NCBI GenBank assembly: GCA_903813345.2
Contig: CAIIXF020000009.1
Span: 13,342,347 to 13,406,346, forward strand
Origin: Owenia fusiformis
Taxonomy: Eukaryota; Annelida; Polychaeta; Sabellida; Oweniidae
Reading direction: 5' to 3'
Length of the DNA: 64,000 nt
Position 1 is the stretch's first letter, and each line of letters begins with the position of its first letter. Positions 1-64,000 of the stretch are shown one piece after another. The position numbers and the translations under genes were made by a program. The notes under the pieces were generated by a model. It saw nothing but the letters and a program-made list of their open reading frames with translations, was not told where the DNA came from and did not search any database.

Positions 1-51
1 CGGCCAGAAATTCTTTCGAATTCATGCAGTTTTTGTCTATGTCAATAATCA

Positions 52-1113
52 GAGTCCATTTTTCTGCTTCATTTCGTCAGTAGAACCGCAAAAATAAGAA
101 ATTGGGAGACCATTGTGCAATAATATATGGAAAAGTATATTCATAATCCCGGGGGGTTCACTATATATAAACCTTGACGGGGATCCTCGGCGCATGTGGG
201 GTACCTTTTTCAACGTTTGGTATGGCAATGGACCCATATTTTAGGATTTGGTATGGGAATGCCTGGAAATTTCTGACTTCTGAGGTATGGCAATGGTCGG
301 ACTTTTGCTCTTCTGGTATGAGAATGGTCGTTGTAGATACGTTACCTAACATTCGTGGTATGGCATTGGTCCAGTAGTTGCAAATTTGAAGTTGTTTTGG
401 ATCGTTTCCCGAAGTATCTTCTTTTCCAGGGCCTTCTCAACTTTAGCCCTTTTCCCGGGAAATGAGGACCAATCATAGGTATGGTGATTGGTCCTGTATT
501 CGCACATTTGTATGATATTGATCCTATATTTCATTTACTTTGAATTAAGGTATGGCATTGGTCCCATATTTGGACATTTGGTATGGCATTGGTCCTACAT
601 TTTGACATTTGGTATGGCATTGGTCCCATAATTGGACATTTGGTATGGCATTGGTCCTATATTTGGACATTTGGTATGGCATTGGTCCTATATTTGGACA
701 TTTGGTATGGCCTTTGGGCGTTATTTTGGTTGGTATGGGAACATATTGAAATTTAACAGATTGGTATTGGAACATATTGATATTTGAGGCTTCAGCCTAG
801 GACCCCCGTCGAGTTTTATATACAGTGAACCCCCCGGGTTCATAATGTACATGAATGACATTTGTATATCTTGGATTGCTTCTAGTTTGGCTTTTAAAGT
901 GTGTGGCCTCTTATATTGGGATGCTTCTCTGCCATGTTATTTTCAATAAGATTAACATGGCTAAAATTCTTCAAATTACAAGAAAAAAATCTGAAATATA
1001 CAAATGTCATTCATGTACATTATGAATATACTTTTCCATATATTATTGTACAATGGTCTCCCAATTTCTTATTTTTGCCGTTATACTGACGAAATGAAGG
1101 AGTGAAATGGACT
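52..1113. mobile_element. Foldback/MITE element with ~120-bp inverted arms, carrying a nested insertion
   Basis: The left arm (about 52-147 continuing at 847-870) is the reverse complement of 995-1113. For example, AAGAAATTGGGAGACCATTG in the left arm is mirrored at about 1052-1071. The arms are interrupted only by the insertion at 148-838. The sequence flanking the element (CATAAGCCCATATTAAAGCA near 1120) recurs near 55110 and 55590 without this element. No coding capacity is seen. Confidence 0.7.
148..838. mobile_element. Non-autonomous TIR element (8-bp TSD) with internal 33-bp minisatellite
   Basis: It begins CCCGGGGGGTTCACTATATA and ends with the complement, TATACAGTGAACCCCCCGGG. It is flanked by the 8-bp direct repeat TTCATAAT (140-147 and 839-846). 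The body is a tandem array of about 33 bp (GGTATGGCATTGGTCC...), cleanest from 549 to 715. An 8-bp duplication suggests a hAT-like or other 8-bp-TSD superfamily; the terminus is not a typical hAT one, so I leave the superfamily open. Confidence 0.8.
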
Positions 1114-1199
1114 TTAAGGCTCATAAGCCCATATTAAAGCAGATATATAATTTAACAGTTCTCACCATTCTGAGCACTTTTTGCATATTTTTTGTCAAA

Positions 1200-1352
1200 A
1201 AGCCCCCCCCCCCCTTGGCAAAAGCACTCCCTTGGTAACCGCTCCCCCCAGGTAAATCCTGGCTATGGGCCTGACAAGTATGACTTGCAGGCCCATAACT
1301 AGCTTTTGGCGGGGGGGGGAAGAGCAGACTATATCCTCTTCTACAGTCTGCT
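1200..1352. mobile_element. Back-to-back hAT-like ends
   Basis: GGCTATGGGCCTG (ending ~1273) and CAGGCCCATAACTAGC (from ~1288) are inverted copies of a CAGGCCCATA terminus, 14 bp apart and facing outward. They look like the right end of one element beside the left end of another. Poly-C and poly-G tracts lie inside both. The partner ends were not found. Confidence 0.35.
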
Positions 1353-1401
1353 TCAAAGGCAATCAGTTGAACCTGAAAAATAAGAAATCTTAAGACAATA
1401 A

Positions 1402-1830
1402 CCCAGATGCGAGTAGATATAATCTTGATTTACGTCATTAAAAATTCAAAATTCAGTCAAAGTAATATCATATTTGAAATCTACATGTAAAATTACATCT
1501 AGAAATGTGGTTTTAAAAAGTGTTTATCAACTTTGAAAAATTAATTTTCTTTGAAAATGTGACTTCTAGCTCGGGGAGATTCCCATAGACCCCATGCTAT
1601 AAAATCACAAAAAATGAAATATCTTTTCTTTTAGTGGACAGATAATATTTTGCTTTACTGGACACATTTTCATTCGTATAAGTATCAGGCACATAAGGGT
1701 TATATGAAAATTGAGCCACTTAAATTGATAATATTCAAGTTTAAGGGAACTTTCTTATATACCTGCCATGTTAATTGACCCGAATCAGCCACCTGGTGGT
1801 GAAACTAGTAACTACCTACTCGCATTTGGG
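1402..1830. mobile_element. Harbinger-like MITE, family A, intact copy
   Basis: The inverted ends CCCAGATGCGAGTAG and CTACTCGCATTTGGG are flanked by TAA on both sides, the 3-bp TWA duplication of PIF/Harbinger. The body is non-coding, ~430 bp. Two further copies lie at 12414-15522 (reversed and interrupted) and 58577-59006. Confidence 0.75.
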
Positions 1831-1839
1831 TAATTGTGC

Positions 1840-2862
1840 AATAATATATACATTCATATTGCACACTGAACTTGTTCTGTGAGGTGATGGGATCTGGGGA
1901 GTTGCTGGTTTTTCTAGTTCTCTGAATAATGATAGTTCACTCAAGGGCAAACGTAATACCCAGAATGGATTGGCGAAGTAAAAGCAATCTGTCTGTCCTT
2001 ATAACGTCACTGATATTTTCGATAGTTAAATGCTAAAATGTCCTAGGTCTGAGATGGTTAACCCCTTTATCCACTACTTTGTAATGAGAACCATGAAAAG
2101 CCCTGGATGTCGAGTCATTTCGTTTACTACACATACTAACAAGGCCCAGGTATTAGATAAGCCATTGGTTCATTCGGGGACTGTCAATTTTAGAGTATTT
2201 ACTAGTGGTGCTGTGTGTGCCATAGTGGTATATATTAATGCATCTCTAGTTTTTGGTAGTAAACATTGTCTTATTGCAAATAATCAACTTACATTTATTT
2301 ACCACTTAAAAACACTTCCAACCAAAATACTGAATTGTATATCAGCATGTATTGATAGTTGATTACATTATATCAAAACGCTAGATCACTTTTGAAAGCT
2401 ATAGACTACTATGGGTCAGGGAAAGTGAAATATAAGCTTGAAATCTAAATTGGGAAGAGGACATTTTTGGCAGTTTTGATTTTTTTCTAAATTATGGGAG
2501 TGTATATTTGCAGGCAGTTTTTCAGAATCATTGATGACCTATAACCATTTACCCTGAGAACCATGGTCAGTATTAGAAGAAGATAGAGCTCTCTTTTAAA
2601 GATGTGGAATTAAATATTGAAAAGGGTGTTGACCATTGGAATCCTCAGTTTATTATTGGCTTAACAGTCATGTTTATTGATGAGTTTATTACAGAATGTG
2701 ATATTTGAGATTACAGATCAATGTATGCTGAGAGTAAACATGCACTTATATCCCAAAAATTCCTTTCAGAATCTGAAGTCAATATTTGACCAGTTTTACT
2801 GAATAATTTACATTTCTCTGAGAAATGTTTTGAAACAATATTTTTTGCTTTGATTACATAGT
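1840..2862. other. No gene or clear repeat recognised
   Basis: AT-rich sequence. The longest open frame (2030-2362, + strand) has no recognisable family, no flanking splice logic and average composition, so it is treated as chance. Confidence 0.5.
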
Positions 2863-2863
2863 A

Positions 2864-3902
2864 CAAGGGCCGAGCAATATATTCGCTACTTTTTGCTCTC
2901 AAATATTTAATAATACAGTATCTTACCTGAAATTTTCCTAAATAATAGAAAAAACATTTTTCTGTAATATCACCAAATGTGCATTTATTTGGTTACATCC
3001 GTAATATTTTACATGGCATTGAATATTGGTTGATAGTGACCACCGGAGCTGACATTTGTGACAATGTTTCAGAAAACAACTTTCATACAGAATGTCCTTT
3101 TTGTTAATTAAGACAGTTACTCCTCATTCCATGCCTCATTCTCAAAATAGTGTCCATGTGCAGCTATGCATTTTCTACATCGGGAAAGCCAGTCTTGATA
3201 GGCCTGTTGCAGTCCGTTTCCATTTCCATATAGGTCTTTTAGGGCCTTATGGACGGCCTCAACCACTTCTTCACGGTCACCAAACCTCTGCCCGCGTAGC
3301 TTATTCTACAGTTTGTCGAAAATTTCAAAGTCGCACAATGTCTAATAAAGTAAAAGCTCCCACAAGCTTCCCCATATGTAGTTCTACATTCCTCCACAGC
3401 TTTTTTTAATGTGTGTCCCTTTTTCACTGATATTTTTATACAAAGTCACTGTTCTTTTAGATTAGCATTTACCATGCTTGCTTCTTGATGCAACTCAGGA
3501 AGCAGAGTCTCCCTTTTGTGATGCATATGCGGATCAATTGTGACCTCTTTATTGTTTGAAAAGAACATCTATGACATCACAACCATTGTTCTGAATATTG
3601 GATCAATGTCCAGTAAACAATGTTTATAAAAATTACCCAAACTTAATGTTTTTGTTATGAGAAATGGGCATATAAAGATATTGTTGCATGTGCAATTGCA
3701 GTAAAATTATGGGCAGCTCCGGTGGCTCATTCCTCCTGTTGCTATGACAACCATAATTTTTTGCCATATTTGGCAATGGGTTTGAAAATGGAATCAAAAG
3801 ATGCGGAACTCTACACTCTATGTCTGTACCAAATGTCAATGGAAATAAACAAATATAAACGAAAATAAAGCAAAAAGTAGCGAATATATTGCTCGGCCCT
3901 TG
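2864..3902 (-). mobile_element. Deleted Tc1/mariner element with transposase remnants
   Basis: The inverted termini CAAGGGCCGAGCAATATATT and its complement are flanked by TA dinucleotides (2862-2863 and 3903-3904). On the minus strand, a decayed transposase N-terminal part (VKKGHTLKKAVEECRTTYGEA, around 3420-3360, just after a stop codon) is followed almost at once by a C-terminal part (LRGQRFGDREEVVEAVHKAL, then LSRCRKCIAAHGHYFENEAW ending near 3111). The catalytic DDD/D core is absent, so the copy is a non-autonomous internal deletion derivative. Confidence 0.8.
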
Positions 3903-3904
3903 TA

Positions 3905-5548
3905 GTGTACAGACATGAGAATATTAATAGAGAAAGCACATATGGGATATTTGACCTGTCAAATTGTGCCTTTAAGGTATACCTGTCATTCTGTACCACA
4001 GATGAGATAATACACATATGGAAAAAGTTCAGAGATCAAGTGTTAATTATGAACTTTGCTAGAACAGGAACATTATTTATTCATTGATGAGTTATGACAA
4101 ATAGAGAATACATGAATAGACTCATAGAATAATATATGTACATGTTGCTTGGAGTATTTTGAATGAATATCTTAGATATGGATTGTTAATTAGAATACTT
4201 GTTTGGAAATAGTTGCAAATGAAATATTGGCCATTTAACAAACAAAATATTTGGATAGCAGCTCAAGGAAATGATTATACGAACAACTTTGAAATGGACA
4301 ATTTGATAATAGATTACACTACAGTTGGCCAAGTATAGTAGAAATAGATTTATGAGGAACTATTATTATGTTGAACAATGTTGGTTGTGGAAAAGTGTCA
4401 TACTGGATACTGAAATTTCCATTACATAGAACTGAATGAGTGGAGTGTTGTAAAAATGCTAGAAATGAAGGTGGCACAGTAGGCTTTAAGTTCTAACAGT
4501 AGAAGTGTTCACAGCAGGGAGGCTTTAAATAATGAAAGTGCAGCAGAGAGGCTTTGAATTTGATCAACAGAGGTGTTCCCAACAGGAAAGCTTTAACAAA
4601 AAAGCTTGGATTAGTGTTAGGTATAATCCTGTATGATATTAAATGGGATTAGTTTCTTTGAAAATAATTACTTCTATCCCCTGGGCTTCAGGCCATTCAG
4701 GATATAGTAGAATGGAAATATGCCAGTTTTCACTAATTTTAACTATTTATTTTGGTTCCTCTAGAAAGTTATTTTAGGTCAGCAGAGTTTGCTGATTTAA
4801 CAATAGTCAAAAAGAATATTACTATTACTGAAAGCATTAGATTTGCATACTTCCTTGCAGCTTGATATTATTTTGACTTGTTGATCACAAATATGATCTG
4901 ACAAAAGTTGTGATCAACTTCAACTAAATAATATCAATTTGTGTTGTGAAGTTTCTCGTTTCAAATTGTTACATCATCCTGTAATTGTGCAGCATAAGAA
5001 CTATTGCAGGTATGCAACCTATGAAATATGAGATATATGCAATATAATAACAGTAGAAATTGCAGTAAAACAAACACCGGATATATGCAACAGGAAAAGC
5101 ACTGGAGACCTATGCAACTTTAAAAATAGTGGATACATATGCAACATAATTCTTGATTTATAACATATATATACAAAGGTACAAATATAAAATAACTAAA
5201 ACAATTGATCATGAAATATGCAACATAAGAAATGTTTGAAGTAATGGATGTAAAATATTGAATACCAGATATAACGAATATGAAGTCCCCGTGTATTATA
5301 TGTGCAGATGAACAATATTGGAATAGACACCATGGAAGGAAAAGTCGAAGTGTCTTTTGGACACCTCCTAAACCTAGAACACCTAAAAAGTAAGTGAGTG
5401 AGACACTTGAATATTTGAAGGTATTATTAATAGATCCATCCTTCATGATCGGGCTTCACTTCTATTGCAGCTATGGAAAGAATTGAAATGCCCTTGGACC
5501 AAGAATGTAATTAAGCAGAGGTTTATATTTGAGCATCATTAGGCTATC
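3905..5548. other. No gene recognised
   Basis: AT-rich non-coding sequence. A degenerate repeat of AGGCTTTAA about every 40-70 bp occurs at roughly 4480-4600. Minus-strand frame 5120-5446 has hydrophobic chance composition and no family resemblance. Confidence 0.45.
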
Positions 5549-5554
5549 TTATTG

Positions 5555-6136
5555 CAGGGCTTGCATTAACGGCGTCCCGTACATGTTAAGGACTCAAAAA
5601 TAATTTGGAGGACGCAAAAATTGAAAATATTTCCGTTGACGTTTTTTGGACACAAAAATCTTTTTAGATCAATACTACAATGTGTTTACAACGCGACGAT
5701 ACCTAACAAAAACAAATAATTATGATCTCTCACCTTTACTTGAATCGTAAATAAGGCTCAACATGTTGAATATTTACAAATAATCATGATTCTCTCGAAT
5801 TTTTTCGACTTTGTTTATTTTTAGATTTGAAACCATGACACGCCACAGTTTTTCCTATTCAGAAACAAATATTAGGTTATTCATGAAATAAAATGTATTC
5901 ATTGTCGAATGAACGAACATGCATTTATTCAGTCCGTACTTAACGTTTACTTCCGTTTTAAATTCGCGGCAAGAAATCAAAAACTGAAAGGTGTTTTGGT
6001 AAAAAATGCTTTTAAAATAAAGTTATACCTCAAAACAGGCTAGAAATAGGGGACACACTTTTTTTCAAAGGACACACTTTTTTAAAAAAATTGCGTCCTT
6101 GGGACTCACAAATTTTCTAACCTAATGCAAGCGCTG
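5555..6136. mobile_element. hAT-like MITE, CAG...CTG ends, 6-bp TSD
   Basis: The ends CAGGGCTTGCATTA and TAATGCAAGCGCTG are imperfect inverted repeats flanked by TTATTG (5549-5554 and 6137-6142). The body is non-coding; GGACGCAAAAAT-like fragments recur near both ends. Confidence 0.7.
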
Positions 6137-6142
6137 TTATTG

Positions 6143-9100
6143 GTTCACCACTGAACAAGTTTGATATATTGAAAGTCAGAATTTTTTGTTAAAATATTAT
6201 AATTTATTAAATGTTGCCCTTTGCACTTTCTCATTTCACATTTTGACCTATATATTCTCATGAAATATATAGTCATTGGGAACCATATTACATTTATAAG
6301 TAAATGTAGATTATAAGCTAGTAAGTGGCTATCATGATACATGGATGGTAATCATATTGGAATGATTCATCAGGTTCTAGTGATGTACTTACTTATACTG
6401 AACTGTTCTGTATATCTGATAGGGATAAATTACTACAGTATATCTGCCATGTATTTATAATTGGTGAGAATTACCAGTATTACCCCCCCCCCCCTCAAAA
6501 AACTTGAGGCTGTGTCTCATCATTGGGGTAAGGAGGCACTTTACAACATATTATAATAATCATGAAATTTCTTACAATTATTTAGGCAAGAGTCTTTGTG
6601 ACACTCTGGTCTGTTTTCGAGACGACATATAAAGTCTTCATTTTCCTTCTTATCATGAATCATTTGATAAATTAATCATTTGATAAATGGAGTGAATTTT
6701 ATATAGCTGCACATCAATTTCTCATGGCTTGCTCTAGTGATTAAAATGTTAGATAATGGGGTGGGGGTAAATTCCTGTTTATTAAAGCCCCACTATGCTT
6801 ACTTCAGAAGTAAAAAGGTAAAATAATCCATAGGCATAGACAGGGGAATAACCAATAAAAATAAAACCACGAGAAAGAAGGAAGTTGCATCAATTTTTGC
6901 TTGTTTATGCCACAATCGCAGCCCCCCTTGAATGAAAACCAGAATTTGTTTAGTGGTCGCCCTGACTGAAAACCGGAATTTGTTTGGTGGTCGCACTAAA
7001 TATGACTGAAAGCTGGCTACGCCCCTGTAATCATTGAAACATGTTACTCACATACTCATCCAATATGATAAAAAGATTGATTTGCATTAATATTGAACCT
7101 AGAAAAAAAACGCATATAGAACAAAGCATTTGAAGTACAGAGATCATTAGTAGTGCATGCCCATGTTTGACAAAGTGCAAGTTTTAAATAATTCTTGATT
7201 TAAAAGATGGCGACACTTCTATAGAAATGAATGGATCCTGTGATACAAACATCTTTGCCATCTTTCATTGATATTGGTAAAAACTTGATATATAAAACTT
7301 TTTTTTTTTGATAATTTATTGTAAATTTTGATGTGGCTCGTTTGAGCTGTTTCTGGTGTCCAATAAAAGATGAGTACTTATACTATTGGATATATTATGA
7401 TATCAAAAAGGTAAGTCTTTATTTTGCCAAAGAATGTTGAAAATATGCATAGTAGGCCTTTAAATGAATTTTCAACATTTTTAAGTAAAAATTGATTAAT
7501 TGGATTTATAAATTTGAATTTGTCAAAAGTGAAAATATTAATTGTTTTCTTAACTAATATAGTCCACTCAAAAAATAATTGAAAAATTATAATCACCAAA
7601 AGCCTTATCAAACATTGTTTATCTACCTGCATTTAAGTTTTCACCCTCCCAAAATAGTTCATCAATTTCTTGTTTTTACAAAAAAAGAAAGGATTATGCT
7701 TTATGTTAATCATTTATATATACATTTCAACACTGAATGAAGCTATTATATTGAAGATATTGTATTGAAGGTTTTCATGTATTATACAATCTAGTGGTAT
7801 AATAGATTAGTGGGACATGTGATTCTAACCTTCCTAAAATCTCTGTCAATGCGTATTTCATTCAATTTCTCTCAATTTTTCTGCATTTCTGTAGTGTTGA
7901 CTACATGTTTGTTTATTTTATTCCTTGTTAATTCCACTCTTTTTCACTCTATTTCATATCTTAAAATATGACATTTTTCAAAGCCTAATGTCAACAAATC
8001 TCAACATCTGTCATGATAAATTTTTTTATAAAATAAAAAACTGAAGCTGCTCCTTTGAATGTTTGCTTTTGATAAAAGTGAATCAAGATTTATTGCCTAT
8101 TCAAATTGAAAAACTATGTTGAGTGCCGGCTTTCACAAACAGTGAAACCCAATATGACCTTAACCCCATCTATAAGGTCATAATATAGTGTAGGTGTATA
8201 GGCTGAAGCAGCCATATTTACCACTTGGATGTTTTAAACATAATATTAGGATTTAACAAGGAGGATGAAGACAAGACACCATGATTATGGAGCCTGGGTG
8301 TGAGTAGATGCTTTGTTGATAATATCAGATGATGATTTGGTATATTTAGGACGGGGTCTAGCTGTTTAGGTTGAATTTCCATCATGTTATTGTGCTCTGT
8401 TCAGCACTGAGCAATATTGGTATTTGCTACTTATGCTATCAATATTTGTTTGATATTGCTCAAGGGGGGCTATTTCTGATTGCAAACTCTGTACATATTA
8501 TTAGATTCTGGTTGTAGATATATTAGGACTGCATTTGTGGTACAATTAAACCTTGAAGTTCAATGTGAAATGTGGTAAACAACAAAAAACATGGTGGTGT
8601 AATATGGTTTCTCATTGGCTGGCTTCCCAATACCCGCCAAAAATTATACTGATTTGATTTGTTCGGTAATGTCTTAAAGCAATTGAATGTTATCCGCATC
8701 TTTATTCATGATTTTAAGACTTATTGAATATTGTGTCTATATCTTTTATGAGGTTGTATTTTCATCATATTATATCCCTACAGATCGCTTTATATATTGG
8801 GGTGAACTCTCATTCGTGTACAGTACAATTTGAAAGTCTCAAGGCCTATTTTACTAAAGGCCTGATAGAAATCATAATTCCCCCTGGCTGATCAGCAAAT
8901 CACAGTGAATAATGAACTCTCTTGAAAGCCCATAGTAAAAACAAAAGTGGTTCACTGTCTTATGGCTCTTATGGTTTCACTGTGCATGTACTTTATATTC
9001 ACACAGGATGGTTTATATATATATCTATTAGTTAGTGTTAATGAGTGGCAATTATCAGATATACAGATGCTGTATGCAAAGTGATAACACTTATCATCTA

Positions 9101-12100
9101 TCCATCTATTCACTGAATAAACACCCCCCCCCCCCGAGATAAATAATTGAATAAATCTTATAAGTTGTAACTGTTTGTGAACTTTGACCTGAATATAGTT
9201 TATGGGCTTTTTTAACATTTGGTTCTTAATAATGCCTCTTTTTGTAATCTAAGTGAGGGGTGTTTTAAAACAGTAATACTTAAATTATGATACGTTCAAA
9301 GGTTATTAACTTTAGTTTGTAGAATAAGGGGAGGGTTGATATTTATCACATTATTCATCAAAAGTGAAGGATTGGTATGCAGGGTGTTACAAAAAATTGT
9401 ACCCGAATAAGACGGGAATAAATCTTTTTTCCTTCATCAAAAAAGCAGAACTTGGTTATTGATGTGTGATAACATAGTTACAGGGAAGAAACTGTATCAA
9501 GGTCCTATGTTGATTCATATATTTTTTATTATTTATTTTAGTGGAGATATGATAAGATAGATTCAAAAGTAGGTCTAGTATCACAAATAGTTAGTTAAGA
9601 GAAGGGGGTGGCTGATAAGGCAGTTGGGAGAGGGCAGAAGGGTTAGAAGAGGTTAAAAATCAAAAAGCTATCTAATACTAAAATCAATTGTCAATCATCC
9701 ATCAATCTAGATTTTCAAGGGTCCCTAAACATTGCCATTTTCCTGGACTGAATAATGAGTATTGTATGTATACGTATATATTATGTTAATCTTACCATTT
9801 ACTAAGAAACATTAAAACACTATCTGACATTTTTATTAAATGCTGTAAAGCATGAAAGAACCAAAGATAAAAAACTGAAACATACTTTTCCCAAGAACCG
9901 ATTTGCTCAGAGGAAAATGGTTAAAAGTATTTAAATAACTTGAATAATAGATGTACATCAGTCTTATTGAGTCTCACTCAGATTAAAATTCCTGTACTGA
10001 TTTATCCAATTTGGGATTAAAATAGAATTTTGGATTTGATTGATTGCATTAATATGTTATCCAAACTTATGTATTGTATGTACTTAAATAGAGTTCATAT
10101 TTATAATATCAGTAAGTTTGGTCAGGTTGATAGCTAATATATCAAACAGTGGGTGATCAACTGCCAATGTTATTAACATTTAAATCAGTTTGGCATTGAA
10201 AATGAATACTGGCCTAATTTTCAGCCATTTTCAATAGTTTCATTTTGATTCTTTTAAAGAGAAAGCTTCGTTTAATGGAAATACTTTAACTATTACTAGC
10301 CTCTTTGCTTTTGGACGATTCAGAACCATTGTCACCTGTATAGCAGATAATCAAAGAAATGGACTTATGACAGCAGTCTGGTGGATAACAACAGAGAACA
10401 TGCTGAACTGTCAATTTGAATTATAGTTGCTCTGTATGAGCTACCCTTTGGATTTGTTTGACTTTACAAACCCTCCAAAAGAGAGCTTCAGCGTATTCAC
10501 TAGATGACTTTAAGTATTTGGGCTCAGTGTATATCAGAGTCATTTTAGTATCAGAATATAGCAAACCAGAGTTATAGTACCCTTAAGTTCAGAGAAGCTT
10601 TCTTTTAAAAAGTAAAATCAAGTTTTGAAAAGGGTTCTAAACCCTGAATAAATCATACATTGCGATTGAAGATATATCACAAAGACTTTGACTCTCAAAA
10701 GCTGGTCTATTTAGTGTATTAGACGATTTAGTTCAAATACATGGAATTATAGCAGAATTTGGGAGGATAAACACAGTCTTTCCTGTCTTTTCATAAATCT
10801 TTAAATATTTAAAGTACTACTTCACCTATAGAGAGTTGATCACAAATCAATACCTTTAGACTTTAGTCTGGATTGAGATGTTTTACATTTATACAAGCAC
10901 GCCATGACATGAAGAAACAGTTTAAGATTTCGAATTACAAAAAGAGATTTGCTATCTCGGTGAATTAAACATTCGGATAACTGTTATGTTTTTAAACTAA
11001 GGTTTACAATAAGTCTAAACCACAAATTGTGTAATATTTTCACAGTGTAGAGTTACTGGAGAGTTATTGATGAAGTAAATGCAATTTGGATAAATTATTT
11101 AAGAATTTTTAAGTGGGTCATACATGCAACTGTATGAGCTAGAGTTAAATATCTATCTTAGAAAAAAACAATTTTCAATCTGAGATACACATCTGCAAAA
11201 CAGGAAAATCCCATACACTGGGAACAGAGTTCTACCATTTTAATCATAAATCAGAGATTTCATTTAATTAGGATTTGAAAAAACAGGAAATTATAGTGAG
11301 AACAAACAAAGTGATTAAATTATTGGAAGTCATAATTTTTACTAAACTACTAAAAATGATAGGATATTTTGGTAGATGCAATTAAATCATACAATGCCTG
11401 CAGCATGCTAATGCTAATGAAACCTAATTAACATACTTATTGATAACATTACAAGGAAGTAGTCAACACCCTAAAGTTGATACATAACAATAGAAGGCTG
11501 ACATTTGTGAACATCTGTTCAGATTGATTCAGAATATGACTACCAGGGAGAGGTTCACTCAGTGAGTATTAAATGTCTGAAGTCTATTAATGGATCGACC
11601 ATCTTGATCTATCAATTTGTATTTTATGAGATAAAGCTGGTGTCCTCTGCACCTGCTCTTTTCTTATAAGTTAAGGGAGGATCTGATCGATCATTTTGTA
11701 AGAAGGGTTATGTGTTTGACTGCTATTATATACTAAAGGGGAGTCTGACTTGTCTACATCCTTTTGGAAAAGGAATAATTCTTGTGGACCTTCTTAGTCA
11801 GAATCAAAGAGTATCTTACCATTATTTCACTGTCATCTACCCTTTCATAGCTGATATTCATGTCTTATTTAAACAGCCACAATCTATGTATATAATTTTG
11901 TTTAGATTAACATGCAAATAAAAAACATTAACCTATAAGAAAAAATGTAAACTCCAAAGCTCTAAAGGTCAAAAAGGATCAAACTGGATTTATAATTATC
12001 TATCCTCCTCAGAGACTAGAATACTGCTAACAGCCTCTGGATTTCTGGGTAGTTTCATTTAGAAATGCAACTGAGTATAAGGGAACTTAGGTCTAAACTG

Positions 12101-12413
12101 AAGTATTGAATATCCCAAATCTACACTTTTGATAGTAGGCGATAAAATTCTGCACTGCTGATAAAGGTGAAGAATGTTACATTGACTCTAAAAATGTTAA
12201 ACATTGAGATGGAAAATATGATTGGGACTTGTGTTTGTTGTGAATATTGTCATTCTTTTGAGGACTACACTCATATCATCCTTTCGACCCAAGCCTCTTA
12301 TTTGCAAGCTTGCAGTAAACTTTGCCATCAGTAAAATTACTGAAAAATTCAAAAAATATTATTACCAAGACAACCCAGGTTTATGCTTCCGTGATCCCAT
12401 TCATCATTAATAA
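6143..12413. other. Long stretch without recognised genes
   Basis: AT-rich sequence with short chance frames only. A hAT-like end (GGCTGGCTACGCC... form, reading AAGCTGGCTACGCCCCTG) sits near 7009-7027, and homopolymer C runs occur near 6482 and 9123. It may belong to the undetected first intron of the SUN gene or be intergenic. Confidence 0.45.
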
Positions 12414-15400
12414 CGCAAATGCGAGTAGGTAGTTACCAGTTTCACCACCAGGTGGCTCGCTCGGGTCAGATAGCATGGCGGGTATAGTAGAAAGTCTCCT
12501 TTAACTTAAATTACATAGGTTTTAGTGGTTCAATTTTCATATAGCCCTTATGTATCGAATAGTTATGCAAATTAAAGTATGTCCAGTAAAAGAAAATGTT
12601 ATATGTCCAATACAAGAAAAGATATTTCACTTTTTGTGATTTTTTAATATGGGGTCTACAGTGGAGACGATGGGCTCAATTGCCGTATCATATTGCAATT
12701 GAACGACGATACGGCAATTGCCGTATCGTCTTATTTTAATTCCAAACGCGCATGTCTAGCAACTCAGCGCTATTAAAGCATAATACGGCAATTGCCGTAT
12801 CGTGCGTCAATTTTATTAAGAGTATTTATTTTTTATTATCGCCCAAATACAACAGCTCTGGAAGGTCTATTAACACGACTCAAGCAAATATTATAATTCG
12901 AAATTCAATTTTACGCTGGTTTAAATTAAAAAGTCATTTTGATACTTTCTAGGCTCCAGCGTAGTGCAATACTTAAATATAATCAATACTGCGCTTAAGA
13001 CTGAAACACCGATCTTTGAAATACATTTTTATTTCTATTGAAAGTATGATGTTTGATATCTCAAACGCACTGAGACAACTGATTTTACTTTGGATAAACA
13101 ATATTCAAAATTAGGTTTAGCATTTAAATCACTGATTTTTATTTACGAAAATAGACTGAACCTACAAGTAGTCGATATATCAATTATTAGTCAGTTAGTA
13201 TGGCCAGTATATTTAATCAAAACATTGTCGATTATATTATGCGATACTGTTTATTTGCGATATGAAATCTGTGAAAGATTCAGTTAAAAAAGATTTTTCC
13301 TTGGGAAATGGGAAGGAAAGGGAAATGGTAGAATATTTGTCATTATCCACGAAAAAACAAAACTTAGTAGTAGATCTATTGCCCGTGGTAGATCGCTATA
13401 AAAACGTTCTTGTCAGTCTAATGTGCATGAAGGCATATAGTTTGACAAGTATTACGGAACCAAATACATGAAATAAAGTCTTCTTTGCGCATTTGCAATT
13501 GCAATAAAGGTTTCAAGAATTTCTTTATAATTATGAGTTTATTACTGTATGTATTTGAATGAAGTTTGTATGATGTACATGTCATTCCTCCTCCTATGTT
13601 GACTATACATATCTAATTGCGGGTGGCGCGACACGGGAGATACAACTCTCGGATAAAGTTTAAAATTCCTTTTATCTGTTTATGTTAGTCTCAGGTTGAA
13701 GTAAGTAGGTTTTCAGACGCAAAATGTAATATTTCCGCTGTAATATAATTACGAATTGAGGCTTAATACTAGTAAATGGAAATGATCAAATATGTATCAA
13801 CATTTTTCAATCTGCGTGAAACTACACGTAACGATTCATACCTGTATGAAGTATGCTGAAACGGCCGAGATCTGCTTATATATTGATACATGCGCGGCCT
13901 TGACAGAGCAAACCTACTAACCCACATACGTGTGCTACTAACCTAGATACGTCTAGCTAATTTGCATAATGTTGTTGCAGTCTGAATCCACTTTCTGGCT
14001 CTAAACTGGCTGTTTAAAAAATGGCATTTATTAGTCTATAACTCTGCTATTAGTTGACAGATTTCGAAATAAATAAGACCATGGTTATGCTCGGAACTAA
14101 AGCTTTCTGATGGTTCCACTTTGTAGTGACCAAATTGCGAGAAAACTGAGGAAATAGAAGGTAAAGGCGATTTCTCGAATTCCAAGTTTCACATAAGAAA
14201 TTCTGCGTTCTGATTGGCTGGCTTTCTAGCAGTCCCAATCCACTTTAGCTCTCCAAACTCGCCGTTTTAGAAATGACACGTTTCGGTCTTTTTCTCCGCC
14301 ATTTCTCGGTCGATTTCTAAAAGCATAATGTCATAGTGAAGCTGACAAAACCAGCTTACCGATTGTATCACTTTTGAAGCGATCCATGTGCAATAGATAG
14401 GTGGAATTCGAGCGTGAAAAAGTTTCTCCATAATCGAAGATTCACTTGAGAAATACTGAGGAATCGGGCATTTCTGATTGGTCAGTTTTCCTGCATTCTC
14501 AAGTCACTTTCCCGACTCTAAACTGAGTTTCTAGAAATGGCACTTGCTACATACGTCTCTTGGTTTTGTTTCTGGGCGAATTGGTTGCTGGACGAAATTA
14601 TCCAGGCAGCATTGTCCGTCTGAGAACAATGGTAATGCGAACGGTACTTAGTACTTTGAACGCGATCTAGTAATGACTTAAAGCCGAGACTTTTATACCT
14701 AAAACGTCAGTGTAAAGGATGAATCAAACCCAAAATGCATGCAGGAAGACTATGTTATTTATAAAAACGATAAAATTAAAATGAAAACCTGTCTGGTTTC
14801 ATGTTATTCTCGCCTCTGGAATGTCTGAAGAGCACCTTAACCCCCAAAGTACGTTTTTGTCTTTTGCCTAAAATAAGTGAAACTTTGAGAACCCACGGGA
14901 GTAATTGCACACGGCAGAATTTAAATGCACGCGAGGAAAAGTTTATTTTATATATGTTCTTCTAATATCAATAAAAAAATTCATGCCATCTCTTTATTTA
15001 ATATTGCCGAAATTAAGTACAAGGAGGGTCTGTTGCAATTTCACAATTTCAGGGATTTCAGGTTGTAATCGGCCCTTGTGCACTGGAGTAGAAATAAACG
15101 ATATCTAGGACAAAATATTTTATGTCATTAAATTTAAACCCCCTATTTATGGAAAATACTTTAAAATTGTACTTACTATGGATGTTATATGATTTAATAT
15201 CAATTTGAAGTCCGGAATTGTTTAGATTTTTAAAAGATAACCGTTATTACAAATAATGACGTTCTATACGGCAATTGCCGTATCGCCGTTCAAATGCAGT
15301 ATGATACGGCAATCGAGCCCATCGTCTCCACTGGTCTATGGGGAATCAACCCGAACCAGAAGTCACTTTTTCAAAAAAAATTAAATTTTCAAAGTTGATA

Positions 15401-15522
15401 AACACTTTTCGAAACAATATTTTAAGATGTATTTTTACATGTAGATTTCAAATATGACATCACTTTGACTGAATTTTGAATATTTAATGACGTAAATCAA
15501 GATCGTTTCTACTCGCATCTAG
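12414..15522. mobile_element. Family A MITE copy (reversed), split by a 2.7-kb insertion
   Basis: 12414-12658 matches the right half of the copy at 1402-1830, and 15334-15522 matches its left half, both reversed. Removing 12659-15333 plus one GTCTA restores an uninterrupted copy, which dates the insertion after the MITE. It ends 75 bp before the first recognised SUN exon. Confidence 0.75.
12659..15333. mobile_element. 2,675-bp non-autonomous TIR element, 5-bp TSD, palindromic subterminal repeats
   Basis: The termini CAGTGGAGACGATGGGCTC and GAGCCCATCGTCTCCACTG extend to ~46-bp imperfect inverted repeats. The target duplication is GTCTA (12654-12658 and 15334-15338). The palindrome ACGGCAATTGCCGT, followed by ATCG, occurs at about 12707, 12785 and 15270, with half-copies next to each end. 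Internally a ~250-bp unit is repeated three times, diverged (around 13990, 14230, 14495: CTCTAAACT and GAAATGGCAC motifs). No transposase-like frame is seen. Superfamily uncertain; CAG ends suggest hAT-like. Confidence 0.8.
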
Positions 15523-15596
15523 TCTATTCCCAATATGCATGTCATTAAATGTTAAAGATTTTTGAATTAATATTATTGTTTAAAATATTCTTTCAG

Positions 15597-18500
15597 AGTG
15601 GACAAGGAAGGACGCCGTAAGGTCAGACAGAGTACTGGGTCAATTCCATCCAGGATTAACCAATCAGAAAGCTCCGCAGAATCTGGCTATGGAGAGTTCA
15701 GCTCCGATAGTCAAGAGGATGAATTTCTTGCACCCCTACCCGTAGCGACACCCTCAAATTCTAGGCAGGCACGGAGAAGATTACAACTCCAGGGAGCTGC
15801 AACTGCACCTGCTAAGCAACAGCGTCGCAGACGCACCATAGCAACCACATCAAATACAACAAGCAGTCAAAATACATCGATTACATCACAATCAGATAAC
15901 ACAATTAGAGAATCACAACAAAGGTTTAACCAATTAACTCAAGGGGAAGAAATTCAAGTTGAAAATGTTCAAACCCAGGAAACTTTAACCCAGACTCCAA
16001 CTAAGGATGGGAACATATTGGGCCGGGTGCTGGAAAGTGTAGGGATCAGATCTGCCACTAGAAAGCTATATACACCCAGTGCTAATATACAAGAGCTACT
16101 GGCTGATAGTGATTTTGACAGGTTTGTTGTTTGTTTGTTTGTTTGTTTGTTTGCGAGGTAATTTGGATGTCAACTGGCTTGCTTCAATGTCCTTGTTACC
16201 CCTTTCACTCCACAACCTGGATGTAGATGTATTGTTCGATGTAAAACCAGCAAATGGTAGTTTATTTATTTAATTTTAGTGTGAAGTTTGCAGAGGATGT
16301 TTAGTGTATAAACAGTATCATATGGATTTTAAAAGGGGCTTTAATTTAAGCCGTGTAATATTAACCAATATTAATATTTAAAAATTATTTCGATATCTGA
16401 GAATTAGTATACAAATAGAATAAAACCGACATCCAAATACCTCTCTTATCTGATTTTCTCTCAGTGCACCTCTGAACGCTTATTTTTGGTCCCATTTCTA
16501 TAATCTGCCATTGGCTTCCATGTTAAAAATCTTCAAACTGTCAACACTTGTCAATCAGAACTGTATTTGGTTTGACTTTCTCATAGTTCAACTTAGATAT
16601 AACTCAATGCATACCTGGCATTTAGACAAATGTTTTAAAATTAAAGTATGTACGAGGCCCGATCAGAAAGTAAGTAACCAACTGCTCTTATTTCTTCATA
16701 CTTTATTCAATCACATTGAAATTTTCACAGATGATGTAGAAAATATTAACCTATTAGAGAAGACCAAGGACAATGGGTTAGCGTCAATTCCATTGTTATT
16801 GCTGTTGCTATGGTGACAATTGTTTTGGGTAGGCGGGGCACCCTGTATTAAGTGGCGTTTGAAGATAATTTGTAGAGTTTTTGTACATGTTGTAATACCT
16901 CCAAATATATCAAATTCAATTGTAAGACTACATTTTACACATAGTTCTTCAAATTAATTGACACCAAAGTCAATGCAGTTGAGGCAATGTTTTACTCCGT
17001 CCTTAAAGAAGTGCAACATGGCACCATTCAATGACAGCAAACTGCCATTTGAAAGCTTTAATGGTGGCCTTATTGCTGTCCAAACGGACTCTCTGTAACA
17101 ACATCTTTGCATTTGGAAAGAATTTAGTCACGTGGGACCAGGTCTGGGGAATAGTGAGCCTGGGGTAGTTGTGTGGCCATGGAAAAGGCTTAATCTACTG
17201 TATCTTCGGTAATGTTGGCTCTGTGGAGGTGGACCATTGTCATCATGTCAGTAAAATCCCGCTTCAACAACATTTGACTGGATTAAAACTGTGACTGAAT
17301 GATGACCATCATTATGACAGATATACCCTTGATATCTTTGTGTCAATGCCTTATAAATGAGACAATGTGATAATACATAAAACACATTAGTCAGTCTTGC
17401 ATAAAAAATGTTAGGTCGTTTGGAGGAATACAGCACATAAAAAGAACTCTACAAACCATCTTCCAAAGCCGCTTTCAAAAGGGTGCCCCGCCTACCCAAA
17501 ACAATCATCACCATAGCAACAGCCATAACAATGGCATTCACGCTAACCCATTGTCCTTGGTCTTCTCTAATAAGTTAATATTTTCTACATCATCTGTAAA
17601 AATTTCAATGTGATTGAATGAAGTATGAAAAAATGAGAGCAGTTGGTTACTTACTTTCTGATCGGGCCTCGTATGTGACATATATATTTTAAAATTGAGT
17701 TTCTAATTCATTGATTTACTAAATCTGATGTAGACAGCAAGGAAACAGTGATACTTGAAGACACTGACCATTTTAAAGAAGACTTCAGAATCAGAAATCT
17801 GCCTTAATAACCTGAACATTTGTCATGAAGTCATAAGTTACTGCAAGTGGCTGCCATAATATGCAAAACATGAATTTTATATTAATTTTATGAATTATTT
17901 CATTTCAGCCGTCCCAAGACAGACTACACTTATTCTTCAAGGTAAGCTTTGTTACTTAATCTCAGTTCAAATTCAAAGTACATGTATATTTCAAGATAAA
18001 GATAAGTATTAAGCCTGATGTAATTAACAAAAACATGCTAGCTAACCAGCTAGTATATTTGCTATGATCATGGGCTTTTTAACGCCCATAACGTACTGAA
18101 AAACTCAGTCAACCTAATAGTGATAAAACTTGCATACTGATTTTACAAAAATAGCTGTGTATTGATACAGTGAAGTGCTAAATTAAGATGTTATGTGACA
18201 TATCATTGGCATATTTAGAAGAGTACAAGAGTGCAAACATCTTTGTTGCTTGAATCTTAAATTAACTCAGATCTTGAGATCTTAATTGGATCAATGTCAA
18301 GAGAAACTACTTGAACCTTAAACTAACTATTTTCAACTGATTAATTCTACTGACTTGTAATAAGTTTGGGTATTCAGATCACAATTTAATAATCTGCCAT
18401 TTATTTCCATGTTAAAAAACCTATGAACGTAAATGTTTTTTAACCTTTGATAATTGGAGTTTTCACATCCACAATATTTTCATATAATGTGCATGAATTC

Positions 18501-18729
18501 CCGACAGTCCAATAGAGGGAAAACTCAATATTTTCTAATAAATGTACTTGTATTTATAGCGTAAGTTACAGACGTCTTACTCCACCAAGTAGTGACTATC
18601 TCAGTCCGAACATGTCACGGCGAGGACTACGTTCCAGCAGAGGGGAAACCATCTCATCTTCTTCTATCATATCAATTTCCAGAACAGATTCAGACATCGC
18701 TGCTAGCTTATCGAGAGATGTCACTTCTA
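15597..18729 (+). CDS. SUN gene, N-terminal Ser/Thr/Arg-rich exons with an internal MSRR Met
   Basis: Three exons (15597-16121, 17909-17941, 18560-18729) encode residues 1-242. The stretch is polar and low in complexity, rich in Ser, Thr, Gln and Arg, as expected of a nucleoplasmic lamina-facing domain. No named domain is visible. An in-frame ATG at 18612-18614 (residue 204) opens with [10 protein letters not shown], which resembles the N-terminus of vertebrate SUN proteins (they begin MSRRS). This could therefore be a second start, used from an internal promoter or by an alternative first exon. The donor of the first exon runs straight into a (TTTG)n tract. The initiator of the longer form was not located. 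Confidence 0.7.
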
Positions 18730-21700
18730 GTAAGTAAATGACCTTGAAAAGTATGGAACAAGGTCAATATTTTGTTGTTGTTCCAAAATATAATAATTAT
18801 TGCATAACACTCCTTGACATAAACTCCCCTCCCTCTTAAACATTGATTTGATTCGATCAAACTAAAAGTTTCGATGTCAGCTGACAAAACATCAGACTTC
18901 TTTTTTTACACCCTTCCTTCCAAAGATAATAAATTGTGCTTGTTTATTTATATCGATATAGTCTTTTTCCAATAGGGAACAGTTTTTTGCGGTATAAGGT
19001 TGATTTGTGTTTTATTGTTAGGTTATCATTCTATAGATTATCAAAGGTACAGATATTTTGGAATCTGTTTCAGAGGGTTTGTTATAGTCCTACCCTTTGT
19101 ACCAATATATTGTTTTTTTCTTTAAAAGAAAACTTCATCAAAATTACATGTATTTGAAAAACGGAAATGTAAATTTTTATGTTAATAGAATACCAAACTT
19201 GAAATGACATGATAAAAAAACATGTAAACTTGAATGTCACTAACATCAAACAGATAATAATCCCATCAAAGCAGAAGTGGTGTATGTACAATTCCCTTTG
19301 AGCTTTGAGTTAATAACTAAAACACACATGTTCAAGTTTACCCTGTGCAAAAGCACAACTTCAACTAATCTTTTAAAACAAGAGATAATTCTTTGATTTG
19401 AGCCTACAAGTCAATCAGAATGTGTAGTTGGTGTATTTTCTGGCAAAAGCAGCTTCATTTTATATTTAGACTATAAAAGTACGGAAAGGTTAATTTTTGG
19501 ATCATTTTAATTTGATATCAGAGTCATAATTCTAAAATCCTCTGCAATACTTAGAGGTTATTGTGGTAAGCTGGTGAGAATCAGGGTAGCTCAGATATAT
19601 ACTAGGGGTGGGACGGATAACCGAAATACCGAAAAACCGCGGTTCATAGCCTTCGGATCGGTTTTCGGATCACGGCCCTACTTTCGGATCAGCATTTCGG
19701 ATCGTTTTCGGATTAATATTTCATTGGTCAAGTATCAATAAAACAGTTAAAAACACTGTTTTACAGCAACATTTTTTATATTCCTAGTCCCTACCTTGTC
19801 TGTCTTGTCTGTTGCTAGCTCACTCGTTTACTAGATTCGTTTCGTATCCGCGTATTCATATCCCTCGGTAATCAATCATGTGGTCCCTGGTACTATATTC
19901 TTTAGTCGTGTATTCTAAATAATATGTATTGTTCATGAAATACTATAGCATAAAATTCCATCTATAAAATATTGTTATAACGTGGCATAATTGATACAAA
20001 GATTTATAAATTTGCGCAGGTTCGATATAGGGTATTATTTTGTGCGCACCCACAATTCATTCAAATATGGCGTCTGGATCTCAAATTCCCGTTTTCCCAA
20101 AAGAAATGAAGATTATTGCAGCCCCAACAAAGCTAAAATCAGCCGTTTGGACGTACATTGGGTTCGCAGAAGTCGATGGGAAGTTGCTCACTGATAAAAC
20201 AATATGTAAACTGTGCAAAATATTAGTCTCATACAGTAAAGGTAAACGAAAGCTTTTTTCAATTTCATTTTCAGCGCGACAGCAGAATTCATTTTCGCTT
20301 CAATTGTACTTCTTCAAAAAATGTTTTACCGACACGTTTAACATTGTCTTTGTTGCATGTGATATGTAAAAAACGCATCACAGAATAAAGGTTTCTACAA
20401 GCATAAATTAGTTATTTTATTGGTTGTATTAAAAGAAAGTGACAGTCAGCAGTGAAGTCAGAGACAAAGCAGCTAAATCATGTCAATCAATACAAATCCT
20501 TAAAATGAATGAACCGAACCGAAAAAAACGAACCGACGGCTGATGATCCGAAAAACCGAACCGAACCGAACCGAACCGAAACGAACCGTCCCATCCCTAA
20601 TATATACAGAACATGAAAAGATGAAAGTTCAGGAATGTTCATATTTGCATATACCTAGAGGCGAGTGCACTAATTATACTACACAGGTGTAAATGAATTG
20701 GTAACTCATAAAGTTTCATCAGTCATATTGATGTAGTAAGTATAGTATTGAAGATTGTGCATAAGTTTGAATGTGCATTAATCTGGGCTATGCCCCCCCC
20801 TCACAGATTTTGAGGGATACAATACATAAGTCCATTCAGAATAATTTAAGGCGTTCACTTTAGAGAGATGTTCACATATCAGATATTCAGATATCTCAGG
20901 TATTGTTAGAAATGCATCACCATGGTGATTCCTTCTGACATATTACATTAAATCTTTTCCAACCACAGTGATTGTTTTAGAGGCTCACAAGCAAATGTTT
21001 AAAAATTCAACTAAAATGAAACATAATATGATAATAATAGTGACACATTCTCAGCCCTCCAAAATAATCATTGACTGAGGAAATATAAAACTGCATACAT
21101 GTATATAAAGAGTTTCACTTGATCTGAAAGTCTGGGGAGCTACGTTTTTGGTTGGTTAGCTTTATTTCGTAAAACTTACCAAACTGGGAATTTACACACA
21201 AGCAAATGCTCTTTGTAATTTGTAAACTAACTTATTTGTAATGTTTCCTTCTGTCTCAGGTACAACCAGATCAAGCTCACGACACACTAGGTCTCGCTCC
21301 CGTGGCCGCACCACTGAAAGTGATAGTCTCTCACGTACAGAGAAAAACAACACACCAACTACACGTCGTACATCCTCACGTAATCTATCATACATTGACA
21401 GTGTAGATTATGATCAAAGATCTGCCTATTCATCCCAGTCTAGAACCTCCAAGGCTGTTACATCAGACACGTCGTTAAGTAATCTCTATGGGCTGGATAA
21501 CACTGATGGTGAATTCTCAGGTAAAGTAGATATTGCCACATATTTCAAATATAGAGCAGGTCTCATTGCAAATCGGATTGAATGTTCTTATGGAGAAAAA
21601 TTTTACTTTTATGGCTCGTCATGATATGAGAAAAATAAAGATGGATTATTTCATTGTCATAAACCATAGTGTTATGAAATATCTAGAAAATAGAAATGAC

Positions 21701-24700
21701 AAGGAATGATATGAGCCGAAAAGGATCCTGAAGATTTTGAGAATTGTTAGCCCTGTCTTTTAATCTTCACACTGAATTTCAGATACTGAATCTTCAACCT
21801 ACCGTGGTAGTTCATCGAGTAGATCTACCAGTCAAAGTTCAAGATCAAATTATGGAGTGTCATGGTGGCGAAGAGTGTGGCTGTTCATGGTTACCATAGT
21901 AACTACTGTGACAATGACCACAGGTAACATTGTCTCTGGTGCTATATTAGGAGTGGCTCATGGTGCTAAATACATAACAGGAACCTTGGGGTCATCTACA
22001 TCAACTATAGGTAATGGTTGGATCATATTTATTTTAGATTATTCAGATTAATTAAGTTAATACTAAAAGTTTGTTTTGAAGAAGATTGCAACTCATGAAA
22101 AAGTAACACCTCTTACTTAATTTGGTATTTTTGGAGATGGCTCAAATTGTTTATGTATGTCTCACCAGGAAGTTAATGTTTTGAGTTGGGAGTAGTCTCC
22201 ATCTTACTTTAGAGGGAGTTAAATTTAGAAACTACGACTGTTTAGGAGTGCATTAAGTTTTGACATGATCTCAAAAATGCTCTCCAAATTGCAGCCTTTC
22301 AAAATACAAATCTATATTTCCTTTTATAATTTGAAATAATTTTTATTTTTTGCTGTTTTAAATTTATTAAATAAAATGTTAAGTAATTAAGGATTTAGTG
22401 ATATTTAGTGATATTAATCCTTGTTCCAAACAGAATAATTATATAACATTTTAATAATAGCATTAGAGTAAGATAATAACATTTCATCCCTCCCATTGAT
22501 ATATGTAACTGCTTTTTTTGAATAAAACTCTAAATATCAAGCCATAGTAATCATTGATTTTCTTTGACAAAAATTATCACTTTAGTGGAATTAATGTTAA
22601 ATGTAGGATCCTTATTCAAGTACATCAAAAACATATCATTATGGCCATATTTGGAGTTATTCACGAGATGAGATGAAAAATACCCAAAAATGTGTCTGTA
22701 ACCATATCTATTAATGGTTTCTGCTGAAGTTGATTATATTACAGGTACAAATGGGAGTTATTGATCACACCTCGTTTTTTTATACTTTGATTTTATGTTT
22801 TTATTCAATTTTATTTGTATTCACAGCTTCTGCTTCACAGTCCGGCACTAGCACAATATTCCACACCATCACCCATCTCCTAAGATCTCTTATCCAGCGT
22901 TTCACCACCATCTTCTATCTCATTGCCTTATATGGAGATGCATTTATCATCAAGGTTCATCATAGCATTGCAGGAATTTTCCAAAATATTTGTTCCGTGT
23001 ATGAAACAGGTAGAAATTGGTTTATGTTTCAATGTTATGTTTTGTTTAGTATGTTTGTTACCATGGTGACAGGTGTGTGTCAGTTTGTGTTCAATTGTCT
23101 GAATGCTGTCACTAATGGGGGGTTTTCTGCAATTATGGCAATATTTTCAACTTTGTACGATTCAGTCATTTCCCTTTTTACATTCATAACCTCAGCGGTT
23201 GTCTCAGGAGCTTCATCAATCTCAGGTTTTATTGTTTCTTTTTTCACTGGATTATTCAGTGCATGTTCAAGTTTTGTCGCAATGGTGTTCATTTCTCTTG
23301 CTAACTTTGTATACAATGTGGTAGGGGGTACATTCAGTGGATTCAGAAGTGGAGTAAGTCTCATTGGAAATGGGATTGAATGGTTCGTCACAAATGGGTT
23401 GATTTCTATTGGTAATGTACTATCTTATGTTGGGATAGGAATTGTGTCATTAGTATCAAGTGTTGTATCTGCAATAGCCACTGTTTTGCATACAGTCACA
23501 TTTGGTGGTGTGAGTGGGGTCAAGAATGGCATTTTAACAATTGGAAATGGATTCTCAAATATTGCGACAAAGATGTTCACGTCAGGTTCAACGTTTGTTT
23601 CAAAGGTGTGTACAGCATGGGGAGAGTGTTGTTCTTATGTTGTATATGGTGCAATAGATTTTATTTCATGGGTGTTCAGATCAGTTGGCTACGGATTGAC
23701 ATACTTGGTTTATGGTGCAGCTGGTCTTGTTTCATCTGTGTTCAGGTCAGTTGGAAATGGATTGTCATATTTGGTACTTGGTGGAGCAGCAGGGATGAAA
23801 AGTGGTGTTGAAGCCACAGGAACTGGATTAAGATCTGGTGTAGGATCTATTGCTGGAGCTATAGGAACCACATCATCTAGTCTTGGTAAGACAACCTCAC
23901 CCTGGATAAATTCCTGTAATTTAAGTATTGAACTGCAAAATGGAGTGGAAATGAGTTGGAATTTGAAAAGAATAGGCATAAATATAGACTCTTAGCAAAT
24001 GCAATGGAAGTAAAAGAACTAATTGCCAAACAAACATGTTAAGGTAGAACAAGACCAACTAATCAATAAAAGACCAACCGAAATCTTCGAAACTTGCCTG
24101 ATAAGAATCATGCTTCAAATTCAAGTCAAAAACATGATTATAGAAATATTGGGAAAATTTTGATTTCATTTCCCATGTTTAGATACTCAATATTTGACAT
24201 GAAATGAGACATAAGTCAATAAGATTTCAAGTTTACCTCATTCATACACATCTTTATATAAGTTGATCTCTTGGATACCTTAATTCTTAGACCCATGGTG
24301 GATGTTTTTGTATCCATAATTTTTTAAATTTTATTTAGAATTGATTAATTTATGCCATTTAAAGCTTTTAATTTCTTAATTTTCAATCCATTCCTTTCTA
24401 TTCAAATATAAATCTATTACAGTGAGCACAACATACAACATCCTAAAAACCATACTGGAGTACATATTCACTGGAATCTTCTTGATCCTGTATTCAATCT
24501 TTGCATTGATTCGTAAGATGTTCCAATATGTCGTTTACATCTTCACACAAGGATGTCATTCTGTTGGGCTGTTTGCTGATTACACTGTGGAGACCTCAAA
24601 ATCAGCAGGTGAATTTCTTGAACACTGTCATGTGGTTCTTACATTTTTTGGAGTTGAGCGAACCTGATGCTAATAAACAAAGGATTAAAAAGTACAGACT

Positions 24701-27700
24701 TCATCCTAATTTTAAGGAGAAATAAGTTGGAAAACACTGAAGTAAATGAGTCAAATATTTAGGATATGCAGGGAAGATTTTTTTGTAATTAATATTACTT
24801 AGTATAAGATTTTAATTTTAATCTGTTGTTGTAAGACTTAACTTTTTTTTTGTTATATAATTAAGCTTAACATTTAACCTTATTTAAGTTTCCACGGTAA
24901 CCAGTGTCACATCGGAAGGTGCTAAACTGGTTGCAGAGTCAGCAACACATGCTGCGGGAAGTGTAACATCTGGGGCACAAAACATGGCTACACTTGCTGC
25001 AGATACGGTACATTCTGGTACAGAGTCAGTTATCCAATCAGCTGCAAGTGCGGGAGGTGCAATCACCACCGGTGCTGCAGCCGTTACTGGAACTGCATCA
25101 TCTGCAGCCAAGTCTGTACGAAAAAGGACAAAGACTGCAGCCGGTGCTGTAAAATCTGGAGCTAAAAGTGCTATTGGTGTGGCAGAGTCTGGGGCAATAG
25201 GTGCTCTGGGGGTTGTTTCTACTTCCTCATCTGGGCTGGCAGGTAGGAGAAATGTGCCCACTATGATGTGGCAGGCCACAATGGGAAATATCCTTGATTG
25301 AAAACATTTGTAAATTTTAGTAAAACCTGTGTTGGACGGGATTCCAACAATTGGAATGTCCTTAGACTACAGTGATTCACATTAGGTGTTTACTTACAGA
25401 TGCACTCCTCTAGACAGTTTTACTGCATGATATATTACTGCCACTGCAATATATTATTGCTTTTAACATTTACATACTAAAAAAGTTCAAATATTTTATT
25501 GCTTATCAGTCATTAAATACATTGTAAAGTACTACTTATGTACAATTTATTGAACAATTCACTAAGTTCAGAAAGTTCTAAATTAAGATATTGCGTTTAC
25601 AACTTAAACTTCTGTATAATGATATAAATGTATTCCAGGTGGTATACAGAGTATTGTTAGAAGGATTGGGACTTGGTTCTATAAAGTCATCACCACAGTT
25701 ACAACATGGGATGTCTGGCTACTATACAGGTATGGGTCATGGTATAAATTGTGAAATACAGTTGAAAAGAGTGATATTTGGAAGGGATAAAGTTGAAAAG
25801 CTAAGATTGTAAAATTGTGCCATGAATTCTAACATCTATATTTAAGGTCTAGAGAAAGGCGAAGAGGGTGTTGTCTATGCCTACTACCACTATTGCTACT
25901 GATTCCTCTACTTGGGGGTGCCTACTATTCTACTAACAGTGAGGAGTCATGGCTAGCTGGAGGCATACTGGACTCAATCAGCACTTCAGAGCAAACTGAC
26001 AAATCTCAAGATTCTATTACTATTACCCCTCCTGTAAGTTCACTTGTTACTATGTGACTTTTACCTCATTTGAAGAGTGCTCCGTGGGTGTCATCTTGAG
26101 TTGATGTGCACAAGAAATCTTGTCACCAATATAGCAAGAAACTTCTTCCGTTTTACTTCAAATTTTTATGGATGCAAGATCAGATTAGTGTCAAGATGTG
26201 ATTAGGATTTTGGCTTTGTGGGTAACACACAAGGTGGCATGAGCATCTTACCTGATAATATTGGAACTAACATCAGAGAGAAGACTTAAACCTTGCTAAC
26301 TTTGTCCCCCTTGGCCAGGATTTGCCAAGGGGGGTTCAGTTTTCAAAAATTTCCAGGGGGGTTCACATTTGACAATTTTGGCCCAAATATGGCTAAAATC
26401 ACTTGAGAAGTGCTCAAAATGGTGAAAAATTGCATGATTTTGAAAGAAATTTTTGGCCAGGGGGGATTCGCCCGAACCCTGCAAACCCCCCTGGCTACAG
26501 GCCTGGAGTAACAGGTCAATTCTATGTTCAATGACATTTTGACTCATTTCCTTTCATGTCATCTCATCGTAGGTGATACCAGTAGGTGCACAAGGGGTGG
26601 ATGCCAAATTGTTAGATGCCAAACTTTCCCAGATCACAGTCAACCTGAATCAGAGGATAGAACAGATCATAGCAGCAAGGTACTTGTAGAAATCCTCACA
26701 GATATGTATTATAATGTAATAAACTGGAGAAAAGGTCTATATTGAGCACTTTTAGTAGTCAGGCCCAAAAGGATGTAGACATCTTTTGTTGAATCACAGA
26801 ACCTTGGCATGCAAAAGTTTCAAAAAATGATCAATTAGTTATCACCTTTCTGCCTACCTAGAATACTTGGAGATAAAATTGAGAAATAATAGAAAATTGA
26901 TATGATTCATAACTTCCTGAGCATCCTTAAATTGGTTATGTAATATATATTACAGAAGCAGCGAACAGCCCAAGGGTCTCTCAGCTATAGAAATAGAGGC
27001 TTTAGTGAAAGAGATTGTTAGAACTGAATGGAGTGTGTTAGCTGGCGGGTTAGCTGCTGGGATGGCTAGTGAGGAAAAGAAAGCTGCTGAGACACAGGTA
27101 AGCTGCATGCAGCTAAAACTATAATTCATTGTTTTCTTTCTCTCAGAGATTTTAAGAATTTGGAGTGTTGACTTCTTGCCTATTTTTTATGCCTTCTTAG
27201 ATTTTTCTTATTTTGCATGTTTGAGCATGCCATCATATCATACGCAATTTTCTAAATTCCTCGAGTATTTTGACTTGTTCACTAAATTATTTTGATTAAG
27301 TGATATACAGTAGTAGAAATAGTAGCAAGTATGCTTATTGTCTTTTAGGAACCACCAGCTTTTTGGAAAGCAACACTAGTATGCTTAGATTTGATTTTTA
27401 TACCTGTAAAATCAAGTTTGATGTTATTGTGTTATTTATTTAGTTAATGCTGTTGAACTATTGAATTTATAAATTGCCAAGAAAAATAGTGACTTAACCA
27501 CTTAATCTTGGGGACAAATATTTAAACCATAATCTCCAAGTCACCCCCCCCCCCCCCCCAAAAAAAAAATGCTCCATTATTGATGGACATTCATTGTTTC
27601 AATTGCTAATAAAAATATATTTGCTTGTTCCTTTGAGAATGATTTTTCTCAACAAAATATCATAAAATATGACACACTTCACTAAGTCATGTTGAAGAAA

Positions 27701-30700
27701 TTTTCAAGAACAATACATGTAGTACAATACTGACATGCATACTGCCTGGGCATAATTTTTCCATTAATTTACTATTTAACTATATCCTCTCATCTAATTC
27801 TAATTTCTTTAAAGATAAAGTTTGATACATATATTTTACATATATGTACTTGCTTTTATTTTAGGGAGCAGCATTTGCAGGTCAAGATGCCAAAATTGCT
27901 GCTTTGCAGAGTGAACTTCAAGGAGTCATTGGAAAAGCTGAAGTAAGCTGAACTTCTTATCACTTTATTAAGCACTTAGCATTTAAACACACCGATATAA
28001 ACTCAGATAAGTTAAAGCAGTCTGAAAATCTTGAATTTTTTTCATGTAACTTGATGAAGTTTTGAGTACAAATTAAATATATTCAAGTTTTTATAGCATT
28101 GGGAATTGAAAAGCTTATTGAACTGGAAATCATATTTGTTTGGCCTCAGTCATGTAACATCCAGTTTTGAATGTCCCATGAATTGTACCATATGGGATAA
28201 TCCCATGAATTGTCCATGTCTCATGAATTGTACAACATCCCATGAATTGTACCATATTCCCCGAATTGTCCAATTCTCACAAATTGTACCATATCCCATG
28301 AATTGTCCATGTCTCATGATTTGTACCATATCCTATGAATTCTCCACGTCTCATGATTTGTACCATATCTCCTGCATTGTATCATACCTCATGAATTGTA
28401 CCATATCTCATGAATTGTACCATATCCCATGAATTGTATCCCTCACATGAATTGTCCATGCCTCATTAATTGTCCTTTAATATTGCCTCATTAACCAGAT
28501 GGTCTTCAGGTGAGCAATCAAAATGTTATTTTATGAAATGAATTTCACTATGATTTATGGTTTATAGGGGTTGTCTGCAGAACTAGCTGCTGCCGTGGCC
28601 GCCATGAAAATGTAAGTGTTGAATAGCATAGTCTTGCATATTGTGTTATTAGAGAGGCTTCAGTTTTTTACATAACATGGAAAATAATAATCTGGTTTGA
28701 AGGTGGATATAGTTCAAATCTCACCCATTTATTTATAAATGTACCACAAGACTTCTTGCTGATTATTTCAGACAAGGGGAGGAAGACAGAACAACCAACT
28801 CTGGCAATATTCTAAAATTGGAGGCCTCACTGGCAGGTTTGAAGGCAGATATAGCTAGGCTACAGGCAGAACAAGCCACTCAGGGGGCCCTGTTAGCTGC
28901 GGTGAAAGACTGTTGTAAGAATGAAACTTTCCTGGGGGCTACAGTCAAGGATCACATTGCTGCATACTTAGCTGGGGTGAGTTAGGAAATAGGTTTGAAC
29001 AGACTGAAATAACCAGTTGGCATAAAAATGACCAGTTGACAAATAATATAATTTTTAATTATTTAAGAATTAGCTCAGCAAAAAGATTCTTGAGTGCTAG
29101 AAGGTAGTTAGTCTAAGTGGTACCAAAATTGCAAGTTACCTTTGTCTGATTCTGCCTTTAAATGATAGTAATTATGTCACCACCAAAAGTCCGGCGGTTG
29201 GTGGTTGGCGTCCGGCGTCTGTAACAATTTCTTACAACTTCCTATAACTTAACAAATACTGTTTAGACTGACTTCAATTTTTTTCTAAATCATCTACATT
29301 CGTTCTCAGAAGTTCAAATCTGACTTTAGATTTGACATTTGACCTTCAATGACCTTCTCAAGGTCAAAAAGGTCTTTTTTCAACTTGCTTCACATTGACT
29401 AAATTTTTTTTCAAAATCATCTACATGTTCTCTGAAATTCAAATCTGACTTTAGATTTGACGTTTGACCTTCAAATCTGACTTTAGATTTGACATTTGAC
29501 CTTCAATGACCTTCTCAAGGTCAAAAAAGGTCAAAAAGGTCTGTTTTCAACTTGCTTCAAATTGACTAAATTTTTTTTTCAAAATCATCTACGTGTTCTC
29601 AGAAATTCAAATCTGACTTAAGATTTGACATTTGACCTTCAATGACCTTCTCAAGGTCAAAAAAGGTCAAAAAGGTCTGTTTTCAACTTGCTTCAAATTG
29701 ACTAAAAAAATTTTTCAAAATCATCTACGTGTTCTCAGAAATTCAAATCTGACTTTAGATTTGACTTAAGATTTGACATTTGACCTTCAATGACCTTCTC
29801 AAAGTCAAAAAAGGTCAAAAAGGTCTTTTTTCAACTTGCTTCAAATTGACTAAATTTTTTTTTCAAAATCATCTACATGTTCTCAGAAATTCAAATCTGA
29901 CTTTAGATTTGACATTTGACCTTTAATGACCTTCTCAAAGTCAAAAAAGGTCAAAAAGGTCTTTTTTCAACTTGCTTCAAATTGACTAATTTTTTTTTTC
30001 AAAATCATCTACGTGTTCTCAGAAATTCAAATCTGACTTTAGATTTGACATTTGACCTTTAATGACCTTCTCAAGGTCAAAAAAGGTCAAAAAGGTCTGT
30101 TTTCAACTTGCTTCAAATTGACTAAAAAAAATTTTCAAAATCATCTACGTGTTCTCAGAAATTCAAATCTGACTTTAGATTTGACTTAAGATTTGACAAT
30201 TGACCTTCAATGACCTTCTCAAAGTCAAAAAAGGTCAAAAAGGTCTTTTTTCAACTTGGCCCAAATTGACTAAATTTTTTTTTCAAAATCATCTACATGT
30301 TCTCAGAAATTCAAATCTGACTTTAGATTTGACATTTGACCTTCAATGACCTTCTCAATGTCAAAAAAGGTCAAAAAGGTATTTTTTCATCTTGCTTCAA
30401 ATTGACTAAATTTTTTTTCAAAATCATCTACGTGTTCTCAGAAATTCAAATATGACTTTAGATTTGACATTTGACCTTCAATGACCTTCTCAAGGTCAAA
30501 AAGGTCTTTTTTCAACTTGCTTCAAATTGACTAATTTTTTTTTTCAAAATCATCTACATGTTCTCAGAAATTCAAATCTGACTTTAGATTTGACATTTGA
30601 CCTTTAATGACCTTCTCAAGGTCAAAAAGGTCAAAAAGATCTGTTTTCAACTTGCTTCAAATTGACCAAATTTTTTTTTCAAAATCATCTACATCTTTTC

Positions 30701-33700
30701 AGAAGTTCTAATTTGACTTTACAAGTTCTCAGAAATTCAAATCTGACTAAAGTTTGAACTCATAATATTGTGAGCAACTAGGTGGTGACATTTTGTCATG
30801 TTAATGCCTTGTTACAGTATAGTGTGTTGCTTTCATGCTTGTTCACATTAATCCGTAATTGCCAATTCCACCTTTGACATGAACATGTTTAGATTTGATT
30901 TTCCATAATTGCAGATGATGGGAGGAGCAGCTGCTGGGTCTGGCACAGGAGGTAGTGGATCTTCCTCCTCTGCCTTCACATCCTGGTTGCATAGCAACTT
31001 TGTCTCCAAGGATGATGTTGATAAGAGGCTGGCTGCCCTTGCTGCTATGGTGACTGAACGAGTGATAGAGAGACAGAATGCAGAGAAAGCAGGTGGCGCT
31101 GTTTATGTGTCCACGCATAATAATAATACTAGTCTAACTCAAAATGTAAGTGACTCTGGGATATTATCTATTATGTAAATTGTTGATGGAATTTTATGAA
31201 TATTAAATACTAATTATCTCAATTGAACTCTTAGTGACAGGATATTTTCTTTGGGAAATTGCTGTTCATTAGTTAAAAGTCTAATATTTCCTCATTTTCT
31301 AATCCTAAATTAAATGAATTAAAAGCAAAACTAACTTGCCCCTTCAGTAGACTTTGAGACAAACTTTCTATAGATAATTAACCTATAGGTGTATAGATAT
31401 TAACCTATAGGTCTAGGTTGAAAAACATTGAAATAACTGGAGTTTCATTTTTGTTTTGATTCAGGATGTGAAACTAATTATCGCAGAAGCTCTTGCCATA
31501 TATGGTGCTGATAGAACAGGAATGGTGGACTATGCATTGGAATCTGCAGGTAAGTGGCATGTGGCATTCCACTGATAAATTAAGATTTATAGGTTTAAGT
31601 CCTTCTGAAGTGGAACACTGTCATATAAACAGGTTATCACAGAAACTTCATAAGCAGGCAAGGATATGCACATGTTTAAAAAGTTCCTTTCATTCACTTG
31701 AGCCATTTGATATTTTGTGATATCATAATAATCTATAAAATGTTGAGATTTATAATCTATTACATAATGAACTTTGTAAGACATGTGATGCATAATTTGG
31801 CTGGGATTTTTATATTTATGTCAATCAATACATTTTGAGAATTAACAATATTTTAATGGGCAAACTCATACAATGTATTTATACCAAGTATTAAGTCCTG
31901 AAATGTATGTGTTATGCTGCATAAACATGATAAAGAGAATTAAAAATCACTTTTTATTTAGGTGGGAGTATATTGAGCACCAGGTGTTCTGAGACATACC
32001 AGAGGCGCACAGCACAGATCAGTATGTTTGGCATCCCCCTGTGGTATAATAGCAACTCCCCAAGGACAGTCATTCAAGTGAGCCAATTTAAATAAAAGAC
32101 TGAATTATGAATACCTTGGAGTTACAGTATGGAACCTATATTTGTCAACACTCTCTAAAGTAAATTATCAGTTCCATTTTCCTTGATATCTCATAATATC
32201 TGTTTCTTTAATTGTAAACACCATGAAATTTCTTAAAAATCGGGGTCATTTGTATACTAAACTAATTTCATTTTGAAGTAGTAAAAAGCCAATTTACATT
32301 TAAAAAATGTTAAATCGTTGAATTCTATTGATTAAGGTGGTTAAACACCTGGATGCCTAAAAATAACTGAACAATAAATGTCATTTGTGTGTTTTATTTA
32401 TAGATTTATTTCAATTTCAGCCTGATGTACATCCTGGACAATGCTGGGCTTTTAAAGGTGATAAAGGTTATCTCGTGATCCAGCTGTCGGGTGTTATAAA
32501 GCCTTCGTCATTTTCTCTTGAGCATATCCCCAAGTCTCTGTCTCCCAATGGACATATTGATAGTGCCCCACAGAACTTTACAGTCTGGGTAAGTTAAAGT
32601 GTACCAATGCAGGAGTTTCATAAAACAGCAGGCAAAGGGTGATTTTCTTTTCTCCAGAAGAATTTCGCAATATTTCCATGTTGAAATTATATTCTAATGA
32701 AGTTACTGAAATTGTAATCTTATATCAGTACAGAGGCTAGTCAGTGATTTTGATAGAATTTATGATAACCAGCAAGTTGTTGGAAAATCAACTGACAAAA
32801 TTTGTAAAAACAATCTGCAATTTGTCTTTTTCTCTCATTGCCTGCTGGTTGTGATATTATATTCATATCCAGGGGACAGTCTAGTATCGCAAAGCAATTA
32901 TATTTTGTCCTGGATCTAAAGGAAGCTCAGTTAGTCTCACAATGTACATATTTAACTTTCAACATTGTCAATTGTAGCACGTCTTCCATGATTTTCTTTC
33001 AGAAAAGAAATAAAGTAGCCTAATTTTGATTATTGTAAATGCTTGAATGATATTAATAAAGTAAGAAAACACGTAGAACCAGGGTTAACTTGTTTAAAAT
33101 ACAAATATTTAAATATTTCATGTCATGACAAAATCAAGTGGCTTTTATTCTGCTTTGTATTTAGTGTAAATAGTACTTAACTATATTACATATCGACACT
33201 ATGACTGAGGTATTTGAATATGTGAACCATATCTTTGCAGGGTCTGAAGCATGAGAAAGACATTGATGGCTTGTTACTAGGCAACTATACATATGATGAT
33301 AATGGTCCATCTTTACAGAACTTCCCAGTTGAGGTAAGTCACTTTGGAGATGACTTAATCTCAATATAATCAGTAATACCATTAGGAAAATGTAAAGTGG
33401 TGCACCTCAACTAGGCTTCATAGATTTTTAGAGTTAAAGTGTGCGCCTGACCCGGCTACGTATAGCACAGAGTTTATACTGGCGGATTAGACTAGTTCAT
33501 TTTTTATATGTGTGTGAAAGCTTTCTCTTATTTGCGTTTTTTCGTTTAGTACGGTTTTGTTATAATTGCCGAGGTCATATAACCGGGATGAAACAATGAT
33601 TATCGTTGACTGCCCACACACAAAACATACGTTGAGTGAACAGTGTTATTACAAACAACAGGCTCTAGAATACAAAGCCCAGTAGTGTGATAATAAGCTG

Positions 33701-34939
33701 TACACTACCACTGCTGCATGTACATATTAGTAGGGCTCCCAAAGAGTGGATAGGGAGGTTGTGTTTGTCACTTTTAAATTTTACATTTCAAAATTGTCAT
33801 TTTACATGTCATAATTTGTTGGTTTCATTCATTTAGCCAATCAAAACATTGTAAAACAATAAATTGTCTGTTACGTACAATCAATTTTGTTCAGTTTTGA
33901 TTAATTGTCAGAATAAAGTTACGTTCATCTGAATCCATGTATCAAAACAAAAATCTTATTTTCACTTCAAAATACTTCAGTGAGATGAATACTCGGAATT
34001 GTCACATGCAATAACTTATTGTCGTATTCGTTATTTTATCTTCTCGATAGTAGCATTTAGTCGCACATTTGATGCCAGGTCACCTTGTCGCGTACCTCTT
34101 GGGGAGCCCCACATTTATGTGTGTACTCATGGAAGTAAATTCCCCGGTGTAGCCGAGAGCCACAAACTTTTCAACAGCTTCGAAATGGCCAATTTCTCTC
34201 ATATACTCTAAATATTTTATTATTTAGCACCTACAAAGTATTGCTAATAACCATATGTAATTTCAATAAGGAAACTTATCTGGCTACATGTAAATTCAAT
34301 ATCAACACTAGCTGTTCTCTCAACACGCCCTGGCTTACCTTGTGGTGACAAACCCTGGATTTTCGCTATTTATAGTTTATCAACACCTGGACGCATGCGC
34401 ATTTTATAGTTTATCGGGCACTTTAATGAGATTACAGCTTGAAAAAAGAAGTAACTTTTGTTGAGGATCGTTCTGCATTGCTGTGTCAGATGTAGCAAGA
34501 AGGGGGGAAAGATCATAGATATCATTTTATCAAAGCCTTCCCTGTGAATAGCCTCTGCATTAGTAGACTAATCCATCATTGTTTTGAATGATGGGGATCT
34601 GTCTCTTTATCATTGGTTGAACTTGTGTCTAAATGTATTTTCTTTCAATGTTGTTATAGTCTCCAACTTATTTGTGGACGGTGTTCTGGAGTTGGTGTTT
34701 GGCAGTCAGCGTCTGTAACAAATAAAATGTGGTGACATTTTGCATGTTAATGCCTTGTTGGTCTCTATGACACTTATCATTTCTATTACTATATTTATTC
34801 AAATATGTAACTGTTCCAGGTGCAAGATCCAGATGGTTACCTGTTTGTTGAGTTGAAAATAGAGAGCAATTGGGGCAATGAAGAGTACACATGTATCTAC
34901 AGATTCAGGGTACATGGTGATCTAGAAAGCTGGTATTGA
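15597..34939 (+). CDS. SUN1/2-like: SUN domain-containing protein (SUN1/SUN2-like), 21 recognised coding exons, 5' end not found
   Basis: Inner nuclear membrane protein whose C-terminal SUN domain binds KASH peptides of nesprins in the perinuclear space (LINC complex). Exons: 15597-16121, 17909-17941, 18560-18729, 21260-21520, 21783-22010, 22827-23885, 24423-24608, 24889-25242, 25639-25729, 25847-26033, 26573-26679, 26956-27097, 27865-27942, 28568-28611, 28772-28976, 30915-31145, 31465-31549, 31962-32077, 32421-32588, 33241-33333, 34820-34939. All have AG/GT borders, and the lengths add to 1,493 in-frame codons plus TGA. Order: Ser/Arg-rich nucleoplasmic region, long hydrophobic block, Leu-rich transmembrane helix, coiled coil, SUN domain. 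Vertebrate SUN1/2 have roughly 700-900 residues, so this protein is almost double. The first exon opens after an acceptor with no Met, so at least one upstream coding exon is missing from this call. Residues below are numbered from the codon at 15598. Confidence 0.93.
16122..17908. other. SUN gene intron, (TTTG)n tract and mariner
   Basis: The intron opens with a (GTTT)n microsatellite overlapping the donor region and is mostly occupied by the mariner element at 16653-17671. Confidence 0.7.
16653..17671 (-). mobile_element. Tc1/mariner element with ~200-bp inverted repeats, in SUN intron
   Basis: The ends CGAGGCCCGATCAGAAAGTA and the complement are flanked by TA (16651-16652 and 17672-17673). 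The inverted repeats run to about 16880 and 17450. The interior has a few transposase-like C-terminal words on the minus strand ([12 protein letters not shown] near 17000) but is full of stops, so it is a dead or non-autonomous copy. Confidence 0.8.
19603..20599 (+). mobile_element. hAT element remnant carrying a BED zinc-finger exon, in SUN intron
   Basis: The ends TAGGGGTGGGACGG and CCGTCCCATCCCTA lie inside a perfect 8-bp duplication ATATATAC (19595-19602 and 20600-20607). GGATCGG/CGAACCGAACCG subterminal repeats flank an open stretch starting near 20067 that reads [18 protein letters not shown] and [16 protein letters not shown], a BED-type finger typical of hAT transposase N-termini. It ends at an intact GTAAAC donor. 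The catalytic hAT part is missing, so this is a deletion derivative. Confidence 0.85.
21260..25242 (+). CDS. SUN gene, hydrophobic/Ala-Gly cassette exons (residues ~243-938)
   Basis: Exon 21260-21520 is polar and Ser/Arg-rich. Exons 21783-22010, 22827-23885, 24423-24608 and 24889-25242 encode about 609 residues. The 1,059-nt exon 22827-23885 gives a chain of hydrophobic segments separated by short GNG or SGV turns, for example [14 protein letters not shown] followed 26 residues on by [14 protein letters not shown], which indicates internal duplication. Exon 24889-25242 switches to an Ala/Gly/Ser/Thr-rich amphipathic repeat ([15 protein letters not shown]). Each of these four exons begins and ends in phase 1, so any subset could be skipped without frameshift. 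A second in-frame donor lies inside exon 21783-22010 (GT at 21928). Vertebrate SUN1 also has alternatively spliced hydrophobic exons here, but far shorter. Confidence 0.85.
25639..31145 (+). CDS. SUN gene, transmembrane helix and luminal coiled-coil exons
   Basis: Exon 25847-26033 holds the canonical membrane span: a basic RSRERRRG stretch followed by [20 protein letters not shown] (about residues 976-995). Exons 26573-26679, 26956-27097, 27865-27942, 28568-28611 and 28772-28976 encode Ala/Leu/Glu/Lys heptad-like sequence suitable for the trimeric luminal coiled coil. It includes a vicinal Cys pair in KDCCKNE within 28772-28976. Exon 30915-31145 starts with a Gly/Ser-rich linker and ends just before the SUN domain. 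Positive charge before the span fits a nucleoplasmic N-terminus and luminal C-terminus. Confidence 0.88.
26290..26505 (-). mobile_element. hAT-like repeat fragment (CAGGCCTGTAGCCAGG end), in SUN intron
   Basis: Read on the minus strand it starts CAGGCCTGTAGCCAGGGGGG at 26505 and continues with GGTTCGGGCGAATCCCCC, a configuration common in marine invertebrate hAT-like repeats. Its translated readings ([17 protein letters not shown]) are a repeat artefact, not a gene. The other terminus is unclear. Confidence 0.5.
27543..27569 (+). repeat. Poly-C/poly-A tract in SUN intron
   Basis: A run of about 17 C is followed by 9 A. It is a likely site of length polymorphism and sequencing error and has no visible function. 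Confidence 0.8.
28165..28480 (+). repeat. CATGAATTGT minisatellite in SUN intron
   Basis: Degenerate ~17/34-bp units built on CCCATGAATTGTACCATAT. The repeat produces a long open frame (28106-28432) of Cys/His-rich appearance that I regard as an artefact. Confidence 0.8.
29174..30797 (+). repeat. MITE-like element with ~137-bp tandem array rich in AGGTCA half-sites, SUN intron
   Basis: It is bounded by TGTCACCACCAAAAGTCCGG and GGTGGTGACATTTTGTCATG. Inside, a unit of ~137 bp (123-146 bp variants, about ten copies) contains TGACCTTCAATGACCTTC and AAAAAAGGTCAAAAAGGTC. The same family, reversed, is at 47455-48049 in DMC1; terminal fragments lie near 34660-34770 and 48525-49220. Confidence 0.85.
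31465..34939 (+). CDS. SUN gene, SUN (Sad1/UNC-84) domain exons
   Basis: Five exons (31465-31549, 31962-32077, 32421-32588, 33241-33333, 34820-34939) encode residues 1301-1493. Diagnostic motifs are [62 protein letters not shown] and [13 protein letters not shown]. Relative to human SUN2, the KASH-disulfide Cys is present (Cys1337). So is the Cys pair of the cation loop (Cys1375 and Cys1479), the KASH-contacting His (His1402) and the C-terminal Tyr cluster. The domain looks fully functional. The last intron is long and contains a probable MITE. Confidence 0.95.
33734..34107. mobile_element. Possible MITE in the last SUN intron
   Basis: AGGGCTCCCAAAGAG at the left and CTCTTGGGGAGCCCC at the right are imperfect inverted ends. 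The flanks ACATATTA and ACATTTAT could be a diverged 8-bp duplication. No coding content. Confidence 0.45.
34656..34770 (+). repeat. Solo copy of the GGTGACATTTTG repeat family
   Basis: GTCTCCAACT, then GTTGGTGTTTGGCAG, GCGTCTGTAACAA and TGGTGACATTTTGCATG match the ends of the 29-kb and 48.5-kb elements without the AGGTCA array. Confidence 0.6.
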
Positions 34940-37241
34940 ATCATGATATCACAAATGATGTACAATAATAATGACATCACAGTAGGAGAATGACATCATA
35001 GTTGGATTTGAATGAAGGATTTGAAGGAGATATAAATAAAACATAAAAATGTTTAGGTGTTCACCCAACATGCTCAAGACAATGAATGTATCAAAAACTG
35101 GCATACAGAGTTCTGTTTGTCTAGGAATGTCTACAATGATATAATTGCTTTGCGGTACAAGACCCCTGTCCCCTGGATATGAATACAATATCAGTCATCC
35201 CAAGATGGATAAATATTACAAAAAAACTTTAAAAGCTGCTTTCGGCAGGACTTGGCTGAGATCAAATATGTGTGTTCCGGTAAATAAAATGCAATACAAA
35301 ATGAAATTGACAATAATAAGTCACTTGAGAGGATTCCATTATATAAATTGGTGATGTAAAATGCATAGATTTAGAATGTGATTGTGTTCAAATTGTTAGT
35401 TCACAATATTGATGGTAAGAGAAACTCCACTTGCTTTATACACATCAGAATTCAGATATGCTTTTGATGTAGCTTTATATCTACATATAGTTAATACTAA
35501 GTATATTAATTTAAAAGATTAATCAAATTGAATTTACTTTAGATGTACTTCATTACTAGAATATTATATTGTAGGCCTTCACCTGGGAAAAACTGGAGAA
35601 ATCCAAGCAAATGAGAACACTTGCATACAGTTGTTACCTCTTGTTATGTATTGGCTGGGATGGGAGATTATATTTTCTTTGCAAATGCATCTATTCAAGT
35701 CCACTTATATGGACAATCCAACAAAAAATGTGAATGTAGCAATATTTACAGCTGTTTAGTTTTTAGGAATGAAATTTATTTCTAAAATGTTATTTATTTA
35801 TATTTAGGCTAGATTAGTTAAAATGCCAAGGTGCCATAAGTCTTTAATGTATGTCTATGAGGGAAATATCAAAACATGAGAAGTTTAATGTTATATAAAT
35901 ATTGTAATATACATTAATGTAGATAGTGTACAGTTTTATACAGAGATATATCATCTATATTATGTTGTATGAGGGCTGTTCCAGAATGTCTGGGAAATTA
36001 TGGTCATCATAAGTGAACATTGTTGTTGTTTAATATTATCAGCGAAGAATATTTAGTCATGTACAGCTTCAATGCATTTATTTAACATTCAATGTCTTAG
36101 AAATGAAATGCGTATTTATTTAGATTAATAGCTATTTGGCCAGTCAGCTATAATGTGCAGAACTTGGTTGTGGGCTTCTATATTACCCATTCACTTACTT
36201 CTATATATTCTGTTAGATTTGAGAAAATTATGTTATATAGGCCTATACAATTTATTTTGTACTACAATTTGTCATAACTGCATATATGTAATATTGCTTG
36301 TGTTAATGATGGAATTGCTAGATGAACCCATGCTTCAAATATATTGTTATAGCAGAAACCTCAATAGGTCTATTTTGATGATTTGCATTCACTATGCACA
36401 ATATCCCACCAGGTTCATAACATAGTTGTGAGACACCATTTTGAAGATGTAGTTCCTTCTATGAAATAATGGAAAAAGGTATCATTTTCATCCTGGATTT
36501 AACAGCTAGGAAATACAATAAAGACGAATTAATTTGTATTTTCAAGATGCATCATCTTTATTGGTTTATTATTATTATTAAATAAATAATTTAACGCCAT
36601 AATTATTTACAGACTAGCTACATGTGTATTTAATTCAGTTTTCTAATAATAAATATATAAAATCTGAGTATCTAACTTTGTTATTCATTATTACAATAGG
36701 CCAAAATATTTCATTCACAACAGCCAACACTTTCATAAATTCATTCATTGGTAGGTCTTTTTGCTCAATGAACATTCTTTGTCATTTCCAACACATTCAT
36801 TTAGACATACATGTACATGTATATTATTCCCGACACTGAATTGTATAAATGGAAGATCCACAATTTTCACAAAAAATGCCACCTATACTGTTTGGTTAGT
36901 TAATTAGTTAGTTCTGCTTCTGTCCAAACTTACTCCAGATATTTTATCAATTTGAGTGTCTGTCTTTCTGGCATTCATTTACAATTTTGACTAATGTTTG
37001 GTCCTTGCTAGATTCACTATAAATTCTAATATCATTCAAGAACATGACATTTCTCTCAAGGTGATTTTCACTATTCATTATCCAATTATTAGCCTACAAG
37101 CAGTACAATTATTGCTTATCCTAGAATTAGTTGGGTCCAGTTTAAATTGTACTTTCATCACGTCTGATGAATATACAGGGTTCCTCCAGGACATTTTTTC
37201 AACTTGGTGCAGGGTAACACTGATTAACACTGCTATTAAGA
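34940..37241. other. 3' UTRs and spacer between SUN and DMC1
   Basis: No exon of either gene or other coding sequence was recognised. The region is AT-rich with several possible poly(A) signals on both strands, consistent with convergent transcripts. Confidence 0.5.
36508..36561. terminator. Candidate poly(A) signals for the convergent SUN and DMC1 transcripts
   Basis: A forward AATAAA near 36508-36513 and a reverse-strand AATAAA (TTTATT near 36548-36553) lie within about 50 bp, roughly midway between the two stop codons. Nearer forward signals also exist, at 35035-35040 and ~35283, and may be the main SUN site. Assignment is inference. Confidence 0.3.
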
Positions 37242-40200
37242 TCATTCTTTGGCATCAGATATTCCTCCTTGGGTGATTGCAAATGTTGCTTCATTCTCAG
37301 GAAGATCAGGGCTGAAATATTCAGAATTATTACGTATCTATCAAGTTTGCCATTGGTACGATTGGTCAAAATTGAGTTGTGTGTCACGAAAGATTTGGCG
37401 ATATTCACTACTCTTCACGCTAAAATCATGGCAGATGCGAAAAGATTTAAATGAAACTGACACCAGTTGTACACATTAGCACAAAATTCAACTATTAACA
37501 TTCTTATCAAAGTTTTTGCTGATTGGATGGTGGAGACTGGGAGCAATATCAACTTACAAATTGTGAAAAAATGTGAACGGACTAAAAATTAAAAAGATTG
37601 GTGAAGTGAGAAATAAAGATGGGTATCATAACAGAGCAGCAAAATATCGAATATAAGCCAAGGAATATACAAACACCGACATAATACTTTTTCATTCTTC
37701 TCAAGGTGAATATCTGTGGCACAGTATGCTAGTGGAATATCATCTTGTGAAAGATGCACAGGTATTCACCTCAATAGAATGAAATATTCGTGTAATATTT
37801 AACTGTTTAATAGGCCTAAATAACTTGACATTATTTTCATTTGTGAGACATTCATCAATATATATGCAAACACTTTAACAAAAAAAATCATATTGACTTT
37901 AGAACTTTTCAGTTGACTTTCTGTGACTAGATTCAGTAGACATGATTTAATTTCAGATGAAATCAAACTGAAATGATCACATCCATTTCCCTAACAAATC
38001 CAAGTTTTTCATACATTAATTTTCATGTCATACCTGTCGTAAATCTTGGCTATCCTAAGTTCCCCCCTGCCCTTCCTGAGACTGAGTCTTGTAGTAGAAG
38101 CATGGGCCAAGATGTGACCTCCTATAGGCTTCTTAGGGTCTGCTTGAAAACTGAAGATAAAAAGTTTTATTACATTTATGTGACAAAGTAGAAGCCTCCC
38201 TACTCAGATAACTTTAAATAAATATGCCAAGTTTTAGAACTAGTAGTCGAAAATAATACTTTGATGACAAAAGGCCATTTTTCAAAATGAGGCAAAAATA
38301 AAAGCTGAGATCAATGATATAAATTGCTGATATGAGCATAAGTTTAAATGAATGGCAATTATCTTTTGTCAGAAAATTGTTGGTGAACAGACAAGTGGTG
38401 CATGTACCTGTTATCATTGCTGCTTCCAAAGAAAGCAATATTTCAAGCCTTGATATTTTCAGGAAAGAAGTTTTGTATCCTGTAAGTGGTGAATTTCAGG
38501 GTGTTATAAAAATAGAGTATTTTAGGGACAGTCCCATTAGTCACAATTATTACTCATGAACAAATGACAGTTGCTCTAAGTAGGAAAGTTTCTTGAAACT
38601 TATAAAAATAGACCAAAAATACATGTTCCTTATATATTTTCCAATTCATCATTGAAATTCTCAATTTCAATGTGCTGCCAATTTTACTGAAAGGGGATTT
38701 TCAAAGGCCTACAAACATTTCATAATTTTGAGGAATTGTGTTGATATTTTAAAAGCATATCCTTGAGATGAATTATAGTTTCCTGGAATAACTTTCTTTA
38801 CTGAAAATTTTAGAACAAGCATTGCATAATTTCATAAAATTTAAACTCTTGCAATTGCTATATTTCCAGATATATGTGCGAGGGTGTGCAGCACTATAAC
38901 GAGTATCAACATTGATTTATGTTGTACTTGAAATAACAGAAGCAGTCTCACTTTAGTGCATGAACTTTACACACGCTGCCTTGCAGTCTATCAAGGTCAG
39001 ACTTAGTCTTCTAGGTGATACTGAACAGTGGTAAGTAGATAACAATTCTGTAATAATACATAAGTCTCTTGAAACTAGTACGATAGGAGTCATTATACGA
39101 GTACAAGAATATTTAGTAGATGTTTGTAAGGAAAACTCTGGCCTGGGAATCAATAGGGAGGGTTGTCTAAAATAACCAGAGGTGAATCTCAATTGAGGAA
39201 ATGTGACAAAAATCAATGTGAGGAGTGGCAATCAAAGTAGAAATGAGGTAGAAATTAGCAGGGAGGGTGTAATGGATGATGGTGGTTATGAGTTCAACAT
39301 GGTCATGTGGTGAGAATCAACAGACAGTTGATACTGTCCTAAACAATCTTTTTAATGTCAACTTGTTTTCTGATTCAAGAAAATGGCTGAAAAAGAGCTT
39401 GTGCTGACCACACTTTCATCCATTCTTCACGTGAGGCCAGAAGCCATAGATACGAGTAAAGGTTTACCAGAGATAGGCCTTAATTCACTCCATGTAGCGC
39501 AATTCATTATAGCAATGAAGAAAAATCACTACGTTATATCACTTGGAGACATTATCACAGAAAGGCTGACTATTAATGACATTGTGTCCCTTTTGGAAAG
39601 GAATGCTATGAAAGATAACCCATACCCTAAAGGGAATGTTACATCTGAAACAGAAAACACATTCAAGCAATTTTCAAGAATTTTTGCAGAATCTAATAAT
39701 TTCATTGTAGTCTCATTGAATGATTGTCCAGATAGGGATCATGGCAAGCAGTTGACCTTAACTGCCTTCACAGAAACCCATCCATGGATAAGTCCATTAT
39801 ATAACCATGATGAAATTACAAAGCTATTAAACAATTGCTGGACTAGTGGTATACTAGAGAAAAATATCTCTGTAGCAGCAGTTGACAAAACCACACAGAA
39901 AATGGTTGCATGTTGCATCAATGCAAATTTTGCTACATTTCAACAGGATCTTGGTTTAACAGAAGAACAAAGTTTCTCTGATGGTTTTCTTTTGCTTCAA
40001 GATTTAATAGAGATGAAAGGAAAACTGGAACCGGCAACATTAGGACGGTATGGAGGGAATTGGATGTATCAATATTCATTTGCAGTTGATCCTAATCTTA
40101 GTGTTGGGGAGAAGCTGGAAGTCTCTAAGGTTCTGTTGGAGGGGATACCTGTATTAGCCAAAGAGAAGGGATTTGTTGGGGTAGCAGCCAAAAATGCCAA

Positions 40201-43200
40201 CCCTATCACTTGTGTAGGTATCAAATAAAAAAGTAAATTGGGATTTTAAAATGTTTTAGGAAAGAAATGTTAGAGGAAATCATAATTGAATGAGATATAC
40301 CATATTTGAGATATATATATGGTATATAAAAGTTTCAATTAAGAACCCAATATGTTTGATCAAGACCTAATCATGTTTTAAGAAGTTAATGAAAGATTCA
40401 AGGTTTAGTATTTTAGGCAAATAAAACTGAAAAAAACTTGTTAATATTAATGCCTGATTGTGGCAAAATTAACCAGAGAAACGGGTTCTCAAAGGATTCC
40501 CGGAGTGAATAATAAAACTAGACCATCTAATCAAAAATTGAACATTTTCTGTTTTCTTTCAGTTACTAGATGAGGAAGACCCAAATGTTGAATGTGTTGA
40601 TTCTATTCAAGTGAACCAATACACACGTCCAGATGGAACACAACCTTTTAAACATCTACCAGACATTGAGCGCGTCACAAGTACAGTATACAAATTCTAA
40701 TGTGTCACTACCAGTAACACAGTAGAAGTATAGACTTTGACTGAGCAACTAGAACTGTATATTATGAACAACTAAATTTTTTTCAACATGTGACAGACTA
40801 TATACAAGGTGTCAAAAGTGCAATATATAAACTATGTTCGAATGTTTTAAACAACTTTGTTTTGCATCAGAACTGTTTTTACACAATTCTAACTTTAGCC
40901 ATTGCATAAAGCAATTGCATAGTCCCTAGAAATCAACACATTAAGCCAGGAATAGTCTTTGAATGTGCTGCAATATAATATAAACTTAAATTGTAATATA
41001 TTATAAAATATTTTGCAGTTTATTTCAATGGAGTCATTTCTTATTTACCAAGGAGGATACTTCTAGCCTCTGAGTGGCTCAATTTGAAATAAAGAGACAT
41101 TTGCTATCCCCTACAAGACTGAAGACTACACAACTCATGAAATTTTTATTGTTTTTTATTTTTGTTTGGTAAACTCTTCAAATGTCTATTTGTACAAATA
41201 CAAAAGCATTAATTTTAATTTGTTTATTTAAAAACATGTATATGTACAAAAGTACACATACCAATCCAGTCAGGTAACATGCAATTATTAAACAATAAAT
41301 CTATACATGAAATAATGAAATAAAACATTGTAATAATACACAGTATACATCCAAACATTTATCATACAAAATTACAAAAATTATGCACAGTAAAGGATGG
41401 GATCAACTAAACATAATGTACTTCCTCTGGTGACTACAAAGTAAAATGAAGATCTATTTACCTGATCTCACTGAAAATCTCTCAAAATGGAAAAATGAAA
41501 TAAAATGGCTTGAATTTTACCATTTTGTGTTAAATTGAATTAATCTAATGACTAATGAATAACAATCATTAGTGCCACTTTTATATCTCTTTGTGAAATA
41601 TAAGAGAGTGTTCATATCATGATCTGGTATCCTGTCTTAAAAGATTCTATACTTCAAAGTCCATCACATTTTAGCACTATACTTTCCAAGTGGAAATCGA
41701 ATGCCAAATCTTAATTTTTTCTAAACAGTTTCTACGAAAAGCTACATTACTACTACAATAACAAAGACAACAAATGATTGGTTAGTTGTCACAAAATTTG
41801 TCTAAGATAAGGTCTTAAGATACTGCAGCATTAAAATATGAATGGTTTATTTAGACAGCTTCTTATCAGATTTAAATGTCTTCCTGGTTGTCTAATAACA
41901 ATAAATGATAACAAGTGGTGTTGTTTATCCTCGGCTAGATAGCAGAGTTTAAGTTCACATTACAAACAAATCTATTAGTTAAATATTTTAGAAAATAGTT
42001 AGTCTTTATGCTAATACAAGCATGCTAAGCTATTAGTGATTGGTCACAATTATAACTAACTACATTATTGTAAACTATGATATAAGGAAATAAAAGAGAT
42101 TGTAATAAAGCATGAGATGAAAGTGCATTTCATGACACATTTTGTTCATTTGTTTCTTACAATGATTCAAAGTATGAATTTCTTAAATATCTGAGGCAAA
42201 ATTATATATTGTATATAATAGGCTTTTATCCTTGGATATATAAGGGTATTGATTGTCCCGTGCCAGCACTATAATCCTGAAAACGTCATGATCTTTTGCC
42301 TGTACGATTACACCATGGGAGATTAATTCACGCCTCCTACACTTAAATTACCAACCTCAATACATTCCTGATTAGCCTATTTCAGGTTTCTTTTTTTGTA
42401 GTTGAATCACCAATCATACAGGTTTATTGGTAGAATGAGGAAATTTGCCCTCTTCATCGAGATCTTTTGCATCTGTTTTCTAGATGGTGGAAGGGGAACC
42501 CCCTGCTGCATCAGACCCGGATGTACCAATAGATGAAGGAATTTTGACAATCGAAATAAGTTAAATAACACGCAAAAATCGAAAATTCACTCATTCTACC
42601 GATTAACCAATACAATTAGAATCCAACTGCATAAAAAGAATTCTAATACTCAGTAATTTATTTAACACTCTCTAGTCTGAGAAATAGTTGTAATCAATAT
42701 TTAGAATGTTAAGCCAATGAGAAATTGGTCATTCCCCCAAATAAATCCTTGGAAGAATGAGCAAAATATGCCGGATATATTTGCACCAAATTAACCATGT
42801 TTACAGTAATGGGATAGACCATGCTTACAGGAATGGGATAGAGCATGCATATTTGGAAGAATTAGCAAAATATGCCAGATATATTTGCACCAAATTAACC
42901 ATGTTTACAGTAATGGGATAGACCATGCTTACAGTAATGGGATAGAGCATGCATCCTTGGAAGAATTAGCAAAATATGCGAGATATATTTGCACCAAATT
43001 AACCATGTTTACAGTAATGGGATAGAACATGCTTACAGTAATGGAATAGAGCATGCATCCTTGGAAGAATTAGCAAAATATGCCAGATATATTTGCACCT
43101 TAACCATGTTTACAGTAATGGGATCAGGGCCGTCAGATGGGGGGTGCGATGGGTGCGACCGCACCCCCCTTTGTCAACCCCCAAAATAAATTTGAAAAAA

Positions 43201-46200
43201 AAAATTTTGAAAAAAATATTTTTTTTGAAAAATGTTTTTTTGTATTTTTTTTTCATTGACTCATACACTTTGAAAGTACCCAGAAAGCACCAAATAGCAT
43301 CTTAAAATTGTAAAATTTTCTAGGGGGAGTGGGCCACCCCTCACACCCCAAACAAAACAATGGAAAAGTTCTGAATTTGTTTTATGTATTGTCTCAGACA
43401 CTTTTAAATTGCCCAGACATCATAAAATAGCCCCTTGATAAAGTTAATGATTCTAGAAGACTAACACTTACTCGCCCTCTGGCATTCCCACTCCACTTCC
43501 CCCTCTGGCAGCCCCCCTCCCTTGAGATTTTTCAAATTTTTTATTGACTCATACCCTTTGAAAGGGCCCAGAAAAGACCAAATAGCATCTTAAAATTATA
43601 AAATTTTCTTGGGAAAAAGGCACTTTTAGGCACAGACACTTTTAAAGTGCCCAAACTTCATCAAATAGCACCTTGATATTGTAAATTTTGATATGGGGGA
43701 CAAATAACTCATAACGCACAGGCGTACCAGATGGTTGCAAATTCGCTCCAAATACAACCCAATTTCAAAATTTTCCTGGGACCCCCCTGAATGCTCGGTT
43801 TTTTATTCACTCAACTCTTATTCCCGTGGTGGTTGCGTACTACTTAGAAACTTACACTTTGAAAGTGCCCAGAAAGCACCAAATAGCATCTCAAAACTGT
43901 AAAATTTTCCTCACACCCCCACAAAACAATTGGAACGTTTGGAAGTTGCATGCATTTGTTAATTCCAAACCAATATAGGGAGTAACTGACCCCCCCCCCC
44001 CCCCCCCTCTGTCTTACGCGATTTGATTTACGCGGCAAAAAAATGACAATTTTATATTCTCTTTAGTAAGCTAAAAACCGCACCCCCCTTGGAGAAAAGT
44101 GTCTTACGGGCCTGGGGATAGAACAAGCTTACAGTAATGGAATAGAGTATGCATCCTTGGAAGAATTAGCAAAATATGCCAGATATATTTGCACCTTAAC
44201 CATGTTTACAGTAATGGGATAGAACATGCTTACAGTAATGGAATAGAGCATGCATCCTTGGAAGAATTAGCAAAATATGCCAGATATATTTGCACCAAAT
44301 TAACCATGTTTACAGTAATGGGATAGAACATGCTTACAGTAATGGAATAGAGTATGCATCCTTGGAAGAATTAGCAAAATATGCCAGATATATTTGCACC
44401 TTAACCATGTTTACAGTAATGGGATAGAACATGCTTACAGTAATGGAATAGAGCATGCATCCTTGGAAGAATTAGCAAAATATGCCAGATATATTTGCAC
44501 CAAATTAACCATGTTTACAGTAATGGGATAGAGCATGCTTACAGTAATGGAATAGAGTATGCATAATTACCTCATAGTTGCTCCTGGGTCTGATGTCATC
44601 TGATTAGTGACAAACACAGCAACATTGTATTCTGAAACAAAACAATGGAGATGTAACTGCAGATAGGTGGCAGCATGTAGGCTTCAGAAAACACAAAACA
44701 TAAGAAATACTTTTTGTTCTGCCTTAAGTTAAGCGTGCATATTGTTAAAGGATTTAAGCACTGGGCTCAGTGCATTGTGTGCTGAATCATTCCATTGAAA
44801 GTGTTGTTTCCAAATATTTACATGACTGCGCAACGGGAATGCAAAGTTGAGGAAACAACCTCTGACCAAATGAAGCAGCCACAATGCATTGAGTCTTGGG
44901 CTTAAATTCTCTTCACACATTGAAAAATATTTTCTATGAAATCACCTAAAAGATACAAAATTACTAAGAGAACATGTATTCAATGAAACTTTTTGCAAGG
45001 GTCAAGCTGGCAAAGTATCAATTTCAATCTGGAGAACTTGACAACTGTTTAATAAGTGATCTTGAATGCAGTGTTTGGTGATATAATGCAGTGCAGTTAC
45101 ATGAAATACTGTCTTCGGAATGGCTGGAATCAGACACAGCTTCCCTCTCGAGCTATTTGTGAATTTTATTATTGATTATAATTTAATTGGAGCTTAGTAA
45201 ATGGTTGTCAGATTACTGTACATTAGACTCTGAATAGAAAACATGCTTTAGTGCTGCTGATATGATAGAATCTTAATGATCCCAAAAGGTTTATATTAAT
45301 GAATGTTTCAAAATGAAACAAGAACACAAATGTGTACAAAATGTCCCCACCTATGGGTGATCCCATCAAATGGTTATCCTAAAAATGAGTAGACAAGACT
45401 TTAACGACACAATTTGAGGATGGAAAATCCAATATGGCCACCTTAAAATTTACCCATAATGCCCAAAAATTAGTCAGTTCTAGATTTTCATACTAAGAAT
45501 CATCCCTGAAAATTTGAAATTGATCTACCAAACGGTTCACCTGGAAATGCGTAGACAAAACTTTACAAACAAGATTTTAGGACAGAAAATCCAAAATGGC
45601 TGCCTTGACATTTACCCAGAATGCCCAAAAACTAATCAGATCTAGATTTTCATAGAATCATCCCTGAAAATTTGAAATTGATCTACCTAACGGTTCACCT
45701 AAAAACGCGTAGACAAGACTTTACAGGCAAGATTTTAAGCCGGAAAATCCAAAATGGCTGCCTTGACATTTATCCTGAATGCATAAAAACTAATGAGATC
45801 TAGATTTTCATACTAAGAATCATCCCTGAAAATTTGAAATTGATCTACCAAACAGTTCACCTGGAAATGTGTAGACAATACTTTACAGACAAGATTTTAG
45901 GACAGAAAATCCAAAATGGCTGCCTTGACATTTACCCAGAATGCCCAAAAACTAATCAGATCTAGATTTTCATACTAAGAATCATTCCTGAAAACTTGAA
46001 ATTGATCTACCAAACGGTTCACCTAAAAACGCGTAGACAAGACTTTACGGGCAAGATTTTAAGACGGAAAATCCAAAATGGCTGCCTTGACATTTATCCA
46101 GAATGCATAAAAACTAATGAGATCTAGATTTTCATACTGAGAATCATCCCTGAAAATTTCAAATTGATCTACCAAACGGTTCACCTGGAAATGCGTAGAC

Positions 46201-49200
46201 AAGACTTTACAGACAAGATTTGAGGACGGAAAATCCAAAATGGCTGCCTTGACATTTACCCAGAATGCCCAAAAACTAATCAGATCTAGATTTTATACTG
46301 AGAATCATCCCTGAAAATTTGAAATTGATCTACCAAACGGTTCACCTGAAAATGCGTAGACAAGACTTTACTGACAAGATTTTAGGATGGAAAATCCAAA
46401 ATGGCTGCCTTGACATTTACCCAGAATGCCCAAAAACTAATCAGATCTAGATTTTCATACTAAGAATCATCCCTGAAAATTTGAAATTGATCCACCAAAT
46501 GGTTCACCTGAAAACGTGTAGACAAGACTTTACACACGAGATTTTAGGACCGAAAAATCCAAAATGGCCGACAATAAAAAAGTGATTATGAGTTTTTGCT
46601 AATTTCTTTCAACAAAATTATCACATATAACTACTGTTAACAATAACATAGGCTTTTACAACAAAGTACACCTGAAATTATTTATAAAGCTACTAAATAG
46701 TTTAAGTATGAAAACTGAATAACACCATTCAATATGATACAAAGTATTATCGTGCGCTAACTTTTCTTAAAACATTCAAAATGGCTGACATGACTGAGCT
46801 TACAGGTCCAAAACCTAATCAGATCTAGAATGAAGTGAGCTGAACAAGATGTTAAAGCAACTGTGAAGCCGTTTTTCTTAAAGTTTGCAGACAAGGATTT
46901 TAGCATTTGACTTCAAAATGGCCGACAGGAAGTTGGTATCGAGTTAATTTTTTTTCATCCACATCTGTATGCACTCATAAGTTATCCCTGAAAATTTGAA
47001 GGTGATATCTGTAGCGGTTTTGGAGAAAACTCCCGGACGTACGGACAGACGGACAGACAGACGGACGGACGCGCCTAGGCCGACAATATGGCCCCACACT
47101 ATGTGGTGGGGACATAACAACTGTTGGGAAGGGTATTACATGTATTCCTTCAGGAGCACTGTTAAGTGATGCAACGCTATTCACTGCTATTATGTCATCG
47201 TATTTCATTTGTCATGAACATAGATGGAAATATCATACCTTCTGAGATTTTCTGTAATCTGGAGAGCATCTGTGCCAGCTTTTGTTGTCTATCAGCTAGT
47301 TCCCCTCGGCCACTGAAGTCAACACGAAACAACGCCATAATTGAATCTACTATCTGAAAATATTGATAGATACTTTACTTTTTTAAGAAATCCTGACTCG
47401 CTTTCCAGGATAATTTTTACAAAACAACTTTGCACAAGGCAATAACATGACAAAATGTCACGACCTAGTTGCTCACAATCTTATGAATCTTTTTTACCTT
47501 GAGAAGGTCACTAAAGGTCAAATCTATAGTCAGATTTGAACATTGAAACTTGATGATTTTGAAAAAAGAATTTGGTCAATTTGAAGCAAGTTGAAAAAAT
47601 ACCTTTTTGACCTTGAGAAGGTCATTGAAGGTCCTGAAGAGGGTCATTGAAAATCTCAAATCTATAGTCATATTTGAATTTTTGAGAACTTTTGAGAACA
47701 AAATGTCACCACCTAGTTGCTCACAATCTTATCAATCTTTTTTTACCTTGAGAAGGTCAATAAAGGTCAAATCTATAGTCAGATTTGAACATTTGAGAAC
47801 TTGTAGATGATTTTGAAAAAAGAAATTGGTCAAAAAGACCTTTTTAACTTTTTTTACCTCAAAAAGGTCATTGAAGGAAAATCTTAAGTAAGATTTGAAC
47901 TTCAGAAAACATGTCTGAACAGTATTTGTTAAGCTGTTGGAAATTGTAAGAATTTGCTAAAGATGCCGATCACCAATCACCAACCACCAACTGCCGTCAC
48001 AAAAAATGGGAGACCATACCAATATGTCACCATTTTTTGGTGGTGACATAAGAAATCCTAATGAAATGAAGATGAACGTCAAAAAGTCAAACTTGTATTA
48101 AATAACAACACTTTACAAAAGTGTTTTGCACGCATATTTCTATGTTGTGGCAACCACCTGTAGACCCTGAACATTAATTTGGCATAAACAATTTAAATCT
48201 ACAGTTATTTGACTGACATAGAGATTCCCCATGTTCAATGATAATGATATAGGGGTTTGTAGTTTGTTTCCAAATGTTGCCACTTGTGCAATGACTGTTT
48301 TTTCACTAAATGTAAACTTACCAACAATTTGAAAACTCCCATCTCTTCATGAAACTTAGCAGCTACAAAGTCTAACAGTTCATATTGATGTTCACCTACA
48401 ATGACGATAGAATATTTCTAAAATTCACTTTTTGTCTATCACAGGTCCACAGTAGGAATAAGCAAACTTGAGTGCACATGTAACTCTCATCCACAATGCT
48501 GGGCAGAATTCTTTCAATACCAAACAAGGCATTAACATGCAAAATGTCACCACCTGCCATTTGCTACAGACAGTGACTGCTATGTGGTAGGCAGTAATAG
48601 ACCGTGAATGCTATACGCCAAATGTCTTGTTAAATGCACATAAAATGGCCCACTCTTTTACAACTATCGATTCTGATGTATGCAGATGTGGTTTAAAACA
48701 AACCACAGAGCATTTCCTCTTACACTGTTGCCTCAACAATGATATAAGACGCCAAATGCTTGACAGGCTAAATGGATTATTCAACATGCATGACATAAAT
48801 TTCTCCTTTAACAATTTGAAACAAGATGATAAAATTGAAACTCTTTTGTATGGAATTGACTTTTTAAATATTGAAACAAATAGAGAAGTTTTGTCTATTA
48901 CAAGTACCTTTATTAATGAATCTATCAAACTTGTTGAATAAGATCATGCTACCTATTCTTTTCACCTACTCCAACCAAACTACCAACCAACCACCAGCAG
49001 CCCGTTTTTGTATTGTCAAAATCTGTTTATTTTTGTATTATTTTATTGTAGTATGTCTATATGTACAGTTGCCAATAATGTTTGCTTCGGCAACTTCTTG
49101 AAAAAATCTCTGTAAAAAAAATTACTATGATAATAAAAACAACAACAACAACAACAACCAAATGCCAAACACCAACCACCAAACTCCAGCCACAAAACAG

Positions 49201-52200
49201 TTGGAGACTAAAACAATACACAATACATGTATATACAATGAAATCTATTTATGAATGTAAGCAACTTACTTGTATATGCTCTGGCATAGAGGACATTGTC
49301 AAGCATAGCACTCTGGTCCAAGTTGAATCTATCTGCAATATCTCTCAGTCTGTCTGGACGACTTTATATATGAAGGAAAACCAAAGAAACTAGTAGATTT
49401 ACTCATATTTCAACAACTACATGTACATGTATGTTTTAAAAAGGGAAACATTTTCTTATTGACCTCAATACTCTGCAAAATCTGTATTCTATCATTTGCT
49501 TTCAACAAAAACTAGTTGTTCTTATGTTTTAAATCATATTTTGGTTCCAAATCATTTTGATATGAACAAAGTTGATGAAACAATATAAAATGATTAAAGG
49601 ATACAATGTGTTTTCTGTATCTATGAAAACAACCTTTCCTCCAGTAAAACCATTAGATCCTGGTAGTTGGGTTGTCACTGAAACAAACAACAAATACCCT
49701 ATTATTCAACAACAAAAATTCCTAGATTCAGCTTATAGTATTTTACCCCTGTTAATTTTTTTTGATTGCTACTATCTTTTGAGTTTTTGAAGAAAATCCC
49801 CAGGATTTATTGATCACGCTCTGATCATTACTAATTTTGTTTAGGAGGAGGGGGATGTTGAGGCATTTTCACGTTGAGAAGTAAATAAATGTACTTATAA
49901 TGTATCTCCAATGTATCTATAATACTGTATAATACAAAATATTGAAAATAATAGACTCACAATTTACAAATGATAATAAAAATAACAGTCACACAATACA
50001 ATAATGGTAAAAACCTAAAAATGTTAACAGTAACAGATAACTTGAGATAAGCAAAAACAGCAACATTAGCAACATTGTACTATATGAAGTGATTTAAATG
50101 TTAAAATACCACAAAGAGTGTGTGACAACTGAGTCTTTCCAGTCCTGAATTCTCCAAAAGCCTCCGTTATAGACATGCTCTCTACTCCTCCACCCATCAA
50201 CTTACTACAACCCGTAGGTCACTCTGATTAATTATGTTATAGACATGCTCTCTACTCCTCCACCCATCAACTTACTACAACTCATAGGTCACTCTGATTA
50301 AACTGGTAATTTCAAAATGCAATCTTGCACAATCTTTATGCTGATAATACCTCATCAATCTCCTTATTTGGAAGTGTAGGACTCTATGTAGAGCTGGCAT
50401 CGAACAGGATTTTAATGTCGACATGTCGGAGCTCTCGATCGACAACGATATCGACATTGTTGGGTCAAATGATATTCGAAAAATGAAAAAAATTTTGAAG
50501 AAAATCCGTCTGAATTTTAGATTTTCTAGGCTTGTAATTAGCAATACGATGCACAATAGTCATCCTCAGTTGTATGTTTTATATTTAACTTACAGGTAAA
50601 ACCATGTTCAAGTATCAGACTTTGACGAAAAAGCAATAAATAGACATAAAACTACGATTTCTGTTCTTATTTCAGGGCAGCCATTGAAAATAAATCTCGA
50701 GGGTAAATCTCGAGGGGCCCCGAGACCTAATTCGAGAGCAGGTAGTCGATCAAAACAAAAAAGAAAATTTGAAAATGTAGGCGGTAAAACACTAAAATAC
50801 ACCATACAGCAGGTAGTAACAAAGATTTTAATTCATAGGGAAATAGCTTATTATGTTGTGAGTTCCGACTGTCGATCAAGAGGCGTTGTGTCGACATGGG
50901 TGTCGCAGAGAGCATTCGACTGACAACCGACCATTCCGACATTTGATGCCAGCTCTAACTCTATGTATTTGCTAGCAAGGCCTATGGACACTATGCAACA
51001 CATTTGTGCACAATAGAGTGAAATAGCCATTAGAAATCTCAAATGTAGCCTTAATGGGAGTTTACATTATTATTAATGATGAACATTTAAATGCAGAAAA
51101 TAGTCTTTTGAAGTGTTGTTCTGAATACATAAAGCCTGTTAAATAAAAGGCTCAATCAAAGAATTATCATTTCCTTAAGAGGTGTAAATTAAGTTGAGCT
51201 CTTGGGAAGGTTCCTGGATTTGTCAAGATGACTGTACTTACTCTAGCTCTGTGCTGCCAGTTGTGATTCTAAAACATTGTTTTCTCTTGTCTGCATACTC
51301 CAAGGCAGTTAGGAATCCACCTGCCTACAAAAAGAGGTTGATGACTACTATAGTAATAGTATAGGGTGTTTCTACCGTACGGTGTCATTAGTAATCTTTT
51401 ATGCCTATGGACAGTGTTCTCCAATAGGCAATGTTGGGTTATACCATTTCTAATACCAACAACTAAGTAATTATTTTACATGGACACAAATTTTACCACT
51501 GTCATAGTCGCAACAAATTTCATTTTTTATGAACATTTTGCATGACCAATGTTGAAAAAATGTGGAGAACCATGCCTATGTGATATAGTTTTACATACCC
51601 CAGCCATTTTGGTTGCTGCTTCTTTGATCTTCTCCATCTTTGCCTCTGAGATTCCCTTAATGGCACAAAGCTTCTTCTTGGTTGTCATTTGAATACCCTG
51701 GAAGTAAGAAAATTAGGATATATGAGATGTAGTATTATCTCTTGGATTTTTTGGAGGTGAGTGCAAATTTTTCAATTTTACAATTCTGACCAAAACAATG
51801 GTCCAATATGTGATATTCTTTTTTCAAGATGGGTGCATTTTCAAGATGGGTGCGAATGGGCTTTTGGATAGTTGCTAGTCTAGTTTTAAAATTTCAAGTC
51901 CACTTCCTTTAATGCATGGAAAATCACATGAGGATGAATGCTTGCACGGTTTACCATGACATTAATAGTCTGTGTTCTGTAATTAATCTTAATATATCTT
52001 GTGTTGAGTGTGGCAAATCTAAGACAGCAAATATTTGTATTTAGAACTTTTTAATTCTGTGGGCTTTTAAGGTTCAGCTGGAAAGTAACATTTTGGTAAA
52101 AAATTGCTATACCTGCACATGTTATTTTCTGGTACATAATTAAGTATGAAGGCATGTGTGTATTTCCTTGCTTTTTTCAGGAAAGTATCATTACACTGTC

Positions 52201-54213
52201 TACTTTTCATTCTGATTTATCAGAGTCCCTCTTTACCTAACGCTTTTGAGAGACTCTGATATATCGTGAAGCAGAACATGTTCCTAGCCAGTGCATTCTC
52301 CAAGTAAATCAGTGTATATGGAGGAATAAATTAGTGCCTAAGAATGCACCGTTCTGTTTTCCCCTTTGTAAACTTTAATTCAATGAATTCATTATGTGGA
52401 AAACTTTTATTTATCTTGATGGTTCTTGTTTTTATATTGAAAATTAATAACTATGATAATGTTGACATACTTCTTTTTTCTTATTATTTTCAAATTTAGA
52501 ATTTAGATTATTTGGGAGGGAATTGTGTTTGGTCACACTCATTAGGCTTTGTCTGATTATGTAATCATGCAACTGCAGGTAATGCCTTCCCATGATACTC
52601 ATGGTCAATAGAACTCTGTAAATAATTTGATTGGTCCGTACATTTTAGGGTTAAAGGAAACATTTATTACAGTCAGTATCCCACAGTCTGAACTATTCCA
52701 AAAGGATAGTAAAGGCTGTGGATCCCACAATGTCTACTTTTAGTAAACCTGGAAACAGGTCAATGGTAGCTCCTGTGTTGTCTGGAAACTTTGAAAGAAA
52801 ATTTGGAAAAACAGGAAGTGTGAAATATCAGAATTCCCTGGAGTTCCCTTTTAACGCCTACCAGATATTCTAAAAGAAGACAATGTAATGATACTTTCCT
52901 GAAAAAAGCAAGGAAATTGATACATGCCTTCATACTTTATTTTGTACCAGAAAATAACATGTGCAGGTATAGCAATTTTTTACCAAAATGTTACTTTTCA
53001 GCTGCACCTTAAAAATAGGTCAAGTTACAAAAGTACATTACATTGCAGAAGGGCAAATTACTTATTATTCATGGAAAAGTATAATTCATTTAATATGACA
53101 GAAAAGTGGGCGATTCCAGAGGTAAAACTGTAAGCTAATAATTAGTATCATATGTAGACCATGGGACGATTGAATAAAGGAGATTTTATGAAACATTAAC
53201 ACATGTATTTTGTGTACATATATTTTACCCTATGCAACTAGTATATCAACACAGTATACAATAATGAATTTAAGAAGTTCAAGTTCAATTCATACCTTTA
53301 CAGTGCAGATACCTGCTTGCTTTAACTTCTTCAAATCTGCTGCATTCTACAAAGCAAAGTTGTTATTGTTGTTTTTGTAAGTTGATACATGTATTAACTC
53401 CAGCCCCATCATCTGCATCTTCTGTATAAGCATTATGTCTCTTCCCCAATGCCTCTTTATTCTCATTATTCAACAGTAATGAATGATGATGATGCAAGAT
53501 ATATTACTTTGTATTTGTATAAAATTGTTTTCTCATACAACTGTCTTAGATTCAACCATCTTTATTCATAATACTCAATACTCATGCAGTACCAAGTTCA
53601 ACTGTTTATTAACTTTTTGGTGACTACTGTACTTGTTGATTTTATACATCATGTACAGTACTGTACCCTGTTACTTAGTTCTGATATAAAAGAAACACAC
53701 CATAACCCATAGGAGAAGAACATTGTGCAATATTTGATTATCTTGCACAGGTAAGAACATCTGTGTATAAGTCTTCACTTACTATGCCTTGATTCTGCAA
53801 TGTGTCTATATCTTGGAAAAATGATTCCTACAAAAATATGAAAACGAAGCATAGGGTAAGTCACATACAGTTTAGTTAAAAAAGTTTAAAGTATACGAGT
53901 TACATTAAAACAATTAAAATATACAAAATATATAAAAAATATATAAAAGGAGTAAAAGAGTATGTCCACGTCAAGCTGTTTACATGTAGATTTTATGCAT
54001 TGCACGATAAGTTAAGGGAGGCCAGGCATTTTGGATTCAATACTTTTCATCATGAAGTGTGCAAAACTGATAGGGCTTTTTCCCTTGTTATTTATGTTGT
54101 TGCTTTACTCTTTCCGATCTCCCCCTTCCTTCTCCTCTATTTCTCCTTACCTCCTCATCCTCCGACTCCACCTCATCCCCTTGGGCAACCACTTGGTCCT
54201 CCATTTCAGTCAT
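37242..54213 (-). CDS. DMC1: Meiotic recombinase DMC1, complete, 13 coding exons, 345 residues
   Basis: RecA/RAD51-family ATPase that forms filaments on resected DNA and catalyses interhomolog strand exchange in meiosis. Coding exons in transcript order: 54213-54151, 53827-53783, 53346-53296, 51697-51599, 51324-51242, 50204-50110, 49677-49605, 49361-49270, 48395-48322, 47353-47239, 44631-44571, 38150-38034, 37311-37242. All phases join and total 1,038 nt, against 340 residues in human. Visible motifs: ESFFQDID at the N-terminus; the HhH region [20 protein letters not shown]; Walker [22 protein letters not shown]; Walker B region [33 protein letters not shown], which separates DMC1 from RAD51; [20 protein letters not shown]-terminus GGISDAKE. 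The ATG follows an acceptor, so a 5' UTR intron exists. The last-but-one intron (38151-44570) contains an opposite-strand gene. Confidence 0.96.
39383..40700 (+). CDS. Carrier protein (T/ACP) - GNAT-like fusion, Ebony C-terminal-like, two exons, 322 residues
   Basis: Residues 1-75 form a phosphopantetheine carrier domain. Helix I is [13 protein letters not shown], and GLNSLHVAQ supplies the attachment serine (Ser35). After a short linker, residues ~95-322 resemble arylalkylamine N-acetyltransferase/GNAT folds ([42 protein letters not shown]). Insect Ebony is A-T-C, where the last domain is a GNAT-fold amine-condensing domain of ~230 residues; this protein matches the T-C part without an adenylation domain. 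Exons are 39383-40213 and 40563-40700. The phase-0 donor is the GTAGGT at 40214; the nearby GTATCA at 40218 would frameshift. An in-frame TGA at 39371 and a possible acceptor just before the ATG suggest a 5' UTR exon. The gene lies wholly inside a DMC1 intron on the other strand. The substrate is unknown. Confidence 0.8.
41088..41093 (+). terminator. Candidate poly(A) signal of the carrier-GNAT gene
   Basis: This is an AATAAA about 390 bp after the stop codon at 40700, on the coding strand and still inside the DMC1 intron. An earlier AATAAA near 40420 falls in the gene's own intron and would truncate the protein. Confidence 0.35.
42290..42640. mobile_element. Long-armed inverted-repeat MITE, diverged copy, in DMC1 intron
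   Basis: The arms around GTAGTTGAATCACCAATCAT and its degraded complement near 42600-42640 flank a CATCGAGAT...GACCCGGATGTACCAAT core. The core is shared with the better preserved copy at 57990-58430. The outer sequence TTTTGCCTGTACGATTACA is also shared. Confidence 0.65.
42745..44564 (+). repeat. ~104-bp satellite array, interrupted by a transposon
   Basis: The units contain CCTTGGAAGAATTAGCAAAA, TATGCCAGATATATTTGCACC and ACCATGTTTACAGTAATGGG. About four units lie left of the insertion (42745-43124) and about four to five right of it (44115-44564). Units differ by few substitutions and a small ACC/AAATTA deletion. Confidence 0.85.
43125..44114. mobile_element. 990-bp hAT-like element inserted in the satellite, 5-bp TSD
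   Basis: The ends CAGGGCCGT and ACGGGCCTG are inverted; the target duplication is GGGAT (43120-43124 and 44115-44119), which interrupts the satellite word AATGGGATAGAAC. The interior holds three to four diverged copies of a unit containing ACTTTGAAAG, CCAGAAAGCACC and AAATAGCATC. No coding frame. Confidence 0.8.
45341..47115 (+). repeat. TIR element with ~175-bp tandem array in DMC1 intron
   Basis: The ends ATGTCCCCACC and GGTGGGGACAT are inverted. Inside are about seven units containing CCAAAATGGCTGCCTTGACA, TTGAAATTGATCTACCAAAC and GCGTAGACAAGACTTTAC, followed by diverged sequence and a (GACG/GACA)n run (ACGGACAGACGG) near 47040-47070. Confidence 0.8.
47455..48049 (-). repeat. Second AGGTCA-rich MITE-like element, DMC1 intron
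   Basis: Reverse orientation of the family seen at 29174. The ends are AATGTCACGACC and TTTGGTGGTGACAT; the interior has CTTGAGAAGGTCA and AAAGGTCAAATCTATAG words in about three to four units. Confidence 0.75.
48520..49222 (-). mobile_element. GGTGACATTTTG-family element split by a LINE
   Basis: 48520-48624 and 49158-49222, read on the minus strand, join to give the same organisation as the solo copy at 34656. The LINE at 48625-49157 interrupts it. Confidence 0.6.
48625..49157 (+). mobile_element. 5'-truncated non-LTR retrotransposon with (AAC)n tail, in DMC1 intron
   Basis: The flanking duplication is CCAAATG (48618-48624 and 49158-49164). The open frame to 48941 encodes only the C-terminal end of a reverse transcriptase polyprotein, with a Cys/His motif [16 protein letters not shown]. 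The 3' end is an (AAC)n repeat. The clade is not determined. Confidence 0.8.
50166..50300. repeat. 70-bp tandem duplication of the 3' splice site of the DMC1 Walker A exon
   Basis: Two 65-bp copies (50166-50230 and 50236-50300, two mismatches, period 70 bp) each contain the acceptor and the first ~39 nt of the DMC1 exon read on the minus strand. The copy nearer the exon body (acceptor next to 50204) is in frame with GEFRTGKTQ. The distal copy has an intact acceptor (next to 50274), but its use would reach an in-frame TAA after SMSIT. Confidence 0.85.
50389..50957. mobile_element. hAT MITE with perfect 8-bp TSD, DMC1 intron
   Basis: The ends TAGAGCTGGCATC and GATGCCAGCTCTA are inverted. The target duplication is ACTCTATG (50381-50388 and 50958-50965). 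CGACAT/ATGTCG words repeat near both ends. A short frame inside (50684-50923) lacks family resemblance. Confidence 0.85.
52066..53020. mobile_element. Foldback element with ~145-bp arms, DMC1 intron
   Basis: Left arm 52066-52210 and right arm ~52870-53020 are inverted copies sharing AAGTAACATTTTGGTAAAAA, CTGCACATGTTATTTTCTGG and GGAAAGTATCATTACA. The loop of ~650 bp is non-coding. Confidence 0.75.
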
Positions 54214-54217
54214 TTCC
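54151..54217 (-). promoter_or_regulatory. DMC1: Start exon of DMC1: acceptor and initiator context
   Basis: On the minus strand a pyrimidine-rich acceptor ending TATTTCAG is followed by GAAATG. The ATG at 54213-54211 opens [11 protein letters not shown], which aligns with the human N-terminus. Because the ATG sits 3 nt after an acceptor, the promoter and a non-coding exon must lie upstream, somewhere in the repeat-rich interval above 54.2 kb; they were not located. Confidence 0.6.
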
Positions 54218-54797
54218 TGAAATACATCACAACATTTAAGATGGTACATGTAGTTTATTTTTAATAACTGGCTAAAGCAAACAAAAGGCTACCTGTAATG
54301 CTGCAATAGAAAACTGAATTGTTCTCCAGCACTCAAGGTCATTTTGAAATCAATAAATTTTATTCTACTATATCACTGCTGGTGTCCCAAGAAAATGTCA
54401 CGGTTTTTTGCAAGTACTTTCTCAGCAATTAATGAATCAAATTAATTGAAATTCTCCAAAAGTAGCCTAAGGAATATATGAAAGAGATCAGTTGCATATT
54501 ATGTGAGAACTGCATGAAAAACAATATCAGAGCTGCGCAATGAGACCTCAATAGCGTTTGTGCTGCTATCAGGTAAGTGAATCTGTCAATCTGTTTTAGT
54601 CTCAAAAACAAGTTTGTCTGTTGGTCAGTGTTATTTTTATTTATTTCATTGTTCTCTGCTTTCAAAACACATTCTGTTTAAATTTTCAGTCATAAGCGAT
54701 AGGGCTATTGAAAAATAATTCAGTAATCAATGCCATAGAACTTCTCAATTCTTCAAGCCACATCAACATACATGTAGGCCTGGGAACATGTAAAAAA

Positions 54798-55735
54798 GAT
54801 TCAAGCCACATCAACGTAAGCCTGGGGTCGAGTCAACAAGTAAAGAGGTGTATTCAATCTTTTTTATACATGTTTCCAGGCCTATGCACATCAAGGATCG
54901 GCCAGTTCATAGGCCTGGGTAACCAAACCTGTTTGACCAAAGCAGTTTGGTTCAGTTCAGTTATTCTACTCGATGAAGTCGTAGATCTGGACTGGAGTAA
55001 GTTAAATACACCTGTTTTTCTATTGGTGCTTCTTTGACGTCCTAGTCTACAACGTCAGGAGAAGTAAGCTAAGCCTATGTCTATGTCTATGTCAATAATC
55101 TGAAAAAGCCTAATAAGCCCATATAAAGCAGATATATAATTTAACAGTGATATAATTTGAATAGAATATAATTTAAAACCTTAACATTTAAAAATAGATC
55201 TATGGTTGAACCATTCACAACTCATTTTACAATTGAAAGGAACCTTCCCGGTTGGCCCCTTGAAAAGATTCAAGCCACATCAACATAAGCCTGGGGTCGA
55301 GTCAACAAGTAAAGAGGTGTATTCAATCTTTTTTATACATGTTTCCAGGCCTATGCACATCAAGGATCGGCCAGTTCATAGGCCTGGGTAACCAAACCTG
55401 TTTGACCAAAGCAGTTTGGTTCAGTTCAGTTATTCTACTCGATGAAGTCGTAGATCTGGACTGGAGTAAGTTAAATACACCTGTTTTTCTATTGGTGCTT
55501 CTTTGACGTCCTAGTCTACAACGTCAGGAGAAGTAAGCTAAGCCTATGTCTATGTCAATAATCTGAAAAAGCCTAATAAGCCCATATAAAGCAGATATAT
55601 AATTTAACAGTGATATAATTTGAATAGAATATAATTTAAAACCTTAACATTTAAAAATAGATCTATGGTTGAACCATTCACAACTCATTTTACAATTGAA
55701 AGGAACCTTCCCGGTTGGCCCCTGTACCCCCTAGG
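54798..55735 (+). repeat. Recent 469-bp tandem duplication upstream of DMC1
   Basis: 54798-55266 and 55267-55735 are almost identical; the one difference I noticed is CAACG versus CAACA near the start. Each copy includes the AATAAGCCCATATAAAGCAG repeat related to the flank of the foldback element at 52-1113. Confidence 0.85.
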
Positions 55736-55739
55736 AAGT

Positions 55740-56391
55740 CCCTTTATGTTGAAATACCCTGGGGCAACTGTCAGGCTACCGCGTTGACATCACCCCTCTT
55801 TACCAGTAGTGCAGGCTTGTTGCTCTGCACTGGGGACCTTTTACATTAAAACATAGATCTGTATATTAAAAACACACCTATTTAATTGCAGTTATTGACA
55901 TAGGCATAGTATGATGATTTAAAACTACTTAGACTGTCACAGTCTAAAATGTCACCAGGTAGAGTGTTCCATTTAGCTATTGTCCTAGTGAAATAGCTAA
56001 ATTTGTATGCATCCGTTCTAGTTGATGGTTGTATGAACTTAGAAGGATGATACAACCTAGTGTTGGTATTGATATGTTGGCGGAAGTATGGAGGCACGTC
56101 GATGGCTGCTAGGTTCTGCTTTCCTTTGTAGAAAAGGAAAACTCTAGCAGCCTCTCGACGCTCCTTCAGTGGCTCCCACTGTAGGTCTTGAAGAGCTTTG
56201 GTGATGCAGCCTGGTTCCCTCGAGTGACATTTGGTTACAAACCTGGCTGCTCTTCTCTGTACCTGTTCCAACATATCAATATATTTTTGTCTGTATGGAT
56301 CCCATGCCGAGCTGGCATACTCTAAATTAGCCCGGACTAGAGACTTATACGCCCGAGGAATCCAAGCACCTTATTGGCTTTGGATACACTA
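55740..56391 (-). mobile_element. Non-LTR retrotransposon 3' fragment (reverse transcriptase C-terminus)
   Basis: Minus-strand frame 56274-55882 reads MLEQVQRRAARFVTK, LQDLQWEPLKERREAARVFL and IAKWNTLPGDILDCDSLSSF, the typical end of LINE-encoded RT polyproteins. Upstream sequence to 56391 continues it (SKANKVLGFLG, LVRANLEYASSAWDP) with a frameshift. 55740-55881 looks like its 3' UTR. Truncated at the 5' end. Confidence 0.85.
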
Positions 56392-56400
56392 GGCTATAGA

Positions 56401-56924
56401 CTAAGAAATTCTCCATCTAAAATGTCACTCGACTTTTTGGCAATTAAAAGTCCCTGCCTGCATTTAGTAGTCATATATTGTCATGTGCATAATTTTGAAA
56501 CCATATCCTAATTATTTCACAAACCCTTTGTTGATTCTGCCATAGTTTCCAATTTGTAAACAGCATTTAGCCTTTTTAATTGGGAACTTTTTTGAAATTT
56601 CCAAAATGGCTGCCATGTGATTCCAGAATTAACATGAGTGTGACGTGACATCACAGTTGCTCGTTCCTAGGTAACAACAAGATCACAATTGCTCGTTTCT
56701 AGATAGCAACAAGATTTTTGATAAAATGGCACAGAATTACCCTGATTAACACCCTTAAAATCCGATTTTCAAAGAATATATTTGGAGAAACAATAAAAGG
56801 TAAGTGGAATAAATTAGAAGATGGTTTCAAGTTACCACAGAAGTCAATTTGATACTCAAGAATGCTTTCTTTGACTCATAATCACAAAAAAGTCGAGTGA
56901 CATTTTAGATGGAGAATTTCTTAG
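56401..56924. mobile_element. MITE with ~38-bp perfect-looking TIRs
   Basis: It starts CTAAGAAATTCTCCATCTAA and ends with the complement, TTAGATGGAGAATTTCTTAG; the repeat continues inward through GTCACTCGACTTTTT. No clear target duplication; non-coding. Confidence 0.8.
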
Positions 56925-57019
56925 TTTGAATATGTGTAGTCCAGCGTAAGTTAAGCCAGTAGCCAATAGAAAAAGACTAGCATGCTAATAGTATGCATTA
57001 CTTATCGCTAAACCTATGG

Positions 57020-57450
57020 GATCCCGGATGGATGGTGCTGACTGTGAAACTGTGAGCTGAGCTTGATGCCTAGCCAAAGACTACTTTCACTTTCGCTTTT
57101 GATTGATCAATTTTTCAAAATTATTTAAAATCCAATGAAACTTCAAAGTGTACTTTGAAACAATCTAGCTGAAATATAAGATAACATTAGTTGAATAATA
57201 AACTTAACAATAGTTTGAGCAAGTTCTTTACCTAATCTAACCTGTTATTGTTCCAAAATGTTCACAATATGTGAGAAACCGTTCCGAATTCTTCGTCTGC
57301 GGAAGTTTGGTGTCAGAGGTCATGACCTATCCTTGTAAACGAGGCTACGAAAATCCCACGTGCGAATTTGATACCTCAGTGAAGCGTAGATCGCAGAGAG
57401 GACACATTTTCTCTAATTTACGCAATAATCTCCACATCAGACAAACAACA
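57020..57450 (+). promoter_or_regulatory. Putative promoter and 5' UTR of SNU13
   Basis: This stretch directly precedes the ATG-only exon. It is less AT-rich than its surroundings from 57270 on and contains a CACGTG E-box at about 57357. No TATA box at a convincing distance was seen. An open frame at 57271-57477 overlaps it but does not join the SNU13 frame and shows no family resemblance, so I read it as leader. The transcription start cannot be placed by eye. Confidence 0.4.
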
Positions 57451-60400
57451 ATGGTAAGTTCAACATTCAGGAACTAGTTCTGATCAAGCTTTTCTTTTAT
57501 TATTCAAATAATTTACTTGTAAAACGAATCTAAATGCAAACCGGAAGTTATTTTTTCAAAACAAAAATGACAAAAATCTGAAAAATTCAAGATCTAGACT
57601 AGAAATTAGAAAATTAAGATCGGTATTTCTTGGTTGAATGTTTATTTTTGAAATTTGTGACCTGTATATTGGAACTACGCTTTGAACACTTGGTTTTGGA
57701 TCAAATATCGTTATCTGATGGAATCAATAGAGTCCCATATGGGGTTGATTTTTCAGGTAATCTGACCAGATGCAGTATGTTAATAATCCCATAAACGGAG
57801 TTCGGAGGGATATAGAGAACGCCTCCATCCGTCCCTCCGGGCAATAATTCAAATACCGTTGGCCTGATTTTGTTCATATTTTGTACATATATACAGGTAT
57901 GGAGGTAGAAATTCTGCTCGAAAGCTTATTTTCAGAATGGCTGCTCTTATCCCGTACCAGGACTATAGTCCTGTAACGAGCGCATTCTTTTGTTGGGAGA
58001 ATTATCAATTATCTACGCCCCTTACACTTAAGATACCTACTTCAATAGATTCCTGGATATTTTAGCATTCTTTTCCTGTAGTTGAATCCACAATTGTTTG
58101 GGTATATCGGCAGAATGTGAACATTTTTTTTTTCATCGAGAGATATTCCATCACTTTCCAAGATGGCGGTTGAATTTAAAAGGGGATTCCCCTTTTGACT
58201 GACCCGGAAGTGGCCCGGATGTACCAATAAATGGAAGAATTTGACGGTTGAAATAAGTTCAATATTACACGCAAATATTGCGATCAAAAACGAAAATTTC
58301 TTTGTTCTGCCGATAAACCCAGACAATTGTGGATTTAACTACACGAAAAGAATGCTAAAATACCAAGGAATCTATTGAAATAGGTATCTTAAGTGTAAGA
58401 AGCGTAGAAAATTCTCCCATGTTGTAATCGTACAGGCAAAAAATATAAACCCAGTAACCTTCAGTGACCTCGGGGCGCCATTTTGGAAATCTGTTCAAAT
58501 TCGCTATATTTCGTCAGTTTTGGCAGCTTGTTCTGAACTGGTAAAATGGAGAAAATTTTTAGTAACAACCAATAAACTAGAAGCGAGTAGAAATAATCTG
58601 ATTTACGTCATTAAATGCTCAAAATTCAGTCATATTTGAAATCTACATGTAAAAGTACATCCAGCAATATGGTTTTGTTTTGAAAATTGTTTGTCAACTT
58701 TCAAAATTTAATAATTTTTGAAAATGTGACTTCTAGTTCGGGTTGATTCCCCATAGACCCCATGTTACAAAATCACTAATAGTGAAATATCTTTTCTTGT
58801 ATTGGACAGATAACATTTTTTTATTGGATATATTTTGATTTGCATAACTATTAGATACATAAGAGTTATATGAAAATTTAATCACTAAAATAGATGTACA
58901 GTAATTTAAGTTAAAGGGAACTTTCTACTGCACTGTATACCCACCATGCTATCTGACCCAAACGAGCCACTTGGTGGTGAAATTGGTCACTACCTCCTCG
59001 CATCTGCATTATCTAGATGGAGATATGAACTCACATTCTAGACAGAGATGTTTAATGTTACTCTTATTCTGAAATAGCAAGCAAGTTAAGCACATTTGTC
59101 GAAATTAATGAATATTGTAAATTGCTTTAATATGACAGCCAGTTTAATTTGGAGGATTTGACAAATGAACAGTCAAATTAAGTCTCTGCCAATTGTTGGG
59201 GAAAAAAATTCAAGGGGATTTCCAGTAAATTCCTTTTCAATATGTTACCTTGCATGCAGATTAATGTCAGTGTGAAGTGAGTAATTGTCAATCCACCAAA
59301 TTAAATAGCCACTAAAATTTCAAAATTTCCCCAATCTACCAAATTAAAGCAATTTACAGTATATCACTCATCCTAGTATTCTGTGATTCCGCGTCGCCGC
59401 AGAAAAACCGCAGAAATTTGCATTTTCAAATTTTTTGCAGAATTTTTGTTTTGGCACGGAATTTCGCGGAAAACATGATTTTTCCAGTTGACCAACTCAT
59501 CTCATATTTGTCACTCACCTAAACACCCAAAGACTCCGCTCGTTTGTTGTTAGATACTTGTGTTTTGTCAGATTTTCAAGAGGAAATCTGAAATCTGTTT
59601 TAAATTCTCGAACTTCCGCCTTTGCACTTAGAGGTAAGACTGCGTCTAACATAATCACGAAATTTGAAACCAATGACAGTCCCTCGTAATTGTTTTGCAA
59701 TAATATGTCTAATATTGTATTCTATTGTATTCTAACGCAAATAATCATGCTTCTTCTTGCGTTTTACTTCGTCATATATAAATAGACAACATCTGAATTC
59801 CCTGCATATTGATCTGTAATTGCGTAAAAGTTCGAATTTCGTGATAGTTCACAAGTGAGCATTTGGTAAGTTTTGTCGCTAATTACATTGCATCTGGTGT
59901 TATTACTGCAGTTGTCCATTATCGCCGAATAAAGCAGCATGAGTGAAGTTCAAGAATTGTTTATTTTTGGAGAAAATTATTGATTTTAGCAAGAATTTCA
60001 CTTTTTGCACATACTTTTACCACAAAATTTCACTTTTCCCCGTGCAGAATTTGGCTTTTTCATGCAGAAATTCTGCGCAGAATTAGCATTTTTCTCATGC
60101 AGAAAACTAGGATGTGTGATATTAGTGGCTTCATAGTTCACACAAACAAATTATTCTGATTGTTTTTGTAGACTGAAGAAGTAAACCCCAAAGCTTATCC
60201 TCTGGCTGACCCACAGTTGACCCAGAAAGTGCTTGATATTCTGCAACAGGCTGCTAACTACAAACAGCTCAAGAAAGGTGCAAATGAAGGTAAAGAGGAT
60301 TTATGGTGGTCAATCACTGGTTGAATAAAGTGTGGTCAGTGTGCTAAAAATAAGGTCGCCAAACATCAAAATGCAAAATCATAACATGTTGCAGATGTTG

Positions 60401-62137
60401 GCCAGAAAGAGTAATAGAGCTTGATCTGATCTGTTATATTCTACGTAAACCATGTTAGACAATGCTAAAAATTCACATTTATCATGCAGTATAAAACTAA
60501 TATGTCTGACATTCTCAACTTCATCAATACATGCTATCAGAAAAGAATCAATGAAGCCTTTTAAGTACCTAATTTTCCAAACTAGTGTCAAACAAACTTC
60601 TCAAAGTAATTTATGTATTTTATTGTATTTTATACCCCCTTATTTAAACAGTGTAGTATTGTAGTAGTTTGTTTTATCATCTCATATTGTAGATTTTAGC
60701 TATACCCATGTACATTGTATTTGTGGTAATGCAATAAACAAATAAATTATATTCTAAATGACCTACCTTAATTGGAATGTAATTCAATTATTCCACAGCA
60801 TAGGTGAATTTAAGCAAAAAGTTAATGCACATGTTTTGATGGAGAAAGGGGTTTGGATGAAAATATCAAAGTTTTTGTTTGCAGAAGATGTATTTTTCTC
60901 TCGAGTGTTTTTATTTTGAATTATCCAATCATCTAGCTAGGAATATTATCCAAGTTAAGTAAGAGACATGTTGTGGACAATGTTTATAAAAAAATATTAT
61001 TGGTGCAGTATGAGAACAAATTCACATATCTGAAAATTGGCAGGTTTTAGCTTCTTTCTTTCAGAGGTTTGCTGAAATATTTACTTGCACATGGGAAGGG
61101 GCGATAATGGAAAGGGGCAACACGGGAAAGGGGTGAAATGGCAAAGGGGCGAAATGAGAAAGGGGCGAAATGGGGAAGGGGCGAAATGCGAAGGGGGAAA
61201 ATGGGATGGGGCGAAATGGGAATAAACCCATGTAAACACTCTAACAGTATGTACATATTTGTTTTCTTTTTAGCCACCAAGACTCTGAATCGTGGAATCT
61301 CTGAGTTTATAGTAATGGCTGCAGATGCTGAACCCCTGGAGATTCTACTGCATCTACCTCTCCTATGTGAAGATAAGAATGTTCCCTATGTGTTCGTTAG
61401 GTCCAAGCAAGGTAGGTTTGTTAGTGAATTTGTGAATAAAGGATGTTTCAAGATTCTTAGTCAAACCACATCTAAGCTCAAAGTTTTTTGTAAAGCCCAA
61501 TGGAGATTAGCTTGCATTGCACATTCAGTTTGATATTCAATTTTTGTTTATAAATAAAATGGCCATAAATAGGGGTTTCACTAGAATTTCTCACAACAGG
61601 CTAAATAAATGAAAACAACAGGTAAAACTAATGGAAATCATCAATTTAACGTGGAAAAGTTCCTTAAAACAACCTGCGATTTTGTGAAGACTGGTGAAAA
61701 TCTGAATCTGGTAATGAAACCCCTGATGAATATAATTCATTTTATAGCACTTTTTTATTGCACTATCAGTCTTTGCTGGTAGGTGGGCTTGCGTTACGTA
61801 AATCTTTTCATCAGATATTAACCACTTACCTGTTAAAATTTTTACAGATGCAAAACCAGAAAAGTGCTCAGATCTGATGTGATTTGAGGCATGCTAGTAA
61901 ATTACTCGGCAGCTATTTTCAATTAAAAAGTGTGATATTTATCACTGAGTGTCTTGTTTGACTATTTGTTTAAAACCTGGAAGATGAAAAGTTTATTCCA
62001 TTTTTCTTTTAGCTCTTGGTCGTGCATGTGGAGTACAGCGTCCAGTTATCGCATGTTCTGTCGAGACTAAAGAGGGATCTCAACTGAAGCAACAGATCAT
62101 CACAATACAAAACAGCATTGAGAAATTGCTCATTTAG
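57451..62137 (+). CDS. SNU13: SNU13 (NHP2L1, 15.5K) L7Ae-family RNA-binding protein, complete, 127 residues
   Basis: Binds kink-turns in U4 snRNA and box C/D snoRNAs, and nucleates U4/U6.U5 tri-snRNP and snoRNP assembly. Coding exons: 57451-57453 (ATG only), 60172-60289, 61274-61411, 62013-62137; they total 384 nt including TAG. Signatures are [30 protein letters not shown], the L7Ae signature around [40 protein letters not shown] and [13 protein letters not shown]. The length matches human (128). The first intron is 2.7 kb and filled with MITEs; intron 2 has a GC-rich minisatellite. A CACGTG E-box lies at about 57357 in the putative 5' UTR/promoter. The gene is divergent from DMC1. Confidence 0.96.
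57990..58430. mobile_element. Long-armed inverted-repeat MITE in SNU13 intron 1
   Basis: The arms begin TGGGAGAATT and run about 130 bp (TTAAGATACCTACTTCAATA mirrored by TATTGAAATAGGTATCTTAA). The core carries CCAAGATGGCGG and CCCGGATGTACCAATAAATGG. A diverged copy is at 42290-42640. Confidence 0.85.
58577..59006. mobile_element. Family A Harbinger-like MITE in SNU13 intron 1
   Basis: Same orientation and content as 1402-1830 (AAGCGAGTAG start, CTCCTCGCATCTG end). The flanking duplication is not clear. Confidence 0.7.
59113..59361. mobile_element. Short TIR element in SNU13 intron 1
   Basis: TTGTAAATTGCTTTAAT at the left is mirrored by ATTAAAGCAATTTACAGTA at the right. ~250 bp, non-coding. 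It abuts the next element. Confidence 0.55.
59361..60122. mobile_element. 762-bp TIR element in SNU13 intron 1
   Basis: The ends ATATCACTCATCCTAG and CTAGGATGTGTGATAT are inverted with one mismatch. Subterminal GCAGAAATT/TTCTGCG words repeat next to both ends. No coding frame. It stops 50 bp before the SNU13 exon 2. Confidence 0.65.
61090..61230 (+). repeat. 16-bp GGGGCGAAATG minisatellite in SNU13 intron 2
   Basis: About eight units of the form GAAAGGGGCGAAATGG. It ends 44 bp before the acceptor of SNU13 exon 3. Purine-rich on the transcribed sense strand. Confidence 0.85.
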
Positions 62138-62499
62138 ATTCTAGACAAAGACAGAATGACATTTGGCGCAGAATGTCTTCAGAGTGAATGCAAATCGCAT
62201 CCTTAAAATGCAAATGTACTCGTATAAGAGAGTGAACTGATTATTTTCAGTTTCAGTGAATTTTATGATTTCACTTGTATAAATGAAGTCATTTTTTGAA
62301 AATTGATGATTACATCAAAGAACATTCACTTTTCATTTACCATTCTACATTGCCATTACATTACTCTATAGAATTGTCATATTTCTATATTTTATAACAT
62401 TGTAATGTACATATATTATTTAGAAATAATCAATGTAAACTTCTTTTAGTAGAGAAACTTTATAGTCTTGTTATGTTAACATATTAAATATATTTCACC

Positions 62500-63110
62500 A
62501 GCATGAAGCAAATATAAGCTGCCACCACAATGAAGCAAATGAACAGAACGAATAAAGTCACCACAATGGCAATTATATAAGTCACCACCATGAAGCAAAT
62601 ATAAGCTGTCATCACAATGAAGCACATATATTAAACAAATAAAGTCACCGCAATGGCAATTATATAAGTCATCATAATGAGGCAAATATAAGTCACCACA
62701 ATAAAGCAAATAAACACAACGAATAAAGTCACCGCAATGGCAATTATATAAGTCATCACAATGAGGCAAATATAAGTCACCACCATAAAGCAAATATAAG
62801 CTGTCACCACAATGAAGCACATATATGAAACAAATAAAGCTTCAATATGTCATCAAAATAGCAATTTATATATGTCACTATTATGAGACAAATATAAGCC
62901 ACCACCATGTATTGTAAATTTCCACCATGAAAGTATCCACATTAAAATAATTATCCGTCACCACAATGAATATAATTCACAAATAATTTTGCCATTATAG
63001 ACAGATATAAGTGATCCTCATGAAGTAAATGTAAGACGTCCTCATTAAGTAAATATAAGTCATCCTCATGAAGTATATGTAAGACGTCCTCATTAAGTAA
63101 ATATAACCCC
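62500..63110 (+). repeat. AAGTCACCACAATGAAGCAAATAT minisatellite array downstream of SNU13
   Basis: Irregular units of ~24-40 bp built on GTCACCACAATGAAGCAAATATAA and, toward the right, GTCCTCATGAAGTAAATGTAAGAC. The array starts ~360 bp after the SNU13 stop. It generates long Cys/His-rich frames on the minus strand that are artefacts. Confidence 0.85.
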
Positions 63111-63115
63111 CCAGG

Positions 63116-63684
63116 CCCTATCACACCAAACTAGTTCTTACCCGTTCTTGCCAGTCCTACGAAAACGTCGTAAAACATGCTCAATCTGGCTGTGGTCGGG
63201 AAATATGTCTAAAATAATTAGCTACTTCGTTCATAAACAGTCTTCAATACGTCCATCTTATTCACAGTTCGTTCAGGTCGCACCACGTCGGTGTGCAACA
63301 TCGTACAACGCGTCCCTTAGTCTAGAAGGTCATCATGACCTGATTACAGAACGGTATGGTCGCTATCGAATTTTGAATCGATTCTAAATCACATTCCCCG
63401 TCCGGGAAAGTCCATGAAGTTCGTAAACAGACCGTAGAACGTTGTAGCTACGTTCATTCAGTTCACACACTGTTTAAAACCGATTCGGCAACGTTTTGAC
63501 GATCACCAGAAAATTTTGAGCATGCTTTAACTTCTGGAGGGCCTACTCGTTCTAGTAGTTTCATGAAGTTTGTAAACAGATCCCAAACGGTTCTAGTGGG
63601 TTCTTATTACGTCAAATCCGTTCATGCACAGTTTAAGCCCGTTTTCGAGAACGTAGTGAGAACTAGTTTGGTGTGATAGTAGGG
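63116..63684. mobile_element. TIR element inserted into the minisatellite
   Basis: Left end CTATCACACCAAACTAGTTC, right end GAACTAGTTTGGTGTGATAG: 20-bp inverted repeats. The interior has multiple CGTTCT/AACGTT words. Minisatellite lies on both sides. A short frame at 63148-63387 has no recognised relatives. Confidence 0.75.
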
Positions 63685-64000
63685 TTAGTCTTTACCATGA
63701 AGCAAATATAAGTCATCCTCATGAAGTAAATGTAAGACGTCCTCATGAAGTAAATGTAAGACGTCCTCGTGAAGTAAATGTAAGACGTCCTCATGAAGTA
63801 AATATAAGACACAGTTTAAGCCCGTTTTCGAGAACGTAGTGAGAACTAGTTTGGTGTGATAGTAGGGTTAGTCTTTACCATGAAGCAAATATAAGCCATC
63901 CTCATGAAGTAAATGTAAGACGTCCTCATGAAGTAAATGTAAGACGTCCTCGTGAAGTAAATATAAGACATCCTCATGAAGCAAATATAAGTCATCCTCA
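63628..64000 (+). repeat. 183-bp higher-order repeat combining a transposon end with minisatellite units
   Basis: 63628-63810 is repeated from 63811. Each copy comprises the last ~55 bp of the TIR element followed by GTTAGTCTTTACCATGAAGC and four to five AAGTAAATGTAAGACGTCCTC units. The array continues past the window edge. Confidence 0.85.

Follow-up and report, generated by a model that had tools for sequence, protein, structure and literature searches.

The window, that is, the whole 64-kb stretch of Owenia fusiformis DNA analysed here (C9:13342347-13406346 in a genome of 498 Mb), contains a gene, confirmed in this study, whose product joins a phosphopantetheine-binding carrier (T) to an Ebony-type GNAT condensation domain and has no adenylation (A) domain. 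In the same genome, a cluster on C6 of matches to the erythrocruorin-linker domain (six at E up to 10, three of which have E below 0.001) accords with an annelid source, whereas a COX1 search yielded no match. Our preferred explanation, for which we hold belief and doubt to be about evenly balanced, is that this gene is one of three stand-alone T-GNAT genes that arose when an Ebony-type A-T-GNAT synthetase underwent fission, the A function being supplied in trans. Comparison of the genes suggests that a one-protein enzyme has been split into two partner proteins.

The carrier-GNAT gene of the window

The 322-residue protein is encoded by a two-exon gene (39383-40213 and 40563-40700), for which the following features could be assigned.

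39363..39379, + strand: probable acceptor site ending an intron in the 5' UTR (TTGTTTTCTGATTCAAG), read by eye
39383..40213, + strand: exon 1, residues 1-277; the ATG is in the strong context AAAATGG, and the paralogues begin at the matching carrier position
39398..39592, + strand: carrier domain (T, phosphopantetheine-binding), residues 6-70; PF00550 scores 22.2 bits, the cut-off being 20.8
39485..39487, + strand: codon of Ser35, the predicted phosphopantetheine attachment site (GLNSL), invariant in the paralogue alignment and situated at the start of a predicted helix
39725..40213, + strand: exon 1 part of the Ebony-type GNAT condensation domain, residues 115-277, matched by 6dym
40214..40562, + strand: GT-AG intron of phase 0, its position matching an intron of the paralogues on C3 and C2
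40563..40700, + strand: exon 2, which completes the GNAT domain with its final 45 residues and carries the stop codon

The stop-free frame of the gene comprises 284 codons and is the second longest in the 64-kb window, compared with 181 codons for the longest stop-free frame in 100 simulated 64-kb windows, generated by a first-order Markov model with the same neighbour-base composition as the window. The tail encoded by exon 2 is 51% identical to that of the C3 paralogue over 39 residues, and at the point of the late intron the frames of six out of seven fused Ebony genes of this genome, inspected by eye, diverge as well.

The sequence-only reading had described a carrier fused to a GNAT domain in one protein and had likened it to the T-C half of Ebony, and both statements are borne out. 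The carrier with its attachment serine directly precedes the GNAT domain, as in Ebony, and, in addition to the PF00550 match, the C-terminal domain of Drosophila Ebony (6dym) matches residues 132-315 of the window protein in a search of solved structures (E 2.4e-8), with a much stronger match for a profile built from the three T-GNAT paralogues (positions 115-313, E 3.3e-20). The first 70-90 positions of the same profile yield weak matches to NRPS and acyl carriers (best E 2.2e-4). We also observed that MtrB-labelled chains match positions 220-281 of this profile (best E 0.0015).

Single-sequence structure prediction for exon 1 places helices at residues 2-15, 35-47, 54-59, and 64-74, the second predicted carrier helix thus beginning at Ser35. 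Block confidence is 79-82 over residues 1-30 and 49-71 over residues 31-70, the carrier part of the prediction being partly usable; in the GNAT half it falls below 50, and that half is unusable. The RxxGxG/A motif forms the CoA pyrophosphate loop of acetyl-CoA-dependent AANAT. It is missing from the GNAT half of the three T-GNATs (the C2 protein taken without its last exon), as it is from that of the five fused Ebony proteins tested.

The Ebony family in the genome and the origin of its two halves

Protein searches of the genome (E up to 10; 13 and 17 matches) gave an identical gene set, namely, three T-GNAT-only genes and seven fused A-T-GNAT Ebony-like genes; these counts, obtained from one genome, are lower bounds, as genome searches can miss matches. 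We treated two more matches, weak ones with E about 2, as noise. The T-GNAT-only genes are as follows.

C9: the gene of the window
C3:6321853: T-GNAT-only paralogue
C2:23556066: T-GNAT-only paralogue of three exons

In the stand-alone T-GNATs, the linker is longer than in the fused proteins, and the GNAT half contains an insertion relative to them.

A genome search for stand-alone adenylation proteins, proposed from the sequence alone, did identify one. An Ebony A domain used as the query (37 out of 37 candidates scored, 33 matches, E up to 1), which replaced a Pfam A-domain family search with 14 out of 186 candidates scored, matched the seven fused genes and one extra Ebony-type A domain (C1:27083916, E 2.9e-78), the next-best matches being NRPS genes on C10, with E 1.5e-30 or weaker. 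The extra domain belongs to an A-only gene encoding 572 residues.

C1:27077768-27077946: exon 1 of the A-only gene
C1:27083915-27085454: exon 2 of the A-only gene

This gene, which shares a contig with none of the three T-GNATs, has a start, an intron, and a stop, and its protein terminates where the A domain ends; no carrier or GNAT domain was matched between a point 5.8 kb upstream of exon 1 and one 12.5 kb past the stop codon. By eye, a possible donor site overlaps the stop codon, and a longer product is conceivable. The protein has the core motif YTSGSTGSPKG and the catalytic Lys at 517, and matches NRPS A domains of the PDB (best E 7.5e-89).

The specificity pocket, with positions named after GrsA, was compared with the beta-alanine code, which we take to be VDWVISLADK. 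The A-only pocket (IPTSNGSNDK) matches two out of ten letters of this code, whereas the fused genes match six or seven (seven in C11a and C7c). In particular, I-P at 235/236 of the A-only protein stands against V-D in seven out of seven fused A domains, all of which also have D at 331 and keep the K. With its catalytic Lys and core motif kept, the A-only protein is probably active, and, as it lacks a beta-alanine-like pocket, its substrate probably differs from that of the fused genes. The pocket is the main difficulty for the A-only protein as a putative beta-alanine loader, and would fit either a changed product or an unrelated role.

An A-domain tree of 10 rows places the A-only gene next to the fused pair on C1 (99/97), and does so again without the longest row. 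Topologies that join this gene to the C11 pair, or to C7a and C7c, are rejected (p-AU 0.003 each), but one in which it branches off before the seven Ebony genes is not rejected (p-AU 0.247). The three T-GNATs come out as a single group (100/99) in a carrier-GNAT tree, also of 10 rows; after trimming of read-through tails, this group adjoins the fused C1 pair (92/95), a placement that the tree did not settle before the trimming. The T-GNATs remain beside the C1 pair (95/94) after removal of TG_C9, C7b, and C7c (7 rows), and their grouping with the C11 pair instead has p-AU 0.09 in the full set (not rejected) and 0.03 in the reduced set. A GNAT-only tree of 9 rows, which includes the Drosophila fragment and omits C1a and C7c, groups the T-GNATs together (82/86) but does not settle the C1 placement. 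The carrier-GNAT trees were constructed without an outgroup and involve long branches, and the A tree and the match scores had already pointed to the C1 pair when the C1 grouping was put to the test. Taking all this into account, both halves are placed beside the identical fused C1 pair, as gene fission predicts, and the tree positions of the two halves lend moderate support to fission of an Ebony gene.

Proposed activation in trans and competing explanations

The split, two-component system suggested by the sequence-only reading thus agrees with the anatomy of the family (three T-GNAT-only genes and one A-only gene) and, moderately, with the trees; charging of the T-GNAT carrier in trans is the part that we infer. 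The T-GNATs keep only the carrier and condensation stations, so that use of the carrier would require activation in trans, by either the A-only protein or a fused Ebony protein.

Under the fission model, Ser35 would be armed by the animal's own phosphopantetheinyl transferase of the AASDHPPT type; the AASDHPPT_N family search finds a transferase gene at C2:15606638-15607098 (two matches, best E 7.8e-20), and the ACPS family has no match in the genome at E up to 0.001. An A protein acting in trans, most likely the A-only protein encoded on C1, would then activate an amino acid with ATP and load it onto the phosphopantetheine arm of the T-GNAT, and the attached GNAT domain would let an amine attack the thioester, yielding an aminoacyl-amine. 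A single A protein could feed three T-GNAT partners differing in amine choice or tissue. More tentatively, and with doubt prevailing, one may suppose a combinatorial two-component system, in which, after fission of a single Ebony gene, all three T-GNATs are charged by one A protein whose substrate has changed, and each would make a distinct aminoacyl-amine signal.

Alternatively, a fused Ebony protein could use its A domain to load the T-GNATs in trans with beta-alanine, the T-GNATs adding new amine acceptors and the A-only protein serving another pathway. The genome does hold seven candidate donors, and all seven have the beta-alanine-like pocket that the A-only protein lacks; however, fused A domains would normally feed their own carrier, and the family also offers a separate A-only gene, which in the trees stands beside the same fused C1 pair as the T-GNATs. 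We consider loading by fused Ebony unlikely.

It is less likely still that the carrier is a relic, so that the GNAT half alone acts on acyl-CoA, or the protein regulates fused Ebony or serves as its decoy. The window carrier is indeed barely above the Pfam cut-off, and it is absent from the 19 matches of the PP-binding family search of the genome (E up to 0.001), which does list the paralogues on C2 (E 1.3e-10) and C3 (E 2.9e-10); the window carrier is hence the most diverged of the three, and the window row is the longest among the T-GNATs. On the other hand, the carriers of C2 and C3 score well, the PP-binding domain is matched in three out of three T-GNAT paralogues, in whose alignment not only Ser35 but also Gly32 and Asn34 are invariant, and the CoA-loop motif is absent. 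The further PP-binding loci retrieved from the genome look NRPS-, PKS-, or FAS-like by eye.

The next alternative concerns the claim that the A domain is absent, which had been based on an in-frame stop before the ATG and on inspection of the upstream DNA. The absence itself agrees with our searches: eight Ebony-type A queries (E up to 0.05) match no A domain in the whole 64-kb window, and none is found in the approximately 39 kb upstream of the window gene, nor in approximately 20 kb upstream of each of the C3 and C2 paralogues. As to the sensitivity of the search, seven out of eight queries match an acyl-CoA-synthetase-like frame elsewhere, at 24-29% identity (E 3e-19 to 4e-27). Thus, in the window and the upstream stretches searched, the A domain that Ebony has in the same polypeptide is not found for the window protein. 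The in-frame stop is also present (TGA, 39371-39373), but it fares worse as proof of the start: it lies within the probable acceptor of the 5' intron (...CTGATTCAAG before the junction, AAAATGG after it), and hence by itself does not show that the ATG is the start. Moreover, a probable acceptor is seen 3, 6, or 30 bases 5' of the ATG in the three T-GNAT genes, with the frame open between, so that an upstream coding exon is formally possible.

Such an exon, lying farther off or being trans-spliced, would make the window gene an ordinary Ebony with a long intron. We regard this as very improbable for several reasons in addition to the A-free upstream stretches. A SUN-domain gene lies upstream of the window gene on the same strand, and of the nine open frames scanned there against Pfam (E up to 0.1) the other eight are without a match. 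The start M-A-x-K-E is common to all three diverged T-GNATs, at the same carrier position and in strong start contexts. Reading by eye shows similar acceptors near the ATG in the A-only gene and in two or more fused Ebony genes. Finally, the one further Ebony-type A domain found, with the proviso that searches can miss matches, belongs to the A-only gene, which ends in a stop codon of its own. The two further stand-alone T-GNAT genes, with the shared start and the A-free upstream stretches, are, in our view, better evidence for a stand-alone gene than the in-frame stop. That the T-GNATs are decaying pseudogenes derived from broken Ebony duplicates is hardly credible: one tandem fused copy on C1 does have its frame broken between A and T, but the three T-GNAT frames are intact at 28-47% identity to each other, with splice sites and the serine kept.

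Comparison with known systems and implications

Drosophila Ebony (NBAD/carcinine synthetase) similarly has a carrier joined to a GNAT-type condensation domain, and its alignment with the window protein reaches the domain end, the shared tail motif included; unlike Ebony, the window polypeptide has no A domain. The same difference sets the stand-alone T-GNATs apart from the seven fused genes of the same genome, which have homologous carrier and GNAT domains, but carry the A domain, with its beta-alanine-like pocket, in the same gene. A and carrier on separate proteins are a feature of the bacterial stand-alone A proteins DltA and CytC1, which load the separate carriers DltC and CytC2, respectively, in trans; these carriers, in contrast to those of the T-GNATs, are bacterial and are not known to be fused to a GNAT condensation domain.

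In fused Ebony, as described in PMC6070697, beta-alanine is adenylated, passed to the phosphopantetheine arm attached to the carrier serine, and then attacked by an amine, the products in insects being carcinine and beta-alanyl-dopamine. The NRPSs of flatworms (Schistosoma and planarian) are described as Ebony-like (PMC11214079) and as clustering with Ebony (PMC10531068); the descriptions in both sources treat them as single enzymes, in which they differ from the split arrangement proposed here. The planarian and schistosome enzymes are reported to make beta-alanyl-tryptamine, a reproductive signal (PMC11214079), and A domains of the Ebony clade are listed for flatworms, annelids, priapulids, hemichordates, nemerteans, cnidarians, amphioxus, and a rotifer (PMC10531068). 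Among the matches listed in a search of titles and abstract openings of mainly open-licence literature, none concerned stand-alone carrier-GNAT proteins.

If the fission model is correct, a split Ebony would let a single activating enzyme serve several acceptors, and would point to new aminoacyl-amine molecules in this animal.

Tandem fused Ebony-like genes

Two fused Ebony-like genes lie in tandem on contig C1 of the Owenia fusiformis assembly (G000):
G000:C1:8430940-8433311, fused Ebony-like gene (locus L017)
G000:C1:8447958-8450327, fused Ebony-like gene (locus L018)

The two loci share approximately 94.6% identity across 2.6 kb. One of them shows an interruption of the open frame between the adenylation and carrier–GNAT parts, which may reflect an assembly error or a pseudogene.

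Surroundings and other loci

Upstream of the T–GNAT gene, on the same strand, lies a gene with the following exon:
window 32367-32594, +, SUN-domain (Sad1/UNC-like) exon

Open frames at 4218-5998 (-) of locus L020, on the downstream side of the A-only gene, were judged by eye to be putative reverse transcriptase remains. Separately, hits to an erythrocruorin linker domain of annelid type cluster at G000:C6:27028280-27049838, which gives a hint of the animal's identity.

NRPS-like outgroup

Two adjacent NRPS-like genes on contig C10 served as the outgroup for the Ebony-type adenylation domains:
G000:C10:9446501-9452500, NRPS-like gene (L021)
G000:C10:9457501-9462500, NRPS-like gene (L022)

Both have carriers of their own and the canonical Asp at pocket position 235.
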